A stretch of DNA of 64,000 nt, taken from the NCBI RefSeq assembly GCF_018283455.1, contig NZ_JAAMTH010000001.1:1469501-1533500 (forward strand), written 5' to 3'. The notes beneath the pieces are model-generated. The model was given only the letters and a program-made list of their open reading frames with translations. It did no database searches and had not been told where the DNA came from. The stretch comes from Planococcus sp. MSAK28401. GTDB lineage: Bacteria > Bacillota > Bacilli > Bacillales_A > Planococcaceae. Position 1 is the first letter of the stretch, and each line of letters opens with the position of its first letter. A program made the position numbers and the translations under genes. Below, piece after piece: positions 1 to 64,000 of this stretch.

Positions 1-81
1 ATTATGAAATGTTCCGGCATTACAAAAACCGCTGATCATCAAAATGGGGGCGCTGCAAGAACATAGCAAGGGAGAAGAGCG

Positions 82-1788
82 ATGGATCCATTATCAAAAA
101 GAAAGAGAATTCTTTGGACGGCATGGTTGTTAATCGTTCCGCCAGGACTCTACCTTATCTATCAATATTACCCGCCGCCTGCTATGGAAATGGCCGATAT
201 GTTAGCCTATTTGGCTTTTTTCGTTCTGGCTTGCTTGTTCCCGATGAACATTGGCGGCGTGCCGACGTACCTTGTCCAATGGCTAATGGTTGCCGTGTTC
301 TTGAAGTACGGGCTATTCGTGGAAGTCATACTTTCCCAAGTAACGATGCTCATCGTTATTTTACGGTTGCGGACTTCTGAAAGCCTGTCGGTGCGAATTC
401 CGTTCAATTCCATGATGTTTTATTTTATTTCTGTAATTGCCGGTTTGTCATTTATGCTTGCAGGCGGTGAGATCGGTTCGTTGAATCTGGGAGATGTTAT
501 CTTGTTCGGCCTGTTGTTCCAGACCGTCTCTTTCGTCGCAAATCAATTGATTCTCTATGGCTATATCCGCATCCTTGGTGAACATAAAGATTTTTTCTCA
601 CTCGATACCATTTGGGATTTCTCCATTACATTTTTAGTTTTCCCATTCTCTATCGCCCTTTATATGTCAGAAGCTTATTTCGGCTTGGCGGCATTGCTGC
701 TGCTCGGCATTCCGTTCTTTACGATGACTGCCATTATACATATGTACACCAATTCTGAAAAAGTGAACAACGATTTGAAAAAAGCGGGGGAGATCGGACA
801 TCAACTGGCTGCCCGCTTGTCTTCCGATGAAGTGCTCGACCAGTTCGTCATTCAAGTCGCTGAACTTTTTAAAGTGGATTATGCCTATGTAATCGATTAC
901 CGGAACAACGAATTATTGATCATGCTGCGCATGTTTGAAGACAATGAATTCAAACCAATCGACATAGAGCCGGTCAACTACGACCAAGGGATCGCGGGAA
1001 AAGCAATCATTGAAAACGATTCTTTTATTTTCAGCAGCAAAGCCCAGTGGAAGAACATACCAACAGAGTATATCCATGCGGAGTCAGAGAGCCTCATGGC
1101 GATGCCCATTTCGAGAAACAATAAAATCGAAGGGGTGTTGGTTCTCGCCACACGCCGGAAGCACGCATTTCTTCACCACCAGCTTCAAATTTTGGACATC
1201 TTAAGCACTTATTTTGCCGTTTCCTTGGAAAAAGCGGTGCTCGTCCAAAAAGCGATCGCTAAGAGCGAACGCTGCGGGCTGACCAAATTATACAATTACC
1301 GCTATTTGGACGAAGCGATCGGCAAATGCATGGAACAAGTGAACAACGGAGAACTCGACAACTTATCCGTCATCATGATGGACATCGACTATTTCAAAAC
1401 AATCAACGATAAATACGGGCACCAAAGTGGCAATGAAATCTTAATCGGTCTTGCCAAACTATTAACTGACATGGTCGGAAGCGAAGGAACCATTGCGCGC
1501 TATGGAGGCGAAGAATTTGTCATCCTGCTGCCAAGCTACGGCAAAGAATTGGCGCTGTTGTTCGCTGAAAACATTCGCAAGGAAATTGAAAAGCACGAAT
1601 TCACCATCCACAGCGATCTGGATGAACATCGAGGCCCTACCAGCATCAAGATCACCATGAGCATCGGCGTCTCCTCAGCACCACAAGACAGCGATGACGC
1701 CATGGCCATGATCCGCAATGCGGACCGGGCTTTGTATATTGGGGCGAAGCAAGCGGGGCGGAATAAGGTTGCGGCTTATACGAAATAA
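82..1788 (+). CDS. Membrane-anchored GAF-GGDEF protein, putative diguanylate cyclase
   Basis: This 568-residue protein would make a cyclic dinucleotide from GTP at the membrane. The first ~230 residues hold about six to eight hydrophobic segments. A GAF-like sensory region follows (about 240-390), then a GGDEF domain. The active-site loop reads RYGGEEF (G475-F479), and metal-ligand aspartates lie in MDIDYFK (D434, D436). Two conserved positions are altered: the Asp that normally opens the DxLT motif is Cys398, and the guanine-contacting Asp of the GDEVL-type motif is Asn451. No RxxD inhibitory site precedes GGEEF. The ATG follows GGGAGAAG. The gene ends at a hairpin terminator just upstream of the pilus cluster, so it is its own unit. 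The domain call is secure; activity is inferred. Confidence 0.9.
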   Translation: MDPLSKRKRILWTAWLLIVPPGLYLIYQYYPPPAMEMADMLAYLAFFVLACLFPMNIGGVPTYLVQWLMVAVFLKYGLFVEVILSQVTMLIVILRLRTSESLSVRIPFNSMMFYFISVIAGLSFMLAGGEIGSLNLGDVILFGLLFQTVSFVANQLILYGYIRILGEHKDFFSLDTIWDFSITFLVFPFSIALYMSEAYFGLAALLLLGIPFFTMTAIIHMYTNSEKVNNDLKKAGEIGHQLAARLSSDEVLDQFVIQVAELFKVDYAYVIDYRNNELLIMLRMFEDNEFKPIDIEPVNYDQGIAGKAIIENDSFIFSSKAQWKNIPTEYIHAESESLMAMPISRNNKIEGVLVLATRRKHAFLHHQLQILDILSTYFAVSLEKAVLVQKAIAKSERCGLTKLYNYRYLDEAIGKCMEQVNNGELDNLSVIMMDIDYFKTINDKYGHQSGNEILIGLAKLLTDMVGSEGTIARYGGEEFVILLPSYGKELALLFAENIRKEIEKHEFTIHSDLDEHRGPTSIKITMSIGVSSAPQDSDDAMAMIRNADRALYIGAKQAGRNKVAAYTK

Positions 1789-1828
1789 GACTACAGATGG
1801 GCGCTCCCCATTTCTAGTCTTTTTTTTG
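1789..1828 (+). terminator. Rho-independent terminator after the GGDEF gene
   Basis: An imperfect stem (GACTACAGATGGG against CCCATTTCTAGTC) is followed by eight T residues. It separates the GGDEF gene from the pilin genes. Confidence 0.8.
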
Positions 1829-1972
1829 TGGGCATTTTAAATGATTGGAATAAAACAATGCGAAAATACAAAAAAAATGCAATAATAGTGATGAATACAT
1901 GTATGATATGAAATAAATTACATTTAATTGATAAATTAATAATAAGTGACATTGTTGATGAGGTGAAGGTAT

Positions 1973-2446
1973 TTGAAATTTCTATTAAACAATCAAGAAG
2001 GCTTATCCATTTTAGAGATTCTTGCTTCAATTTTATTGTTATCAATTATAATTATAGGTTTTATGCCTTTGCTTTTTCATTCAGGTAACGCCATTGAGAA
2101 ATCCGGTGTTGTAATAGAAGGAACATATATTTCTCAAAACTTAATTGAAGAAGTATACGAAGTTGTCAGCAGTGATGTGGGCTTTAGCGACTGGCTAGAT
2201 GATCCTGAAACAATAAGTACACAGTGGGATTACGTGACATCTGATCGGGATTGCCGTATGCATTTTCAAAACACTTCCAATGGCATTGTTGCCAATATGT
2301 ATATTAACGCGGCATCTGACGAAGGTCCATCATGCGAAGCGCTGGATGAGACTGCCATGAAGAATGTTCTTATTACTGTCTCGACATCCAATAAGCCGAC
2401 AATAATCGAATCACAAATGGAGACTATCTTAGTATGGGAAAATTGA
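1973..2446 (+). CDS. PilV-like minor prepilin
   Basis: This 157-residue type IV prepilin has a short basic leader ending in EG, then LSILEI and a ~20-residue hydrophobic helix. Gly10 is the expected cleavage position, with the methylated residue Leu11 and Glu at mature position 5. The rest resembles a PilV/GspI-type minor pilin, with three Cys in the distal half. The start is TTG, preceded by GAGGTGAAGG at good spacing. It overlaps the next pilin gene by 13 bp, which implies coupled translation. It would be processed by the prepilin peptidase encoded at 13625-14380. Base composition is clearly more AT-rich than the backbone genes. Confidence 0.85.
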   Translation: MKFLLNNQEGLSILEILASILLLSIIIIGFMPLLFHSGNAIEKSGVVIEGTYISQNLIEEVYEVVSSDVGFSDWLDDPETISTQWDYVTSDRDCRMHFQNTSNGIVANMYINAASDEGPSCEALDETAMKNVLITVSTSNKPTIIESQMETILVWEN

Positions 2447-2913
2447 TGCGTATTGCAAGGTTGGATTCCAAAGGTTTGACGCTGGTGGAAATTTTAGCGG
2501 TTCTAGCATTGCTAGGTATCATCATCACCTTGTCGATGAATATATTTGTCACCGGAAAAAACACAGTGGATAGGCAGAACACGGAAGCTGATATGCAAGA
2601 TTCAGTGACTTTGGCTATGAAAGATATCACTAAGCAAATTCGAAGTGCTGAAGAAGTGACATTAGAAGAAAATGATATTGTTTCAGAAACGGGAGCTTGC
2701 ACCTATCAATTTGCCAATGCCCAAGGGACTACTTTAGAAACAGAATCCTTTAACTATCGATTTTCCAATCAAAAGATATACAAAAATGACGTAATGCTCG
2801 CTGAAAATATTGGAGCTGCTGCATTTTTGAAAAAAGACAATATAGTATTAGTGAAAATAGAAAGTCTGGACAAAGAGATTTCTCTTTGTACTAAGATCCT
2901 CATAAGAGAGTAG
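2434..2913 (+). CDS. PilW-like minor prepilin
   Basis: This 159-residue prepilin has the class III signal SKG followed by LTLVEILAVLALLG, giving Glu at mature position 5 and a long hydrophobic helix. Size and position between PilV-like and PilX-like genes suggest a PilW/GspJ-like minor pilin that helps start or cap the pilus. It overlaps the upstream gene by 13 bp and runs directly into the next one. The globular part (from about residue 45) is not recognisable beyond the family. Confidence 0.85.
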   Translation: MGKLMRIARLDSKGLTLVEILAVLALLGIIITLSMNIFVTGKNTVDRQNTEADMQDSVTLAMKDITKQIRSAEEVTLEENDIVSETGACTYQFANAQGTTLETESFNYRFSNQKIYKNDVMLAENIGAAAFLKKDNIVLVKIESLDKEISLCTKILIRE

Positions 2914-2922
2914 GTGGAATTA

Positions 2923-4407
2923 ATGAAAAAACATTCTGGTAACCCATTAAAGATAATGACCAACAATGAAGGCATTTCTTTGGTTATGGTGCTTTTTGTT
3001 TTAGTAGTTATTTCTATTCTCGGACTTTCTATGATGGGGATGGCCGCCAACAACTTGACACAAAGTACTGGTGAACAAGACTTCCAATCGGCATTTTACA
3101 TCGCTGAAGGCGGAGCAGTAAAGGCGATGGAAGAAATAAATGAAGAGAAAATAAAAATAGAATCAAATACAACTTCATCGGATAATTTCTTTCAGGAATT
3201 TGAACTTGCCCTTGCTGACCTGAACTCTCGTGTAATAGACTCTTTTGCTCCACATGCTGGAGAAACTCCGGTTGCTACTATTACTATAGAGAAAATCTCA
3301 CTTGGGAAATACAAGCTGACATCTGTAGGAGAGATTGGCAGCCGTAAACGGGAAGTTTCAGGACATTTCAACGTGCAATACACACAAGGAAGCCGGTTTT
3401 CAATTCCGACAAACTTATCTTTGTACACTGAAGAGCAAATCGAGTTGACTGGCGGTGCGCAGGTTAATGGAAGTGTTGGTACTGAATTAACCTCAAACGG
3501 CTCCATCAAAATGGATGGTGGAGCAGGAATTTCAAATCAAATACTTGTTCCTGTCGGTTCTTCTCCCAACCCTATAAATGCTCCAAACGATTTGCTGAGC
3601 AAGCATGTTTCCAAAATTTCAAATTATAGTGGACAGCTGGTGCCACGTGAATTGCCGGCATTCCCTGAATATCCCTCATACCAACAAATGGCAGATGTCA
3701 CAATCGGTGGTCAATACAATCGATTCAAGGTTATTGATAATGGAAACTTGAATATTACTTCGTGGCAGGCACAGAATTATATTTTAAATTTAACTAGTGA
3801 TGTTTATTTTAAAAATATAAATGTAGCGCAAAATATTAAATTGACCATAGAAACGGGCAACAAAGACAGGGCGATCGTTGTAGATAATTTGAATTTGGCC
3901 ACCGGTCAAATCCAGATAACCGGAACAGGAAAGTTAACGATTTATGTGACGCAAAATATGGCATTTGGCAGTGGTAATTTTAATCTGGATGGAAGCAGAG
4001 ACAAACTGGAAATATTCTTGAAAGGAACAGCTGGAAACACTGCTAAGAAACACATCAATATTGCTGCTGACATGAAAATCAACGGTTCATTATATGCTGA
4101 AAATGCAAATATAACGTTTACAGGTGGAGGAGGCTTTTTAGGGCATGTGTTGACTGGTGGGGATAACCTTACAATTTCAGGTGGCGCCCGAGTGGGAAGT
4201 TCTCTTATTTTTGCACCAAATGCAGGTGTAAAATTATTAGGTGGTGGAAAAGTGGATGGATCCATCATCAGCAAAAGTTATTATGCCAATGGGGGAACGA
4301 TTTTGAAATATGTTCCAATAAATCATGAAAGCATACCAATGATCGGAGAGCTTGGCTCAAGTGAGTCCGAGGTTGAAATTATTCCAGATCCATTTAGAGA
4401 ATCGTGA
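2923..4407 (+). CDS. PilX-like minor pilin with a long repetitive C-terminal domain
   Basis: This 494-residue protein opens with a prepilin-like leader (NNEG) and the hydrophobic helix ISLVMVLFVLVV, followed by an AEGG motif typical of PilX N-terminal domains. As in PilX/GspK proteins, the Glu5 residue is absent. Residues ~150-490 are rich in Gly, Asn and Thr, with alternating strand-like repeats ending in a VDGSIISKS-type stretch, suggesting a beta-helical or bactofilin-like fold. Ordinary PilX proteins are under half this length, so a surface-exposed or adhesive tip is possible. The ATG at 2923 was chosen over an in-frame GTG at 2914 because AGGTGG lies 5-6 bases upstream of it. Confidence 0.8.
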   Translation: MKKHSGNPLKIMTNNEGISLVMVLFVLVVISILGLSMMGMAANNLTQSTGEQDFQSAFYIAEGGAVKAMEEINEEKIKIESNTTSSDNFFQEFELALADLNSRVIDSFAPHAGETPVATITIEKISLGKYKLTSVGEIGSRKREVSGHFNVQYTQGSRFSIPTNLSLYTEEQIELTGGAQVNGSVGTELTSNGSIKMDGGAGISNQILVPVGSSPNPINAPNDLLSKHVSKISNYSGQLVPRELPAFPEYPSYQQMADVTIGGQYNRFKVIDNGNLNITSWQAQNYILNLTSDVYFKNINVAQNIKLTIETGNKDRAIVVDNLNLATGQIQITGTGKLTIYVTQNMAFGSGNFNLDGSRDKLEIFLKGTAGNTAKKHINIAADMKINGSLYAENANITFTGGGGFLGHVLTGGDNLTISGGARVGSSLIFAPNAGVKLLGGGKVDGSIISKSYYANGGTILKYVPINHESIPMIGELGSSESEVEIIPDPFRES

Positions 4408-4455
4408 TTGCTACAACGAAACAAATAGATAAAAACTTATAGGGGGTATTCGTCG

Positions 4456-4866
4456 TTGGTTTATATTCTGATTTTCATTATCATCTCGGCAGTGGTTTTG
4501 CCGCTCACATATTTGCTTTTCAAACAGGTGCCGCTCGCAAAGCGGATGACAATTGTCGTCGGGGGACTTGCCACTGCGGGGGCAGCACTCATGATGCAAG
4601 GAATATATGCTTGGTACATGGTAATGCTGGCGCTTCTCGGATTGTCTTTTTTGGTTGCTTTTGCATACATGAAACTGACCGAGAAAGAACAAAAAGAGAG
4701 GCAGCGCTTGGCTGAAGAGCGCCGCGAGCTCAAAAGGCAAAACACAAAAACTTATTTAGCGACGCCAGAAGAAATACCCGCATTTGCAGAACCCGCTGAA
4801 AAGCCGAAACCGTTCGGCATGCATTCGATTGATTCTGGGCGAGAGGAGATTACCCGTGGACAATAA
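4456..4866 (+). CDS. Small membrane protein of the pilus cluster, function unknown
   Basis: This 136-residue protein has about three hydrophobic segments in its first 75 residues, then a highly charged helix rich in Lys, Glu and Arg (about 75-100) and a Pro/Glu-rich tail. I recognise no family. The start is TTG at 4456 with AGGGGGT eight bases upstream. It sits between the PilX-like gene and the VanW-like gene and overlaps the latter by 11 bp, so it is probably co-transcribed and may be an assembly or anchoring factor of this pilus. That role rests on context only. Confidence 0.7.
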   Translation: MVYILIFIIISAVVLPLTYLLFKQVPLAKRMTIVVGGLATAGAALMMQGIYAWYMVMLALLGLSFLVAFAYMKLTEKEQKERQRLAEERRELKRQNTKTYLATPEEIPAFAEPAEKPKPFGMHSIDSGREEITRGQ

Positions 4867-6436
4867 ATTATTTGGACTGGCGTTTGCGATAGTTTTCGGC
4901 TTAGCGGTTTCAGTCTATAGCACGGCCAATGCCGGGGCTTATGCTGTAGATAACTGGCTGTTTCCAACAGAGGAATTTGGCGACAATACTTATATTGGCA
5001 CGACCGATGTATCTAATATGGCAGTAGAATCGGCGAAAATGATGTTTGCTGGCCAGTCAGAAACGTGGCGCTCAAATGCTGAACTTCTTGTTACTTACCA
5101 GGATGTAACAGAAACTTATCCATTGGAAAATGCGGAAATTCTTTTGGATGAAACAGTGCGCAATGCCAAAACAGGTACTCAAAATAGTTTTGTTTTCGAG
5201 TTGCCGTCGTCCACGACGCGTTCTTTTTTAAGTGAACATTTTCCGGTAGCTGATTTTTCTGAAGGGGATATTGACGCCATCAACGGAAAATTGGAAACAG
5301 CTCTTCAAGGAGGGCAGATAAAAACGCAAGTCTCGATCAGTGATGATAGCCTGAGCATTGATCGTGAGCAGCTGGCAGCGGTTGCATTTCCATCTACGCT
5401 TTTAAATGAAGGCAGTTCCGTTGTGATCGAAGCTTTGGACGGAATTCAACTGGCACCAGAATCTCAATTCTCTTTTCTTGAATTTGTTGCCGGACTTCCA
5501 CTGAATGATGTCAGCGATGCTCAGCTGACGCAAATCGCATCCGCAATTTATAGCACAGTGCTTCAAACCAACTTCCTAATAGATGAGCGCAGTATCGGTT
5601 CTCAGGTGCCGGACTCGATTCCATTAGGACAAGAAGCGTCAATAAACCGCCAACTTGGCATCGATTTGATCTTTACGAATCCAAATGAAAGTTCGTTCAC
5701 TTTGAATTTATCTATCGAAAGCGACTCTTTGAACGCGTCCATCGCAGGATACCCTTATCAGTATTCATATACGATTGGAATTACTGAAGAAACGAATATC
5801 GAGCCACGATTGATTAAGCAATTCAGTGCATTTGTTTCCAGTGGCAATCAAGTTGAGTCAGAGGGACAAGCCGGAAAACGTTTGAATGTCATCCGAACAA
5901 TTTTTGATGGTGGAGAAGTGATGGAAGTCGAAACGGTATCGAATGATTTCTATCCGCCAGTCCACCGTGTCGAAGTGCATGCGTTGGCTCAGTCGGAAGC
6001 AGAAACGTCAGTGCCGGTTGCCGGAGAACCCGGGTTTATCGATACTGATGGCGATGGCATTCATGATGAAACACCAATCAACAGTTTTCCGACAATAGGC
6101 CAGCCAGGTTTTATCGATCTAAATGGTGATGGTGTCCATGATGGAATTATAACCTTGCCCACCATCGGCCAGCCAGGTTTTGTAGATGAGAATGAAGATG
6201 GAATTCATGACGGAACACCGGCTATTACCGTTCCGGTTGAGGGGCAGCCTGGTTTCGTGGATGAAAATGGCGACGGTATCCATGACACGATAACGATTAC
6301 GCCGACAGTGCCATCGGCTGGACAACCCAGTGATTCAGTTTCTGACGATCCGACAGCTCCTGAACCCACTGAAGATGAAAATACAGCTGACGAGGTGCCT
6401 ATTTACGATAAAGGCGGCAAGCTGATTCCTAAGTAA
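4856..6436 (+). CDS. Secreted VanW-like protein with four calcium-type repeats
   Basis: This 526-residue exported protein starts with a signal peptide (hydrophobic core at about 5-20, then ANA at a likely cleavage site). The middle resembles the VanW-like region of YoaR-type cell-wall proteins. From about residue 385 there are four consecutive repeats of 23-26 residues built on GQPGFxDxNGDGxHD; each DxDGDGxxD-like core looks like a thrombospondin type 3 or EF-hand calcium loop. No LPxTG anchor is seen. The GTG at 4856 was chosen because GAGAGGAG precedes it and the signal peptide begins there. It overlaps the upstream gene and lies 22 bp before pilB. A calcium-sensing or adhesin role is inferred. 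Confidence 0.75.
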   Translation: MDNKLFGLAFAIVFGLAVSVYSTANAGAYAVDNWLFPTEEFGDNTYIGTTDVSNMAVESAKMMFAGQSETWRSNAELLVTYQDVTETYPLENAEILLDETVRNAKTGTQNSFVFELPSSTTRSFLSEHFPVADFSEGDIDAINGKLETALQGGQIKTQVSISDDSLSIDREQLAAVAFPSTLLNEGSSVVIEALDGIQLAPESQFSFLEFVAGLPLNDVSDAQLTQIASAIYSTVLQTNFLIDERSIGSQVPDSIPLGQEASINRQLGIDLIFTNPNESSFTLNLSIESDSLNASIAGYPYQYSYTIGITEETNIEPRLIKQFSAFVSSGNQVESEGQAGKRLNVIRTIFDGGEVMEVETVSNDFYPPVHRVEVHALAQSEAETSVPVAGEPGFIDTDGDGIHDETPINSFPTIGQPGFIDLNGDGVHDGIITLPTIGQPGFVDENEDGIHDGTPAITVPVEGQPGFVDENGDGIHDTITITPTVPSAGQPSDSVSDDPTAPEPTEDENTADEVPIYDKGGKLIPK

Positions 6437-6458
6437 CTGTAAGAGAGGGGAGCTCGAC

Positions 6459-8117
6459 ATGGCGATTGTCAGAAAAAGACTAGGCGATATATTGGTCGAA
6501 CATGGATTGTTAACGGAAGCGGATTTACAAGAAACATTGAGCGGCAAGCAAACCGATCAAAAGCTTGGAGATGCACTCCTGCAGCGCGGTATCATCACAG
6601 AGCAGCAATTGATCGAAACGCTGGAAGTCCAGCTGGACATCCCTCATGTATCACTTTTTCGCTACCCGTTCGATCCGATGCTTTTCAACGTAGTGCCTAA
6701 AGAGTTTGCTAAGCGCAAGCTTTTGGTGCCGTTGAAGACGGAAGGGGACCGGTTGTTTATTGCCATGAACGACCCGACGGATTTTATAACGATAGATGAT
6801 CTCAGGCTGACAACCGGCTTCCAGATCGAGCCGACGATTGCTTCCAAAGAAGATATCGTTCGGACTATTGCCAAATACTATGATGAAGAATCGTATGACG
6901 AGTTATTGGAAGAATTACCTCAGGTTGCGGAAGAGCAGCAAAGAGAATTGAATGATCTGGATGCACCGATTGTCCGGCTGGTCAACCAGATACTCTCGAA
7001 CGCCGTTGCCCAAAAAGCCAGTGATGTCCATTTTGATCCGCAGGAAAACCGGGTTCTGGTGCGCTATCGAATTGATGGCACGCTCCGCACTGAGCGGGTT
7101 TTGCCTAGAAATATGCAACAAATGATTACTGCAAGAATCAAAATTTTGGCGAACTTGGATATTACCGAGAATCGTATTCCCCAGGATGGCCGCATCAAGA
7201 CAACGGTAGACTTTCGCGCCATCGATTTGCGGGTATCCTCTCTGCCGACAGTTTTTGGTGAAAAAATTGTCATGCGGATTTTGGACTTAAGCCAAAATCT
7301 TACCGACATTTCAAAGCTCGGTTTTAATGACTTGAACATGGAGCGGTTTTTGAACGAAATTGATAAGCCCAATGGCATTATCCTCATATCCGGCCCGACC
7401 GGTTCCGGGAAATCTTCAACGCTTTACGCTGCATTGAACAAGCTTAACTCGGAAGAAGTCAATATTATCACCGTAGAAGACCCTGTTGAGTACCAACTGG
7501 AAGGAATAAACCAGATTCAAGTAAATGCCAATGTCGGATTAACATTTGCAGCCGGTCTTCGGTCGATTTTGCGACAGGATCCGGACATCGTCATGGTCGG
7601 TGAAATCCGTGACAAGGAAACGGCGGACATTTCCATACGTGCTTCTTTAACCGGCCACTTGGTGTTAAGCACAATCCACACAAATGATTCGATCGCTTCG
7701 ATTACGCGGCTGATGGATATGGGAATAGAGCCCTTCCTCGTCACAGCATCTTTAAATGCCGTCGTGGCACAACGCTTGATCCGGCGTGTCTGTCGGGACT
7801 GCAAGGAAAATCAAATCGCTACCGTGCGAGAAAAAGCGATTTTTGCCAAGCGTGGCATCTCAATCGACACAGTCTCGCGTGGAAAAGGCTGCCCTCAATG
7901 CAATATGAGCGGCTATAAAGGACGCATGGCGATCCATGAGGTGCTGGTAGTAGATGATGCCATCAAAGACATTATCAACCGAGGCGGCACTGCAGCGGAA
8001 ATCCGAGAGATCGCCGTCAAAAATAAAACCATCTTCCTCATAGACGATGGACTATTAAAAGTAAAGGAGGGCATGACAACGACGGAAGAAGTGCTTCGCG
8101 TTGCCATGACAGACTAG
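6459..8117 (+). CDS. pilB: Type IV pilus extension ATPase PilB with MshEN domain
   Basis: This 552-residue GspE/PilB hexameric ATPase drives pilin polymerisation from the cytoplasm. Residues 7-31 and 35-58 carry two consecutive RLGxxLxxxG and KLGxxLxxxG helical motifs, the arrangement of MshEN domains that bind c-di-GMP. Walker A is GPTGSGKSS at 312-320, and Walker B lies in the QDPDIVMVGEIRD stretch, which also includes the Asp box. A tetracysteine zinc motif is present (C445/C448 and C478/C481). The gene is 22 bp after the VanW-like gene and 3 bp before pilT. The first MshEN motif ends GKQ instead of xxQ, a small deviation. Confidence 0.95.
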   Translation: MAIVRKRLGDILVEHGLLTEADLQETLSGKQTDQKLGDALLQRGIITEQQLIETLEVQLDIPHVSLFRYPFDPMLFNVVPKEFAKRKLLVPLKTEGDRLFIAMNDPTDFITIDDLRLTTGFQIEPTIASKEDIVRTIAKYYDEESYDELLEELPQVAEEQQRELNDLDAPIVRLVNQILSNAVAQKASDVHFDPQENRVLVRYRIDGTLRTERVLPRNMQQMITARIKILANLDITENRIPQDGRIKTTVDFRAIDLRVSSLPTVFGEKIVMRILDLSQNLTDISKLGFNDLNMERFLNEIDKPNGIILISGPTGSGKSSTLYAALNKLNSEEVNIITVEDPVEYQLEGINQIQVNANVGLTFAAGLRSILRQDPDIVMVGEIRDKETADISIRASLTGHLVLSTIHTNDSIASITRLMDMGIEPFLVTASLNAVVAQRLIRRVCRDCKENQIATVREKAIFAKRGISIDTVSRGKGCPQCNMSGYKGRMAIHEVLVVDDAIKDIINRGGTAAEIREIAVKNKTIFLIDDGLLKVKEGMTTTEEVLRVAMTD

Positions 8118-8120
8118 CCT

Positions 8121-9164
8121 ATGCCTACAACTACATTTATCGATCACGTATTGACCGAAGCCAAAGAACGCAATGTCTCCGATGTCCACATGACAACCGG
8201 CATCCCGCCGGTTTTCCGGATGAATGGCACGCTGGTTCAATTTGGTGAAAGTAAACTCATGCCCGACGACACGATGGCCATTGCAAAAGCCTTAATGCCG
8301 GAATCTTTGTGGGATACCTTTCTTGAAAAAGGGGAGATGGATTATTCCTACTCGATTGCCGGTGTGGCTCGCTATCGAGTCAACTCTTTCCACCAACGCG
8401 GCTCGATTTCGCATGCCTTTCGAACAATTCCGTCGCGAATTCCAACTATCGACGATTTACAAATGCCGGATACATTAAAAAAACTGGCAGATACACATCA
8501 AGGGTTGATCTTAGTGACCGGTCCGACCGGTTCCGGAAAGTCGACAACTCTAGCCGCCATGATTCGCTATATGAATGAAAATATGACCAAGCACATCATT
8601 ACACTTGAAGATCCGATCGAGTATATGCATCGACATGGCACGTCGGTCATCGATCAGCGCGAAGTCGGCTTTGATACAAATTCATTCGCCAACGGGCTGC
8701 GTGCTGCCCTTCGGCAGGATCCGGATGTTATTCTCGTCGGCGAGATGCGGGATCTGGAAACTATCACAACCGCCATCACCGCTGCGGAAACTGGCCATTT
8801 GGTTATGGGCACCTTGCATACGTCCAGTGCTGCTTCGACAATCGAGCGGATTATCGACGTTTTTCCGCACGAACAACATGCCCAGATACGAACACAGCTC
8901 GGTGGCATTATTAAAGCGGTCATTTCCCAGCGCTTATTGCGGACAGCGGACGGCAAAGGTCGAGTTGCTGCAACAGAAATCATGATCTCTAATCCCGCAA
9001 TCTCAAACCTAATCCGTTCTGAAAAAGTTCACCAAATCCCGAACGTCATCTTGACCAACAGGGCAGCGGGCATGCACATGATGGAGACTTCTGTGCAGGA
9101 ATTACTGAAAAAGGGCAAGATCACGCGTGAAGTCGCCCAGCCATACTTGAAAGGAGCGGAGTAA
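8121..9164 (+). CDS. pilT: Type IV pilus retraction ATPase PilT
   Basis: This 347-residue ATPase powers pilus disassembly and hence twitching or DNA uptake. Walker A is GPTGSGKSTT from residue 134. The Walker B region reads RQDPDVILVGEMRD, followed by His-box residues in TGHLVMGTLHT. The C-terminal PAISNLIRSEK stretch matches the AIRNLIRE motif that separates PilT from PilB. It starts 3 bp after pilB with little ribosome-site sequence, so translation is probably coupled. Its presence implies that these pili retract. Confidence 0.95.
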   Translation: MPTTTFIDHVLTEAKERNVSDVHMTTGIPPVFRMNGTLVQFGESKLMPDDTMAIAKALMPESLWDTFLEKGEMDYSYSIAGVARYRVNSFHQRGSISHAFRTIPSRIPTIDDLQMPDTLKKLADTHQGLILVTGPTGSGKSTTLAAMIRYMNENMTKHIITLEDPIEYMHRHGTSVIDQREVGFDTNSFANGLRAALRQDPDVILVGEMRDLETITTAITAAETGHLVMGTLHTSSAASTIERIIDVFPHEQHAQIRTQLGGIIKAVISQRLLRTADGKGRVAATEIMISNPAISNLIRSEKVHQIPNVILTNRAAGMHMMETSVQELLKKGKITREVAQPYLKGAE

Positions 9165-9165
9165 G

Positions 9166-10377
9166 GTGGCCCGCTATAAATATGAAGGCCGGGATCGAAA
9201 AAAAATCCGAAGCGGCATAGCTGTAGCCAATAGCCGACGAGAAGCGGTAGAGAAACTTCGCGATGATGGAATCCGCGTAATCGACATCCGTGAAATGCCT
9301 GCCACTACGCTGCAAAAAGATATTGTCATCGGCAATCCCGTTAAACGCGACCAGTTTATTATGTTCCTGCGCCAGTTTTCAACCTTAATGCGGGCAGGCG
9401 TAACGATTGTTGATTCGATTCATATCCTGTCCCAGCAGGTCGAATCGAAAGCTTTGCGAAAAGCGCTATCGGAAATCGCGGAAGAACTGCGAAAAGGCAA
9501 TTCCTTGTCCGACTCGCTGGCAAAATACCCGAAGATTTTCGAGCCGTTGACGATCAATTTAGTGAAAGCGGGAGAGTTATCGGGAAATATCGATGAATCA
9601 CTGGACAGTCTAGCGACGCATTACGATAAAGCCTATCAGACAAGGCAAAAAGTGGTGTCTGCAATGTCCTATCCGGTTGTGGTCGGCGTCCTGGCGATCG
9701 GCGTCGTTATTTTCCTATTATCTTCGATCGTTCCGATGTTTGCTGATATGTTCGAAGGCTTTGGTGGCGAACTGCCGATGATCACACAAATTGTCATGGC
9801 TGCTTCAGGCTTCGTGATGAGCTATTGGTATTTACTCATATTGGCCGTATTAGCAATGACGTCAGTTATTTGGCTGATGCGCAAAAATCCGAAAGGCAAT
9901 ATGATTCTTGATACTTTGCTTTTAAAGCTGCCTATATTCGGAAGGATTTTGCAGAAATCTGCACTCGCCCGGCTTACGAGAACATTGAGTTCACTGTTTT
10001 CCAGCTCGGTGCCTATTCTACAATGCTTGACGATGACCGAAAAAGTTGTCGGCAACGCCGTCATGTCGAAAGTTATCCTGGCTTCACGGGATTCACTGGA
10101 ACGCGGCGGCTCGTTAACTGAACCGATGCGCAAACATTGGGCATTCCCTCCGCTAATCCCTCATATGATTGCCATTGGGGAACAGACCGGATCACTCGAT
10201 CATATGCTTAGCAAAGTGGCGGAGTTTTATGAGAAGGAAGTGGACGCTGAAACCGACCGTTTGAAGGCATTGATAGAGCCGCTCATGATCGTTTTTCTTG
10301 CTGCATTAGTCGGGACTATAGTTCTAGCTATAATGATGCCGATGTTCGAAATGTTCCAAAATGTAGACAATTTGTAG
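9166..10377 (+). CDS. pilC: Type IV pilus inner-membrane platform protein PilC
   Basis: This 403-residue GspF/PilC family protein connects the PilB and PilT motors to the growing pilus. It has two homologous cytoplasmic helical domains (about 60-185 and 265-385), each followed by membrane segments: about 170-190, 215-235 and a C-terminal segment at 375-395. The ETGSLDHML-type and AGELSGNIDESL motifs are characteristic. The start is GTG one base after the pilT stop, with AAGGAG in the pilT end. No terminator follows; the pilin promoter lies in the 133-bp gap. Confidence 0.95.
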   Translation: MARYKYEGRDRKKIRSGIAVANSRREAVEKLRDDGIRVIDIREMPATTLQKDIVIGNPVKRDQFIMFLRQFSTLMRAGVTIVDSIHILSQQVESKALRKALSEIAEELRKGNSLSDSLAKYPKIFEPLTINLVKAGELSGNIDESLDSLATHYDKAYQTRQKVVSAMSYPVVVGVLAIGVVIFLLSSIVPMFADMFEGFGGELPMITQIVMAASGFVMSYWYLLILAVLAMTSVIWLMRKNPKGNMILDTLLLKLPIFGRILQKSALARLTRTLSSLFSSSVPILQCLTMTEKVVGNAVMSKVILASRDSLERGGSLTEPMRKHWAFPPLIPHMIAIGEQTGSLDHMLSKVAEFYEKEVDAETDRLKALIEPLMIVFLAALVGTIVLAIMMPMFEMFQNVDNL

Positions 10378-10431
10378 TCTTATTCCATAATTTGTATTAA
10401 AACTATTTCGTATAAAAACAAGAAAAAGCTA

Positions 10432-10459
10432 TTGCTATAATTGGTACTATTGTTATAAT
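10432..10459 (+). promoter_or_regulatory. Strong extended -10 promoter for the major pilin
   Basis: TTGCTA (10432-10437) and TATAAT (10454-10459) are 16 bp apart, and TG at 10451-10452 makes an extended -10 element. It lies about 50 bp upstream of the pilin start codon, so the major pilin can be transcribed at a higher level than the assembly genes. Confidence 0.8.
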
Positions 10460-10510
10460 TGAGCTGTACTCAAAGTAGTATTTAATAGTAAAAAAATAGG
10501 GGGAAAGAAA

Positions 10511-10957
10511 ATGAAAAAATACTTGCAGAAGAAATTAAACAATGAGAAAGGCATGACATTGATCGAGCTTTTGGCCGTTATCGTAATCATTGCGATTATT
10601 GCTGCAATTGCTATTCCGGCGATTGGGAATATTATTGAAAATAGCCGTGTAGGAGCTGCCAAATCAGATGCTTTAAGCGCAATTTCTGCTGCAGAATTGT
10701 ACTTGGCCGATAATCCTACTGCTACAACTGTTTTACTTGCTGACCTTGAAGATGGATATATTGACGATGCTGGAACTCTTACTGGCTTTACTTATACGCC
10801 TGCCGGAGCAGCAGATGCTAGTTTTGCTGGTGCTTCGACAGTAGATGGAGGCATTGCGATTACTTATGCTGCTGGCACTACTAAAGCTGATGTTTCTGCA
10901 TTACCTAATAACTCAGAAACTGGCGACGGTGATACTATTTCAATTACTGGTCGTTAA
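10511..10957 (+). CDS. pilA: Major type IV pilin
   Basis: This 148-residue prepilin has the class III leader ending in NEKG, then MTLIELLAVIVIIAIIAAIA, with Glu at mature position 5. The mature part is small and Ala/Thr/Gly/Asp-rich without cysteines, so no disulfide loop is formed, as in many Gram-positive pilins. A dedicated promoter precedes it and the ribosome site is AGGGGGAAAG, both consistent with a very abundant subunit. It is the only pilin in the cluster with the classic major-pilin layout. The next gene, pilM, follows after 20 bp. Confidence 0.9.
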   Translation: MKKYLQKKLNNEKGMTLIELLAVIVIIAIIAAIAIPAIGNIIENSRVGAAKSDALSAISAAELYLADNPTATTVLLADLEDGYIDDAGTLTGFTYTPAGAADASFAGASTVDGGIAITYAAGTTKADVSALPNNSETGDGDTISITGR

Positions 10958-10977
10958 ATTTTTAAGGAGCTGAAAAC

Positions 10978-11916
10978 ATGGCCTTATCGTTTTTCTCGAG
11001 AAAAGCACGCGTCGTCACCATCACTATAGAAGAAGACGCGATCCGTCATGTCGACCTGAAATCCTCTATGCCGATTGAGCTGAATTGTGCGGAAGAATTG
11101 CTTCTTCCCGAAGGCATCATCGAAGAGGGCAAGATTGTTGACGCGGATGCGCTGGCTGCGGAACTCGGTAAGGCTGTCAATCAGTGGGGTCTCTCTAAGA
11201 AGTCAGTCCGCTTCCTCGCCCCTGACGAATTCGTTATTATCCGCAAAGTACCATACCCCGAAGAAGTCGAAGCCGATGAACTGAAAGGCCATTTCTTTAT
11301 CGAAATCGGTTCGACGCTTTACCTGCCCTTTGAAGATCCCGTCTTCGATGTGGTGCCGTATCATCCTGATGATGAAGAACGGGAAGCGATCATTATCGCT
11401 TCTAAGGAATCAGTCATGCAGACCTATGAAGATGTGTTTGACCAAGTGAAACTGAAGGCCTTGGTTGCAGATATTACGCCGCTTGCTCTTTACCGGTTAG
11501 CGTATCTTGAACATGATTTTCATGAAGATGAACACATCATGCTTATCGATTTGCAGTCGAAAAAAATGACCGTTTCCATTTTTCATGAACATTACCCGAT
11601 GTTTATGAGGCCGGTGGATTTGGAAGTTTCAGATCCGTATATGTCCGATCGCTCCGCTGTTATGGAGACCATTGAAATCGAAGCTGAAAAATTAGCGAAC
11701 TTCTACCGCTACAATATGAACAGCGGAGAAATGGGAATCACTAAAATCATCTGCAATGGTGAATTTTATGATTGGCGATCTTTCCAGCGAAACTTGGAAG
11801 TCCGTTTTCAATTGCAAGTGTTGCCATTGGTTTTGAACGTCATTCCCTGCGGTGACGAAAAAGATGTTTCAAGACGCTTTAATCGGGCCATCGGTCTCGC
11901 GCTGAAAGAGGTGTAA
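10978..11916 (+). CDS. pilM: Type IV pilus assembly protein PilM
   Basis: This 312-residue protein belongs to the actin-like PilM family, a cytoplasmic ring component that binds the N-terminal tail of PilN. The N-terminal region (ITIEEDAIRHVDLK) and the middle MLIDLQSKKMTVSIF segment fit the nucleotide-binding ASKHA fold. The sequence is diverged from Gram-negative PilM, so the call relies on both fold-like motifs and position directly before pilN and pilO. A GGAG site precedes the ATG. Confidence 0.85.
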   Translation: MALSFFSRKARVVTITIEEDAIRHVDLKSSMPIELNCAEELLLPEGIIEEGKIVDADALAAELGKAVNQWGLSKKSVRFLAPDEFVIIRKVPYPEEVEADELKGHFFIEIGSTLYLPFEDPVFDVVPYHPDDEEREAIIIASKESVMQTYEDVFDQVKLKALVADITPLALYRLAYLEHDFHEDEHIMLIDLQSKKMTVSIFHEHYPMFMRPVDLEVSDPYMSDRSAVMETIEIEAEKLANFYRYNMNSGEMGITKIICNGEFYDWRSFQRNLEVRFQLQVLPLVLNVIPCGDEKDVSRRFNRAIGLALKEV

Positions 11917-11922
11917 GGATTT

Positions 11923-12690
11923 ATGTTGGTTGATATTAACTTGTTGCCGCAAAAAGAACGGGACCGCCCCGCGTTTTTGATTGCGGCGATTTCCATTTTA
12001 TTATTGGCCGTCATTATCTGGGCGGTTTTGGCGTTTATGGCTAGTTCCCATGAAAATGAACAGCAAGTTTTGAATGCGCAAGCTGTGCAAGTAGCAGCTG
12101 AACAAGCGGCAATCCGCTCTCAATTGGAGGTAGCCCAGGGCATGAACGAAGAGCAGCAATTGAAAGCCACTGTGGATTGGGCGGAAAGCTATCAATTCGA
12201 TACCGTTCCATTATTGGAAGAGTTGGTATCCATTTTGCCGGAGCGCGGATTTTTTGACAATTTCTCATATACCGGCTTGGACGAGGTGGTTTTGTCGGTC
12301 CAATTCGATACAACACGGGAAGCTGCTTATTACTTGGCGCAGTTGAAAGCATCAGAACTGATTGAGTCGGCGATGTTAGACACCGTTGTACAAGAAGAGT
12401 TTGATACTGAAGAAGTTGAAGAAAATATCGATAATGAAGAAATTGTTATTCAGGAAACGCCACGCTATATCGCTACCTATACAATTATCTTCATTGACGA
12501 CCGCCTGCCGACAGAAGATAGTGCTGTCGCTGGTGAAGCGGCAAATGAAGAACCGGGAGACGAAGTCCTGGATGAACCTGCAGAAGATGGAGATGCGGAT
12601 GTTGAAGTCGATGTAGAACCTGATGAGCCTACGGCAACCACGGAACCGGCTGAAACCACTCCAATAGAAATAGGGGGGGATGGCCAATGA
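11923..12690 (+). CDS. pilN: Type IV pilus assembly protein PilN
   Basis: This 255-residue protein starts MLVDINLLPQKERDR; the NLLP motif is the conserved PilM-binding tail of PilN. One membrane helix follows (about 23-43), then a coiled-coil stretch and a ferredoxin-like extracytoplasmic domain (about 75-185). The last ~55 residues form an acidic Pro/Glu/Asp/Thr-rich tail that ordinary PilN proteins lack. It lies 6 bp after pilM and overlaps pilO by 4 bp. Confidence 0.85.
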   Translation: MLVDINLLPQKERDRPAFLIAAISILLLAVIIWAVLAFMASSHENEQQVLNAQAVQVAAEQAAIRSQLEVAQGMNEEQQLKATVDWAESYQFDTVPLLEELVSILPERGFFDNFSYTGLDEVVLSVQFDTTREAAYYLAQLKASELIESAMLDTVVQEEFDTEEVEENIDNEEIVIQETPRYIATYTIIFIDDRLPTEDSAVAGEAANEEPGDEVLDEPAEDGDADVEVDVEPDEPTATTEPAETTPIEIGGDGQ

Positions 12691-13445
12691 GCAGCTTATC
12701 AAAAACCCAAAAAGAAAAAGGCTTAATCGGCTTAGCGGTTATTTTACTTCTGGCTATCGCGGCATACTCGTATTTCTTTCTATATGCACCAGCAAAAGAA
12801 GCCAAGCTGCAAGCAGAACAGATTTTGAGTTCTGAGCGGGACGTATTGGTTACTCTGCAAACGCAACTAAGGGAATTGCCGGAAGGTGAGAGAGTCAGCA
12901 TCAGAGAATTGCAGAAAAAAGTATCAGTGGAAGCATTGACGGAAATGATTGTACTGCAAGTCGAACAAGCTGAATTGCTTTCGAATACATTGATCAATAA
13001 TATCGGCATCACTGAAGGCGTGGTGGAATTGCCAGTCGCGGTGGAAGGGCTTGAAAACCTCCAGGAAGTCTTAACGACGGTGACAATCAACGCCAATGAA
13101 TACCAGGATATTACTACATTCATCGACGAAGTCGAATCAATGGAGCGCATCTTGATAGTCGAAGCAATTGATTTTGATTCTACCGAGGAAGTTATTGCCA
13201 TTGATCAGGAGATTGATCCCATCGAAGCAACACTCACTTTTTCAGCCTATTTCCGTCCGGATCTCATTGAGTTAGCAGACAGTTTGCCCAAACTAGATGC
13301 ACCGGCGCCTGCAGGCAAGGTCAACCCTTTGCCTCAAAATGACGGAACGGATTTTGCTGTAGAGTTTGAAACGGCAGAAGATGAAGGCGTTGATAGTGAC
13401 TCAGAAAATGAAGACGAAGAAAATGCAGCCGTTACAGAACAATGA
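12687..13445 (+). CDS. pilO: Type IV pilus assembly protein PilO
   Basis: This 252-residue protein has a short cytoplasmic start, one membrane helix (about 13-32), a coiled-coil region (35-75) and a ferredoxin-like domain, the layout of PilO, which pairs with PilN. The final ~30 residues are strongly acidic (DSDSENEDEEN-type), echoing the tail of PilN. It overlaps pilN by 4 bp (ATGA) and is followed by a terminator, so it ends the pilM-pilN-pilO unit. PilP and PilQ are absent, as expected for a cell without an outer membrane. Confidence 0.8.
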   Translation: MSSLSKTQKEKGLIGLAVILLLAIAAYSYFFLYAPAKEAKLQAEQILSSERDVLVTLQTQLRELPEGERVSIRELQKKVSVEALTEMIVLQVEQAELLSNTLINNIGITEGVVELPVAVEGLENLQEVLTTVTINANEYQDITTFIDEVESMERILIVEAIDFDSTEEVIAIDQEIDPIEATLTFSAYFRPDLIELADSLPKLDAPAPAGKVNPLPQNDGTDFAVEFETAEDEGVDSDSENEDEENAAVTEQ

Positions 13446-13448
13446 ACG

Positions 13449-13482
13449 AAAGAGGGAAATCACTGTGATTTCTCTCTTTTTA
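13449..13482 (+). terminator. Terminator after pilO
   Basis: The stem AAAGAGGGAAATC / GATTTCTCTCTTT (13449-13461 and 13467-13479) with a 5-base loop runs into a T stretch. It closes the pilus assembly operon before the peptidase gene. Confidence 0.85.
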
Positions 13483-13550
13483 ATAGGGCTAAATCAAGGG
13501 GTTCAAAAAAGTAATAAGAAAAAACTGTTCTTTTATACTCCCTTGTGCAG

Positions 13551-13581
13551 TTGCAAGGTTATTTTCATAAGAAGCTATATT
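13551..13581 (+). promoter_or_regulatory. Candidate promoter for the prepilin peptidase gene
   Basis: TTGCAA (13551-13556) and TATATT (13576-13581) are separated by 19 bp, a little long. The gene follows a terminator and therefore needs its own start. Confidence 0.4.
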
Positions 13582-13624
13582 AATTTTTAAAACTTACCAT
13601 TAATTTAAAGTAAAGAGGGTTTCT

Positions 13625-14380
13625 ATGATACTAACTTATTCAATTTTTTTCTCACTATTTGGCCTGGTGTTCGGCTCGTTTTATAATGTCGTTGGCTTGC
13701 GTGTCCCCAAAAAACAATCAATCGCTTATCCGCCATCTCATTGCACGAACTGTGAGCGGCGCTTGACGGCCATTGACTTGGTACCTGTCTTTTCTTATTT
13801 ATTCCTCAAAGGCCGATGCCGCACGTGCGGTTCAAAGATTCACTGGGTCTATCCGATGATGGAAGCGATCACCGCCGTTTTGTTCACGATTGTGTTCTTG
13901 AAGTTTGGCTTGACGCCGGAATTGATCATCGGCCTGTTGTTCGTGTCGCTGCTCGTCATCATCACCGTGTCGGATATCGCCTATATGCTTATACCGGATA
14001 AAGTGCTATTGCCGTTTGCGGCGGTGCTGCTCATATTGCGTTTCGTCATTCCGCTCGATCCGTGGTGGGATTCGCTCGTCGGTGCGTCGGTCGGATTTTC
14101 CGTCCTGCTGTTGATTGCCATTTTATCTAAAGGAGGCATGGGCGGGGGAGATATCAAATTGTTTTTTGTCATCGGGCTCGTGCTCGGAACGGCCGGGGCT
14201 TTGCTGACGTTGTTCTTCGCCTCATTTATCGGTGCGATCGCAGGAATCATTTTGCTTCGAGTAAGAAAACAAGGCCGAAAAACACCGATTCCGTTCGGCC
14301 CGTCAATCGCTTTATCCGCCGTCCTCGTCTATTTATGGGGCGAACAATTTATTGGTTGGTATTTCAATTTATTTATGTAG
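13625..14380 (+). CDS. pilD: Prepilin peptidase / N-methyltransferase (PilD/ComC family)
   Basis: This 251-residue membrane enzyme removes the leader of class III prepilins and methylates the new N-terminus. It begins with a membrane helix and the GSFYNVVGLRVP motif. A cytoplasmic loop with two CxxC pairs (HCTNCERR and RCRTCGSK) marks the bifunctional form. The two catalytic aspartates lie in VSDIAYMLIPD and GGGDIKLF, the GxGDxK-type motif of aspartic prepilin peptidases. Its likely substrates are the pilins encoded upstream. In B. subtilis the homologue ComC sits in the same chromosomal neighbourhood, next to maf and radC. Confidence 0.95.
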   Translation: MILTYSIFFSLFGLVFGSFYNVVGLRVPKKQSIAYPPSHCTNCERRLTAIDLVPVFSYLFLKGRCRTCGSKIHWVYPMMEAITAVLFTIVFLKFGLTPELIIGLLFVSLLVIITVSDIAYMLIPDKVLLPFAAVLLILRFVIPLDPWWDSLVGASVGFSVLLLIAILSKGGMGGGDIKLFFVIGLVLGTAGALLTLFFASFIGAIAGIILLRVRKQGRKTPIPFGPSIALSAVLVYLWGEQFIGWYFNLFM

Positions 14381-14452
14381 ATTATAACTTTATTATGTAA
14401 TCTTAAAAGATGACATAGTAATAATTATCGTTTTAACATACAATATATGGAG

Positions 14453-14558
14453 CAGAACACCTGAGACTCCCGCGGGAAGCGAGAAAGATGAGACCCCGCA
14501 AGTCGAGAAGCGACTGAGGAGGCTAAGCGCTCACCCGCAGGAAAGCGAAGGTGTTCTG
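14453..14558. repeat. Palindromic intergenic repeat, copy 1
   Basis: The 106-bp element has a 10-bp terminal inverted repeat (CAGAACACCT and AGGTGTTCTG) around a GC-rich core with GAGACTCCCGCGGG, GAGACCCCGC and GAGGAGGCT. The same blocks appear in reverse orientation at 21983-22112. I see no coding capacity. Confidence 0.7.
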
Positions 14559-14582
14559 TGGAATATCAACACGCTGAATCCA

Positions 14583-14625
14583 CAAAAAAAAGCGACAGAA
14601 CCAAATCGGTTCTGTCGCTTTTTAC
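14583..14625. terminator. Bidirectional terminator between pilD and the AbgT transporter
   Basis: A perfect 12-bp stem (AGCGACAGAACC / GGTTCTGTCGCT) is flanked by A-rich sequence on the left and T residues on the right. It can stop transcription from both convergent genes. Confidence 0.9.
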
Positions 14626-14627
14626 TA

Positions 14628-16154
14628 TTATCCGTTATAGCGGATCGGTGAAGCTGGCCCAAGATCAAGACCGAACAACATCCAGACGATCAACATGATG
14701 GTCCAGAAAATCATGAAGAAAATCGAGTATGGGAACATGACCGAGATCAATGTACCGATGCCCATTTTCTTGTCGTATTTCTGTGCGAATGCGATAACAA
14801 TCGCAAAATACGTCATAAGCGGTGTGATGATGTTGGTTGATGAATCAGCGATGCGGTAAGCCATTTGCGTCAGTTCCGGCGAATAGCCGAGCTGCATCAT
14901 GATTGGCACGAAGACCGGTGCAAGCATCGCCCATTTTGCGGAAGCGGAACCGATGAACAAATTGATGATCCCGACTACGATGACAAAGCCGATGATCAAC
15001 GGGATGCCCGTCAGGCTCATGGATTCTAGTGCCTGGGCACCATAGACGCCGAGCACCATGCCCATGTTTGATTCAGCGAAGTAAGCGACGAATTGTCCGG
15101 CTGTGAAAGCCAGGACGATGAAGACGCCCATTGATGCCATTGTGTCAGACATTTGTGCAGCGACGTCTTTGTCGCTCTTGATGTTCTTCGTCGCGATACC
15201 GTAAGCAAGGCCCGGCAAGAAGAACAGGATGGTGATGATCGGAACGAGTGAGCTCATGAACGGAGATTGGACGATGCCGCCGTCTTCTCCGCGCAATACG
15301 CCATTTTCCGGAACGATGAGAAGAGCCGTCAAAATGACACCGATTAGCGTTGTGATCCCAGCCCATAGCAGGCCTTTTTTCTCAAGCGTTGTCAGGCCGG
15401 TCATTTCTTCGCGGAACTCGCCTTTGTATTCGCCAAGGCGTGGTTCGACGACTTTTTCCGTTACGACAGCGCCGACGATCGTCAACAAGAACACAGAGAC
15501 GATGATGAAGTAATAGTTCATCGCGATGTTCATGCCTTCAGCATAGCCCGGATCGATGATCGAAGCGGCTGCGATGGTCAGTTCCCCGAGCATCGCGTCC
15601 GTTGCCGATAGCAACAAGTTGGCAGAGAATCCGGCAGAGACACCGGCAAACGCCGCGGCGAGGCCGGCAAGCGGATGGCGTCCAAGTGCGATAAAGATCA
15701 CTGCGCCGAGTGGAGGCAAGACGACATATCCAGCATCCGATGCAACACTCGACATGATACCAGCGAAGACGAGCCCGCCAGTGATGAGGAATTTCGGAAT
15801 CGACAGGACGAATCCGCGCAACACAGCGGAGATGAGGCCTGTGCGTTCCGCAACCCCGATCCCGAGCATCGTCACGAGCACGACGCCGAGCGGTGCGAAG
15901 CCGATGAAGTTATCGACCATGCTCGCGAAGATGTATTGAATGCCTTCTGCGTTCAATAAGTTCTTCACTTCCACGATTTCGCCTTCTTGGCCTGGGTGTT
16001 CGACTGAAATGCCGAGGTTCGCCAGCAAAGCGGAAACCGCGAGGACGACGATTGCGAGAACCGCAAACAAGGTCACCGGATGCGGCAGTTTATTACCGAT
16101 CGTTTCGATGCGGTCGAGGGATTTTTGGAACAATCCCCGTTTTTGGTTTTTCAA
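14628..16154 (-). CDS. abgT: AbgT-family transporter
   Basis: This 508-residue inner-membrane protein with about a dozen hydrophobic segments belongs to the AbgT family (p-aminobenzoyl-glutamate uptake, and in some members sulfonamide export). Family marks include the GSASAKWAMLAPVFVPIM stretch and YRIADSSTNIITPLM near the C-terminus. TTG at 16154 was chosen because GAAGGGAG lies 9 bases upstream; an in-frame ATG at 16178 would place that site inside the gene. It stands alone and opposes all neighbours, between the pilus cluster and maf, so it looks like an independent insertion relative to B. subtilis. The substrate is not certain. Confidence 0.9.
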   Translation of the reverse strand: MKNQKRGLFQKSLDRIETIGNKLPHPVTLFAVLAIVVLAVSALLANLGISVEHPGQEGEIVEVKNLLNAEGIQYIFASMVDNFIGFAPLGVVLVTMLGIGVAERTGLISAVLRGFVLSIPKFLITGGLVFAGIMSSVASDAGYVVLPPLGAVIFIALGRHPLAGLAAAFAGVSAGFSANLLLSATDAMLGELTIAAASIIDPGYAEGMNIAMNYYFIIVSVFLLTIVGAVVTEKVVEPRLGEYKGEFREEMTGLTTLEKKGLLWAGITTLIGVILTALLIVPENGVLRGEDGGIVQSPFMSSLVPIITILFFLPGLAYGIATKNIKSDKDVAAQMSDTMASMGVFIVLAFTAGQFVAYFAESNMGMVLGVYGAQALESMSLTGIPLIIGFVIVVGIINLFIGSASAKWAMLAPVFVPIMMQLGYSPELTQMAYRIADSSTNIITPLMTYFAIVIAFAQKYDKKMGIGTLISVMFPYSIFFMIFWTIMLIVWMLFGLDLGPASPIRYNG

Positions 16155-16243
16155 AATAGACAAACTCCCTTCAAGCATAAATGAGAAAACAACTATTAAA
16201 TTATTGTGTAATAGTAATTTTCAAAAAATTAAAGACTCTACCC

Positions 16244-16272
16244 ATTATAAAACCTTAAGAAACATAAGAAAA
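16244..16272 (-). promoter_or_regulatory. Candidate promoter for the AbgT transporter
   Basis: On the reverse strand TATAAT occupies 16249-16244, about 90 bp upstream of the start codon. A weak -35 (TTTTCT) sits 17 bp before it. The remaining 16179-16532 interval is AT-rich and non-coding apart from this and the maf promoter. Confidence 0.4.
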
Positions 16273-16477
16273 GCTATTTAAGGAAGTGCCAATTGCGCTA
16301 ATTTTGGATAATGTTTGACAAGTCTTGAGAATGCGCTCGGGGCGGGCAATAGAGAAGCGTGCAATAACATTATCAAAACAATAAAAAAGTTAAGTTGATC
16401 CTTGATTGTGTGAAAACGCTATCATCAAAAAAGGGATTTATAGGCTGGTTTTGAATGAAATTCAGTATTTCGCCATT

Positions 16478-16506
16478 TTGCCCCGGCTTTTTGATAATGG
16501 TATGAT
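16478..16506 (+). promoter_or_regulatory. Promoter of maf-radC
   Basis: TTGCCC (16478-16483) and TATGAT (16501-16506) are 17 bp apart, 27 bp before the maf start. Confidence 0.65.
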
Positions 16507-16532
16507 GGCTTGAAAAAAGGAGGTTTTATTTC

Positions 16533-17144
16533 ATGAAGTTCACAGCGAAACATCCGCTTATCCTGGCCTCGCAATCACCGCGCCGCCAAGAACTGCTTGG
16601 CCTGCTCGGAATTCCGTTTGACATTGTGCCAAGCGATATCCCGGAACCCGATCCGCAAGATTTCAATTCACCGGTTGATTACGTCCATGCGTGCGCTGTA
16701 CAAAAAGCGAAAGATATCGCAGGGAAGCACCCTGAAGCGCTCGTCATCGGATCGGATACTGTCGTCGTATTAAACGGGGAAATTTTATTGAAGCCAAAAG
16801 ACCAACAGCAAGCGTCTGCGTATTTGCGCAAATTGTCGGGCAAGACCCACGAAGTCATCACTGCCGTTTGCGTGCGCCGTGGCGATGAGGAAATGGCGTT
16901 TCATGAACGTGTACAAGTGCGTTTCTACGAATTGCCTGAGGCTTGGATCGATGCCTATACCGACACTGAAGATCCTTACGACAAAGCCGGGGCTTACGGC
17001 ATCCAAACCGTATCGGGCTTGTTTGTGGAAAAAATCGAAGGCGATTACAACGCAGTCGTCGGCTTGCCTATAGCAAAGCTGCTCCAGCACTTGACTCATG
17101 CGGGCTATGTAAAAGTCGAAGGAGCGCATGACTATGCCCAATGA
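16533..17144 (+). CDS. maf: Maf family nucleotide pyrophosphatase
   Basis: This 203-residue cytoplasmic enzyme hydrolyses non-canonical or modified nucleoside triphosphates (dTTP/UTP pyrophosphatase type). The signature SQSPRR occupies residues 13-18, and the catalytic Asp is expected at D75 in GSDTVV. The family is linked to septum formation in B. subtilis. AGGAGG precedes the ATG. The end overlaps radC by 11 bp, matching the conserved maf-radC-mreB order. Confidence 0.95.
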   Translation: MKFTAKHPLILASQSPRRQELLGLLGIPFDIVPSDIPEPDPQDFNSPVDYVHACAVQKAKDIAGKHPEALVIGSDTVVVLNGEILLKPKDQQQASAYLRKLSGKTHEVITAVCVRRGDEEMAFHERVQVRFYELPEAWIDAYTDTEDPYDKAGAYGIQTVSGLFVEKIEGDYNAVVGLPIAKLLQHLTHAGYVKVEGAHDYAQ

Positions 17145-17826
17145 CCAAGCGTTGATGATCCGCGATGTCCATATAGCCGACCGGCCGCGCGAACGGCTTA
17201 TTAAACAAGGAGCGGTGAGCTTATCCAATCAAGAGCTCATCGCCATCCTGTTGCGCACGGGCACCCGCGAGGAATCGGTTCTCCATCTCGCGAACCGTGT
17301 GCTCAAGCAATTCGAACATCTTCATGAATTAAAGCACGCCGCCATCGAAGAAATGACAGCGATCAACGGCATCGGCGAAGCAAAAGCCGTCCAGCTGCTC
17401 GCCGCCATTGAGCTGGGGCGAAGGCTCGCTTCCAAACAGACCGATGAACGCTTTACGATCCGCTCCCCGAAAGACGCCGCCAATTATTTAATGGATGACA
17501 TGACGTCGCTCAAGCAAGAGCATTTCGTCTGTTTATTCCTCAACATCAAAAATCAAGTGATGCACCGCCAAACCATTTTTGTCGGGAGCCTCAACGCCTC
17601 CATCGTCCATCCCCGCGAAATTTTCCGCGAAGCCGTCAGACGCTCGACCGCATCGATTGTCTGTGCGCATAACCATCCTTCTGGAAATCCTGCCCCATCT
17701 CCTGAAGACATCGATGTCACCAAGCGGCTCATGGAAGCCGGCTCGATCATCGGCATCGAACTGCTCGACCATATCATCATCGGCGACCATCAATTCACTT
17801 CATTAAAAGAAAAGGGGTTCATGTAG
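17134..17826 (+). CDS. radC: RadC family JAB-domain protein
   Basis: This 230-residue protein has an N-terminal helix-hairpin-helix part (INGIGEAKA, about 73-81) and a C-terminal JAMM metalloprotease-like domain with H179, H181, Ser and D192 in the HNHPSGN...SPEDID motif. It is annotated as a DNA repair protein but its biochemical role is unsettled. Two ATG codons occur six bases apart (17128, 17134). The second was chosen because AAGGAG lies 9 bases before it and only 3 before the first. It overlaps maf. Confidence 0.93.
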   Translation: MPNDQALMIRDVHIADRPRERLIKQGAVSLSNQELIAILLRTGTREESVLHLANRVLKQFEHLHELKHAAIEEMTAINGIGEAKAVQLLAAIELGRRLASKQTDERFTIRSPKDAANYLMDDMTSLKQEHFVCLFLNIKNQVMHRQTIFVGSLNASIVHPREIFREAVRRSTASIVCAHNHPSGNPAPSPEDIDVTKRLMEAGSIIGIELLDHIIIGDHQFTSLKEKGFM

Positions 17827-17852
17827 CACTGTATATTTTTTTCCGGATGTTC

Positions 17853-17858
17853 TATAAT
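17853..17858 (+). promoter_or_regulatory. Candidate -10 of an mreB promoter
   Basis: TATAAT lies about 63 bp upstream of the mreB start. No good -35 is visible 16-18 bp upstream (TGTATA is the nearest), so this is tentative. Confidence 0.4.
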
Positions 17859-17920
17859 GGGTGGTATTGCGCAAAGCTGTTGCCGGTACCCCCGGTTTAC
17901 ATAAGAAAGGACCGATTCAT

Positions 17921-18949
17921 GTGTTTGGATTTGCTTCAAAAGATATCGGCATCGACCTCGGGACGGCGAATACGCTCGTTTATTTAAAAGGGCGCGGCAT
18001 CGTGCTCCGGGAGCCATCGATTGTCATCAAGAATACCCGTACGAATGAAATCGTCGCCGTCGGAAAGCGCGCGCGCGACATGATGGGCAGAACACCAGGC
18101 AATATCGTCGCGTTGCGTCCGATGCAGGACGGCGTCATCTCCGACTACGACACGACGCTTGCGATGATCAAACATTGCATCAGTGAAGCGACTGGCAAAG
18201 CGCCGGGCAAATGGCGCGGCGGCAAAGTGATGATCTGCGTGCCTTATGGCGTGACATCAATTGAACAGCGCGCCGTTTTGGATGCTGCGCGTGCGGTTGG
18301 GGCAGCGGAAGCTTATACGATCGAAGAGCCTTTCGCCGCAGCGATCGGCGCAGGGCTCCCGGTATGGGAACCTGTCGGCAGCATGGTCGTCGATATAGGA
18401 GGCGGAACGGCGGAAGTCGCCATCATCTCGCTCGGCGGCATCGTATCGAGTGAATCGATCCGCGTCGGCGGGGACGAGATGGACGAAGCGATCAAGCAGT
18501 ACGTCCGCAAGCGCTATAATGTCGTCATCGGGGAACGCACAGCCGAAAACCTGAAAATGGGCATCGGCACCGCTGCAGTCTTGAGTGATGAGGAAGCGCA
18601 AGCGGAGATGGAAATCCGCGGGCGCGACCTCGTGACCGGCTTCCCGAAAACCTTGACAATCACCGCAAAAGAAATGGAAGAAGCGTTGAAAGAATCCGTG
18701 TCGCGCATCGTCGAAGGCCTCGGTACCACGCTCGAGAAGACGCCGCCTGAACTGGCATCCGATATCATGGACCGCGGCATCGTCTTGACGGGCGGCGGGG
18801 CACTGTTGAAGAATCTCGATAAAGTGATCGCGGATGCGGTTGGAATGGCGGTGTTCACCGCGGACCAGCCGCTCGATTGTGTCGCGCTCGGAACAGGGCG
18901 CGCACTTGAAAACTTCGACCGTTACCGTACGGCGATCGAAAGACGCTAA
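17921..18949 (+). CDS. mreB: Rod shape-determining protein MreB
   Basis: This 342-residue bacterial actin forms membrane-bound filaments that steer peptidoglycan synthesis. The phosphate-1 loop is DLGTANT from residue 12, and later nucleotide-binding motifs are [10 protein letters not shown] and [11 protein letters not shown]. The GTG at 17921 was chosen because AAAGGA lies 9 bases upstream and the protein then starts [11 protein letters not shown] like other MreB proteins. A longer in-frame extension to 17861 has no homology-like content. It heads the mreBCD-minCD group. Confidence 0.95.
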
Positions 18950-18995
18950 GTTCTACTGCTCTACACGAGCCAATCAATAAGGAGGATGGCCTCAC

Positions 18996-19883
18996 ATGCC
19001 ACAATTTTTATCGAATAAGCGGCTTATCCTGCTGTTGATCGGCGTCATCCTGCTCGTCGCTTTGATTTCCTTGACGCTCCGGGACCGCGGCCAAGTGTCG
19101 CTGCCCGAACAGATCGTCAAGGAAGCGGTAGGCGCCGGGCAATCGGTATTTTCACGGCCCGCACATTTTGTGACCGGTGTTTTTGACAATATCGACTCGC
19201 TGATCAACACATTTGAAGAAAACCGCCTGCTGAAAGCGCGCCTCGAAGAATTCGCGGGCGTGCAGGCAGAAGTGACCGATCTCCGTTCCGAAAACGAGGA
19301 ACTGAAAGAACTCGTCGGCAAAGAAGAAGATTTACGTGAATACAACCCGATCCAAGCGGTCGTCATCGCCCGCAACCCGGATCAATGGGAAGAAAAAATT
19401 ATCTTGAACCGTGGGACCAATCACGGCGTCAAGGAAAATATGGCCGTCATGACCGCCGGCGGCTTGATCGGCAAAGTGACAATTGTTACCCCGACTACGT
19501 CGACGGTGGAACTGGTAACGACGCAAAACCCGAACTACCGCGTATCAGCGATGGTGCTCGGCGAGGATGATGTGTTCGGGTTGATTGAAGGCTACGATGC
19601 CGAGCGCCGTGAGCTGCTGCTCAAGCGCATCGATTTCTCGGTCGACTTGAAAGAAGGCGACCAGGTCGTCTCGAGCGGGCTCGGCGGCATCTTCCCGAAA
19701 GGCATCGTCATTGGGGAAATCACCGAAGTGACAATCGATGAATTCGGCTTGACGAAATTGGCGTATGTGAAACCGGCAGCTGACTTCTCGATGCTCAACC
19801 ATGTCGTCATCGCAGACCGCCTCGCTCCAGAAGTTGACGGGGAAGACAATGGTGTGACGGAAGAAGAGGAAGAGGAATCATGA
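18996..19883 (+). CDS. mreC: Rod shape-determining protein MreC
   Basis: This 295-residue protein has one membrane helix (about 10-27), a coiled coil (about 65-105) and an extracellular double beta-barrel core typical of MreC, which bridges MreB filaments with wall synthases. The C-terminal 15-20 residues are very acidic. GGAGG precedes the ATG. The end overlaps mreD by 4 bp. Confidence 0.95.
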   Translation: MPQFLSNKRLILLLIGVILLVALISLTLRDRGQVSLPEQIVKEAVGAGQSVFSRPAHFVTGVFDNIDSLINTFEENRLLKARLEEFAGVQAEVTDLRSENEELKELVGKEEDLREYNPIQAVVIARNPDQWEEKIILNRGTNHGVKENMAVMTAGGLIGKVTIVTPTTSTVELVTTQNPNYRVSAMVLGEDDVFGLIEGYDAERRELLLKRIDFSVDLKEGDQVVSSGLGGIFPKGIVIGEITEVTIDEFGLTKLAYVKPAADFSMLNHVVIADRLAPEVDGEDNGVTEEEEEES

Positions 19884-20410
19884 TCCGCTTCCTCGTGCCC
19901 ATCGTCTGCCTTGTATTGTTTTTCGTCGAACCGATTTTCGGGCTGTTTTCACCGCTGTCAATCGGCGGCTCGCTGTATTACGTCGTCCCGCGTTTCCTCA
20001 TTTTATTCCTGATTTTCCTGACTGTTTTCTACGAACTGCGTCATGCGTTGTTTTACGGTTTGTTCTTCGGCCTCTTGTATGATGTCTTTTACATTGATAT
20101 TATTGGATTATATTCTTTTCTGTATCCGGCCGTCTGCCTGATCGCCGCGTACTTTTTCAAAAAGATTCCACAAAATCTGCTGTCGGCGACGCTGCTGGCA
20201 CTCGGTCTCCTTATCGCGATGGAAGTGGCACTTTACCTATTCTTCCAATTGATCGGATTGACCGACGCGCCAGCCGGGACGTTTTTGACATCCAGATTGT
20301 GGCCGACCTTAATCGCCAACGCCCTTTACTTAGGATTGCTTGGCTGGGTGTTCAGGTCGATGATGGTCACGCAAGATCCACAGCGTGGCACTAAGTTCGG
20401 GTTATATTAA
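19880..20410 (+). CDS. mreD: Rod shape-determining protein MreD
   Basis: This 176-residue polytopic membrane protein has about five hydrophobic helices. Size, topology and position between mreC and minC identify MreD of the elongasome. The ATG is inside the last codons of mreC (ATGA overlap), showing coupled translation, and its stop shares one base with the minC start. Confidence 0.93.
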   Translation: MIRFLVPIVCLVLFFVEPIFGLFSPLSIGGSLYYVVPRFLILFLIFLTVFYELRHALFYGLFFGLLYDVFYIDIIGLYSFLYPAVCLIAAYFFKKIPQNLLSATLLALGLLIAMEVALYLFFQLIGLTDAPAGTFLTSRLWPTLIANALYLGLLGWVFRSMMVTQDPQRGTKFGLY

Positions 20411-21099
20411 TGAAAGCGCAGGTGACAGGTTTTTTGAAAAATATCGTGAATATCAAAGGAACGAACAAAGGGCTTCTCATCCAGCTCAATGATATGGCCT
20501 CCTATACGGAAATCCTCGATGAGCTGAAGAAGAAAGTATCCGATCCTGCGCTCGAAGGGGACGCGGAAGTACAGGTCCAATTGGCAAAGCGCCATTACAG
20601 CAAAGCCCAATTGGAAGAAATCAAGAAAGTCATCCATGATAATTCGAAGATGAAAGTGATCGGCACGAAATGCGATGTCGTCACAGTCGAAGAATGCAAT
20701 CGGATGATCGCTGAGCGCCAGTCGGAAACTTATGTCGGCATCGTCCGTTCAGGGCAAGTCATCAAGGCAAAAGGCGACCTCGTCGTTATCGGCGATGTGA
20801 ATCAAAACGGCCGCATCGAAGCGGGCGGCAATGTCTATGTGCTCGGGCGCCTCAAAGGATTTGCCCACGCAGGCGCAAGCGGCAATAAGGAAGCGGTCAT
20901 CGCCGCATCTTGGCTTGAAGCGACGCACCTGAAGATTGCTGATGAACTCGAGACGATGACTGATGAACTCGACAGCTTATCGGAGCAGCCTGAAATGGAA
21001 TGTGCTTATTTACATACCAGCGGCAAAATCATCATCGACCGTTTGCAGGAACTGAGATTCCTGCGGCCGCAAATTTCTACGTTTAAAGGAGGAAGCTAG
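20410..21099 (+). CDS. minC: Septum site-determining protein MinC
   Basis: This 229-residue inhibitor of FtsZ assembly blocks division away from midcell. Residues ~1-105 form the FtsZ-directed N-domain. Residues ~110-215 form the right-handed beta-helix C-domain, with the GDVNQNGRIEAGGNVYVLGRLKG signature region that dimerises and binds MinD. The start overlaps the mreD stop by one base and lacks a strong ribosome site. Confidence 0.95.
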   Translation: MKAQVTGFLKNIVNIKGTNKGLLIQLNDMASYTEILDELKKKVSDPALEGDAEVQVQLAKRHYSKAQLEEIKKVIHDNSKMKVIGTKCDVVTVEECNRMIAERQSETYVGIVRSGQVIKAKGDLVVIGDVNQNGRIEAGGNVYVLGRLKGFAHAGASGNKEAVIAASWLEATHLKIADELETMTDELDSLSEQPEMECAYLHTSGKIIIDRLQELRFLRPQISTFKGGS

Positions 21100-21100
21100 T

Positions 21101-21904
21101 GTGGGAGAAGCTATCGTAATTACATCAGGCAAAGGAGGCGTCGGCAAAACGACGTCTACTGCGAACCTCGGCACTGCATTGGCTCTTCAAGGCAAAAAAG
21201 TGTGCTTGATCGATACTGATATCGGGCTTCGCAACCTGGATGTTATTTTAGGCCTCGAGAACCGCATCATCTACGATTTGATCGATGTGCTCGAAGGCCG
21301 TTGCAAAATCCATCAGGCGCTTGTCAAAGACAAGCGCTTCGAAGATAAATTATTCCTGCTTCCGGCAGCACAGACGGCCGATAAAAACGACGTCAACCCG
21401 GAGCAGATGAAAGAATTGATCGAAGGGATGAAAGCGGACTACGATTTCATCATCATCGACTGCCCAGCCGGCATTGAACAAGGCTATAAAAACGCCGTTG
21501 CCGGTGCAGATCGCGCGATTGTCATCACGACTCCGGAAATCTCCGCAGTGCGCGATGCTGACCGCATCATCGGCTTGCTGGAATTGGAAGAAAACCTGGA
21601 AGCGCCAAAACTCATCATCAACCGCATCCGCCCGCATTTGATGGAAGCGGGCGACGCGCTCGATGTCAATGAGATCACGACGCATTTGTCGATCGACTTG
21701 CTCGGCATCGTGCCAGATGACGAACGTGTCATTTCGAGTTCGAACAAAGGCGAACCAGTCGTCATGGATCCATCGAATCCTGCAGCACTCGGCTACCGTA
21801 ACATTGCACGCCGCCTGCTAGGTGAATCGGTTCCGCTCATGACCATGGACAAGCCAAAGCCCGGCATGTTCGGCAAACTGAAATCCATTTTCTCAAGCAA
21901 ATAA
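21101..21904 (+). CDS. minD: Septum site-determining ATPase MinD
   Basis: This 267-residue ParA-type ATPase recruits MinC to the membrane. The deviant Walker A motif GKGGVGKTT spans residues 10-18, and IDCPAG marks Walker B. The last residues, GMFGKLKSIFSSK, form the amphipathic membrane-targeting helix. The start is GTG with AAAGGAGG just inside minC. A strong terminator follows, so minD ends the operon. Confidence 0.97.
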   Translation: MGEAIVITSGKGGVGKTTSTANLGTALALQGKKVCLIDTDIGLRNLDVILGLENRIIYDLIDVLEGRCKIHQALVKDKRFEDKLFLLPAAQTADKNDVNPEQMKELIEGMKADYDFIIIDCPAGIEQGYKNAVAGADRAIVITTPEISAVRDADRIIGLLELEENLEAPKLIINRIRPHLMEAGDALDVNEITTHLSIDLLGIVPDDERVISSSNKGEPVVMDPSNPAALGYRNIARRLLGESVPLMTMDKPKPGMFGKLKSIFSSK

Positions 21905-21920
21905 GTTATTAATAGTAGAA

Positions 21921-21949
21921 ACGCCACTGCATATGCGGTGGCGTTTTTT
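21921..21949 (+). terminator. Terminator after minD
   Basis: ACGCCACTGCAT / ATGCGGTGGCGT folds into a stem followed by six T residues. Confidence 0.9.
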
Positions 21950-21982
21950 GTGTTGTAGAATTTAATAAAGAAGAAGTGTAGT

Positions 21983-22112
21983 GGCTGGCTTGCGCTCCGG
22001 GCGGATGCTTTCCGAGGGGTGGGAATCGAGCCTCCTCGTCGCAAAGAACACGCTCCTGCGGGGTCTCTCAAACCCACTGATCCCTCAGGAGTCACCGCCC
22101 TGCGCTCCAGCC
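21983..22112. repeat. Palindromic intergenic repeat, copy 2
   Basis: This 130-bp element is bounded by GGCTGG...CCAGCC, with further inner pairing GGGCGG/CCGCCC. On the reverse strand it shares GAGACCCCGC and GAGGAGGCT blocks with the element at 14453-14558, so both belong to one family in opposite orientation. It is non-coding. Confidence 0.65.
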
Positions 22113-22299
22113 ATTGTTGTAAACGGGATCTTTACAACCTCACTGTCGGTTTGAAGTAAGAGATATAGTTAACAATTCATAACATATTGTTGAAACAGGG
22201 ATTTTTATAAACGCAGAATCTTGCTAGTGCTAAACCAAAAAGATGTATAGTCTTTTTTCTATGACGGAAAGCATGGCAAGAAGTCTAGCAATGGCGAAA

Positions 22300-22878
22300 A
22301 CCCTGAGCCCTGCACCAATATTCCAAAATGACACGTATTCTCTCAGTCATAACACCGCTCAAATTGGATCTCGCAAAGCACACATCATGACAGGGAAGTG
22401 ATTCCCCCACTAGTCGGCAACTACCTATAGAAGCAGATCCGTTTAAACAAACACGAATCAACGGAATCTCCCAGCCGACCAGCGCCCAGGGTGAGCCGAT
22501 GCCGTAAGACAAGCGTTCTTCTTGGCTTATGGTAAGGGGCCAACCCAAAGCCGGGAGGCGACGCTCCACAATGATGCAAATTCGGACATAAGAAACATAG
22601 CCACACACTTTACCTTGCAAATTGCATAAGTCAGCAGGGAAGCGATTCCCCCGCTAGCCGGCAACTAACTATAAAAGCAGATCTGTTTAAACAAACATAA
22701 ACCAATGAAATCTCTAAGCCGACCAGCGCCCAGGGTGAGCCGAAGCAATGAGACAGATGTTCTTTCTGGCTCATTGTGAGAGGCCATCCCAAAGCAGTGA
22801 GGCGGAATTCTAAAATGACGAAAACTCGAACACAAACAACATCGCCACACTCTTCATTCTCAAAATCACAAACTAATA
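22300..22878. repeat. Tandem array of a ~244-bp structured repeat (one partial plus two full units)
   Basis: Landmarks recur every 243-244 bp: CAGGGAAG at 22391 and 22635, and an ATG-centred motif at 22328, 22571 and 22815. The full units are roughly 22391-22634 and 22635-22878; the stretch before 22391 matches only the unit's end. Both units keep an identical core of about 26 bp beginning AGCCGACCAGCGCCCAGGG. Each has a GGGAA-GNRA-TTCCC hairpin at its start (22393-22406 and 22637-22650) and a 12-bp hairpin with a TTCTT-ending loop (22502-22532 and 22746-22776). Reverse-strand open frames across it are judged spurious. No gene is supported between 22113 and 22955. Confidence 0.75.
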
Positions 22879-22955
22879 AAGAAGCGATATTTAATTCCTT
22901 TAACCACAATCCAAGGAATCGAAAGAACGCATCACCAACTCTTTTCAGTTCTCTG

Positions 22956-22985
22956 TTGACGCGGGTCTCTCCCGCATGATATTAT
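22956..22985 (+). promoter_or_regulatory. Promoter of the rplU operon
   Basis: TTGACG (22956-22961) and TATTAT (22980-22985) are 18 bp apart, just upstream of the L21 leader. Confidence 0.75.
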
Positions 22986-22998
22986 TCTAATGTTATGT

Positions 22999-23075
22999 TT
23001 GTAGCGCACCCGTGCTACAACCGCTCGAACCAGGTTGTTAAGCATCGCAAGATCACCTGGAGAGGCGAGTCTTAG
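22999..23075 (+). ncRNA. L21 leader (autoregulatory ribosomal protein leader)
   Basis: The 5' untranslated region of rplU holds two hairpins: TTGTAGC / GCTACAA (22999-23005 and 23014-23020), and a larger one with CGCTC and CCAGGT closing against ACCTGG and GAGGCG (about 23022-23070). Position and shape match the Firmicute L21 leader family, in which L21 is thought to bind its own mRNA. The family match is by recognition, not by a covariance search. Confidence 0.75.
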
Positions 23076-23096
23076 TCTAAGAGGAGGTGCAAGGAT

Positions 23097-23405
23097 ATGT
23101 ACGCAATTATTGAAACTGGTGGAAAACAAATCAAAGTGGAAGCTGGCCAAGAGATCTACGTTGAGAAAGTGAACGCAGAAGCTGGCGACACAGTAACATT
23201 TGACAGAGTTCTATTTGTAGGTGGAGACGATACTAAAGTGGGTGTTCCTTTCGTAGAAGGAGCAACTGTTACAGCGAAAGTTGAAAAACAGGGCCGCGGC
23301 AAGAAAATCACTGTCTTCAAATACAAAGCGAAAAAGAACTATCACAAAAAACAAGGTCATCGTCAGCCATTCACGAAATTGACTGTTGATGCAATCAACC
23401 TGTAA
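23097..23405 (+). CDS. rplU: 50S ribosomal protein L21
   Basis: This 102-residue ribosomal protein starts [15 protein letters not shown], the L21 signature, and ends with the basic [17 protein letters not shown] region that contacts 23S rRNA. AGGAGG precedes the ATG. It heads the rplU-prp-rpmA operon and follows its leader. Confidence 0.98.
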
Positions 23406-23407
23406 AA

Positions 23408-23737
23408 ATGATCCAGGTGACTATTCATCAAACCGGCAGCTATATTAAAGGCTTTGAAATGTCGGGGCATGCGGATTTTGCCGAACATGGCAAGGATCTG
23501 GTATGCGCCGGGGCTTCCGCTGTTTCCTTCGGGGCAGTGAACGCCATTATGGAGCTGACGGGAATTGAGCCGGACATTGAACAGGCGGATAGCGGTTTTT
23601 TGAAAATCGCCTTTCCGGAGAACATGGACAAAAAGACGGATGAGCAGGTTCAACTGCTTGTACGCGCTATGATCATTTCTCTGGAAACGATTGAACATGA
23701 TTATGCAGACTTTATAAAAATAACCTTCACAGCTTAG
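23408..23737 (+). CDS. prp: Ribosomal-processing cysteine protease Prp
   Basis: This 109-residue protease (YsxB family) removes the N-terminal extension of L27 in Firmicutes. The catalytic pair is visible as H21 in SGHADF and C33 in DLVCAGASAVSF. It lies between rplU and rpmA with 2 bp and 12 bp gaps, the conserved order, and the L27 encoded next carries the matching cleavage sequence. Confidence 0.95.
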   Translation: MIQVTIHQTGSYIKGFEMSGHADFAEHGKDLVCAGASAVSFGAVNAIMELTGIEPDIEQADSGFLKIAFPENMDKKTDEQVQLLVRAMIISLETIEHDYADFIKITFTA

Positions 23738-24040
<303 letters not shown>

Positions 24041-24049
24041 TAAAAAACG

Positions 24050-24080
24050 AAAAGGGCTGCTTTCGCAGTCCTTTTTCTTT
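24050..24080 (+). terminator. Terminator after rpmA
   Basis: AAAAGGGCTGC / GCAGTCCTTTTT forms a stem with a TTTC loop and T tract. Confidence 0.85.
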
Positions 24081-24169
24081 TGAAACAAGAGACTAACCAA
24101 AACCCGCGCCGGGAAATCCGGCCGGAAACTTGGTATACTGGTTTAAAGTGCGTGAAAAGGAAGTGCATT

Positions 24170-24682
24170 ATGGACGACAGGCTAACGGTGGCACAATCGC
24201 TTCGGCATGCGCGCCATGACTTTTTGAATGAGCTGCAGATGATCAAATTGAATCTGGATTTGGGGCGCACAGATAGAGCCCAGGCGCTCATTCGTACGTA
24301 TGCCGAAGCGGCTATGCACCAAAGCCGGCTGTCGGCTCTCTCTATGCCTGAAACGGAAGAGTGGCTATTGACGGCTGGCTGGCGTTTTCCGGAGTTGCGC
24401 TTAGCGATGTCCTGCGAAGCACAAAGAGCGCCGCATGAGTTGGATGCGGCATTCTGCAGCTGGCTCGAGACATTTGCGGAAAATGTAAAAGAAGCATTTT
24501 CTGACGCTTGGCCATATCCGGTAGAACTGCGCATAATGGAGGCGGACGGCCGGTTTTCGCTGGAGCTTTCAGGCCCTGGCGACTGGTCGTCACTGATTTT
24601 GGATTCACCGCAATTAGCAATTGGTAAAGCGTGCGGATCGGATCGCTCGAAAGTTGAGATCCACGCACAGATGGAGGGATAA
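24170..24682 (+). CDS. spo0B: Spo0B-like phosphotransferase domain protein
   Basis: This 170-residue protein has the Spo0B helical-hairpin motif [16 protein letters not shown]. By comparison with B. subtilis Spo0B, H16 would be the phosphorylated His passing phosphate from Spo0F to Spo0A. The remainder is a degenerate histidine-kinase-like fold, diverged and shorter than the usual ~190 residues. The ATG at 24170 has AAAGGAAG upstream; an extended -10 (TGGTATACT) lies about 30 bp before it. It precedes obg by one base, as in B. subtilis. The role may differ if the organism does not sporulate. Confidence 0.85.
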
Positions 24683-24683
24683 T

Positions 24684-25973
24684 ATGTTTGTCGATCACGT
24701 AAAAGTATATGTAAAAGGTGGCGACGGCGGGGATGGCATGGTAGCATTCCGCCGCGAAAAATATGTACCGAACGGCGGGCCAGCCGGAGGCGACGGAGGG
24801 AAAGGCGCTGATATCGTCTTCCAAGTCGATGAAGGCTTGCGCACGTTGATGGATTTCCGTTTCAAACGGATCTTTAAAGCCGAGCGCGGAACGCACGGCA
24901 TGAGCAAAAACCAGCACGGCGCCAAAGCGCATGACACGATCATCAAAGTTCCGCCGGGCACTGTCGTCAAAGACGCAGAAACTGGCGAAACGATTGCCGA
25001 TTTGGTCGAAGAGGGACAATTGGCTGTCATCGCACGCGGCGGGCGAGGCGGACGCGGAAACTCGCGTTTTGCGACGCCTCAAAACCCGGCTCCTGAACTT
25101 TCGGAAAAAGGCGAACCGGGCCTAGAGCGCAACGTCATCCTGGAATTAAAAGTACTGGCGGATGTCGGTCTGGTCGGCTTCCCGAGTGTCGGGAAATCGA
25201 CGCTATTGTCGGTCGTTACTGCGGCTAAACCGAAAATCGGCGCGTATCATTTCACGACGATCGTCCCGAATCTCGGAATGGTCCAAACAGAAGACCAGCG
25301 CAGCTTCGTCATGGCCGATTTGCCAGGATTGATTGAAGGCGCACACGAAGGAATCGGCCTTGGCCATCAATTCCTGCGCCATATCGAACGGACGCGCGTT
25401 ATCGTCCACATCATCGATATGTCGGGCATGGAAGGCCGCGATCCTTATGAGGATTACGTGACCATCAACGAAGAATTGAAGCAATACAATATGCGCTTGA
25501 CTGAACGCCCGCAATTGATTGTGGCGAACAAGATGGACATGCCGGATGCGGAAGAAAACTTGGAAGAATTCCGCAAAAAATTGCCGGAAGACGCGAAAGT
25601 GTTCCCGATTTCCGCATTGTCGAGAAAAGGCTTGAACAATCTGATGTTTGCGGTAGCCGACTTGCTTGAAGTGACGCCTGAATTCCCGATGGAAGACGAG
25701 GCAGATCCGGATGCAGCGGATACAGTTCTTTACAAGCACGAATTGCAAGGCGACGGATTCGATATCTCACGCGACCCGGACGGTGCTTTTGTCCTTTCCG
25801 GTTACGCAATCGAGCGGATGTTCAAGATGACCGATTTCTCTCGTGAAGATTCGATTCGCCGATTCGCCCGCCAAATGCGCGGCATGGGCATTGATGATGC
25901 TCTTCGGGAGCGCGGGGCAGAAAACGGCGACACGGTCCGTTTGCTTGAATTTGAGTTCGAATTCACCGACTGA
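24684..25973 (+). CDS. obg: GTPase Obg (CgtA)
   Basis: This 429-residue GTPase binds the 50S subunit and couples ribosome assembly to stress. The Gly-rich Obg fold (residues 1-158) starts [18 protein letters not shown]. The G domain follows, with G1 GFPSVGKS at 165-172, DLPG, NKMD and SAL motifs. A C-terminal OCT domain covers about 350-429. The ATG at 24684 follows GGAGGG; longer in-frame codons belong to the spo0B end. Confidence 0.97.
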
Positions 25974-25989
25974 TGCGGAGGGTACTTGA

Positions 25990-26442
25990 ATGAAGGATAT
26001 TTCGGAACAACGCTATTACCTGGTGCGGGAAGATGTACTGACGGAAGCGATGGTCAAGACGCTGGAAGTGAAAAAACTGCTTCAGCGGGACCGGATGTCC
26101 ATTTTGGATGCGGTCGCACAGACCGGTTTATCGCGCTCGGCATTCTATAAATACCGTGACGCGGTTTTTCCGTTTCATTCTATCGTCAAAGAGCGGATCT
26201 TGACGGTTTTCCTGCAATTGGAAGACCGTTCCGGCACGCTTGCGACTTTGCTTCAATCCGTTGCGGAAATGGGCTGCAATATTTTGACCATTCACCAGAC
26301 TATTCCGATTCAAGGGCGCGCGAACGTTACCTTGTCACTCGATGTGACGGCGATGGACGTCGACTTGGACATGTTTTTGCAGCAATTGAAAAAACTCGAC
26401 TTTGTTGAGTCGGCCGATGTGGTATCAAGCGGTTCGTCATAA
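25990..26442 (+). CDS. pheB: ACT domain protein PheB
   Basis: This 150-residue protein of the UPF0735 family has an N-terminal helix-turn-helix-like part ([11 protein letters not shown], about 48-58) and a C-terminal ACT domain (about 72-145), the amino-acid-binding fold. It is always next to pheA in this group and is thought to sense or regulate aromatic amino acid synthesis. The gap to pheA is 19 bp. Confidence 0.9.
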
Positions 26443-26461
26443 ATGTAGGGGGAATGAGTCC

Positions 26462-27322
26462 ATGACTAGAGAGAAAAAGAGAATTTCGTTTTTAGGCCCG
26501 GAAGCGTCGTTTACGCATTTGGCAGCTTCCAAAGTATTTCCAACAGAACAGCTGATGCCGTATACGACCATTCCCGAATGCATTGAAGCGGTCGCGGATG
26601 GCACGGTCGATTATGCGGTTGTGCCGCTGGAAAATGCGCTCGAGGGATCTGTGCCGCTGACGGTGGATTATTTGTTCCACGAAGCGGAGCTCTATGTGAC
26701 GGCGGAAGTGCTGTCGCCGATCGAGCAGCATTTGCTGGTCCATCCGGAAAACCGCGGCGCGGAATCGTTCGAAGCGATCTATTCGCATCCGCATGCCTTG
26801 GCACAATGCCATAAATTCCTCTACTACACCTATAAGCACACGCCGCTCGAGCAATACAGTTCAACAGCGGCAGCCGCTAAAATGGTGGCGGAATTGCCGG
26901 AGCGCAATATTGCGGCGATCGCCAATGATTACGCAGCGGAAAAATACGGATTGGACATCGTACAGCGCGACATCCACGATTTTCATTTCAACCACACGCG
27001 CTTTTTCGTCCTGTCGAGAAGCAACCACAAATTGACCGATCCGGGACACGAAGCACAGATCAAGACGACCTTGATGATCACGCCCCCAAAAGATGACCGG
27101 TCCGGCGTGTTGCACCAGGTGTTGTCAGTTTTTGCTTGGCGCCAATTGAACTTATCAAAGATCGAATCGCGTCCTTTGAAGACAGGGCTCGGCAATTATT
27201 TCTTTATCGCCGACGTGTTGGAAGACGAGAATGCGGCGATGATGCGCGGTGCGTTTGAAGAGCTCAAGGCTCTCGGCTGCGGCGTTAAGACGCTCGGTTC
27301 CTACTATACGTACAATTCATAA
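26462..27322 (+). CDS. pheA: Prephenate dehydratase
   Basis: This 286-residue enzyme converts prephenate to phenylpyruvate for phenylalanine synthesis. The periplasmic-binding-like catalytic part opens FLGPEASFTHLAA and includes VPLENALEGSVPLT and the NHTRFFVLSR segment with the catalytic Thr-Arg-Phe. The C-terminal ACT domain (about 200-280) contains LSKIESRPLK, the Phe feedback site. The ATG at 26462 was chosen after the GGGGG site; an in-frame upstream extension would overlap pheB. A bidirectional terminator follows. Confidence 0.96.
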   Translation: MTREKKRISFLGPEASFTHLAASKVFPTEQLMPYTTIPECIEAVADGTVDYAVVPLENALEGSVPLTVDYLFHEAELYVTAEVLSPIEQHLLVHPENRGAESFEAIYSHPHALAQCHKFLYYTYKHTPLEQYSSTAAAAKMVAELPERNIAAIANDYAAEKYGLDIVQRDIHDFHFNHTRFFVLSRSNHKLTDPGHEAQIKTTLMITPPKDDRSGVLHQVLSVFAWRQLNLSKIESRPLKTGLGNYFFIADVLEDENAAMMRGAFEELKALGCGVKTLGSYYTYNS

Positions 27323-27335
27323 TCAGCAAGCATGC

Positions 27336-27375
27336 AAAAATCCCCGGACGCCTTAGCGGCATCCGGGGATTTTTC
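27336..27375. terminator. Bidirectional terminator between pheA and niaR
   Basis: AAAAATCCCCGGA and TCCGGGGATTTTT form a long symmetric stem with flanking A and T runs, serving both convergent genes. Confidence 0.9.
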
Positions 27376-27909
27376 TTATTCGGCTTCTTCGAGCAAATAG
27401 CCGTGCTGTTTCATCGCTTCGACGGCGTTTGCAAGTGTTTCAGGAAGATCTGCCGTGATGGTGTGAATATGCGTGCCTTCGGTCAGCTCGAGCAGGTAAC
27501 TGGCACCGGTATCGCGTATACGCTGCATGAACAAATCGACATCAAGCGGCGTCGAGACGTGTATCCCCGCTGTCAGTTCGCCGTAGACAGGATGTTCGAT
27601 CGAAACATCTTTGACCGTGACGCCGCAGTCGACCAATAACCGCAGCTCGGCTTCTGTTTCTTCTGGCTTGTGATTGCAGGCGATGCGCCGGCTCACTTGT
27701 TTATTGCCGCTTGGGTCCAAGTACAGGTAGCCTTGGCTCGTCGCGATGATCGGCTCGCCTTTCGCTTTCAATAAGGTCATGTCGCCGACCACCACTTGAC
27801 GCGACACTTGCGCAAGTTTTGCCAGTTCGCTGCCGGTCATCGGCCGACCCGCCTGCTTCAGTTCATCCAACAAAACATTGCGGCGTTCTTCACCGTATAA
27901 CTTTTTCAT
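27376..27909 (-). CDS. niaR: NAD biosynthesis repressor NiaR
   Basis: This 177-residue regulator has an N-terminal winged HTH (about 8-60, SRQVVVGDMTLLKAKG) and a C-terminal 3H domain named for conserved His residues, visible in CNHKPEE, IEHPVYGEL and GTHIHTI. NiaR (YrxA) represses nicotinate-dependent NAD synthesis genes when nicotinic acid is present. The start at 27909 has GGAGGG five bases upstream; an in-frame ATG at 27930 would put that site inside the gene. The nad operon that accompanies niaR in B. subtilis is not in this window. Confidence 0.9.
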   Translation of the reverse strand: MKKLYGEERRNVLLDELKQAGRPMTGSELAKLAQVSRQVVVGDMTLLKAKGEPIIATSQGYLYLDPSGNKQVSRRIACNHKPEETEAELRLLVDCGVTVKDVSIEHPVYGELTAGIHVSTPLDVDLFMQRIRDTGASYLLELTEGTHIHTITADLPETLANAVEAMKQHGYLLEEAE

Positions 27910-28047
27910 AAAAACCCTCCGTTGCTCCATATTGCTATACTTTATTTTAGCATAAAGAGAAACTTCAATCAGCGGGGAGCTCTTTTAACGCTTCACAATG
28001 TCCAGCTGAACCGAATAGCTTTCTTCGTAGGAGCGGCCGGAATATGG

Positions 28048-28053
28048 TATAAT
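28048..28053 (+). promoter_or_regulatory. Extended -10 promoter of ruvA
   Basis: TATAAT with TG one base upstream (28045-28046) forms an extended -10 about 30 bp before ruvA. The -35 is weak (TTCGTA). Confidence 0.6.
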
Positions 28054-28083
28054 CAATAGGTTGAAAATGAAAGGGCGAGTGCA

Positions 28084-28680
28084 ATGTACGATTACATAAA
28101 AGGCCAAGTCACGCGTGTGACGCCTGAATATTTAGTAGTGGAACAGCAGGGAGTCGGCTGGCAGATCTTTGCCCCTAACCCGTATTCATTCGGATCCGAT
28201 GAACTGCAGATTTTTGTGCATCATCACGTGCGGGAAGACGCACAATTTCTCTTCGGCTTTCCGACGCTCGAGCAGCGGGAATTGTTCCGAAAGCTCATCA
28301 GCGTCTCGGGCATCGGTCCTAAAGGCGCTTTGGCAATTTTGGCATCCGGCCAGCCGCAATTCGTCATCGAGGCGATCGAGCAGGAAGATGAGAAGTATTT
28401 GGTAAAATTCCCTGGGGTCGGCAAGAAAACTGCCCGCCAGATGATTTTGGACTTGAAAGGCAAGCTGACGGACTTCTTCGGGGAATCCTATGCAGAAGCC
28501 GGCCAGCCGGACTTGTTCGGCGGCGACGAATCAGAATTGGAAGAAGCGATGCTCGCACTTGGGGCGCTCGGTTATTCGGAACGCGAGATCACGAAAGTGA
28601 AGCCTCAATTGAAAGGCCTGGAACTCGACACCGAAGGCTATATGAAAAAAGCGCTTCAATTATTATTGAAACAAACTTAA
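28084..28680 (+). CDS. ruvA: Holliday junction DNA helicase subunit RuvA
   Basis: This 198-residue subunit binds four-way junctions and guides RuvB. It has the N-terminal OB fold starting [12 protein letters not shown], two helix-hairpin-helix motifs ([13 protein letters not shown] and [13 protein letters not shown]) and a C-terminal domain (about 150-198) that contacts RuvB. It begins the ruvA-ruvB-queA-tgt group; ruvB starts 16 bp later. Confidence 0.97.
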
Positions 28681-28696
28681 CGAGGAGGCGAACGCC

Positions 28697-29691
28697 ATGG
28701 AAGAACGCATTATCGACGGCGAAATTTCGGAATTCGATGAGCGCTTTGAACAATCGTTGCGTCCACAGCGTTTGTCGCAATATATCGGCCAGCAGAAAGT
28801 AAAGCACAATCTGGAGATTTTCATCGAAGCGGCGAAGATGCGCAACGAATCGCTTGACCATGTGCTGCTTTACGGGCCGCCGGGTCTTGGGAAAACGACG
28901 CTGGCGACCGTCATCGCCAATGAAATGGAAGTCGGCGTGAAGATGACGTCTGGCCCGGCAATTGAACGGCCCGGTGATTTGGCGGCAATTGTTTCGTCAC
29001 TTGAGCCGGGAGATGTATTGTTCATCGATGAGATTCACCGATTGAACCGTTCGATCGAAGAAGTGCTGTATCCGGCGATGGAAGATTTCTGCCTCGATAT
29101 CGTTGTCGGAAAAGGACCGACTGCGCGCTCTGTGCGGCTCGACTTGCCGCCGTTCACGTTGATCGGGGCGACGACGCGTGCGGGAGCATTATCGGCACCG
29201 TTGCGCGACCGTTTCGGTGTCTTATCAAGGCTCGAGTATTACGACACGGAAGCCTTGACGGATATCGTCGAACGCAGCGCCGCCTTGTTCGAAGCCGATA
29301 TCGACCCGCATGCCGCCATTGAAATCGCACGCCGTTCACGCGGCACCCCGCGTATTGCGAACCGTTTGCTAAAGCGTGTGCGCGATTACGCGATGGTGCG
29401 CGGCAATGGCTCGATCACCACCGAAATGGCCGAGCAAGCGCTAGAGATGTTGCAAGTCGATCCGCTTGGACTTGACCATATTGACCACAAGCTATTGACC
29501 GGCATGATCAGCCGTTTTCGCGGCGGGCCTGTCGGCGTGGACACGATCGCCGCAAGCATCGGCGAGGAATCGACGACAATCGAAGATGTCTATGAACCGT
29601 ATCTATTGCAGATCGGCTTTATTCAACGGACGCCGAGAGGCCGCACGGTGACACCTCTTGCATACGAACACTTTAAAATGGAGATGCCTGA

Positions 29692-29695
<4 letters not shown>
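28697..29695 (+). CDS. ruvB: Holliday junction branch-migration ATPase RuvB
   Basis: This 332-residue AAA+ motor drives branch migration with RuvA. Walker A is GPPGLGKT at 60-67, Walker B is LFIDEIHRL, sensor 1 is IGATTRAG, and a C-terminal winged helix ends [18 protein letters not shown] precedes the ATG. Its stop overlaps the queA start by 4 bp. Confidence 0.97.
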
Positions 29696-31910
<2,215 letters not shown>

Positions 31911-31950
31911 GTTCGAAACGATAGAGAACACGAAAGGGGGAAATTGAACA

Positions 31951-32208
31951 ATGGAAACATTAATTGCGTTATCGCCTTTACTATTGATGTTCTTGCTGAT
32001 GTGGCTCTTCATCATCCGCCCGGCGCAAAAACGCCAAAAAACGACAGCCAATATGCAGTCGGAATTAAAGCGTGGGGACCGCATCGTGACGATCGGCGGC
32101 TTACATGGCCAAGTCGATGCAGTAGACGACTCTACAATCTATATTACGGTAGCAGACGGCACGCGTATGCAGTTTGAGCGCCAGGCAATCGCCCGCATCG
32201 TTGAATAA
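31951..32208 (+). CDS. yajC: Preprotein translocase subunit YajC
   Basis: This 85-residue single-pass membrane protein is part of the SecDF-YajC accessory complex. It has a hydrophobic helix (about 5-22), then IIRPAQKRQK and the conserved GDRIVTIGGLHGQV motif. AAAGGGGG precedes the ATG. SecDF itself is encoded 570 bp downstream after comN. Confidence 0.95.
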   Translation: METLIALSPLLLMFLLMWLFIIRPAQKRQKTTANMQSELKRGDRIVTIGGLHGQVDAVDDSTIYITVADGTRMQFERQAIARIVE

Positions 32209-32218
32209 GCAACCGCAA

Positions 32219-32252
32219 AAATCGTCTTCCTTTCGGGAGGCGTTTTTTTCGT
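32219..32252 (+). terminator. Terminator after yajC
   Basis: CGTCTTCC / GGGAGGCG stem with a TTTC loop, flanked by A residues and seven T residues. Confidence 0.8.
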
Positions 32253-32394
32253 CCAAGGGGAAATCCTTCTGATTGGACGGCTTGATTAACACTCAAAATA
32301 AATTAAACAATTTTCCAAAAATTTTCATGCATTTGTTCTAAAATTTCCATCTGAGAGTTACAATGGAAACAGAACTGCAGAAAGGAGAACCGAC

Positions 32395-32715
32395 ATGATG
32401 AGCTATCCGGAAAAGTACGAGCAGGTGCTGCCGGCATTGGAGAGCAAATGCAGCGAATTCACGTATTTGCAATATGAAACATTCACCCCGGAAGCTTTGT
32501 GGGATTACTGCCTGAAAAAAGCGTGGAAAAAGAAGAACATCGAAGCTATGCGATTGCATGAAATGGTATCGGATATCATGGATCTTACAGCCTCCGATTT
32601 TGTCGCTTACCATCAGGTGGAAGCCTTTAAAACCGCGAACTTTTTCACGGAAGACAGCATGGAGGACCTGCAGCAGCTTCTTCGTCCGGCGCGCCAGAAA
32701 CCGCGTGGGATTTGA
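32395..32715 (+). CDS. comN: Post-transcriptional regulator ComN
   Basis: This 106-residue protein matches the ComN (YrzD) family, which in B. subtilis promotes localisation or stability of comEA mRNA and binds DivIVA. It is helical and acidic/basic mixed, with a C-terminal KTANFFTEDSMEDLQQL stretch resembling the family. It sits just before secDF as in B. subtilis, but spoVB, usually nearby, is missing. Two ATG codons (32395 and 32398) follow AAAGGAG; either could be used. Confidence 0.85.
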   Translation: MMSYPEKYEQVLPALESKCSEFTYLQYETFTPEALWDYCLKKAWKKKNIEAMRLHEMVSDIMDLTASDFVAYHQVEAFKTANFFTEDSMEDLQQLLRPARQKPRGI

Positions 32716-32778
32716 CACCTTTTGGCACGTCACCGATAATGTAAGTGCTGTGTTCTATATTGAGGAGGAACTATACAT

Positions 32779-35058
32779 ATGAAAGCAAGATCTCGCATCA
32801 TCGCCTTTTTCCTGCTGGTATTTATGCTCGTTGGCTTGATTGGTACGACCAGCCTGCCGATCGCCAAAGACATCAATCTCGGGCTTGATCTGCAGGGCGG
32901 ATTTGAAGTTCTTTATCAAGTCGAACCGCTAGAAGGCAGTGAGAAAGAAATTACAGAAGAAGTCGTCTCTGATACGACGGATGCGCTGAGAAGCCGCATC
33001 GATGTGCTCGGTGTCAGTGAGCCGAGCATCCAAATCGAAAGCGGCAACCGCATACGTGTCCAATTGGCGGGCATTGAAGACCAATCGTCCGCCCGTGAGC
33101 TGCTTTCAACAGAAGCGAATTTATCGTTCCGCGATGCGAATGACAATGTCATGTTATCGGGAGATGACCTCGCGCAAGGCGGCGCTACGGCTACTTTCAA
33201 CCAGGAAGGCCAGCCGATTGTCACACTTGAATTGAATGAACCGGGTAAATTCGCCGAAGTGACTGGCGAAATCGCTCAAATGCCAGCGCCGGATAATGTT
33301 CTGGTCATCTGGCTCGATTTTGAAGAAGGCGTTGATTCCTATCAGGAAGAACGCCTGAAAGCGGATCCGAAATTCGTTTCCGACCCGCGCGTTTCACAGC
33401 GCATCAATTCACCAAGCGTTGAAATCTCTGGATCCTTTACAGTTGAGGAAACGCAGAATTTGGCTGGTATTTTGAACGCTGGGGCGCTTCCAGTAAAACT
33501 TACAGAAGTGTATTCGACATCAGTCGGGGCACAATTTGGTGAACAAGCGCTAGACCAGACGACATTTGCTGCTGGAATCGGCATCGCGGCTGTTCTCATC
33601 TTCATGCTGTTGTTCTATCGTTTCCCAGGCGCGATTGCAGTCATCACGCTTTCAGCTTATGTCTATTTGATCCTTGTGATCTTCGAGTGGATTGGCGGGG
33701 TGCTGACTTTACCGGGTATCGCAGCAATCATGCTCGGCGTCGGGATGGCAGTGGATGCCAATATCATCACTTATGAGCGCATACGAGAAGAACTGCGGAC
33801 AGGGCAAACTGTGCGGGATGCTTTCCGTACAGGAGCAAGGTCTTCATTCTCGGCAATCATTGATGCCAATATCACGACGCTTCTCGCTGCTGCCGTGTTG
33901 TTCTATTTCGGCACAAGCTCCGTTAAAGGTTTTGCGACGATGCTGATTATTTCCATTCTCGCAAGCTTTCTGACGGCTGTATGGGGTTCTCGCCTCATGC
34001 TCGGACTCTGGGTCTGGAGCGGTTTCCTGGACAATAAGCCAGGATGGTTCGGCTTATCGAAAAACAAGATCCACACGAAAGAAGAAAATCTTCACATCAC
34101 GGATTTGTCGACGCCATACGACCGCTTTGATTTTGCCGGCAACCGCCGCAAATTCTTCGCTGCCTCGCTTGCGCTCATTTTATCCGGAATGGTCGTGCTA
34201 TCGGTTTTCCAATTGAACTTAGGAATCGATTTCTCCAGTGGTACACGCGTTGAAATCACTTCTGAATCTTCATTAACAAAAGATGAAGTGGAGAACTTCG
34301 TGGAAAGTGCAGGCTACCCGTCTGACGATATCGTTATGGCAGGTGAAGGTTCTTCCATTGGGGTTGTTCGCTATGCAGAGGAATTTAACCAAGAGGAAAT
34401 CGAGGAGTTAAAAACGGCGGCTGTGGATGAATACGGGATCGAGCCAAACGTTTCGACCGTATCGCCGACCGTCGGCATTGAACTGGCGCAAAATGCCTTG
34501 TATGCACTTGCCATCGCAGCAGTCGGCATTATCATCTATGTGGCATTCCGCTTTGAATGGCGTATGGGTGTTGCTTCTGTTGTAGCATTGCTGCACGATG
34601 CGTTCTTTATAGTTGCGGCATTTAGCATTCTGCGTCTTGAGGTGGATATCACCTTCATCGCGGCCGTACTGACGATCATCGGGTATTCAATCAACGACAC
34701 GATTGTCACATTTGACCGCATTCGCGAAAACATGCGCCGCGTCAAAAAAGTGGAGACGGTGGAGCAATTGGAGAGAATCGTCAATACTTCGCTCCGCCAA
34801 ACATTGACACGCTCGATCAATACTGTCATGACTGTATTCCTGGTCGTACTGGCGCTTCTGATTTTCGGGGCTGCCTCGATTACGAATTTCTCGATCGCTT
34901 TATTGATCGGCTTGATTGCAGGGACGTATTCCTCGATCTTCATCGCTGCCCAGCTGTGGCTCGTGTTGAAAAAACGCGAGTTGAATAAGAAAGGGCCAAT
35001 CGATATCGAGAAGAAAGAACAAGAGTCTAAATGGGGCTCTGACGAACCGGTCGTATAA
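32779..35058 (+). CDS. secDF: Fused protein-export membrane protein SecDF
   Basis: This 759-residue RND-type protein uses the proton gradient to help pull proteins through SecYEG. The SecD half (1 to about 425) has LGLDLQGGFEVLYQV, the large periplasmic P1 domain and the AAIMLGVGMAVDANIITYERIREE motif. The SecF half (about 450-759) has LNLGIDFSSGTRVE and the TIIGYSINDTIVTFDRIREN motif. About twelve membrane segments are seen. A single fused gene is typical of Bacillales. GGAGG precedes the ATG. Confidence 0.97.
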   Translation: MKARSRIIAFFLLVFMLVGLIGTTSLPIAKDINLGLDLQGGFEVLYQVEPLEGSEKEITEEVVSDTTDALRSRIDVLGVSEPSIQIESGNRIRVQLAGIEDQSSARELLSTEANLSFRDANDNVMLSGDDLAQGGATATFNQEGQPIVTLELNEPGKFAEVTGEIAQMPAPDNVLVIWLDFEEGVDSYQEERLKADPKFVSDPRVSQRINSPSVEISGSFTVEETQNLAGILNAGALPVKLTEVYSTSVGAQFGEQALDQTTFAAGIGIAAVLIFMLLFYRFPGAIAVITLSAYVYLILVIFEWIGGVLTLPGIAAIMLGVGMAVDANIITYERIREELRTGQTVRDAFRTGARSSFSAIIDANITTLLAAAVLFYFGTSSVKGFATMLIISILASFLTAVWGSRLMLGLWVWSGFLDNKPGWFGLSKNKIHTKEENLHITDLSTPYDRFDFAGNRRKFFAASLALILSGMVVLSVFQLNLGIDFSSGTRVEITSESSLTKDEVENFVESAGYPSDDIVMAGEGSSIGVVRYAEEFNQEEIEELKTAAVDEYGIEPNVSTVSPTVGIELAQNALYALAIAAVGIIIYVAFRFEWRMGVASVVALLHDAFFIVAAFSILRLEVDITFIAAVLTIIGYSINDTIVTFDRIRENMRRVKKVETVEQLERIVNTSLRQTLTRSINTVMTVFLVVLALLIFGAASITNFSIALLIGLIAGTYSSIFIAAQLWLVLKKRELNKKGPIDIEKKEQESKWGSDEPVV

Positions 35059-35067
35059 GTTTAATAG

Positions 35068-35112
35068 GAGAAAGGGACAGGGTATAGAGTATTGATACCT
35101 TGTCCCTTTTTT
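35068..35112 (+). terminator. Terminator after secDF
   Basis: AAAGGGACAGGGTAT pairs with ATACCTTGTCCCTTT, followed by further T residues. Confidence 0.9.
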
Positions 35113-35166
35113 ATGCAAAAAAGAGGTAAGGTATACACAGCTTGAAAAAAAGAAGGGATGGTTCAC

Positions 35167-35607
35167 ATGAAATTGCAATGGCTCTTATTGCTTGGACTTG
35201 TTTTTGCTATCATCATCGCAGTATTTGCAGTATTTAATGTCGATAATGTGCCGGTCAATTATGTGTTCGGCGAAGCCGAGTGGCCGTTGATCCTGGTCAT
35301 TCTCGTGTCCGCATTGCTCGGTTTCTTATTGTCGAGCATTCTCGCCATGACACGCACATATCAATTGAAGCGCAAAGTGAAGACGCTCCAGAAAGAAGTG
35401 GCGGTCAAGGAATCACTTATCGCCACACAGCAGAACGAAATCGCTGAGTACCAACGTGCAGGCGTCACACCTGATGCCATGGTCGTCACCGGGGAAGAAC
35501 GGACGCACGATGCGGACGACTCGCTCCGGTCACAGCCTAAACGCGACGAGTTTGGCGTCAACGACACAGAAGACCGCCGTCCGGACACGCGCCGCGACGG
35601 GATATAA
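35167..35607 (+). CDS. LapA-domain membrane protein (YrvD-like)
   Basis: This 146-residue protein has two membrane helices (about 4-23 and 39-60) separated by the NVDNVPVNYVFGEAEWPL segment, the LapA_dom/DUF1049 layout. A coiled-coil part (65-95) and a hydrophilic acidic tail follow. In E. coli, LapA helps control lipopolysaccharide; in Firmicutes the role is unknown. ATG 35167 was chosen because GAAGGG lies 9 bases upstream; ATG at 35158 directly abuts that site. It precedes recJ as in B. subtilis. Confidence 0.85.
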   Translation: MKLQWLLLLGLVFAIIIAVFAVFNVDNVPVNYVFGEAEWPLILVILVSALLGFLLSSILAMTRTYQLKRKVKTLQKEVAVKESLIATQQNEIAEYQRAGVTPDAMVVTGEERTHDADDSLRSQPKRDEFGVNDTEDRRPDTRRDGI

Positions 35608-35613
35608 AAAATG

Positions 35614-35643
35614 AACCTTTCGGCTAAGCGCCGAAAGGTTTTT
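35614..35643 (+). terminator. Terminator after the LapA-like gene
   Basis: A perfect 11-bp stem, AACCTTTCGGC / GCCGAAAGGTT, with T residues. Confidence 0.9.
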
Positions 35644-35661
35644 GTCTGCCCGCTGATGTTG

Positions 35662-35667
35662 TATAAT
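35662..35667 (+). promoter_or_regulatory. -10 of a recJ promoter
   Basis: TATAAT 25 bp upstream of recJ, right after the preceding terminator. No clear -35 is visible. Confidence 0.5.
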
Positions 35668-35691
35668 GTACGGGTGAGGAAGTGAGATCCA

Positions 35692-38034
35692 ATGATTGAA
35701 TCGAAAAAAAGATGGCAATTGACAAACCCGGATGAACAAGCCGTCCAGGAATTACAAGAAGCGCTATCCTTGTCATCTGTGCTGGCGAAGATCCTCGTTA
35801 CGCGCGGGATCGATACGGTGGAAAAAGCACAGGAATTTCTGGATGTCGAATTATCCGGCATACATAATCCGTTTCTGATGAAGGATATGGACGTCGCAGT
35901 GGCGCGTATCCAGCAGGCGATTGAAGCGGAAGAGAAGATTCTCGTCTACGGCGATTACGACGCAGACGGAGTGACCAGCACGACGGTCATGATGACAGTG
36001 TTGCAGGACCTGGGTGCAGATGTGTCCTTCAAGATCCCAAATCGCTTTGACCATGGCTATGGCCCGAATGCAGAGCTGTTCAAAGAAGCCCATTCAGAAG
36101 GCATTACCTTGATCGTCACGGTCGATAACGGCGTGTCAGGAATCGAGCCGGTGCGCTTGGCGAATGAACTGGGGATGGATGTCATTATCAGTGACCATCA
36201 CGATATCGGCGATGAGCTCCCAGCAGCACTCGCGGTCATTCATCCGCGGCATCCGGAAGGCAAGTACCCGTTCGGCGAACTGGCCGGTGTCGGCGTCGCA
36301 TTCAAAATGGCACAGGCGCTCTACGGGGACATCCCGGACCATTTGACGGAGCTGGTCGCGATCGGTACGATTGCCGATTTGGTGCCGTTGCACGGTGAAA
36401 ACCGCGTGCTCGTCAAAGAAGGCTTGCGTGCCTTGCAGGATTCGCCGATACCCGCCATTGCGGCGCTCGCGGATGTTGCAGGTGTCAAGCAGCGCGACAT
36501 TACAGAAGAAACGATTGGCTTCATGTTCGGCCCGCGCATCAATGCGATCGGCCGCCTGCAATCAGCAGACCCTGCTGTGCGGATGTTCATGACCGATGAT
36601 CCTTCGGAAGCGAGATCGCTTGCAGACGGGTTGGACGTCTTGAATAAAGAACGCCAGGCGATCGTCAAGGCAATTTCACAGCAAGCGATCGAGCAAGTGG
36701 AAGCGCGCTACGGGGAACAGCTGCCGCACGTCATCGTCGTTGCGCAAGAAGGCTGGAATCCCGGCGTCGTCGGGATCGTCGCCTCGAAATTGACCGAAAA
36801 GTTCTACCGCCCGTCGATTGTGTTATCGCTCGACTTGGCAAACGGCAAAGCGAAAGGTTCGGCACGCAGCATCGAAGGCTTTCACCTATACAACGAACTC
36901 GCCAAAAACCGCGACATCCTGCCGCATTTCGGCGGACACCCGATGGCAGCGGGCATGACGCTTGCTGCGGGAGACGTTGATGAATTGCGCGAGCGTTTGA
37001 ACGAACAAGCGAAAGCTTCATTAACCCCAGAAGATTTGGTGCCGGTCGTATCGATCGATATTCCTGTGACACTTGATGAAATAGATACGGAAACCATTGA
37101 AGGCATGCGCCGTCTAGCGCCGTTTGGCATGGGGTTTGCCAAACCGAAGTTTTATCTGGATGGCGTCAAAGTCGCTGGCATTCGTAAAATCGGCGCCAGC
37201 CAAGCCCATTTGAAGATGGAGCTGGCGCAAAACGGCTCCACCTTGGATGCGGTCGGCTTCGGCATCGGAGAGCTCGGCGATGAACTGACGCCTGATGTGA
37301 AAATCGATGTCATCGGCGACCTGCAGATCAACGAATGGAACGGCCGCAAAAAACCTCAGCTGTTAGTGGAGGATATCCGCACGGACGAATGGCAATTATT
37401 CGACATCCGCGGCATTCGCCAAGTCAGTCGCTGGTCGAAGCTCATCCCAAAACAAAACCAGGTATTCGTCGCTTTCCAAAAAGAAACGGAAGCGGTGTTC
37501 AGCTCATTGCTTGAAGGGCCGATTGTTACGGTACAAGCTCTCGCTGAATCAGATTCTGTGAAAGACCATCTTGTGCTGCTGGATCTGCCGGACTCTGAAG
37601 AGCAGTTGTCGTCCGTACTCAAACAGCTGCAGCCAAAGCGTGTCTATGCCCACTTCTATGCGCAGGAATCCCAGTATTTCGAGCGCATCCCGGATCGTGA
37701 CCAATTCAAATGGCTGTTCGGCTTCGTCAAGAAGCGCGGCACCTTCGATTTTAAAAAGAATGGCGAAGAACTCGCTAAACACAAAGGCTGGAGCCGGGAA
37801 ACATTATTTTTCATGCTTCAGGTGTTTTTTGAACTCGGTTTTGTTACACTTAACAATGGAATTACCGAGATTGCACAGGCTCCGGGAAAACGTGATCTTT
37901 CAGAAGCGCCGGCTTATAAAAAGCGCGAACGGCAGATTGCTTTGGAACAGAAGCTCTTATATGCATCCTATCGGGATCTAAAAGACTGGTTTGACGCCCA
38001 AGTGTCAGCCAAGGAGGAAGAATTATGGATTTAA
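35692..38034 (+). CDS. recJ: Single-stranded-DNA 5'-3' exonuclease RecJ
   Basis: This 780-residue DHH-family nuclease acts in RecFOR repair and mismatch repair. Metal ligands sit in DYDADG (D88-G93), TVDNG and the DHH motif (D168-H170); DHHA1 and OB parts follow (to about 560), including [12 protein letters not shown]. The ~200-residue C-terminal extension is typical of Bacillales RecJ and longer than in E. coli. It overlaps apt by 10 bp. Confidence 0.96.
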
Positions 38035-38537
38035 AGCAATATATAACCATCGTAGAAGATTGGCCGAAGCCAGGAATCAAATTCAAGGATATTACATCTT
38101 TGATGGACAGCGGCGAAGCCTATAAATACGCAACGGATCAAATCGTCGCCTATGCAAAGACGGTTGATGCAGAACTTATCGTCGGGCCGGAAGCTCGCGG
38201 CTTCATCATCGGCTGCCCAGTTGCTTACGCCCTTGGAATCGGCTTTGCGCCAGTCCGTAAAGAAGGCAAATTGCCGCGTGAAGTGATTCGCGCACAATAC
38301 GGCCTGGAATACGGAACAGACGTCTTGACGATGCATAAAGATGCCATTAAACCGGGACAGCGCGTCTTGATTACGGACGATCTTTTGGCTACCGGCGGAA
38401 CGATCAACGCGACGATCAACCTGGTTGAACAGCTTGGCGGCGTGGTTGTCGGCTGCGCATTTTTAATCGAGTTGACTTATTTAGATGGCCGCAAGAATCT
38501 CGACGGCTATGATGTCACAACTTTGATGCAATATTAA
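38025..38537 (+). CDS. apt: Adenine phosphoribosyltransferase
   Basis: This 170-residue salvage enzyme makes AMP from adenine and PRPP. The PRPP-binding motif is [14 protein letters not shown], and the early [12 protein letters not shown] and GPEARGF motifs are typical. AAGGAGG precedes the ATG inside recJ. In B. subtilis relA follows directly; here an extra gene intervenes after a terminator. Confidence 0.97.
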
Positions 38538-38540
38538 GAA

Positions 38541-38579
38541 AATCACTTTGCCTTTTCGGGCAAGGTGATTTTTTTTTCT
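38541..38579 (+). terminator. Terminator after apt
   Basis: AAAATCACTTTGCC / GGGCAAGGTGATTTTT with a long T run. Confidence 0.9.
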
Positions 38580-38627
38580 GACTGCGGGGTATGGTAGAGA
38601 AAGAAACTTGCGAGAGAGGTGATTTCC

Positions 38628-40181
38628 ATGATCGAATTGGACAGACGGTATGACCCTGTACAAAATAATGAATTGATCGGGCAGCTGCTAAACGATGCGA
38701 CTCCTTTAGAACAGACTACCCGGGAGACCGAAGCACTGTTCAATGACATCAAGAAAGATCTTCCCCGCGCACGTATTAAGCGTCCAATCCATTTCTTCGA
38801 AAAACTATGGTCCGTTTTCGCCGATGAGTATGAAGTCGCGGATGATAACGGCTATGGCACTATCGTGTTCGGACAGGACCTGTTTCCGGAATGGAAAGGC
38901 AAACTTGACCGTGAATACAAGAAACTGGATTCAACAATCAACCGTCGCGTCAACATCCGGGATTACGGGGCGGTCGGTGACGGCGTCACAGATTGCACCG
39001 AAGCATTCAAAAAAGCGATTGGCAATGGCCGGGTGGAAGTGACGGTTCCGCCCGGCGTCTATATCGTCAAAGGCATCCGCGTCCCATCATGGAGCCGGAT
39101 CGTCGGGGCGGGCAAGACCGCTTCGGTCATCAAGCTGCATCCGAAAGCGCCAAAGCGTTCTCGTTTATTGACAAACTCCAATTATGTGAATGGCAATCGC
39201 AATATCTCGATTGAGAGCTTGAGCCTCGATTGGAATGTAGAACGCCTCGGACATGCGGAACGCACCAATTCTTGGGGCAATTATTCGAGTTGCCTAACTT
39301 TTGCAGGCGTTACCTACGGTTGGGTGCGGGATGTAGAAGCGATCAATCCCGGGCTTCACTGCGTCGATATCACCTCGCCGCTTTATAATTACGCAGGCGA
39401 CGGGATGCGCGGAAGGGGCGGCAGCAAATATATCTGGGTCGACCAAGTGAACGGCTTCGGCTTCGGGGACGATGGTTTGACGACCCATCACAGCGATTAT
39501 GTCTTCGTCTCCAATTGCCATTTCTCCGACCCGAGCGGAAGAGCCCATAAAAAAGGCTATTCGAATTCCAATGGCATTGAAATCGATGATGGCTCCAGGC
39601 ATGTCTGGCTGTTCAATAATTCCACCTCGCGTTGCTTTGGGGGCATTGAGGTTAAAGCGCACGCCAATTCGTCGGCAGCGTCCGGTGTTTTCATCTCGGG
39701 CCATTTGTCGGTCAATGACAATCGTTCGTTCAATTTCCGCCATATCGGCCATCATCTCCGCGAAGATCCGGAATCCTTGTCGGCCTACAATATCAAAGCG
39801 CAGCGTCTCGTGTCTCTGGCACCGGTCGAAACGCGGCTCTATAAGGACTCGTCGCCGCGCTCGCTGGTTATTTCCGGCTACCGCAATGTCTCGATTAACC
39901 GCTTCCTGTTCGAAGGCGATCCGCTCTATGATTACAAAGGACGCCCCGCTTCCGCTGTACAGTACCGTGCCGAGCATATATCGCTGTCAAACGGCGTCGT
40001 ACGTGGATTCCGCACGGCGGGATCGGATATTTCAATCATGGGCGGAAAGCAAAGCGCACGCAATGTCCGTGTCAAAAACATTATGAGTATCGATTCGTCA
40101 AACAAGACCGTCGCAGTTGGCGATGACAGCAAATGGATCATGGTCGACGGCATCCGCAAACAGAAAGCTGAACGCCTGTAG
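38628..40181 (+). CDS. Right-handed parallel beta-helix (pectate-lyase-3-like) protein
   Basis: This 517-residue protein has an ~105-residue N-terminal part of unknown type, then NIRDYGAVGDGVTDCTEAFKKAI, the hallmark opening of Pectate_lyase_3 / GH28-like beta-helices and many phage tailspikes. Strand-turn repeats with Asn and Gly follow to about residue 490. No signal peptide or membrane segment is visible, so export is not explained. GAGAGGTG precedes the ATG at 38628, which was preferred over GTG 38619 lying within that site. It is inserted between apt and relA, which are neighbours in B. subtilis. Substrate and role are unknown. Confidence 0.8.
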   Translation: MIELDRRYDPVQNNELIGQLLNDATPLEQTTRETEALFNDIKKDLPRARIKRPIHFFEKLWSVFADEYEVADDNGYGTIVFGQDLFPEWKGKLDREYKKLDSTINRRVNIRDYGAVGDGVTDCTEAFKKAIGNGRVEVTVPPGVYIVKGIRVPSWSRIVGAGKTASVIKLHPKAPKRSRLLTNSNYVNGNRNISIESLSLDWNVERLGHAERTNSWGNYSSCLTFAGVTYGWVRDVEAINPGLHCVDITSPLYNYAGDGMRGRGGSKYIWVDQVNGFGFGDDGLTTHHSDYVFVSNCHFSDPSGRAHKKGYSNSNGIEIDDGSRHVWLFNNSTSRCFGGIEVKAHANSSAASGVFISGHLSVNDNRSFNFRHIGHHLREDPESLSAYNIKAQRLVSLAPVETRLYKDSSPRSLVISGYRNVSINRFLFEGDPLYDYKGRPASAVQYRAEHISLSNGVVRGFRTAGSDISIMGGKQSARNVRVKNIMSIDSSNKTVAVGDDSKWIMVDGIRKQKAERL

Positions 40182-40224
40182 CCCCTGGGGTATTTCCGGG
40201 AGATAGATGAAAACACGCAAAAGC

Positions 40225-40254
40225 TTTACTTTTTAGCGGAAAGTTATCTATAAT
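40225..40254 (+). promoter_or_regulatory. Promoter of relA
   Basis: TTTACT (40225-40230) and TATAAT (40249-40254) with an 18-bp spacer, about 45 bp before relA. Confidence 0.6.
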
Positions 40255-40298
40255 AAAGAAATACTCTTCTGGAAATAAATAAAGCAAGGTGGGCAATT

Positions 40299-42491
40299 AT
40301 GGCGAAAGATCAAGTGAGAACAGTTGAAGATGTATTCGAAATGGTTGCGTCCTATATGAATGCAGAGCACGTAGAAACGATAAAAAAGGCGTACCAGCTT
40401 GCCTATGAAGCCCATGATGGCCAATTCCGGAAATCCGGCGAACCCTATATTGTGCATCCGGTGCAAGTGGCCGGGATCCTCGCAGAATTGCAAATGGATC
40501 CCGCCACAGTCGCAGCGGGTTTTTTGCATGACGTCGTAGAAGATACCGACGTCAGCCGCGAAGACATCGTCCGCGAATTCGATGAGGAAGTCGCATTATT
40601 GGTCGATGGCGTGACGAAACTAAGCAAGATCAAGTATATGTCGAAAGAAGAACAGCAGGCGGAAAACCACCGCAAAATGTTTGTCGCGATGGCGCAGGAT
40701 ATCCGCGTCATCCTCATCAAGCTGGCGGACCGTTTGCATAATTTGAGAACTTTGAAATACCAGTCGGTCGAAAAGCAGCGCATCAAAGCGAATGAGACTT
40801 TGGAGATCTTTGCGCCGATTGCACACCGCTTAGGGATCAATACGATCAAATGGGAGCTCGAAGACACGGCTCTCCGGTATTTAAATCCCCAGCAGTATTA
40901 CCGCATCGTCAATCTAATGAAGAAAAAACGCACGGAGCGGGAAGATTATTTGAATAATGTCATGGGCGAAATCCGCGTCCAGTTGGATGAGGTCGGCATT
41001 GAAGCCGATTTATTCGGACGTCCAAAGCACATTTACAGCATCTACAAGAAAATGGCAATGCAGAACAAGCAGTTCAACGAAATCTACGACTTGCTTGCTG
41101 TGCGCATCACGGTCGACAGCATCAAGGACTGTTATGCAGTGCTTGGCATCATCCATTCCACGTGGAAGCCAATGCCTGGGAGATTTAAGGATTACATCGC
41201 CATGCCGAAACAGAATCTGTACCAGTCGCTCCATACGACGGTCATTGGGCCGCAGGGCGATCCTTTAGAAGTGCAAATCCGCACGGAGGAAATGCATCGC
41301 ATCGCCGAGTACGGGGTCGCGGCGCACTGGGCTTATAAAGAAGGCAAAACTTCTGACAAGCCGCTCAGCTCGGTTGATTCCCGTCTGTCGTGGTTCCGTG
41401 AAATCCTTGATTTCCAGAATGAATCCGACAATGCGGAAGAATTCATGGAATCGCTGAAATTCGACTTATTTTCAGATATGGTCTATGTGTTCTCCCCGAA
41501 AGGCGACGTTATCGAAATGCCGGACGGTTCCTGCCCGATCGATTTTGCTTACCGTGTCCATAGCGAAATTGGCAATAAGACGATCGGCGCGAAAGTGAAC
41601 GGCAAAATGGTGCCGCTTGATCACGAATTGCATACGGGCGACATCGTTGAAATTTTGACGTCCAAGCAATCGATCGGCCCGAGCCGAGATTGGCTGAACA
41701 TTGCCAAATCGACGCAGGCAAAAAACAAGATCAAGCAATTCTTTAAAAAGCAAGTGCGCGATGATAATGTCCATAAAGGGCGTGAACTCGTCGAAAAAGA
41801 GATCAAGGCACAGGAATTCACCCAAAAAGAAGTGCTGACAGCAGAGAATATTAAACGCGTCATCGAAAAATACAATTTCGCCAGCGAAGACGATATGTAT
41901 GCGGCTGTCGGATTCAACGGGATTACCGCCCAGCAAGTCGTCAATCGTTTGGCTGAGCGCCAGCGCAAAAAGCGTGAGCAGGAAGAAGCCATCGAAAAAA
42001 TCACCGTGGAAATGAAGTCCAACCAGCCGAAAAAACAGACGGAATCCGGCGTGATTGTGCGCGGCATCGACAATATGATGATCCGTTTGTCGAAATGCTG
42101 CAACCCGGTGCCGGGTGATGCCATCCTCGGCTTTATCACCAAAGGCCGCGGCGTCTCCGTCCACCGCGCGGATTGCCCGAATATCCAAGCAGACGAATCC
42201 GATCGGTTGATTCCGGTCGAGTGGGAAAATGCAGGATCGCCTGAAAACAAATCGTATCAAATCGATATTGAAGTACAGGCTTATGACCGCACTGGCTTGA
42301 TCAACGAAGTGATGCACATGGTCAGTGAGACCAAAACAACGATCACTGCCGTCAGCGGGCGAGCTGATAAAGACAAGATCGCGACGATCAATTTGTCGAT
42401 CATGATTCCGCATATTTCCCACCTGAACCGTGTCGTGGAACGCATCAAGCAAATTCCCGACGTTTATTCGGTAAAACGTGTGACGAATTAA
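40299..42491 (+). CDS. relA: Bifunctional (p)ppGpp synthetase/hydrolase
   Basis: This 730-residue Rel protein makes and degrades (p)ppGpp on amino acid starvation. The hydrolase HD pair is intact (H77 D78 in FLHDVVEDT). The synthetase domain contains [20 protein letters not shown], then a TGS domain (about 390-450), a helical/zinc-finger region with [10 protein letters not shown], and a C-terminal ACT domain. Both catalytic halves look functional, as in the single long Rel of Firmicutes. Dtd follows after 9 bp, a conserved pair. Confidence 0.97.
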
Positions 42492-42500
42492 GGAGGAGCC

Positions 42501-42953
42501 ATGAAAGTCGTATTGCAGCGTTCAAAAAAAGCGTCCGTCACCGTTGACGGTCAAATTACAGGAGCCATCGATTCCGGCTATGTCTTATTGGTCGGCATCA
42601 CCCATATCGATACACAAGCGGATGCGGTTTATGCCGCCAAGAAGATTGCCGGCCTTCGCTTGTTCGAAGACGAAGACGGCAAGATGAATCATTCGATCGA
42701 GGAAGCGGGAGGCAGCGTGCTGTCTATTTCCCAGTTCACCTTGTATGGAGATGTAAAAAAAGGGCGGCGCCCGAGCTTTGTCGAAGCGGCGCGCCCGGAA
42801 CAAGCAGAACCGTTGTGGCTAAAATTCAACGAGGAGTTGACAAGCCACGGCCTCCAAGTTGAAACCGGCGTATTCGGCGCGATGATGGATGTCCAACTCG
42901 TCAACGACGGGCCGGTCACCATCATCGTCGATTCGGACGGTGCTAAGAAATAA
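42501..42953 (+). CDS. dtd: D-aminoacyl-tRNA deacylase
   Basis: This 150-residue enzyme frees tRNAs charged with D-amino acids or mischarged Gly. Family motifs are SQFTLYGD in the middle and the cross-subunit NDGPVTI near the end. GGAGG precedes the ATG, 9 bp after relA. Confidence 0.97.
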
Positions 42954-42959
42954 GGTCGG

Positions 42960-42991
42960 AAAGAGGCGAGCAGAACTGCTTGCCTCTTTTA
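42960..42991 (+). terminator. Terminator after dtd
   Basis: AAAGAGGCGAGCAG pairs with CTGCTTGCCTCTTT, followed by T residues. Confidence 0.8.
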
Positions 42992-43060
42992 CAATAGAGA
43001 AAATAGCTGGAAATGTTTGCTTGAAGCTTTCAGCGTCAAGTGACAATCTATTTAAAACAA

Positions 43061-43100
43061 AAATGCCCCGCTTCTCATTTGAGAAGCGGGGCATTTGATT
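43061..43100. terminator. Long terminator of the reverse amidase gene
   Basis: AAATGCCCCGCTTCTCA and its perfect complement lie four bases from the amidase stop codon. The A run on the left gives a U tract on the reverse strand. Confidence 0.9.
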
Positions 43101-44669
43101 TTATTCGCTTAATTCAGAATCGAAATAGCTGATGATGCCGTTGTAAAGGCCAAGTGCCGCTTGTTGGCGGAATTGGTCGCTCGAGACGATGCGTTCTTCG
43201 TTGAAATTGCTGAGGAAGCCAAGTTCGACGAGCACTGCGGCCTGGCGATTATCCCGCAAGACGAGGTAATTGCCTTTTCTCGCGCCGCGGTCATCGAGCG
43301 TTAATTTACCGGCCAATCCTCCATTGAGGTGCTCGGCCAATTTTTGCTGGTACGGATGCTGATAATACGAAGTGAAGCCTGAAACTGTACTGTCTTCCGT
43401 GGCATCGTAATGGATGCTGATGAAGGCGTCGGCTGCCACTTGATGGCTTTCGGCAACACGGTGGCGAAGATCGACATAAACATCGGATTGCCGCGTCATG
43501 ACGACTTCCGCCCCTGCAGAGCGCAAGTGATGGGACAGGATTTCGGCAGTTTTCAAGGTCAGGTCTTTTTCATTGGTTTTTCGGACGCCGACAGTGCCGC
43601 CGTCATTGCCCCCGTGGCCCGGATCCAAGACGATCGTCAAGCCGTTCAGTGAGCCGGCTTTTCTTGCGGGTTGTTCTTTTTCGGCCTCGGCTGTTTCAGT
43701 GGCTTTTCCTGTGCGTACGACCCAATCGGCAATATAAGCTTGGCGGCCATCTTCAAGCGCCACTAAATACCATTGGCCTTCTTTTCCTGCTACCGACAGC
43801 TGCATACCGGCATCCGCCCGTGTGACCACTTCTGAAGATGTGTTCGCTTGTGCGCGCAGATTCGTGCCGTCGGTAAGGACGGTCACTTGTTCATCGGTGG
43901 AGCTCGCTTGTTGTGCGGGCTGGTCGGACAATTCGCCGTAAAAGGCGTAGACCCAGCCGGTTTCACCTTCTGCAAGTTCAAGCTGGACCCAATTGCCGTC
44001 CATTCCTTTTACGTTGAATACTTGGCCTTCTTTAACAGAAGCTTGGATTTCCGCGTTTAAACTCGGTTCGGCACGGACATTCAGCGCGTCGACCGCGATG
44101 TGGAATGAAGAAAGTTTTTCAAGAGCTTGAGCAGTTTCTTCCGGTTCTTCGGAAGACGAGTCTTCAGGAGATGCCGCTTTTTGCTCCGTTATGCTTATGT
44201 ACTGTGTCGAGACGAAGCCGCGGACATTGCGGAATTGCACTTCTGTCCAGTCGCCGTGGTTCGCGATCACTTGTGCTTGTTCACCGGCGTTCATTTTTGA
44301 CAGCACCGCGGAAGATAGATCTGCCTGTGCGCGGATGTTCAAGCTGTCGACGGACGATACAGCGGTTTGGGCTGAAGTGTCTTGCGCTTGTTCTGTATTG
44401 ACAAGCCAGGAAGCGACCCAGCCTTCTGTATTGCCGTGGCGGATCTCAATCCAATCGCCGCTGCGTGAAACCTGTTGTGCTTTGTCGCCTTGTTTCATCG
44501 AGCCGATCACTTCATAGCTCAAACCCGGACCGGTTCGGATGTTGACCTTTGAGCCCGTGGCTGATACTTCGCCGTTATCTGCAAGGGCAGAATTCGAAAC
44601 GGCTAATGGGATCGTGCCAGATAAGGCCAAAATAAAAACCAGCAAGGTGAGTAATAATCTTCGTTGCAT
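43101..44669 (-). CDS. Secreted N-acetylmuramoyl-L-alanine amidase with four SH3b domains
   Basis: This 522-residue wall hydrolase has a signal peptide (residues 1-30, ending SALA), four bacterial SH3 domains (about 35-95, 102-160, 190-250, 268-325) each with an NIRxxP/NLRAQ-type motif, and an Amidase_3 catalytic domain (about 345-520). Zinc and catalytic residues are seen in DPGHGG, the Glu of TNEKDL, SIHYDA and VELGFLSN. It is the YrvJ counterpart in B. subtilis order, but here it faces against dtd. The long SH3b array should bind the cell wall. AGGAGG lies upstream of the start on the reverse strand. Confidence 0.95.
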   Translation of the reverse strand: MQRRLLLTLLVFILALSGTIPLAVSNSALADNGEVSATGSKVNIRTGPGLSYEVIGSMKQGDKAQQVSRSGDWIEIRHGNTEGWVASWLVNTEQAQDTSAQTAVSSVDSLNIRAQADLSSAVLSKMNAGEQAQVIANHGDWTEVQFRNVRGFVSTQYISITEQKAASPEDSSSEEPEETAQALEKLSSFHIAVDALNVRAEPSLNAEIQASVKEGQVFNVKGMDGNWVQLELAEGETGWVYAFYGELSDQPAQQASSTDEQVTVLTDGTNLRAQANTSSEVVTRADAGMQLSVAGKEGQWYLVALEDGRQAYIADWVVRTGKATETAEAEKEQPARKAGSLNGLTIVLDPGHGGNDGGTVGVRKTNEKDLTLKTAEILSHHLRSAGAEVVMTRQSDVYVDLRHRVAESHQVAADAFISIHYDATEDSTVSGFTSYYQHPYQQKLAEHLNGGLAGKLTLDDRGARKGNYLVLRDNRQAAVLVELGFLSNFNEERIVSSDQFRQQAALGLYNGIISYFDSELSE

Positions 44670-44737
44670 AGCGGCCCTCCTAAATTAAGTTCATCTTCAT
44701 CATAATATCAAAAAAATCAGGCAATGTATGCAAAAGC

Positions 44738-44766
44738 TTGACAAGATTTCTTCCGCTGATTAAGAT
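44738..44766 (+). promoter_or_regulatory. Promoter of the hisS T-box transcript
   Basis: A consensus TTGACA (44738-44743) is 17 bp from TAAGAT (44761-44766). Confidence 0.65.
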
Positions 44767-44799
44767 TGATTTATTCTACTTATATAATTTTTGCTGAAG

Positions 44800-45053
44800 A
44801 CGGAGAAAGTAGTTGTGAGCATCGACTGAAAAGAGAGGGAAAGCCCCGGGCTGAAAGCTTTCCTGCAGGGATCTGCAACGAACAACACTCTTGAGGTTCT
44901 TTACTGAACGGCGCCTTGCGCTTATTAGGCTAAGACGGTTCCGGCCGTTATCCGGACAGAGAGGGCGCAGAAACTTGCGTCAACTAGGGTGGAACCGCGG
45001 AAGCTAATTTTTAGCTCTCGTCCCTTGCGTAAGCAAGGGGCGGGGGCTTTTTT
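44800..45053 (+). promoter_or_regulatory. T-box riboswitch upstream of hisS
   Basis: The leader contains the T-box AGGGTGGAACCGCGG (44986-45000), which pairs with uncharged tRNA's acceptor end. An alternative terminator (about 45013-45053) has AGCTCTCGTCCCTTGC pairing with the GC-rich right arm and a T run. A CAC His codon at 44886-44888 inside GAACAACACTC is the best candidate specifier. This means hisS-aspS transcription rises when tRNA-His is uncharged. The exact 5' end and stem I boundaries are estimated. Confidence 0.9.
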
Positions 45054-45075
45054 GTATGGAAAAGGAGAGATGAAA

Positions 45076-46359
45076 ATGGGCAATATCCAAGCACCGCGCG
45101 GCACATATGACGTGTTGCCGCAAGAATCTGCCAAATGGCAGGAAGTCGAACGGACGATCAATGAATTATGCAACCTGTATCAGTATAAGGAAATCCGCAC
45201 GCCGGTTTTCGAACACACGGAATTGTTCCAACGCGGCGTCGGTGACACGACCGATATCGTCCAAAAGGAAATGTATACATTCCAGGACCGCGGGGATCGT
45301 TCCTTGACATTGCGCCCGGAAGGAACGGCCTCCGTCGTGCGTTCGTACGTCGAACATAAACTTTTCGGCCAACCTGACCAGCCGGTGAAGCTGTATTATA
45401 CCGGCCCAATGTTCCGCTATGAGCGGCCACAAGCAGGACGCACACGCCAGTTCGTGCAGTTCGGCGTGGAAGCGATCGGCTCAAAAGATCCTGCCATCGA
45501 TGCGGAAGTCATCGCGCTCGCCATGGACGTCTATAAATCGAGCGGGCTGAAAAGTTTGCGGCTCGTCTTGAATTCACTTGGCGATACCGAAAGCCGCTTG
45601 GCGCATAAGCAAGCGCTGATTGAACATTTCGCGCCGTCGATCGAAGAATTCTGCAGCGATTGCCAAAACCGCCTGGAGAAGAACCCGCTGCGCATTCTCG
45701 ATTGCAAAGTAGATCGTGAGCATCCCTTGATGGCAACAGCTCCTTCCCTTGCGGATTATTTGAACGAAGAATCGGCCGCTTATTTTGCTCAGGTTAAGGA
45801 CTATTTGGACGAGCTCGGCATCAGCTATGTCGTCGATCCGAACCTGGTTCGCGGGCTTGATTATTACAACCACACCGCTTTTGAAATCATGAGCGAGGCG
45901 GAAGGCTTCGGGGCGATTACAACGCTTGCAGGCGGCGGCCGCTATAACGGGCTCGTCGAAGACCTCGGCGGCCCGGAATCGCCAGGCATCGGTTTTGCGA
46001 TGAGCATCGAGCGCTTATTGCTCGCTTTGGAAATGGAGAAAGTGGAAATCGGGCAAGATCAATCGCTTGATGCATACGTCATCGCGATGGATGCGGCTTC
46101 AAAAAAGAAAGCTGTCTCTATTGTTCGCGACTTGCGCGCAAACGGTATCTCGGCGGATATGGATTTCACTGACCGTAAGATGAAAGCACAGATGAAGTCT
46201 GCAGATCGTAAAAATGCCCGGTTTGTCATCGTCATCGGTGAATCGGAGCTCGAGAGCGGCAAAGCGGCCGTCAAAGAAATGGCGACGCGTGACCAGCAGG
46301 AAGTGCCATTCGATGAATTGGCTGACAACATCCAGAATAAGAAATCATTGGAGGAATAA
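45076..46359 (+). CDS. hisS: Histidyl-tRNA synthetase
   Basis: This 427-residue class II synthetase starts [15 protein letters not shown]. It has motif 2 in [17 protein letters not shown], the HisA motif [13 protein letters not shown], motif 3 near [11 protein letters not shown], and an anticodon-binding domain at about 325-420. The ATG at 45076 is 8 bases from AAAGGAG; ATG 45070 is too close to it. Aspartyl-tRNA synthetase follows after 2 bp, so both are under T-box control. Confidence 0.97.
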
Positions 46360-46361
46360 AT

Positions 46362-48146
46362 ATGTCGAGAACACATTATTGTGGAGAAGTGAACGAAACG
46401 GCAATTGGCCAGCGCGTATCATTAAAAGGGTGGGTCCGCAAACGCCGCGACCTCGGCGGATTGATCTTCGTCGATGTCCGCGACCGTTCAGGAATTGTCC
46501 AAGTGGTCTTCAACCCGGAAATTTCAGAAACAGCGTCAAAAATCGGTGAATCGTTGCGCAATGAATTTGTCGTCCATATTGATGGGCTTGTTGTCGAACG
46601 GGCTGAAGGCCAAGTAAACGCAGCGATGAAAACAGGCAAAGTCGAAGTCCAAGTGGATAATGCAGAAATCATCAACGCTGCGAAAAACCCGCCGTTTGCA
46701 ATTGAAGATCAAACGGGTGTCAGCGAAGACTTGCGCTTGAAATACCGTTATTTGGACTTGCGCCGCCCAGCTATGTTCGAAACTTTGAAAATGCGTTCGG
46801 ACGTTACGAAAACGATCCGCAATTTCCTCGACAGCGAAGGATTCTTGGATGTAGAAACACCAATTTTGACGAAGTCCACACCGGAAGGCGCACGGGACTA
46901 CTTAGTGCCAAGCCGCGTTCATGACGGCGAATTCTATGCCTTGCCGCAATCGCCGCAATTATTCAAGCAAATGCTCATGGTTTCAGGAGTAGACAAATAT
47001 TACCAAATCGCACGTTGCTTCCGCGATGAAGATTTGCGTGCTGACCGCCAGCCGGAATTCACTCAAATCGACATGGAAATGAGCTTCCAAACAATGGAAG
47101 GCATTATTGAATTGAACGAACGCTTGATGATTCGGGTGATGAAGGAAGTCAAAGGCATCGACATTGCAGCAGGATTCGAGCGCATGAGCTACCGGGATGC
47201 CATGGAACGTTTCGGTTCCGATAAGCCCGATGTCCGTTTCGGCATGGAATTGACCGATGTATCGGAACTGGTGAAAGACTCCGCGTTTAAAGTCTTCACA
47301 GGTGCCGTCGAATCGGGCGGGCAAGTCAAATTGATCAATGCCAAAGGACAAGCCGCCAATTATTCACGCAAAGACATCGATGCCCTCGGCGAATTCGCTG
47401 CTCGTTACGGCGCAAAAGGCTTGGCATGGCTGAAAGTGGAAGAAGGCGGCGTCAAAGGGCCGATTGCCAAATTCTTCGAAGGCGAGATGGCTGATAGCTT
47501 GATCGCAGCAGCACAGGCAGAAGCAGGAGACTTGCTATTGTTTGTCGCCGATTCCAAAACAGTGGTGGCAGATGCTCTTGGTGCCTTGCGCATGAAACTC
47601 GGCAAAGACTTGGACCTGATCGACCAATCGATCTTCAAATTCCTGTGGATCACCGACTGGCCGCTGCTTGAATATGACGACAAAGACGGCCGCTACTACG
47701 CGGCGCACCATCCATTCACGATGCCGTTCGAAGAAGATCTCGATAAGCTGTCGACGGAACCGCAAAACGTCCGTGCACAAGCTTATGACTTGGTGTTAAA
47801 CGGCTATGAACTGGGCGGGGGATCGGCGCGGATTTACAAACGCGACATCCAGGAGAAAATGTTCGAAGTGCTTGGTTTCTCGAAAGAAGAAGCGACAGAG
47901 CAATTCGGCTTCTTGCTCGAAGCATTCGAGTACGGGACGCCTCCACACGGCGGCATTGCATTCGGCCTTGACCGCTTGGTGATGCTGTTGGCAGGGCGTA
48001 CCAATTTGCGCGATACGATCGCATTTCCGAAGACTGCTTCTGCGAGTGATATGTTAACAGAAGCACCGAGTGCAGTATCATCGGCTCAATTAGAGGAATT
48101 AAACCTAGCGGTGACTAGTCAGAATAGTGAAAAAGATACAGAGTAA
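46362..48146 (+). CDS. aspS: Aspartyl-tRNA synthetase
   Basis: This 594-residue bacterial-type enzyme has an N-terminal OB anticodon domain ([22 protein letters not shown] region), a class II catalytic core with motif 2 [17 protein letters not shown], a bacterial GAD insertion (about 290-410), and motif 3 at [13 protein letters not shown]. The hisS-aspS pairing is conserved in Bacillales. The GGAGG site lies in the hisS end. Confidence 0.97.
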
Positions 48147-48188
48147 AAGGCTTGTACATCTTTTTCGGTTATGCTACTATACTTGTAG

Positions 48189-48376
48189 AGAGAATCCTGA
48201 TGTGTTCGTTTTTAGCAATTCGATTTTGACCCAACATTTTGTCGTCGGGAGACCTACATATCGCCATGGCTAACATGCCTTAACGGGAAGTTATAAGTGG
48301 TGATGCGGTCACCCACCTGCTATAAGCGGGTTCAAACGATGCGCAACACAAAGGACGGCACGATCGGGATTCTTCT
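48189..48376 (+). ncRNA. ssrS: 6S RNA (SsrS/BsrA type)
   Basis: The 188-nt interval has a strong closing stem: AGAATCCTGAT (48191-48201) pairs with ATCGGGATTCT (48363-48373). The middle is long and mostly double-stranded with an open centre, as in 6S RNA, which mimics an open promoter and sequesters sigma-A RNA polymerase. A TATACT -10 lies at 48178-48183, just before the 5' end. Position between aspS and tcdA (yrvM) is that of bsrA in B. subtilis. A terminator follows. Confidence 0.85.
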
Positions 48377-48390
48377 TACATAAGCAATTC

Positions 48391-48425
48391 AAATCCCTCC
48401 GGCATTTGCCGGAGGGATTTTCTAT
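48391..48425 (+). terminator. Terminator after 6S RNA
   Basis: AAATCCCTCCGGC / GCCGGAGGGATTT with an ATTT loop and T residues. Confidence 0.9.
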
Positions 48426-48479
48426 GTGTATAATCCCTAGTATCCCTATTTAATATTGAACCTGAAAGGCAGTGTGAAT

Positions 48480-49241
48480 ATGTTACATCAATTTTCAAGA
48501 AATGAACTCGCCATCGGCAAAGAAGGAATGGACCTGGTGAAAGGTTCAACGGTCGCTATACTCGGTGTCGGCGGGGTCGGGTCATTTGCAGCCGAGGCTT
48601 GCGCAAGAAGCGGCGTCGGAAAAATCATCCTCGTCGATAAAGATAACGTCGATATCACCAACATCAACCGCCAATTGGTGGCGAACCTTTCCACGGTTGG
48701 CCAGTCCAAAGTCGAAGTGATGAAAAAGCGTATTCTGGATGTCAACGCGGAGTGTGAAGTGGTGACGCTCCATATGTTCTATACAGAAGACACCTATGAA
48801 GAATTTTTCAGCCACAAGCCCGATTATGTCATCGATGCCTCGGATACATTGATCTATAAAGTGCATTTGATCAAAGAATGCTATAGCCGACGCATCCCGA
48901 TTATCTCGAGCATGGGCGCTGCCAATAAAACGGACCCGACGCGCTTTAAAATCGCCGACATCTCGAAGACCCATACCGATCCTTTGGCTAAAATGATCCG
49001 CAAGAAACTGAAGCAAGCGGGCATTCGCAAAGGCGTACCGGTCATCTTCTCTGACGAAAGCCCGATTGTGGTGCGTGAAGATGTGGTCGAAACCGTCGGC
49101 AAAAAAGACGCAGCGATCCGCAAAGCGCAGATGCCGCCATCTTCCAACGCTTTCACTCCATCAACGGTCGGCTTGATCGCCGCGAGCTGGGTCGTCAACC
49201 AGATCACCAAATCGATCCATATCCAGCGCGTCAATCAATAG
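48480..49241 (+). CDS. tcdA: tRNA threonylcarbamoyladenosine dehydratase (TcdA/YrvM)
   Basis: This 253-residue E1-like enzyme uses ATP to cyclise t6A37 to ct6A in tRNAs reading ANN codons. The nucleotide loop is GVGGVGSFAAEACARSGVG, and the DKDNVDITNINRQ motif is diagnostic of the ThiF/MoeB/E1 superfamily. The ATG at 48480 follows GAAAGG; codons upstream to 48456 are in frame but lack a ribosome site. It follows 6S RNA as in B. subtilis. Confidence 0.93.
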   Translation: MLHQFSRNELAIGKEGMDLVKGSTVAILGVGGVGSFAAEACARSGVGKIILVDKDNVDITNINRQLVANLSTVGQSKVEVMKKRILDVNAECEVVTLHMFYTEDTYEEFFSHKPDYVIDASDTLIYKVHLIKECYSRRIPIISSMGAANKTDPTRFKIADISKTHTDPLAKMIRKKLKQAGIRKGVPVIFSDESPIVVREDVVETVGKKDAAIRKAQMPPSSNAFTPSTVGLIAASWVVNQITKSIHIQRVNQ

Positions 49242-49246
49242 ATAAT

Positions 49247-49287
49247 AGAAAAAAGGCCGGAGAATGATTACATTCTCTGGCCTTTTT
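49247..49287. terminator. Bidirectional terminator between tcdA and rarA
   Basis: AAAAAAGGCCGGAGAATG pairs with CATTCTCTGGCCTTTTT; A and T runs on both sides serve both convergent genes. Confidence 0.9.
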
Positions 49288-49292
49288 GTGCA

Positions 49293-50576
49293 TTATTTTT
49301 TGCGGAAGCCTTTGAGCTTTTCGTAGATGCCCGCGAATTTCTTTTCTTCTCCGGCGACGACTGGTTTATAGAACTCCGTTTTTTTCAATTCTTTCGGCAA
49401 ATAATCCTGGTCGGCCCAGCCGCCGAACGAACCGATCGGCGTATCGTGGGGATATTTATATCCGCCGTGTCCGAGCTCTGCGCTGCCTGCGTAATGCGTA
49501 TCGCGCAAATGCGCCGGGATGTCCCCGACTTGGCCTTTATTGATGGCGGCAGTGGCCGCATCAATCGCCCGGTAGGCGGAATTGGATTTCTCCGACAAGC
49601 ACATCTCGGCGACTGCCTGTGCGAGCGGGATGCGCGCTTCCGGCAATCCGAGGCGGTCCGCCGCCTGGCAAGCCGCGAGCACATGCCCGCCGACAGCTGG
49701 ATTGGCGAGGCCGATGTCTTCATATGCCATGACGAGCAAGCGTCTTGTCACAGCGGTCAAGTCGCCATTTTCAAGCAAATGGGCGAGATAATACATTGCC
49801 GCGTTGACATCGCTGCCACGCACAGATTTTTGGAGCGCAGATAACAGGTTGAAGAAATGGGAGCCTTTCTTATCGCCGAACACGCCGACGCGTTTGATCA
49901 TCTGTTCGATGATGCCATCATCCACGAGATATTTGCCGTCTTCTTCATCCGATGCGATGACGATCGATTCGAGCATCGTCAAAGCTTTTCTCGCGTCACC
50001 GTTCGTCCCTTCGGCAATGCGGGCGACTTGTTCTTTGGATATCCGGATCTTCTCGCGGCCGAGCCCGCGTTTTTCATCCGCCAGGGCGCTGTTTAATAGT
50101 TCCACTATGTCTTCTTGCGTCAGCCGCTTGAGCTGCTTGATTTCGCCGCAGCGCGAACGGATCGCCGGATTGACGTCGTGAAATGGATTTTCCGTCGTCG
50201 CGCCGATGAGCACGATCGAACCGGATTCGACATGCGGCAACAGTGCATCTTGCTGCAATTTATTGAAGCGGTGGATCTCATCCAAGAACAGCAACACCTT
50301 GCCGGTCATGCGCGCTTCTTGAACGACCGATTCGACATCTTTCTTGCCGGAAGTCGTCGCATTGAGCGCGATGAACGGCAGATCGGACGTGCCGGCGATG
50401 GCGTGCGCGATTGAGGTCTTGCCGATTCCTGGGTCGCCGTATAGGAGCATGGACGGCACGTGGCCGCTTTTAATCATTTTATACAATGCAGTTGAGGGGC
50501 CAATGACATCTTTTTGGCCGACAACTTCGTCGATGGTCCGCGGACGCATGCGGAAAGCGAGTGGTTCATTGTGCAC
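49293..50576 (-). CDS. rarA: Replication-associated recombination protein RarA
   Basis: This 427-residue AAA+ ATPase (MgsA/YrvN) acts at stalled replication forks. It begins with the [10 protein letters not shown] motif, Walker A is GDPGIGKTS, Walker [10 protein letters not shown], sensor 1 IGATTENP, and a C-terminal tetramerisation domain ends with the GYKYPHD region. A promoter on the reverse strand (ATGACT, 17 bp, TATACT at 50637-50609) lies just upstream, divergent from cymR. Confidence 0.96.
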
Positions 50577-50608
50577 GAGGAAAACTCCTTCCGTCTATTC
50601 ATTTCATC

Positions 50609-50637
50609 AGTATAGCGAATCGGGCGCCGAAAGTCAT
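50609..50637 (-). promoter_or_regulatory. Promoter of rarA
   Basis: On the reverse strand ATGACT (50637-50632) and TATACT (50614-50609) are 17 bp apart. Confidence 0.5.
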
Positions 50638-50661
50638 TGAAAGCCTATGTCCTGTGAGATA

Positions 50662-50670
50662 TGCTATACT
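50662..50670 (+). promoter_or_regulatory. Extended -10 promoter of cymR
   Basis: TGCTATACT (50662-50670) is a full extended -10, about 44 bp before cymR. The only -35-like hexamer, TTGAAA, is too far (22 bp). Confidence 0.55.
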
Positions 50671-50713
50671 TATTTGAAGAATTGAAGATCAGGTTCCGGA
50701 GGAGTAGTTTTAG

Positions 50714-51130
50714 ATGAAAATATCAACGAAAGGCCGTTACGGCTTAACAATTATGATCGCATTAGGAAAACAATACGGGGCAGGTCCGGTGCCGCTGCGC
50801 AAGATTGCTGCAGATAATGAATTGTCGGAAGCTTATCTCGAACAGCTCGTGGCACCGCTGCGCAATTCGGGACTGGTGAAAAGCGTGCGCGGCGCATACG
50901 GCGGCTATATGTTGACGCGCCATCCGAAAGAGATTTCAGCAGGAGACGTCATCCGCGTGCTCGAGGGGCCGATCCAGCCGGTCGAAGGCATCGAAGACGA
51001 AAAGCAGCCCCAGCGTGAACTGTGGGGACGCATCCGCGATGCCGTGAAGAATGTCTTGGACACAACGACGATCGAAGATTTGGCACAGACAGAAGAAGGC
51101 GACACTGAACATTATATGTTCTATATATAA
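50714..51130 (+). CDS. cymR: Rrf2-family cysteine metabolism repressor CymR
   Basis: This 138-residue winged-HTH regulator begins MKISTKGRYGLTIMIALG. It has the DNA-recognition helix region LSEAYLEQLVAPL and the wing VRGAYGGYML. It has no cysteines, so it is not an iron-sulfur Rrf2 protein (IscR type) but matches CymR, which works with CysK to repress sulfur genes. It is followed after 14 bp by a cysteine desulfurase and then mnmA, the B. subtilis order. Confidence 0.93.
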   Translation: MKISTKGRYGLTIMIALGKQYGAGPVPLRKIAADNELSEAYLEQLVAPLRNSGLVKSVRGAYGGYMLTRHPKEISAGDVIRVLEGPIQPVEGIEDEKQPQRELWGRIRDAVKNVLDTTTIEDLAQTEEGDTEHYMFYI

Positions 51131-51144
51131 GGAGTTAATGAATC

Positions 51145-52278
51145 ATGAAACAAATTTATTTGGATCATGCGGCGACGTCGCCGATGCATCCGCAAGCAGC
51201 TTCGGTATTCGCTCAAGCCTTAAGTGAGCATTACGGCAATCCATCGAGCATCCATCAAACGGGCCGCGATGCAAGGCGTATTTTGGACGATGCACGGCGC
51301 ACGCTCGCCATTAGCATTCACGCAGACGATAACGAAATTATCTTTACATCCGGCGGAACAGAGGCGGATAATTTGGCGATCTTCGGAACAGCCAGCGCCA
51401 AAGAAGGCCGCCACATTATCACCACACTAGCGGAACATCATGCGGTCCTTCATGCTTGCGAAGAGTTAGCGAAACAGGACTATGATGTGACGTATTTGCC
51501 GGTAGACGAAAAGGGCCGCGTCAAGCCAGAAGACGTGAAACAAGCGCTCCGGGATGATACGATTCTCGTGACGGTCATGCTCGCCAATAATGAAATCGGC
51601 ACAATCCAGCCGATTGCTGAAATCGGGGAGCTCTTGAAAGGGACGAATGTCACTTTCCATACCGACGCAGTCCAGGCTTACGGCTTGCTGTCGATCGATG
51701 TGGACGAGTTGAACGTCGACTTGCTTTCGGTCTCTGCCCATAAAGTGAACGGCCCGAAAGGCATCGGTTTTTTATACCAACGAAAAAACACGGCGCTCAA
51801 ACCTTTGATGTACGGCGGCGAACAGGAACGGAAACGCCGCGCCGGAACGGAAAACGTGCCGGCCATTCAAGCGTTCGCAAGCGCAGTGAAAATCGCGCAG
51901 GAAACGATGGAAGATAAACGTCAAGCTTTCAATGGATTCAAGGAGATTTTCCGTGCCGAATTCAATGAAAATGGCATCGACTTTAAAGAGAATGGCATCG
52001 ATCAATTGCCACATATTTTCAATGTGTCCTTGAATGGCATCGATATTGAATCGTTTTTAGTCAATTTGGATCTATCCGGCATTTCTGCATCGAGCGGTTC
52101 GGCATGCACGGCCGGTTCGATCGACCCGTCACACGTCCTCGTGGCGATGTACGGGCAAAATGCAGCAGAACTGCGCAATTCGATCCGTTTCAGTTTCGGC
52201 ATCGGCCTGACCGCCGCGGACATTACACAAGCAGCCGAAAAAACGGCTCAAATCACGAAGCGCCTGGCGCAAAAATAG
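51145..52278 (+). CDS. iscS: Cysteine desulfurase (YrvO/IscS-like)
   Basis: This 377-residue class V PLP enzyme mobilises sulfur from cysteine. PLP Lys is K200 in SAHKVNGPKG; the catalytic Cys is C321 in SSGSACTAG. The gene lies directly before mnmA, so its main client is probably MnmA for tRNA 2-thiouridine, as shown for B. subtilis YrvO. Confidence 0.95.
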   Translation: MKQIYLDHAATSPMHPQAASVFAQALSEHYGNPSSIHQTGRDARRILDDARRTLAISIHADDNEIIFTSGGTEADNLAIFGTASAKEGRHIITTLAEHHAVLHACEELAKQDYDVTYLPVDEKGRVKPEDVKQALRDDTILVTVMLANNEIGTIQPIAEIGELLKGTNVTFHTDAVQAYGLLSIDVDELNVDLLSVSAHKVNGPKGIGFLYQRKNTALKPLMYGGEQERKRRAGTENVPAIQAFASAVKIAQETMEDKRQAFNGFKEIFRAEFNENGIDFKENGIDQLPHIFNVSLNGIDIESFLVNLDLSGISASSGSACTAGSIDPSHVLVAMYGQNAAELRNSIRFSFGIGLTAADITQAAEKTAQITKRLAQK

Positions 52279-52287
52279 AAAAGGTGA

Positions 52288-53412
<1,125 letters not shown>

Positions 53413-53426
53413 TGGGGGAATCGGCG

Positions 53427-54086
53427 ATGAATTATAACGAAATGGGCATCAAAGCCTTGCAAGAAGGCAGGGCTGAAGACGCGATCCAGGCGTTTACGAA
53501 TGCCATTGAGGAACAGCCAGAAGACGCGCTCGGCTATATCAACTTCGGGCATGTATTGGCGTCAATGAACGAAACCGAGCGCGCCGAGCGCTTTTTCCAG
53601 AAAGCCTTGACACTCGATGAAACGTCCGCGACCGCTTACTACGGGTTGGCAAATCTCTATTACAACGCGGATCGCTATGAAGAAGCGTTAAAATTATACG
53701 AAAAAGCGATTCAAAACGGCATCGAAGGATCGGACGCCCATTATATGGTCGGAAAATGCTTCGAACGCATCGACCAGCCGAAACTCGCTTTGCCTTATTT
53801 GCAGCGCGCTGTCGAATTGGATCCGAACGACCTGCAAGCGCGGCTCAGCTACGGCATCGCGCTGGCTTCGATGGAACTATTCGACTTGGCCGAAGAACAA
53901 TTTGTTTATGCGCTTGAAATCGATGTGGATAACTCAGATGTCCATTACAACTTGGGCGTTTTGTATGCCGTATCGAGCGACCGTACGGAAGATGCCATGT
54001 ACCATTTGCAACGTGCGTACACATTGGATGACAAAAATGAAATGGCGCGCTATGCCTACGATATGATCAACGAACGCTTGAATTGA
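53427..54086 (+). CDS. TPR-repeat protein (YrrB-like)
   Basis: This 219-residue cytoplasmic protein consists of about six tetratricopeptide repeats, for example ALGYINFGHVLASMNETERA and AYYGLANLYYNADRYEEALKLYEKAI-like units. TPRs mediate protein contacts; no catalytic motif is seen. It is the counterpart of B. subtilis YrrB between mnmA and recD2. The ATG at 53427 with GGGGGAA upstream was chosen over longer in-frame codons that lie within mnmA. Confidence 0.9.
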   Translation: MNYNEMGIKALQEGRAEDAIQAFTNAIEEQPEDALGYINFGHVLASMNETERAERFFQKALTLDETSATAYYGLANLYYNADRYEEALKLYEKAIQNGIEGSDAHYMVGKCFERIDQPKLALPYLQRAVELDPNDLQARLSYGIALASMELFDLAEEQFVYALEIDVDNSDVHYNLGVLYAVSSDRTEDAMYHLQRAYTLDDKNEMARYAYDMINERLN

Positions 54087-54112
54087 ACAAATGAAAGAGA
54101 GGAGACGGCTGC

Positions 54113-56551
54113 ATGTCCGGACAGATCGATTTATTCCAAAAAGAAAGTGAATTTGTGCTGGGGCGTCCGGTCGTCTCGATTTTTCACAATCCCCAAAACC
54201 TCTTCTCCATCATCAAAGTAAAAATCCAGCAAACCAACACCCCGTACACCGAAAAGGAAATTATCGTCTCCGGTTATTTCCCGAAGCTATCGCTTGAAGA
54301 GCAGTACAAATTCACCGGCAGCGTCAAGAACCACCCGAAATACGGCGTGCAGTTCCAGGCGGAAACCTTTAAGAAAGAAGTGCCGGAAACGGAACAAGGC
54401 GTCGTGCATTACCTATCGAGCGATTTGTTTAACGGCATCGGGCGTAAAACCGCCGAGACGATCGTCAAGAAACTCGGCAGCGATGCCATCAAGAAAATCC
54501 TGGAAGACCCCGATGCGCTCGATGGCGTTCCACGCCTGTCGGACGAGAAAAAAGACACGATCCGCTCGACATTGCAGATGAACTTAGGCCTTGAACGCGT
54601 CATGATCCAATTAAACGATTGGGGATTTGGCCCACAAATCGGCATGAGGATTTACCAGGCTTACCGTGAGGAAACAATTGATATCCTGACGAAAAACCCG
54701 TTCCAGCTCATCGAGGAAATCGAAGGCATCGGGTTTCACCGGGCGGACGAGCTCGGTTCGAAACTCGGCATCACCGGCAGCCATCCCGACCGCATCAAAG
54801 CAGCGATCCTGCATGTATTGAATCAGGCGTCGTTGTCAGAAGGGCATGTCTTTGTCGACGCAAAGAATTTGATTCCCCTCGTCAAACAAATGCTCGAAGC
54901 GAGCCAACGGGAAGATATCCCAGTCGACTCGATTTCCAAGGCAGCGATTGAATTGAACGAGGAAGGCAAAGTGGCGGGGGAAGAAACCCGCCTTTATTTG
55001 CCGTCACTCTATTATTCGGAAGTCGGCATCGCGACGAAGCTCGAGACATTAATTGCCGAGCAGGAGACGCGCGATGGCTTCCCGTCATCCGAAATCCGCA
55101 AAGCGCTCGGTGAAGCCGAAGAGCGGCTCGGCGTGAATTATGCCGAGACGCAAATCGACGCCATTGAGAAAAGCTTGAATTCGAGCGTCATGATCCTTAC
55201 CGGAGGACCCGGAACCGGCAAGACGACAGTCGTCCGCGGATTGGTCGAAGTATATGCAGAACTCCACGGCCTGTCGCTCGACCCGAAAGACTACGCCAAG
55301 AAAAAAGAACCGTTCCCGATTATTTTGGCAGCTCCCACAGGGCGTGCGGCAAAACGTTTGAGTGAATCGACCGATTTGCCGGCGATGACGATTCACCGTT
55401 TGCTCGGCTTTAACGGGCAAGAGCGGGAAGAGGAAACGGAAAAAGACATCGAAGGCAAGTTGATCATCATCGATGAAATGTCGATGGTCGACACGTGGCT
55501 TGCCCATCAATTATTAAAAGCGATCCCTGTCGACGCGCAGCTGATCTTTGTTGGCGACCAGGATCAATTGCCGCCGGTCGGCCCCGGCCAAGTACTTCGG
55601 GACATGCTGGCATCCGGCCGCATTCCGACGGTCGAGCTGACGGAAATCTACCGCCAAAGCTCAGGTTCGTCGATCATCGAACTGGCCCACCAAATGAAAG
55701 CCGGAAAACTGCCGGACAATATCGAAGCGAAGACGTCCGACCGATCGTTCATCCGAGCGGGTGCAGACCAAATTCCACTGGTCGTCGAAAAAGTGGTTAA
55801 GAGCGCATTGTCAAAAGGCCATACGATCAAAGACATCCAAGTGCTTGCACCAATGTATAAGGGGCCAGCCGGAATCGATGCGCTCAACCAGATGATCCAG
55901 CAAATGGTCAACCCGAACGATGACGGGTCCCGCAAAGAGCTGGTGTTCGGCGACATCACGTACCGCATCAATGACAAAGTGCTGCAGCTGGTCAATCAGC
56001 CTGAGAGCAATGTCTTCAACGGCGATATGGGGGAAGTGGTCGCTATCATGAAAGCGAAAGAGACGGTGGAAAAGCAGGACCTGCTTGTCGTGTCGTTCGA
56101 TGGCATCGAAGTGACCTACCAGCGCAGCGATTTGAACCAGTTGACGCTCGCCTATTGCTGTTCGATCCATAAAGCGCAAGGCTCGGAATTCCCGACGGTC
56201 ATTATGCCGGTTGTCCGCGGCTATATGAAAATGCTGCGGCGCAACCTGCTCTACACAGGCATCACGAGAAGCCGGGATTTCCTCATCCTGTGCGGCGACC
56301 CGGGCGTGTTCCGATATGGCGTCGAGCGCACAGACGATTCGAGCCGCCTGACGACCTTGGCAGACCGGCTGGGCATAGCGGCTGTTCCGGATGAAGGCGC
56401 GGCCTCGGATGCACTAGAAGCATCGACCGAAAAGGCGGAGCCAGAAGCGGAAGCTGCGGGACCGAAAAGCCTAACGCAGCAAAATGCCCACCGTATCCAT
56501 CCGATGATCGGCATGGAAGGCATCACGCCGCGCGACTTCCAAGAAGCGTGA
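54113..56551 (+). CDS. recD2: RecD2-type DNA helicase
   Basis: This 812-residue SF1B 5'-3' helicase (YrrC) has an extended N-terminal domain with HhH-like motifs (LFNGIGRKTAETI, IEGIGFHRADELG), Walker A GGPGTGKTT near residue 364, motif II IIDEMSMVD, the QLPPVGPGQVLRD stretch and the C-terminal YCCSIHKAQGSEFPTV motif. It acts alone, without RecBC, in replication fork and mismatch-related repair. AGAGGAG precedes the ATG. Confidence 0.95.
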   Translation: MSGQIDLFQKESEFVLGRPVVSIFHNPQNLFSIIKVKIQQTNTPYTEKEIIVSGYFPKLSLEEQYKFTGSVKNHPKYGVQFQAETFKKEVPETEQGVVHYLSSDLFNGIGRKTAETIVKKLGSDAIKKILEDPDALDGVPRLSDEKKDTIRSTLQMNLGLERVMIQLNDWGFGPQIGMRIYQAYREETIDILTKNPFQLIEEIEGIGFHRADELGSKLGITGSHPDRIKAAILHVLNQASLSEGHVFVDAKNLIPLVKQMLEASQREDIPVDSISKAAIELNEEGKVAGEETRLYLPSLYYSEVGIATKLETLIAEQETRDGFPSSEIRKALGEAEERLGVNYAETQIDAIEKSLNSSVMILTGGPGTGKTTVVRGLVEVYAELHGLSLDPKDYAKKKEPFPIILAAPTGRAAKRLSESTDLPAMTIHRLLGFNGQEREEETEKDIEGKLIIIDEMSMVDTWLAHQLLKAIPVDAQLIFVGDQDQLPPVGPGQVLRDMLASGRIPTVELTEIYRQSSGSSIIELAHQMKAGKLPDNIEAKTSDRSFIRAGADQIPLVVEKVVKSALSKGHTIKDIQVLAPMYKGPAGIDALNQMIQQMVNPNDDGSRKELVFGDITYRINDKVLQLVNQPESNVFNGDMGEVVAIMKAKETVEKQDLLVVSFDGIEVTYQRSDLNQLTLAYCCSIHKAQGSEFPTVIMPVVRGYMKMLRRNLLYTGITRSRDFLILCGDPGVFRYGVERTDDSSRLTTLADRLGIAAVPDEGAASDALEASTEKAEPEAEAAGPKSLTQQNAHRIHPMIGMEGITPRDFQEA

Positions 56552-56557
56552 GCGTGC

Positions 56558-56586
56558 TTGACAAGGCCCGCGTGGTTTTCTATAAT
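56558..56586 (+). promoter_or_regulatory. Consensus promoter of the alaS T-box transcript
   Basis: TTGACA (56558-56563), 17 bp, TATAAT (56581-56586): a perfect sigma-A promoter, 7 bp after the recD2 stop. Confidence 0.9.
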
Positions 56587-56609
56587 TCAATTTATAACAG
56601 ATAGACAAC

Positions 56610-56836
56610 ACCTAGACGGAGACAGTAGATAGATTCCGGCTGCTTAGAAAAAGGCTCCCCTTGGCTGAAAGGGCCTTCTGCCGCATCTGTTGAACGCTAC
56701 TCCCGAGTGCAGCTAATCACTGCCGTCCCGCCGCGTTAAGGCGCTTGAGAGACACAGGATATTTTTCCTGTGTAACCAGGGTGGTACCGCGAATCGAGCC
56801 TTCGTCCCTTTTTATTAGGGGGATGAAGGCTTTTTA
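56610..56836 (+). promoter_or_regulatory. T-box riboswitch upstream of alaS
   Basis: The T-box AGGGTGGTACCGCG occupies 56778-56791. The specifier loop shows GAACGCTAC, giving the Ala codon GCT at 56696-56698. The terminator at about 56795-56836 pairs GAGCCTTCGTCCC with the GGGATGAAGGC side, followed by T residues. This links alaS expression to uncharged tRNA-Ala. Confidence 0.93.
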
Positions 56837-56858
56837 TTATGCAGAAGGAGGAATTTTG

Positions 56859-59483
56859 ATGAAGAATTTGAAAGCTGAAGAAATCAGAAAGCTTTATCTC
56901 GACTTTTTTAAAGAAAAAAACCACGACGTGGAACCAAGTGCGCCGCTTGTGCCATTTGAAGATCCGTCTTTATTGTGGATCAACAGCGGAGTCGCGACCT
57001 TGAAGAAATATTTTGACGGGCGCGTCATCCCGGAAAATCCGCGCATCGTCAACGCGCAAAAATCGATCCGTACGAACGACATCGAGAACGTCGGCAAAAC
57101 GGCTCGCCACCATACATTCTTCGAAATGCTCGGCAACTTCTCAATCGGTGAATACTTCAAGAAAGAAGCGATCCATTGGGCGTGGGAATTCCTGACGGAC
57201 GACAAATGGATCGGATTTGATGCCGATAAGTTGTCGGTGACGATCCACCCGGAAGATGAGGAAGCTTATGCTATCTGGCTCAACGAAGTCGGCGTGCCGG
57301 CTGAACGCATCATCCGCCTGGAAGGAAACTTCTGGGATATCGGGGAAGGCCCGAGCGGACCGAACTCTGAGATCTTCTATGACCGCGGCGAAAGCTACGG
57401 CAACGACCCACAAGACCCTGAATTATATCCGGGCGGCGAGAATGAACGCTACCTGGAAATCTGGAACTTGGTGTTCTCCCAGTTCAACCATAACCCGGAC
57501 CATACGTACACGCCGCTGCCGAAACAAAACATCGACACGGGAATGGGCTTGGAACGCATGGCTTCAGTTGTGCAAGACGTGCCAACCAACTACGATACGG
57601 ATTTGTTCGTACCGATCATCGAGAAGACGGCGGAAATTTCCGGCAAATCCTACGGCGAGAGCCAGGAACAGGACATGGCATTTAAAGTCATCGCCGACCA
57701 TGTGCGCACAGTCGCATTTGCCATTGGAGACGGCGCTTTGCCATCAAATGAAGGCCGCGGCTATGTGCTGCGCCGGCTATTGCGCCGCGCCGTCCGCTAT
57801 TCGAAGAAACTCGGGATCGAAAAACCGTTTATGTACCAGCTTGTGCCGGTTGTCGGCGACATCATGCAGAGCTTCTACCCAGAAGTCAAAGACAAGGAAG
57901 ATTTTATTGTCCGCGTCATGAAACTTGAAGAAGAACGCTTCCTGGAAACTTTGCATGACGGCTTGGAAATCCTGTCAACGGTTGCCGAAAAGCAAAAACA
58001 AGCCGGCCATAGCGAAATTCCTGGCGAAGATGTGTTCCGTTTGTATGATACCTACGGATTCCCAGTGGAGTTGACGGAAGAATATGCAGAAGATGTAGAA
58101 ATGACCGTCGATCATGCAGGATTTGAGCGTGCAATGAACGAACAGCGTGAACGTGCAAGAAACGCGCGCCAAAACGTCAATTCCATGCAGACGCAATCCG
58201 AAGTGCTCGGCAATATTAAAGAAGAAAGCGAATTTATCGGCTACTCGCACACAGTCGCGGATGCTGAAATCGTCGCTATCGTCAAAGACGGGGAATTGGT
58301 CGACAGCGCACAAGAAGGCGAAGAAGTGCAGCTCGTGCTGGACCGCACGCCGTTCTATGCGGAAAGTGGCGGACAAATCGCCGATAAAGGAACCTTGTCA
58401 AATGACTTGGTGACTGCTTCAGTCCTCGATGTGAAAAAAGCGCCGAACGGCCAGAACTTGCATAATGTGCGGGTTGATTCCGGCGAATTGACGAAAACGG
58501 CCGTTAAAGCGAAAGTTGATGCATCCGAGCGCCGTCATACAATTAAGAACCATACGGCGACTCACCTCTTGCACCAGGCATTGAAAGACGTACTCGGCAC
58601 GCACGTTAACCAGGCAGGATCATATGTCGGCCCGGACCGGCTGCGTTTTGACTTCTCCCACTTTGGCCAAGTGACAAAAGAAGAACTGGCGACGATCGAG
58701 CAGGCAGTCAATGAAAAGATCTGGGAAGGCATCGAAGTCGAATCTGGCTACCATAATCTGCAGGAAGCAAAAGACATGGGCGCCATGGCCTTGTTCGGCG
58801 AAAAATACGGAGATGTCGTCCGCGTCGTCGCCATCAGTGATTATTCGCTTGAATTATGCGGCGGTATCCACGTAGCGAACACTTTTGAAATCGGCGTTTT
58901 CAAAATCGTTTCAGAAGGCGGCATCGGTGCCGGCGTCCGCCGCATTGAAGCTCTGACTGGAAAAGGCGCTTATGTGAATATGAAACAAAGCGAGAAGACT
59001 TTGGATGAAGCAGCGTCCCTCTTGAAAGCCAATCCGCGCGACCTCGTGCAAAAAGTCGAAACAACGCAAGCTGATATCAAATCCTTGCAGCGCGAAAATG
59101 AATCGCTGTTGCAGAAAATTGCCAATGCACAGTCCGGTGAATTGCTGGAGTCGGCGAGAAAAGTCGGAGATGTGACAGTATTGTCCGCAAAAGTTCAAGC
59201 AAAAGACAATAATCAGCTGCGCCAGATGGTCGATGACTTGAAAGCGAAATTCGAGCAGGCGGTCATCGTCCTCGGCGCGAGCGACGGCGACAAAGTCATG
59301 CTCGCAGCGGGCGTATCGAAAAACATTGCCGGCAAGGATTATCACGCAGGCAATATCGTCAAAGCAGTCGCTGAACAATGTGGCGGCAAGGGCGGCGGGC
59401 GTCCGGACATGGCGATGGCCGGAGCGAAAAATCCGGAGCAATTGGATGCAGCGCTCGAATCGGTCTACACTTTAGTCAAATAG
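56859..59483 (+). CDS. alaS: Alanyl-tRNA synthetase
   Basis: This 874-residue class II enzyme has an aminoacylation domain (about 1-450), an editing domain with [11 protein letters not shown] and CGGIHVANT zinc ligands (about 560-710), and a C-terminal C-Ala domain ending in [14 protein letters not shown]. The ATG at 56859 follows AAGGAGG. Longer in-frame codons to 56745 overlap the T-box terminator and are not real. Confidence 0.97.
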
Positions 59484-59570
59484 GTTTAACAAATCTGCGC
59501 TTTCAGTTATAATGGGATTCAGCAAGAGGAACGAATTGCCAATACACATTCCGAAAGTGAGGTGCTTGTC

Positions 59571-59837
59571 GTGAGCTCATTTGATCGCACGATGAAATTC
59601 GATTCATCCGATGAATCGATGGAGCAGGACGTAAAGCAGGTTATGCTGCAAGTCCATGCTGCTCTAGAGGAAAAAGGCTACAACCCGATCAATCAGATCG
59701 TCGGGTATCTACTTTCAGGTGATCCGGCTTATATCCCTCGCCACCAGGATGCCCGGAACATGATCCGGAAACTGGAGCGGGATGAAATTTTGGAAGAACT
59801 GGTAAAGTTCTACATCAAAAAGAATAACGAGGAATAA
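59571..59837 (+). CDS. ireB: IreB family regulatory phosphoprotein
   Basis: This 88-residue protein (UPF0297/YrzL) matches the IreB family, substrates of the IreK Ser/Thr kinase in enterococci that affect cephalosporin resistance. The [20 protein letters not shown] motif is diagnostic. The GTG at 59571 follows GTGAGGTG; a GTG at 59562 lies in that site. It is followed 2 bp later by ruvX and then yrzB, the conserved trio. Confidence 0.95.
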
Positions 59838-59839
59838 TT

Positions 59840-60256
59840 ATGCGAACAATGGGATTGGATGTCGGCTCCAAAACGATCGGAGTGGCGATCAGCGATGCAC
59901 TGGGCTGGACGGCACAAGGCATCGAAACCGTCAAAATCGACGAGGCGAACGGCCAATTTGGGCTTGAGCGCCTTGGCGAATTGATCAAGGAATACAAAGT
60001 AACGGAAGCGGTCGTGGGCTATCCGAAGAACATGAACAACTCAATCGGGCCACGGGCGGAAGCTTCCGAAAAGTTTGCAGCATTGCTAAAAGAAGGATAT
60101 GATATACCGGTAGTGCTTTGGGATGAAAGGCTGACGACGATGGCAGCAGAGAAAATGCTGATTTCTGCCGATGTCAGCCGGAAAAACCGCAAAAAAGTGA
60201 TCGACAAGATGGCCGCAGTGATGATTTTGCAAGGCTATCTTGATTCAAAAAAATGA
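59840..60256 (+). CDS. ruvX: Holliday junction resolvase-like protein RuvX (YqgF)
   Basis: This 138-residue RNase H-fold protein starts [17 protein letters not shown], with the catalytic Asp in that strand and further acidic residues in WDERLTT and near the C-terminus. It is called a putative pre-16S rRNA nuclease or resolvase; the first role is better supported in other species. It overlaps nothing but is separated from ireB by only 2 bp. Confidence 0.95.
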
Positions 60257-60269
60257 TGAGGTGACACGA

Positions 60270-60578
60270 ATGGAACATGGTCAAGAGCATATTACAGTAG
60301 TGGACGAGCACGGAAACGAACAATTATTCGAAGTGCTGTTCACATTTGAATCGGAAGATTTCGGAAAATCATACGTCTTGTATTTCCCGGTTGGCGCAGA
60401 TGAAGACGAAGAAGGCGAGATTGAAATCCACGCATCTTCATTCACTGAAAACCTGGATTCTGAAGAGAACGTTTCCGGCGGCGAACTTCGCCCGGTCGAA
60501 ACGGAAGAGGAATGGGACATGATCGAAGAAATGCTCAATACTTTCCTTGAGCAAGAAGAAGAAAACGAAGAGCAATAA
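60270..60578 (+). CDS. yrzB: DUF1292 protein YrzB
   Basis: This 102-residue highly acidic protein (UPF0473 family) has the [20 protein letters not shown] core and an Asp/Glu-rich second half. Its function is unknown, but it always accompanies ireB and ruvX. The ATG at 60270 follows GAGGTGA. Confidence 0.92.
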
Positions 60579-60582
60579 CCAT

Positions 60583-60621
60583 AAGGGGGACGGAATTGAA
60601 CCTTGATTCCGTCCCTTTCGT
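60583..60621 (+). terminator. Probable terminator after yrzB
   Basis: AAGGGGGACGGAAT pairs with ATTCCGTCCCTT; the T tract is short, so it may act only partly. Confidence 0.6.
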
Positions 60622-60670
60622 TTGAATCGCCTTCTGTTTGGGAGAGACGAATAGCTGAGGGGGAACACCC

Positions 60671-61795
60671 GTGGAGAAGCAGTCAAAAAAAGATGTCATG
60701 TTCGACAGGATGAAGGAAAAGAAAAAAGAAGTGAGAGTCGTGCGGCGCATCGTGCTGATCGTAGCGCTCGTGCTTCTTGTGGTCGTCGGGGTTGCAGGCT
60801 GGCAAGCTTATAGTTATGTCACGAATGCACTCGAGCCTGTCGATCCGAATTCCGAGGAAGTCATCGATATCGAAGTGCCGATCGGTTCTAACTTGGACAG
60901 CATTGCCGCCTTGCTTGAAGACAATGGCGTCATTAAGGATGCCAGAATCTACAAGTATTACGTCAAGTTCCAAAATGAATCGGAATTTCAGGCAGGCAGC
61001 TATGGCTTGACTCAATCGATGACATTGGACGAAATTACGGAAAGCTTGAAAACCGGAAAAGTTTACCATGAACCGTTATATACGATCAATGTACCGGAAG
61101 GGCTGACCTTGGAAGAAATTGCCGAGCGCGTGATTGCGGAAAATACGGAATACACCGCTGAGCAGTTTATGGAACAAGTGCAAGATGAAGCGTATATCGA
61201 TGAATTGATGGTCAAATACCCTGATTTGCTAACAGATGAGATCAAAGGGGAGAACGTTAAATTCGCGCTAGAAGGCTATCTATTCCCTGCCACTTATCCG
61301 ATTTATGAGGAAAATCCTTCACTTACCGTGTTGATTGAGCAGATGCTTGATGCCACGAAAGCGAATATTGAACCGTACCAAAGCGTCTTGCAGGAAGAAG
61401 AAAAATCGCCTCATTGGCTATTGACTTTCGCTTCGCTATTAGAGGAAGAAGCGACTGCGAAATCAGACCGCCAAACCATTGCAAGCGTGTTCTACAACCG
61501 CATGGATCAAGACATGCCGCTGCAGACAGACCCGACCGTCATTTATGCGATGGGCGAGCATAAGGACCGCTTGTTCAACTCGGATTACGAGTTCGAAGAT
61601 CCTTACAGCACCTATACGAATAAAGGCTTGCCGCCAGGGCCGATCGCTGCTGCCGGCGCATCATCCATCGAAGCGGTGCTTGACCCGAACCAAACGGATT
61701 ATCTGTACTTCCTGGCTGACTCAGAAGGCAAAAACTACTTCTCGACCAGCTACGAACAGCATCTTGAATACCGCGATGAACATATCGGAAATTGA
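60671..61795 (+). CDS. mltG: Endolytic murein transglycosylase MltG
   Basis: This 374-residue membrane-anchored enzyme cleaves nascent glycan strands. A helix at about 25-50 anchors it, then a LysM-like region follows, and the YceG catalytic domain holds the acidic catalytic residues in ASLLEEEA (E258-E260) and the MPLQTDPTVIYAMG motif. The start is GTG with GGGGGAA upstream. In streptococci MltG links to PBP1a and MreCD. Confidence 0.96.
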   Translation: MEKQSKKDVMFDRMKEKKKEVRVVRRIVLIVALVLLVVVGVAGWQAYSYVTNALEPVDPNSEEVIDIEVPIGSNLDSIAALLEDNGVIKDARIYKYYVKFQNESEFQAGSYGLTQSMTLDEITESLKTGKVYHEPLYTINVPEGLTLEEIAERVIAENTEYTAEQFMEQVQDEAYIDELMVKYPDLLTDEIKGENVKFALEGYLFPATYPIYEENPSLTVLIEQMLDATKANIEPYQSVLQEEEKSPHWLLTFASLLEEEATAKSDRQTIASVFYNRMDQDMPLQTDPTVIYAMGEHKDRLFNSDYEFEDPYSTYTNKGLPPGPIAAAGASSIEAVLDPNQTDYLYFLADSEGKNYFSTSYEQHLEYRDEHIGN

Positions 61796-61798
61796 TCT

Positions 61799-61838
61799 AA
61801 GAAGGAAGGGAGCGTCCGTTTCCCTTCTTCTTTTCTGT
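61799..61838 (+). terminator. Terminator after mltG
   Basis: AAGAAGGAAGGG pairs with CCCTTCTTCTT, leaving one bulged base, followed by T residues. Confidence 0.65.
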
Positions 61839-61879
61839 TCAAATGAAGGACTAGAGCGTGAAAGGAGCGGACATCCGCA

Positions 61880-62485
61880 ATGCCTGATTCATCAATAGAA
61901 GCATTATTCGAAACGATGCGCTCCTATGCGGCAGAGAATCATGTGCCGATCATGGAAGAGCAGGGCATCGGGGAGCTGCTGGAATTATTGCAGCGCCAAA
62001 AGCCGCTGCGCTTGCTTGAACTGGGAACAGCCATCGGCTATTCGGCACTCCGGATGGCCGATGCCTTGCCTGAGGTCAGCATCGACACGATTGAACGGGA
62101 TGAAGAACGTTACAGCAAAGCGCTTGGATTCATCCGGGGATCGGGGATGGAAGAGCGTGTACGTGCTATCTGTGCCGATGCGCTCGAACTGGACCTTGCT
62201 GAGTTGACACCGTTTTACGATGCCATGTTCATCGATGCAGCCAAAGGGCAATATGAGCGTTTCTTCAATAAATATGAAAGTTTATTGTCTTCAGGCGGCA
62301 TCATTTATTGTGATAATATGTCAATGCACGGCATGGCAGAACAGCCGATCAAAGAAGTGCCGCGACGCAAGCGCACAATGATCCGCAATATCCGCTCGTT
62401 CCGTGAAACCATGGACGGGCATCCCGGTTTCGACTGTGAGCTTTTGCCAGTCGGTGACGGGCTTCTCGTCTGCAGAAAAAAATGA
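61880..62485 (+). CDS. SAM-dependent O-methyltransferase (YrrM family)
   Basis: This 201-residue class I methyltransferase resembles catechol/caffeoyl-CoA O-methyltransferases. SAM motif I is LLELGTAIGYSALRMA, motif II contains IDTIERDEERY, and DAMFIDAAKGQYE supplies the metal-binding Asp. YrrM/TrmR of B. subtilis methylates 5-hydroxyuridine 34 in tRNA, a role inferred here by position before udk and by size. The U32 peptidase pair yrrN-yrrO that follows in B. subtilis is absent. Confidence 0.9.
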   Translation: MPDSSIEALFETMRSYAAENHVPIMEEQGIGELLELLQRQKPLRLLELGTAIGYSALRMADALPEVSIDTIERDEERYSKALGFIRGSGMEERVRAICADALELDLAELTPFYDAMFIDAAKGQYERFFNKYESLLSSGGIIYCDNMSMHGMAEQPIKEVPRRKRTMIRNIRSFRETMDGHPGFDCELLPVGDGLLVCRKK

Positions 62486-62512
62486 AAATCGATACACAAG
62501 GAGTTAACGTAT

Positions 62513-63136
62513 ATGTCTAAAAACAGACCGGTCGTCATCGGCATCGCTGGCGGTTCAGGATCAGGCAAGACCAGTGTCACCAATTCCATTTACGAAGTGT
62601 TCAAAGAGCATTCCGTAGTGGTCATCGAGCAGGATTACTATTATAAAGACCAAAGCCACCTTGAGTTTGAAGAGCGCCTTGAGACTAACTATGACCATCC
62701 GCTCGCTTTCGATACCGATCTATTGATCAAGCATGTCAACGAATTGCTCGAACGGCGTGCGATCGAAAAGCCGATCTATAATTACGCCTTGCATACCCGT
62801 GCCGAAGAAAGCATAGTGATCGACCCGAAAGACGTCATCATCCTTGAAGGCATTCTAGTCTTGGAAGACGAACGCCTGCGCGAATTGATGGACATCAAGC
62901 TATTTGTCGACACTGATGCGGATCTTCGCATCATCCGCCGCTTGATGCGTGACATCAATGAGCGTGGCCGCACAATCGACTCGGTCATTGAGCAATATTT
63001 GACAGTCGTCCGTCCGATGCATAATCAATTCATTGAACCAACGAAGCGCTATGCAGACGTCATCATACCGGAAGGCGGCCAAAACGAAGTCGCAATTGAT
63101 CTAATGGTTACAAAAATTAAAACAATTCTTGAATAG
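62513..63136 (+). CDS. udk: Uridine kinase
   Basis: This 207-residue enzyme phosphorylates uridine and cytidine in pyrimidine salvage. The P-loop is [10 protein letters not shown], with [20 protein letters not shown] and [13 protein letters not shown] motifs typical of the family. AAGGAG precedes the ATG. Confidence 0.97.
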
Positions 63137-63166
63137 ATTGGTAATTTATAATAGAATGATACGAGA

Positions 63167-63195
63167 CTGACGGGTGTTAGCGCATCCATAGTCAG
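63167..63195 (+). other. Hairpin in the greA leader
   Basis: CTGACGGGTG (63167-63176) pairs with CATCC...GTCAG (63183-63195) with a small bulge, between an AT-rich promoter-like stretch and the greA start. There is no T run, so it is not a normal terminator. Confidence 0.4.
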
Positions 63196-63217
63196 CAGTT
63201 GAAGGAGTGGGAAGAGT

Positions 63218-63694
63218 ATGGCAAACGATAAACAATTTCCGATGACAGCTGCCGGAAAGCAGAAGTTGGAAGATGAACTGGATTATTTGAAAACGGTCAA
63301 ACGCAAAGAAGTGGTGGAACGCATTAAAGTCGCAAGAAGCTTCGGGGACTTGTCCGAGAACTCCGAATATGATTCCGCTAAGGAAGACCAAGCCTTTGTT
63401 GAAGGGCGTATTTCTACATTGGAATCCATGATCCGCAATGCGGTAATTATAAATGAAGAGGAAGCTGGCAACGATGTCGTGCGCCTCGGGAAAACAGTTA
63501 CGTTTATGGAAATTCCAGGCGGCGATGAAGAAGCTTATACCATCGTCGGTTCTGCAGAAGCAGACCCGCTGGAAGGGCGTATTTCGAACGACTCGCCGAT
63601 CGCCAAAAGCATGCTTGGCCGCACTGTCGGCGACCGTGTGAAAGTATTGACTCCGGGCGGGGAAATGGAAGTCAAGATCGTTTCGATCAATTGA
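63218..63694 (+). CDS. greA: Transcription elongation factor GreA
   Basis: This 158-residue factor binds in the RNA polymerase secondary channel and stimulates cleavage of backtracked RNA. The N-terminal coiled coil (about 1-75) carries the acidic tip in [18 protein letters not shown], followed by the globular FKBP-like domain with [11 protein letters not shown] terminator follows. Confidence 0.97.
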
Positions 63695-63697
63695 TGC

Positions 63698-63732
63698 ACC
63701 CAGCCATTCCTTTGGGAGTGGCTGTTTTTTTG
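63698..63732 (+). terminator. Terminator after greA
   Basis: CAGCCATTCC / GGGAGTGGCTG stem followed by seven T residues. Confidence 0.85.
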
Positions 63733-63814
63733 ATGGATGAAACAAAACTTTAGTTGAAACGTCAAATTTGTCATGGGCTAAATATGATAAAATACATGTA
63801 AAGGGGGGCTTTCC

Positions 63815-64000
63815 ATGGCTAACGAAGAAAAATCTTATCCCTCTCGTTTGAATAAGAATAAGAACAATAAAAATCGTTCGAATTCAATCCTCAATATCAT
63901 GATCGCCTTAGTATTTACTTTGGTGGTTATCATCGGGGCAACATTGCTATTCGGAGGCGGCGACGATTCAGCAGATCCTGAATCGGCAGAAACAACGCCG
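63815..64000 (+). CDS. yrrS: YrrS-like DUF1510 membrane protein, partial (5' part)
   Basis: The window ends within this gene; 62 codons are visible. A basic, Asn/Lys-rich cytoplasmic start is followed by a membrane helix (about 29-46) and an acidic Asp/Ser/Glu segment, the layout of YrrS (DUF1510), which follows greA in B. subtilis. AAGGGGGG precedes the ATG. Confidence 0.75.
   Translation, partial: MANEEKSYPSRLNKNKNNKNRSNSILNIMIALVFTLVVIIGATLLFGGGDDSADPESAETTP

Follow-up and report, generated by a model that had tools for sequence, protein, structure and literature searches.

The gap between minD and rplU in the window, by which we mean the whole 64-kb stretch of DNA analysed here, contains two diverged copies of one sequence in tandem, and the question it raises is whether these copies are an unrecognised structured RNA, a mobile hairpin element, or something else, such as a leader of rplU or a coding repeat. 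The copies form a direct repeat (22391-22610 and 22635-22854; spacing 244 bp, 80% identity over 220 bp), which is the sole TRF row in the window; positions 22300-22390, the start of the interval originally flagged, fall outside it. The array lies downstream of the minD terminator and upstream of a promoter-like site and the L21 leader of rplU, and its features are the following.

22391..22634, plus strand: repeat unit 1 (244 bp), from the direct repeat and TRF; covariance-model match at 22459-22564, 102.4 bits
22635..22878, plus strand: repeat unit 2 (244 bp), similarity clear to about 22854; covariance-model match at 22703-22808, 106.3 bits
22474..22559, plus strand: folded rod of unit 1, outer helix to terminal hairpin, from the structure of covariance model R1 and pair counts
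22718..22803, plus strand: folded rod of unit 2, from the structure of covariance model R1 and pair counts
22502..22532, plus strand: terminal hairpin of unit 1 with A.G mismatch and 7-nt loop, from sequence and RNA folding
22746..22776, plus strand: terminal hairpin of unit 2, from sequence and RNA folding
22393..22406, plus strand: GGGAA-GTGA-TTCCC motif of unit 1, weakly supported as a hairpin
22637-22650, plus strand: GNRA motif of unit 2 (GGGAA-GTGA/GCGA-TTCCC), weakly supported as a hairpin
21917..21948, plus strand: intrinsic terminator after minD, upstream of the array
22956..22985, plus strand: promoter-like site between array and rplU, TTGACG-18-TATTAT, 10 of 12 matches; context, not element
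23009..23082, plus strand: L21 leader of rplU, Rfam RF00559, 63.3 bits; context, not element

Promoter-like sites numbered three, against 1.5 expected from shuffles. We considered a cis-regulatory leader for rplU and rejected it, because, downstream of the array, rplU has a promoter-like site and an L21 leader to itself, and because other arrays adjoin unrelated genes. The same gap holds a separate GC-rich palindromic repeat at 21980-22115, and GC-rich palindromes were seen by eye upstream of many arrays in the same genome. Elsewhere in the window, Rfam identifies a T-box leader and a 6S RNA (44788-45028 and 48191-48374).

The sequence-only reading had described one hairpin, with a common A-G mismatch and seven-base loop, in two diverged units of about 244 bp that also share an identical core of about 26 bp, and all of this was borne out. 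Between the terminal hairpins, four pairs have changed on both sides and one has gone from G-U to A-U, the mismatch and the 7-nt loop are kept in both, and a stretch of 26 bp is identical between the units. RNA folding gives -13.3 and -14.5 kcal/mol (z -3.5 and -2.8), values matched by 1 and 3 of 200 shuffles, respectively. The GNRA motif that the same reading had placed at the start of each unit is indeed present in both, but its standing as a hairpin gains no support from covariation: the motif occurs in 53 of 84 units of the genome, in one subtype only, compensatory changes on both sides of a pair are absent from its arms, and in 17 of the 53 the third pair is A.C.

Copies of the repeat abound beyond this gap. 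In the genome of the window (G000), blastn returned 74 matches, iterated nhmmer 84 in the fetched stretches, and the covariance model of the core (R1) 83 (E up to 0.01) among the 150 of 1367 candidates that were scored. The fetched copies fall into 36 groups of one to five units, mostly in tandem, and the units belong to two subtypes with periods near 247 and 216. The gap between minD and rplU is thus one of 36 sites examined in its own genome, and the family is not tied to it, which is a point where the sequence-only reading falls short. At the level of the order, R1 matches 88 of 261 genomes and 5 of 19 genera, including all 46 Planococcus genomes; in a sample of the class, at least 19 of 398 genomes from 2 of 145 genera match, all of them in the same family, with nine candidates scored per genome so that weak copies may be missed. 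A family pattern derived from this clade finds at least 120 stretches in the named genome collection, all of them in Planococcus. Copy number per genome runs from 2 to at least 101, the highest count (G128). Array forms vary: the distant Planococcus genome G173 carries mostly single units and one array of seven, unit orientation alternates in G128, and 16 of 18 groups in G146 are divergent, with a different subtype on each arm pointing away from a sequence-conserved centre of about 90 nt (L266-L283). A phage or plasmid origin was considered and rejected, given that exact-pattern scans of viral contigs gave no match, the phage collection contained no match to the family, and the plasmid scan found one Planococcus record. 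A 7,049-bp linear "plasmid" of Planococcus sp. MB-3u-03 (L304, NZ_CP025126.1) carries an array; it could be a piece of chromosome. In five units, extra sequence in the hairpin lengthens the core from about 106 to 147-193 nt (L025:4010-4156, L044:4226-4408, L050:3943-4133, L050:4275-4440 and L052:11619-11811); the insertion in L052 is palindrome-like.

Searches with Rfam, at the gathering score in the window and at relaxed thresholds in the region and 14 diverged loci, gave no match to the units at threshold; one sub-threshold match overlaps a unit, at 26.7 bits where the gathering score is 230. Neither did searches of open-licence papers turn up this repeat family. It is a new family of a known kind, that of small structured interspersed repeats, in which the arrays and the terminator-copying insertion described below are unusual.

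The core of about 105 nt is an irregular rod, in which an outer helix is followed by two G-C pairs, a 4-pair helix, a 2x2 internal loop, a 3-pair helix, a 3x4 internal loop and a long hairpin with the A.G mismatch. We examined its pairing in four alignments. A2 covers the genome of the window and holds 60 of the 65 units that remained after near-identical ones (above 93%) and those shorter than 100 nt were removed, the five left out having long loop insertions; A3 comprises 100 matches, 95 of them distinct, from five genera, and keeps the antisense overlapping matches L185 and L186; A4 covers G146 and G173; and A5 the minD-rplU site. In A3, the 27 pairs form in 89.2% of cells versus 73.2% in shuffles, and two-sided changes occur at 23 of the 27. 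The covariation score is 0.419, compared with 0.145 when shuffled and at most 0.081 when the partners are slid, and none of 500 shuffles reaches it; A2, A4 and A5 agree with A3. In these comparisons, alignments made with the model lean towards its structure, and relatedness is lost in the shuffles. Conservation of the outer helix is poor (66-82% of cells), which is partly an alignment effect; of the distinct rows, 89 of 95 in A3 and 91 of 96 in A4 have the A.G mismatch. With 83 model matches in one genome and a covariation score that no shuffle attains, it is confirmed that the observation exceeds chance. The suspicion of an unrecognised structured RNA is supported, in that further copies covary strongly and the units match no Rfam family.

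Folding by the plus strand predicts that pairs change by way of G-U and not A-C intermediates. G-U cells outnumber A-C cells in the inner helices of A2 (30:9, p 0.001) and A4 (76:20, p 7e-9), and by 31:1 in the minD-rplU units (hand count, most such cells lying at two pairs). In A3, the most diverse alignment, the ratio is 35:24 and not significant (p 0.19; cells are not independent), and in a subset of its helices it is 31:9. The plus-strand bias that had been read from the two window units is therefore found in most of the counts. This wobble bias supports a single folded strand, although folded single-stranded DNA would give the same bias; the core would fold as a plus-strand single strand, most likely RNA.

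Copies that have stayed in place show how the fold fares over time. The minD-rplU array is present in all 14 close genomes (the genome of the window included), with one to four units; the HMM that matched these found nothing in 16 loci of a second Planococcus clade. At this site, 27 distinct units from 13 species were compared (L249, with three units, was dropped, and the count covers the inner two helices, 19 of the 27 pairs): on average, they differ at 15.3% in paired columns and at 12.0% in unpaired core columns. Only 8 of 513 cells are unpaired, and pairing is kept in 48 cells changed on both sides and 28 changed on one. Since paired columns diverge like unpaired ones and yet stay paired, the sequence drifts but the fold persists. 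Gene conversion between functional copies, instead of selection on every one of them, might explain this, and it could preserve pairing even where there is no function. More widely, 111 of 129 arrays of other Planococcus species share their flanks with a G000 array, with one to five units and in all 111 cases in the same orientation; the other 18 include some near the end of the fetched stretch. One site in P. citreus differs from G000 by about one unit (239 bp), and mean identity of units is 81% within an array and 62% between arrays. The fixed sites, the varying number of units and the identity within arrays together indicate that arrays grow and shrink in place. Between the Planococcus clades, a single G173 group of 25 has the same neighbours as a G000 array, and in the opposite orientation; of the 18 G146 groups, none has. 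With sites hardly common to G000, G173 and G146, dispersal happened separately in these lineages.

Direct traces of insertion were found in G173, where 4 of 25 groups (L287, L288, L289 and L300) are flanked by 27-29-bp direct duplications of an intrinsic terminator. In controls, the figure was 2 of 200 for unmatched flank pairs and 0 of 55 for gaps lacking an element. The duplication at L289 is incomplete, its left copy having the 5' part only and not the 3' half of the terminator. A fifth case, L183 in G044, has a 35-bp duplication (the overlapping antisense matches L185 and L186 were dropped in that scan), and the stretch between the duplicates measures 157-245 bp. We searched predicted empty-site queries in 11 related genomes, counting rows by hand. 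The junction was matched in one piece in 8 of 11 genomes for L287, 8 of 11 for L288, 10 of 11 for L289 (two of them partial) and 2 of 11 for L300, and alignments of chosen relatives show one terminator where G173 has two. Filled sites were found in G069 at L288 and L300 and in G171 at L289, the query there matching as two pieces that overlap in the duplicated stretch. As a complication at L288, G171 carries a 42-nt stretch that is also present in the insertion. No empty site came out for L293, which has no duplication and was included in the same query. None of the 18 G146 groups and none of the 36 G000 arrays showed a duplicated terminator; in G000, a single array reached the threshold with a stretch that is not a terminator (control 1 of 288); older insertions may have lost the duplication. 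A unit at L224 lies next to a duplicated stretch of 80 bp (62 score units), which is not terminator-like and was not counted for insertion. The mobile hairpin element that the sequence-only reading had held possible is consequently a good description: the family is dispersed, and its insertions have empty sites in relatives.

What the fold and the mobility serve can be read in more than one way. The copies might be miniature elements of the MITE or REP type, whose hairpin is offered to a transposase as single-stranded or cruciform DNA, RNA playing no part. They are dispersed, intergenic and mobile and have no conserved reading frame, and, as for tolerated repeats, they are absent from divergent promoter gaps: none of the 36 G000 arrays lies in a divergent gap, compared with 36 of 136 other gaps (p 0.0001), and none of 25 in G173, compared with 15 of 55 (p 0.004); in G146, 3 of 18 groups do. 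The excess of G-U over A-C in A2, A4 and the minD-rplU units speaks against a purely DNA-level element, yet folding of one DNA strand is compatible with it, and residents keep their pairing across 13 species at one site; on balance, we consider such an element rather unlikely, if worth keeping in mind. A different proposal is that the arrays are genes for trans-acting non-coding RNAs, for example sponges of an RNA-binding protein, with mobility as a mere means of multiplication. The fold kept in resident copies, the same site and orientation between species in 111 of 129 arrays, a dosage varying from one to five units and the 16 of 18 G146 groups that diverge around a conserved centre of about 90 nt would all suit it. 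However, inspection of the array leaders by eye revealed no convincing conserved promoter, sites are hardly common to the two Planococcus clades, and copy number ranges from 2 to at least about 100 per genome, so that we think RNA genes of this sort unlikely.

It is also conceivable that the repeats act in the 3' UTR of the upstream gene, whose mRNA they would end or make more stable. An array follows a same-strand gene in 32 of 36 cases in G000, and in codirectional gaps a terminator stands after the gene in 18 of 20 gaps with an array versus 43 of 88 without (p 0.0008). But arrays lie beyond the gene's own terminator, as at minD, there is no orientation bias in G173 (15 of 25 after a same-strand gene, hand count), and G146 arrays point both ways. 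A comparison of terminators beside G173 elements (9 of 16 versus 9 of 35) is not significant (p 0.057). A role in the 3' UTR has a small chance of being correct. Next to none is left for a coding repeat read from the reverse strand. Two ORFs there, of 111 and 92 aa, do cover the units, but the three ORFs tested in the region have no Pfam match at E up to 1, so that the known protein family named by the sequence-only reading as a counter-argument did not turn up, not every unit length (244, 247 and 216) is divisible by three, and the changes in the hairpin compensate one another.

Taken together, the units in the window probably belong, as residents, to a mobile non-coding repeat family of Planococcaceae that inserts at terminators and whose core forms a rod from the plus strand, most likely as RNA. 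Dispersal, fold and covariation, de novo insertion next to or within intrinsic terminators with a duplication of 27-29 bp, and tandem change of copy number at fixed sites are all observed. As to the mechanism, a putative enzyme acting in trans would insert an element of about 160-245 bp via staggered cuts around the terminator hairpin; with both strands cut around it, repair would leave the hairpin duplicated. Such an insertion would come at little cost, since both sides keep a terminator or, failing that, one full copy at least survives. Unequal recombination could then give rise to arrays of one to seven units, and what keeps the fold might be a use of the RNA: mobility could depend on recognising it, or a host RNA-binding protein could bind it. 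A SINE-like version, in which a short, non-autonomous structured RNA is the intermediate and is reverse-transcribed into intrinsic terminators by an enzyme encoded elsewhere, has a slim chance in our view; if true, it would explain at one stroke why the plus-strand fold is kept, why target duplications are long and variable, and why terminators are preferred.

Among known systems, the YPAL (RU-2) repeats of Yersinia appear to be the closest kind, as judged by description and not by sequence. In the available excerpts of their description, they are small intergenic non-coding repeats that lack terminal inverted repeats and fold by internal ones, they have duplications of 3-26 bp at or next to dyad symmetry, where the Planococcus family has long, variable ones of 27-35 bp, and their sites occur empty and filled in relatives (PMC2229807). 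Transcription together with upstream genes is a further YPAL trait, and YPAL insertion appears to follow the course proposed above for the Planococcus family. The Planococcus units are intergenic and fold internally. Both the duplications and the empty and filled sites recur in Planococcus, with variable duplications at dyads in G173 (4 of 25 groups versus 2 of 200 controls) and at L183, and with empty and filled sites in relatives. Unlike YPAL as given in those excerpts, the Planococcus family belongs to another phylum and has tandem arrays, the two-subtype divergent arrays of G146 and a fold that covaries across five genera. The bcr1-bcr18 repeats of the Bacillus cereus group are likewise numerous, interspersed and intergenic in Bacillales; in the excerpted description, bcr1-3 are called MITE-like and some bcr have a conserved secondary structure and are transcribed, whereas a duplication of terminators is absent from it (PMC3446304), and this likeness, too, is one of description and not of sequence. 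Group IIC introns, according to the part of the source available, are mobile structured RNAs that insert at intrinsic terminators (PMC4424553), as does the Planococcus family. The latter, however, is far shorter and duplicates its target, and a search for a group II intron RNA core in 21905-23000 gave no match at E up to 10. Insertion of such introns is not known to duplicate the target. The BOX elements of Streptococcus are modular, tandemly repeated, structured and intergenic; they differ in modules and host, and are likened here by description only.

The repeat adds a structured-RNA family to a bacterial family for which none is described in Rfam or the literature searched. It also provides a clear case, with empty sites, in which insertion copies a transcription terminator and may leave both neighbours terminated. 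The covariance model permits the annotation of regions that are now blank or filled with spurious ORFs. Finally, because the fold is kept in resident copies, it can be tested whether such repeats are merely tolerated or work as RNA.
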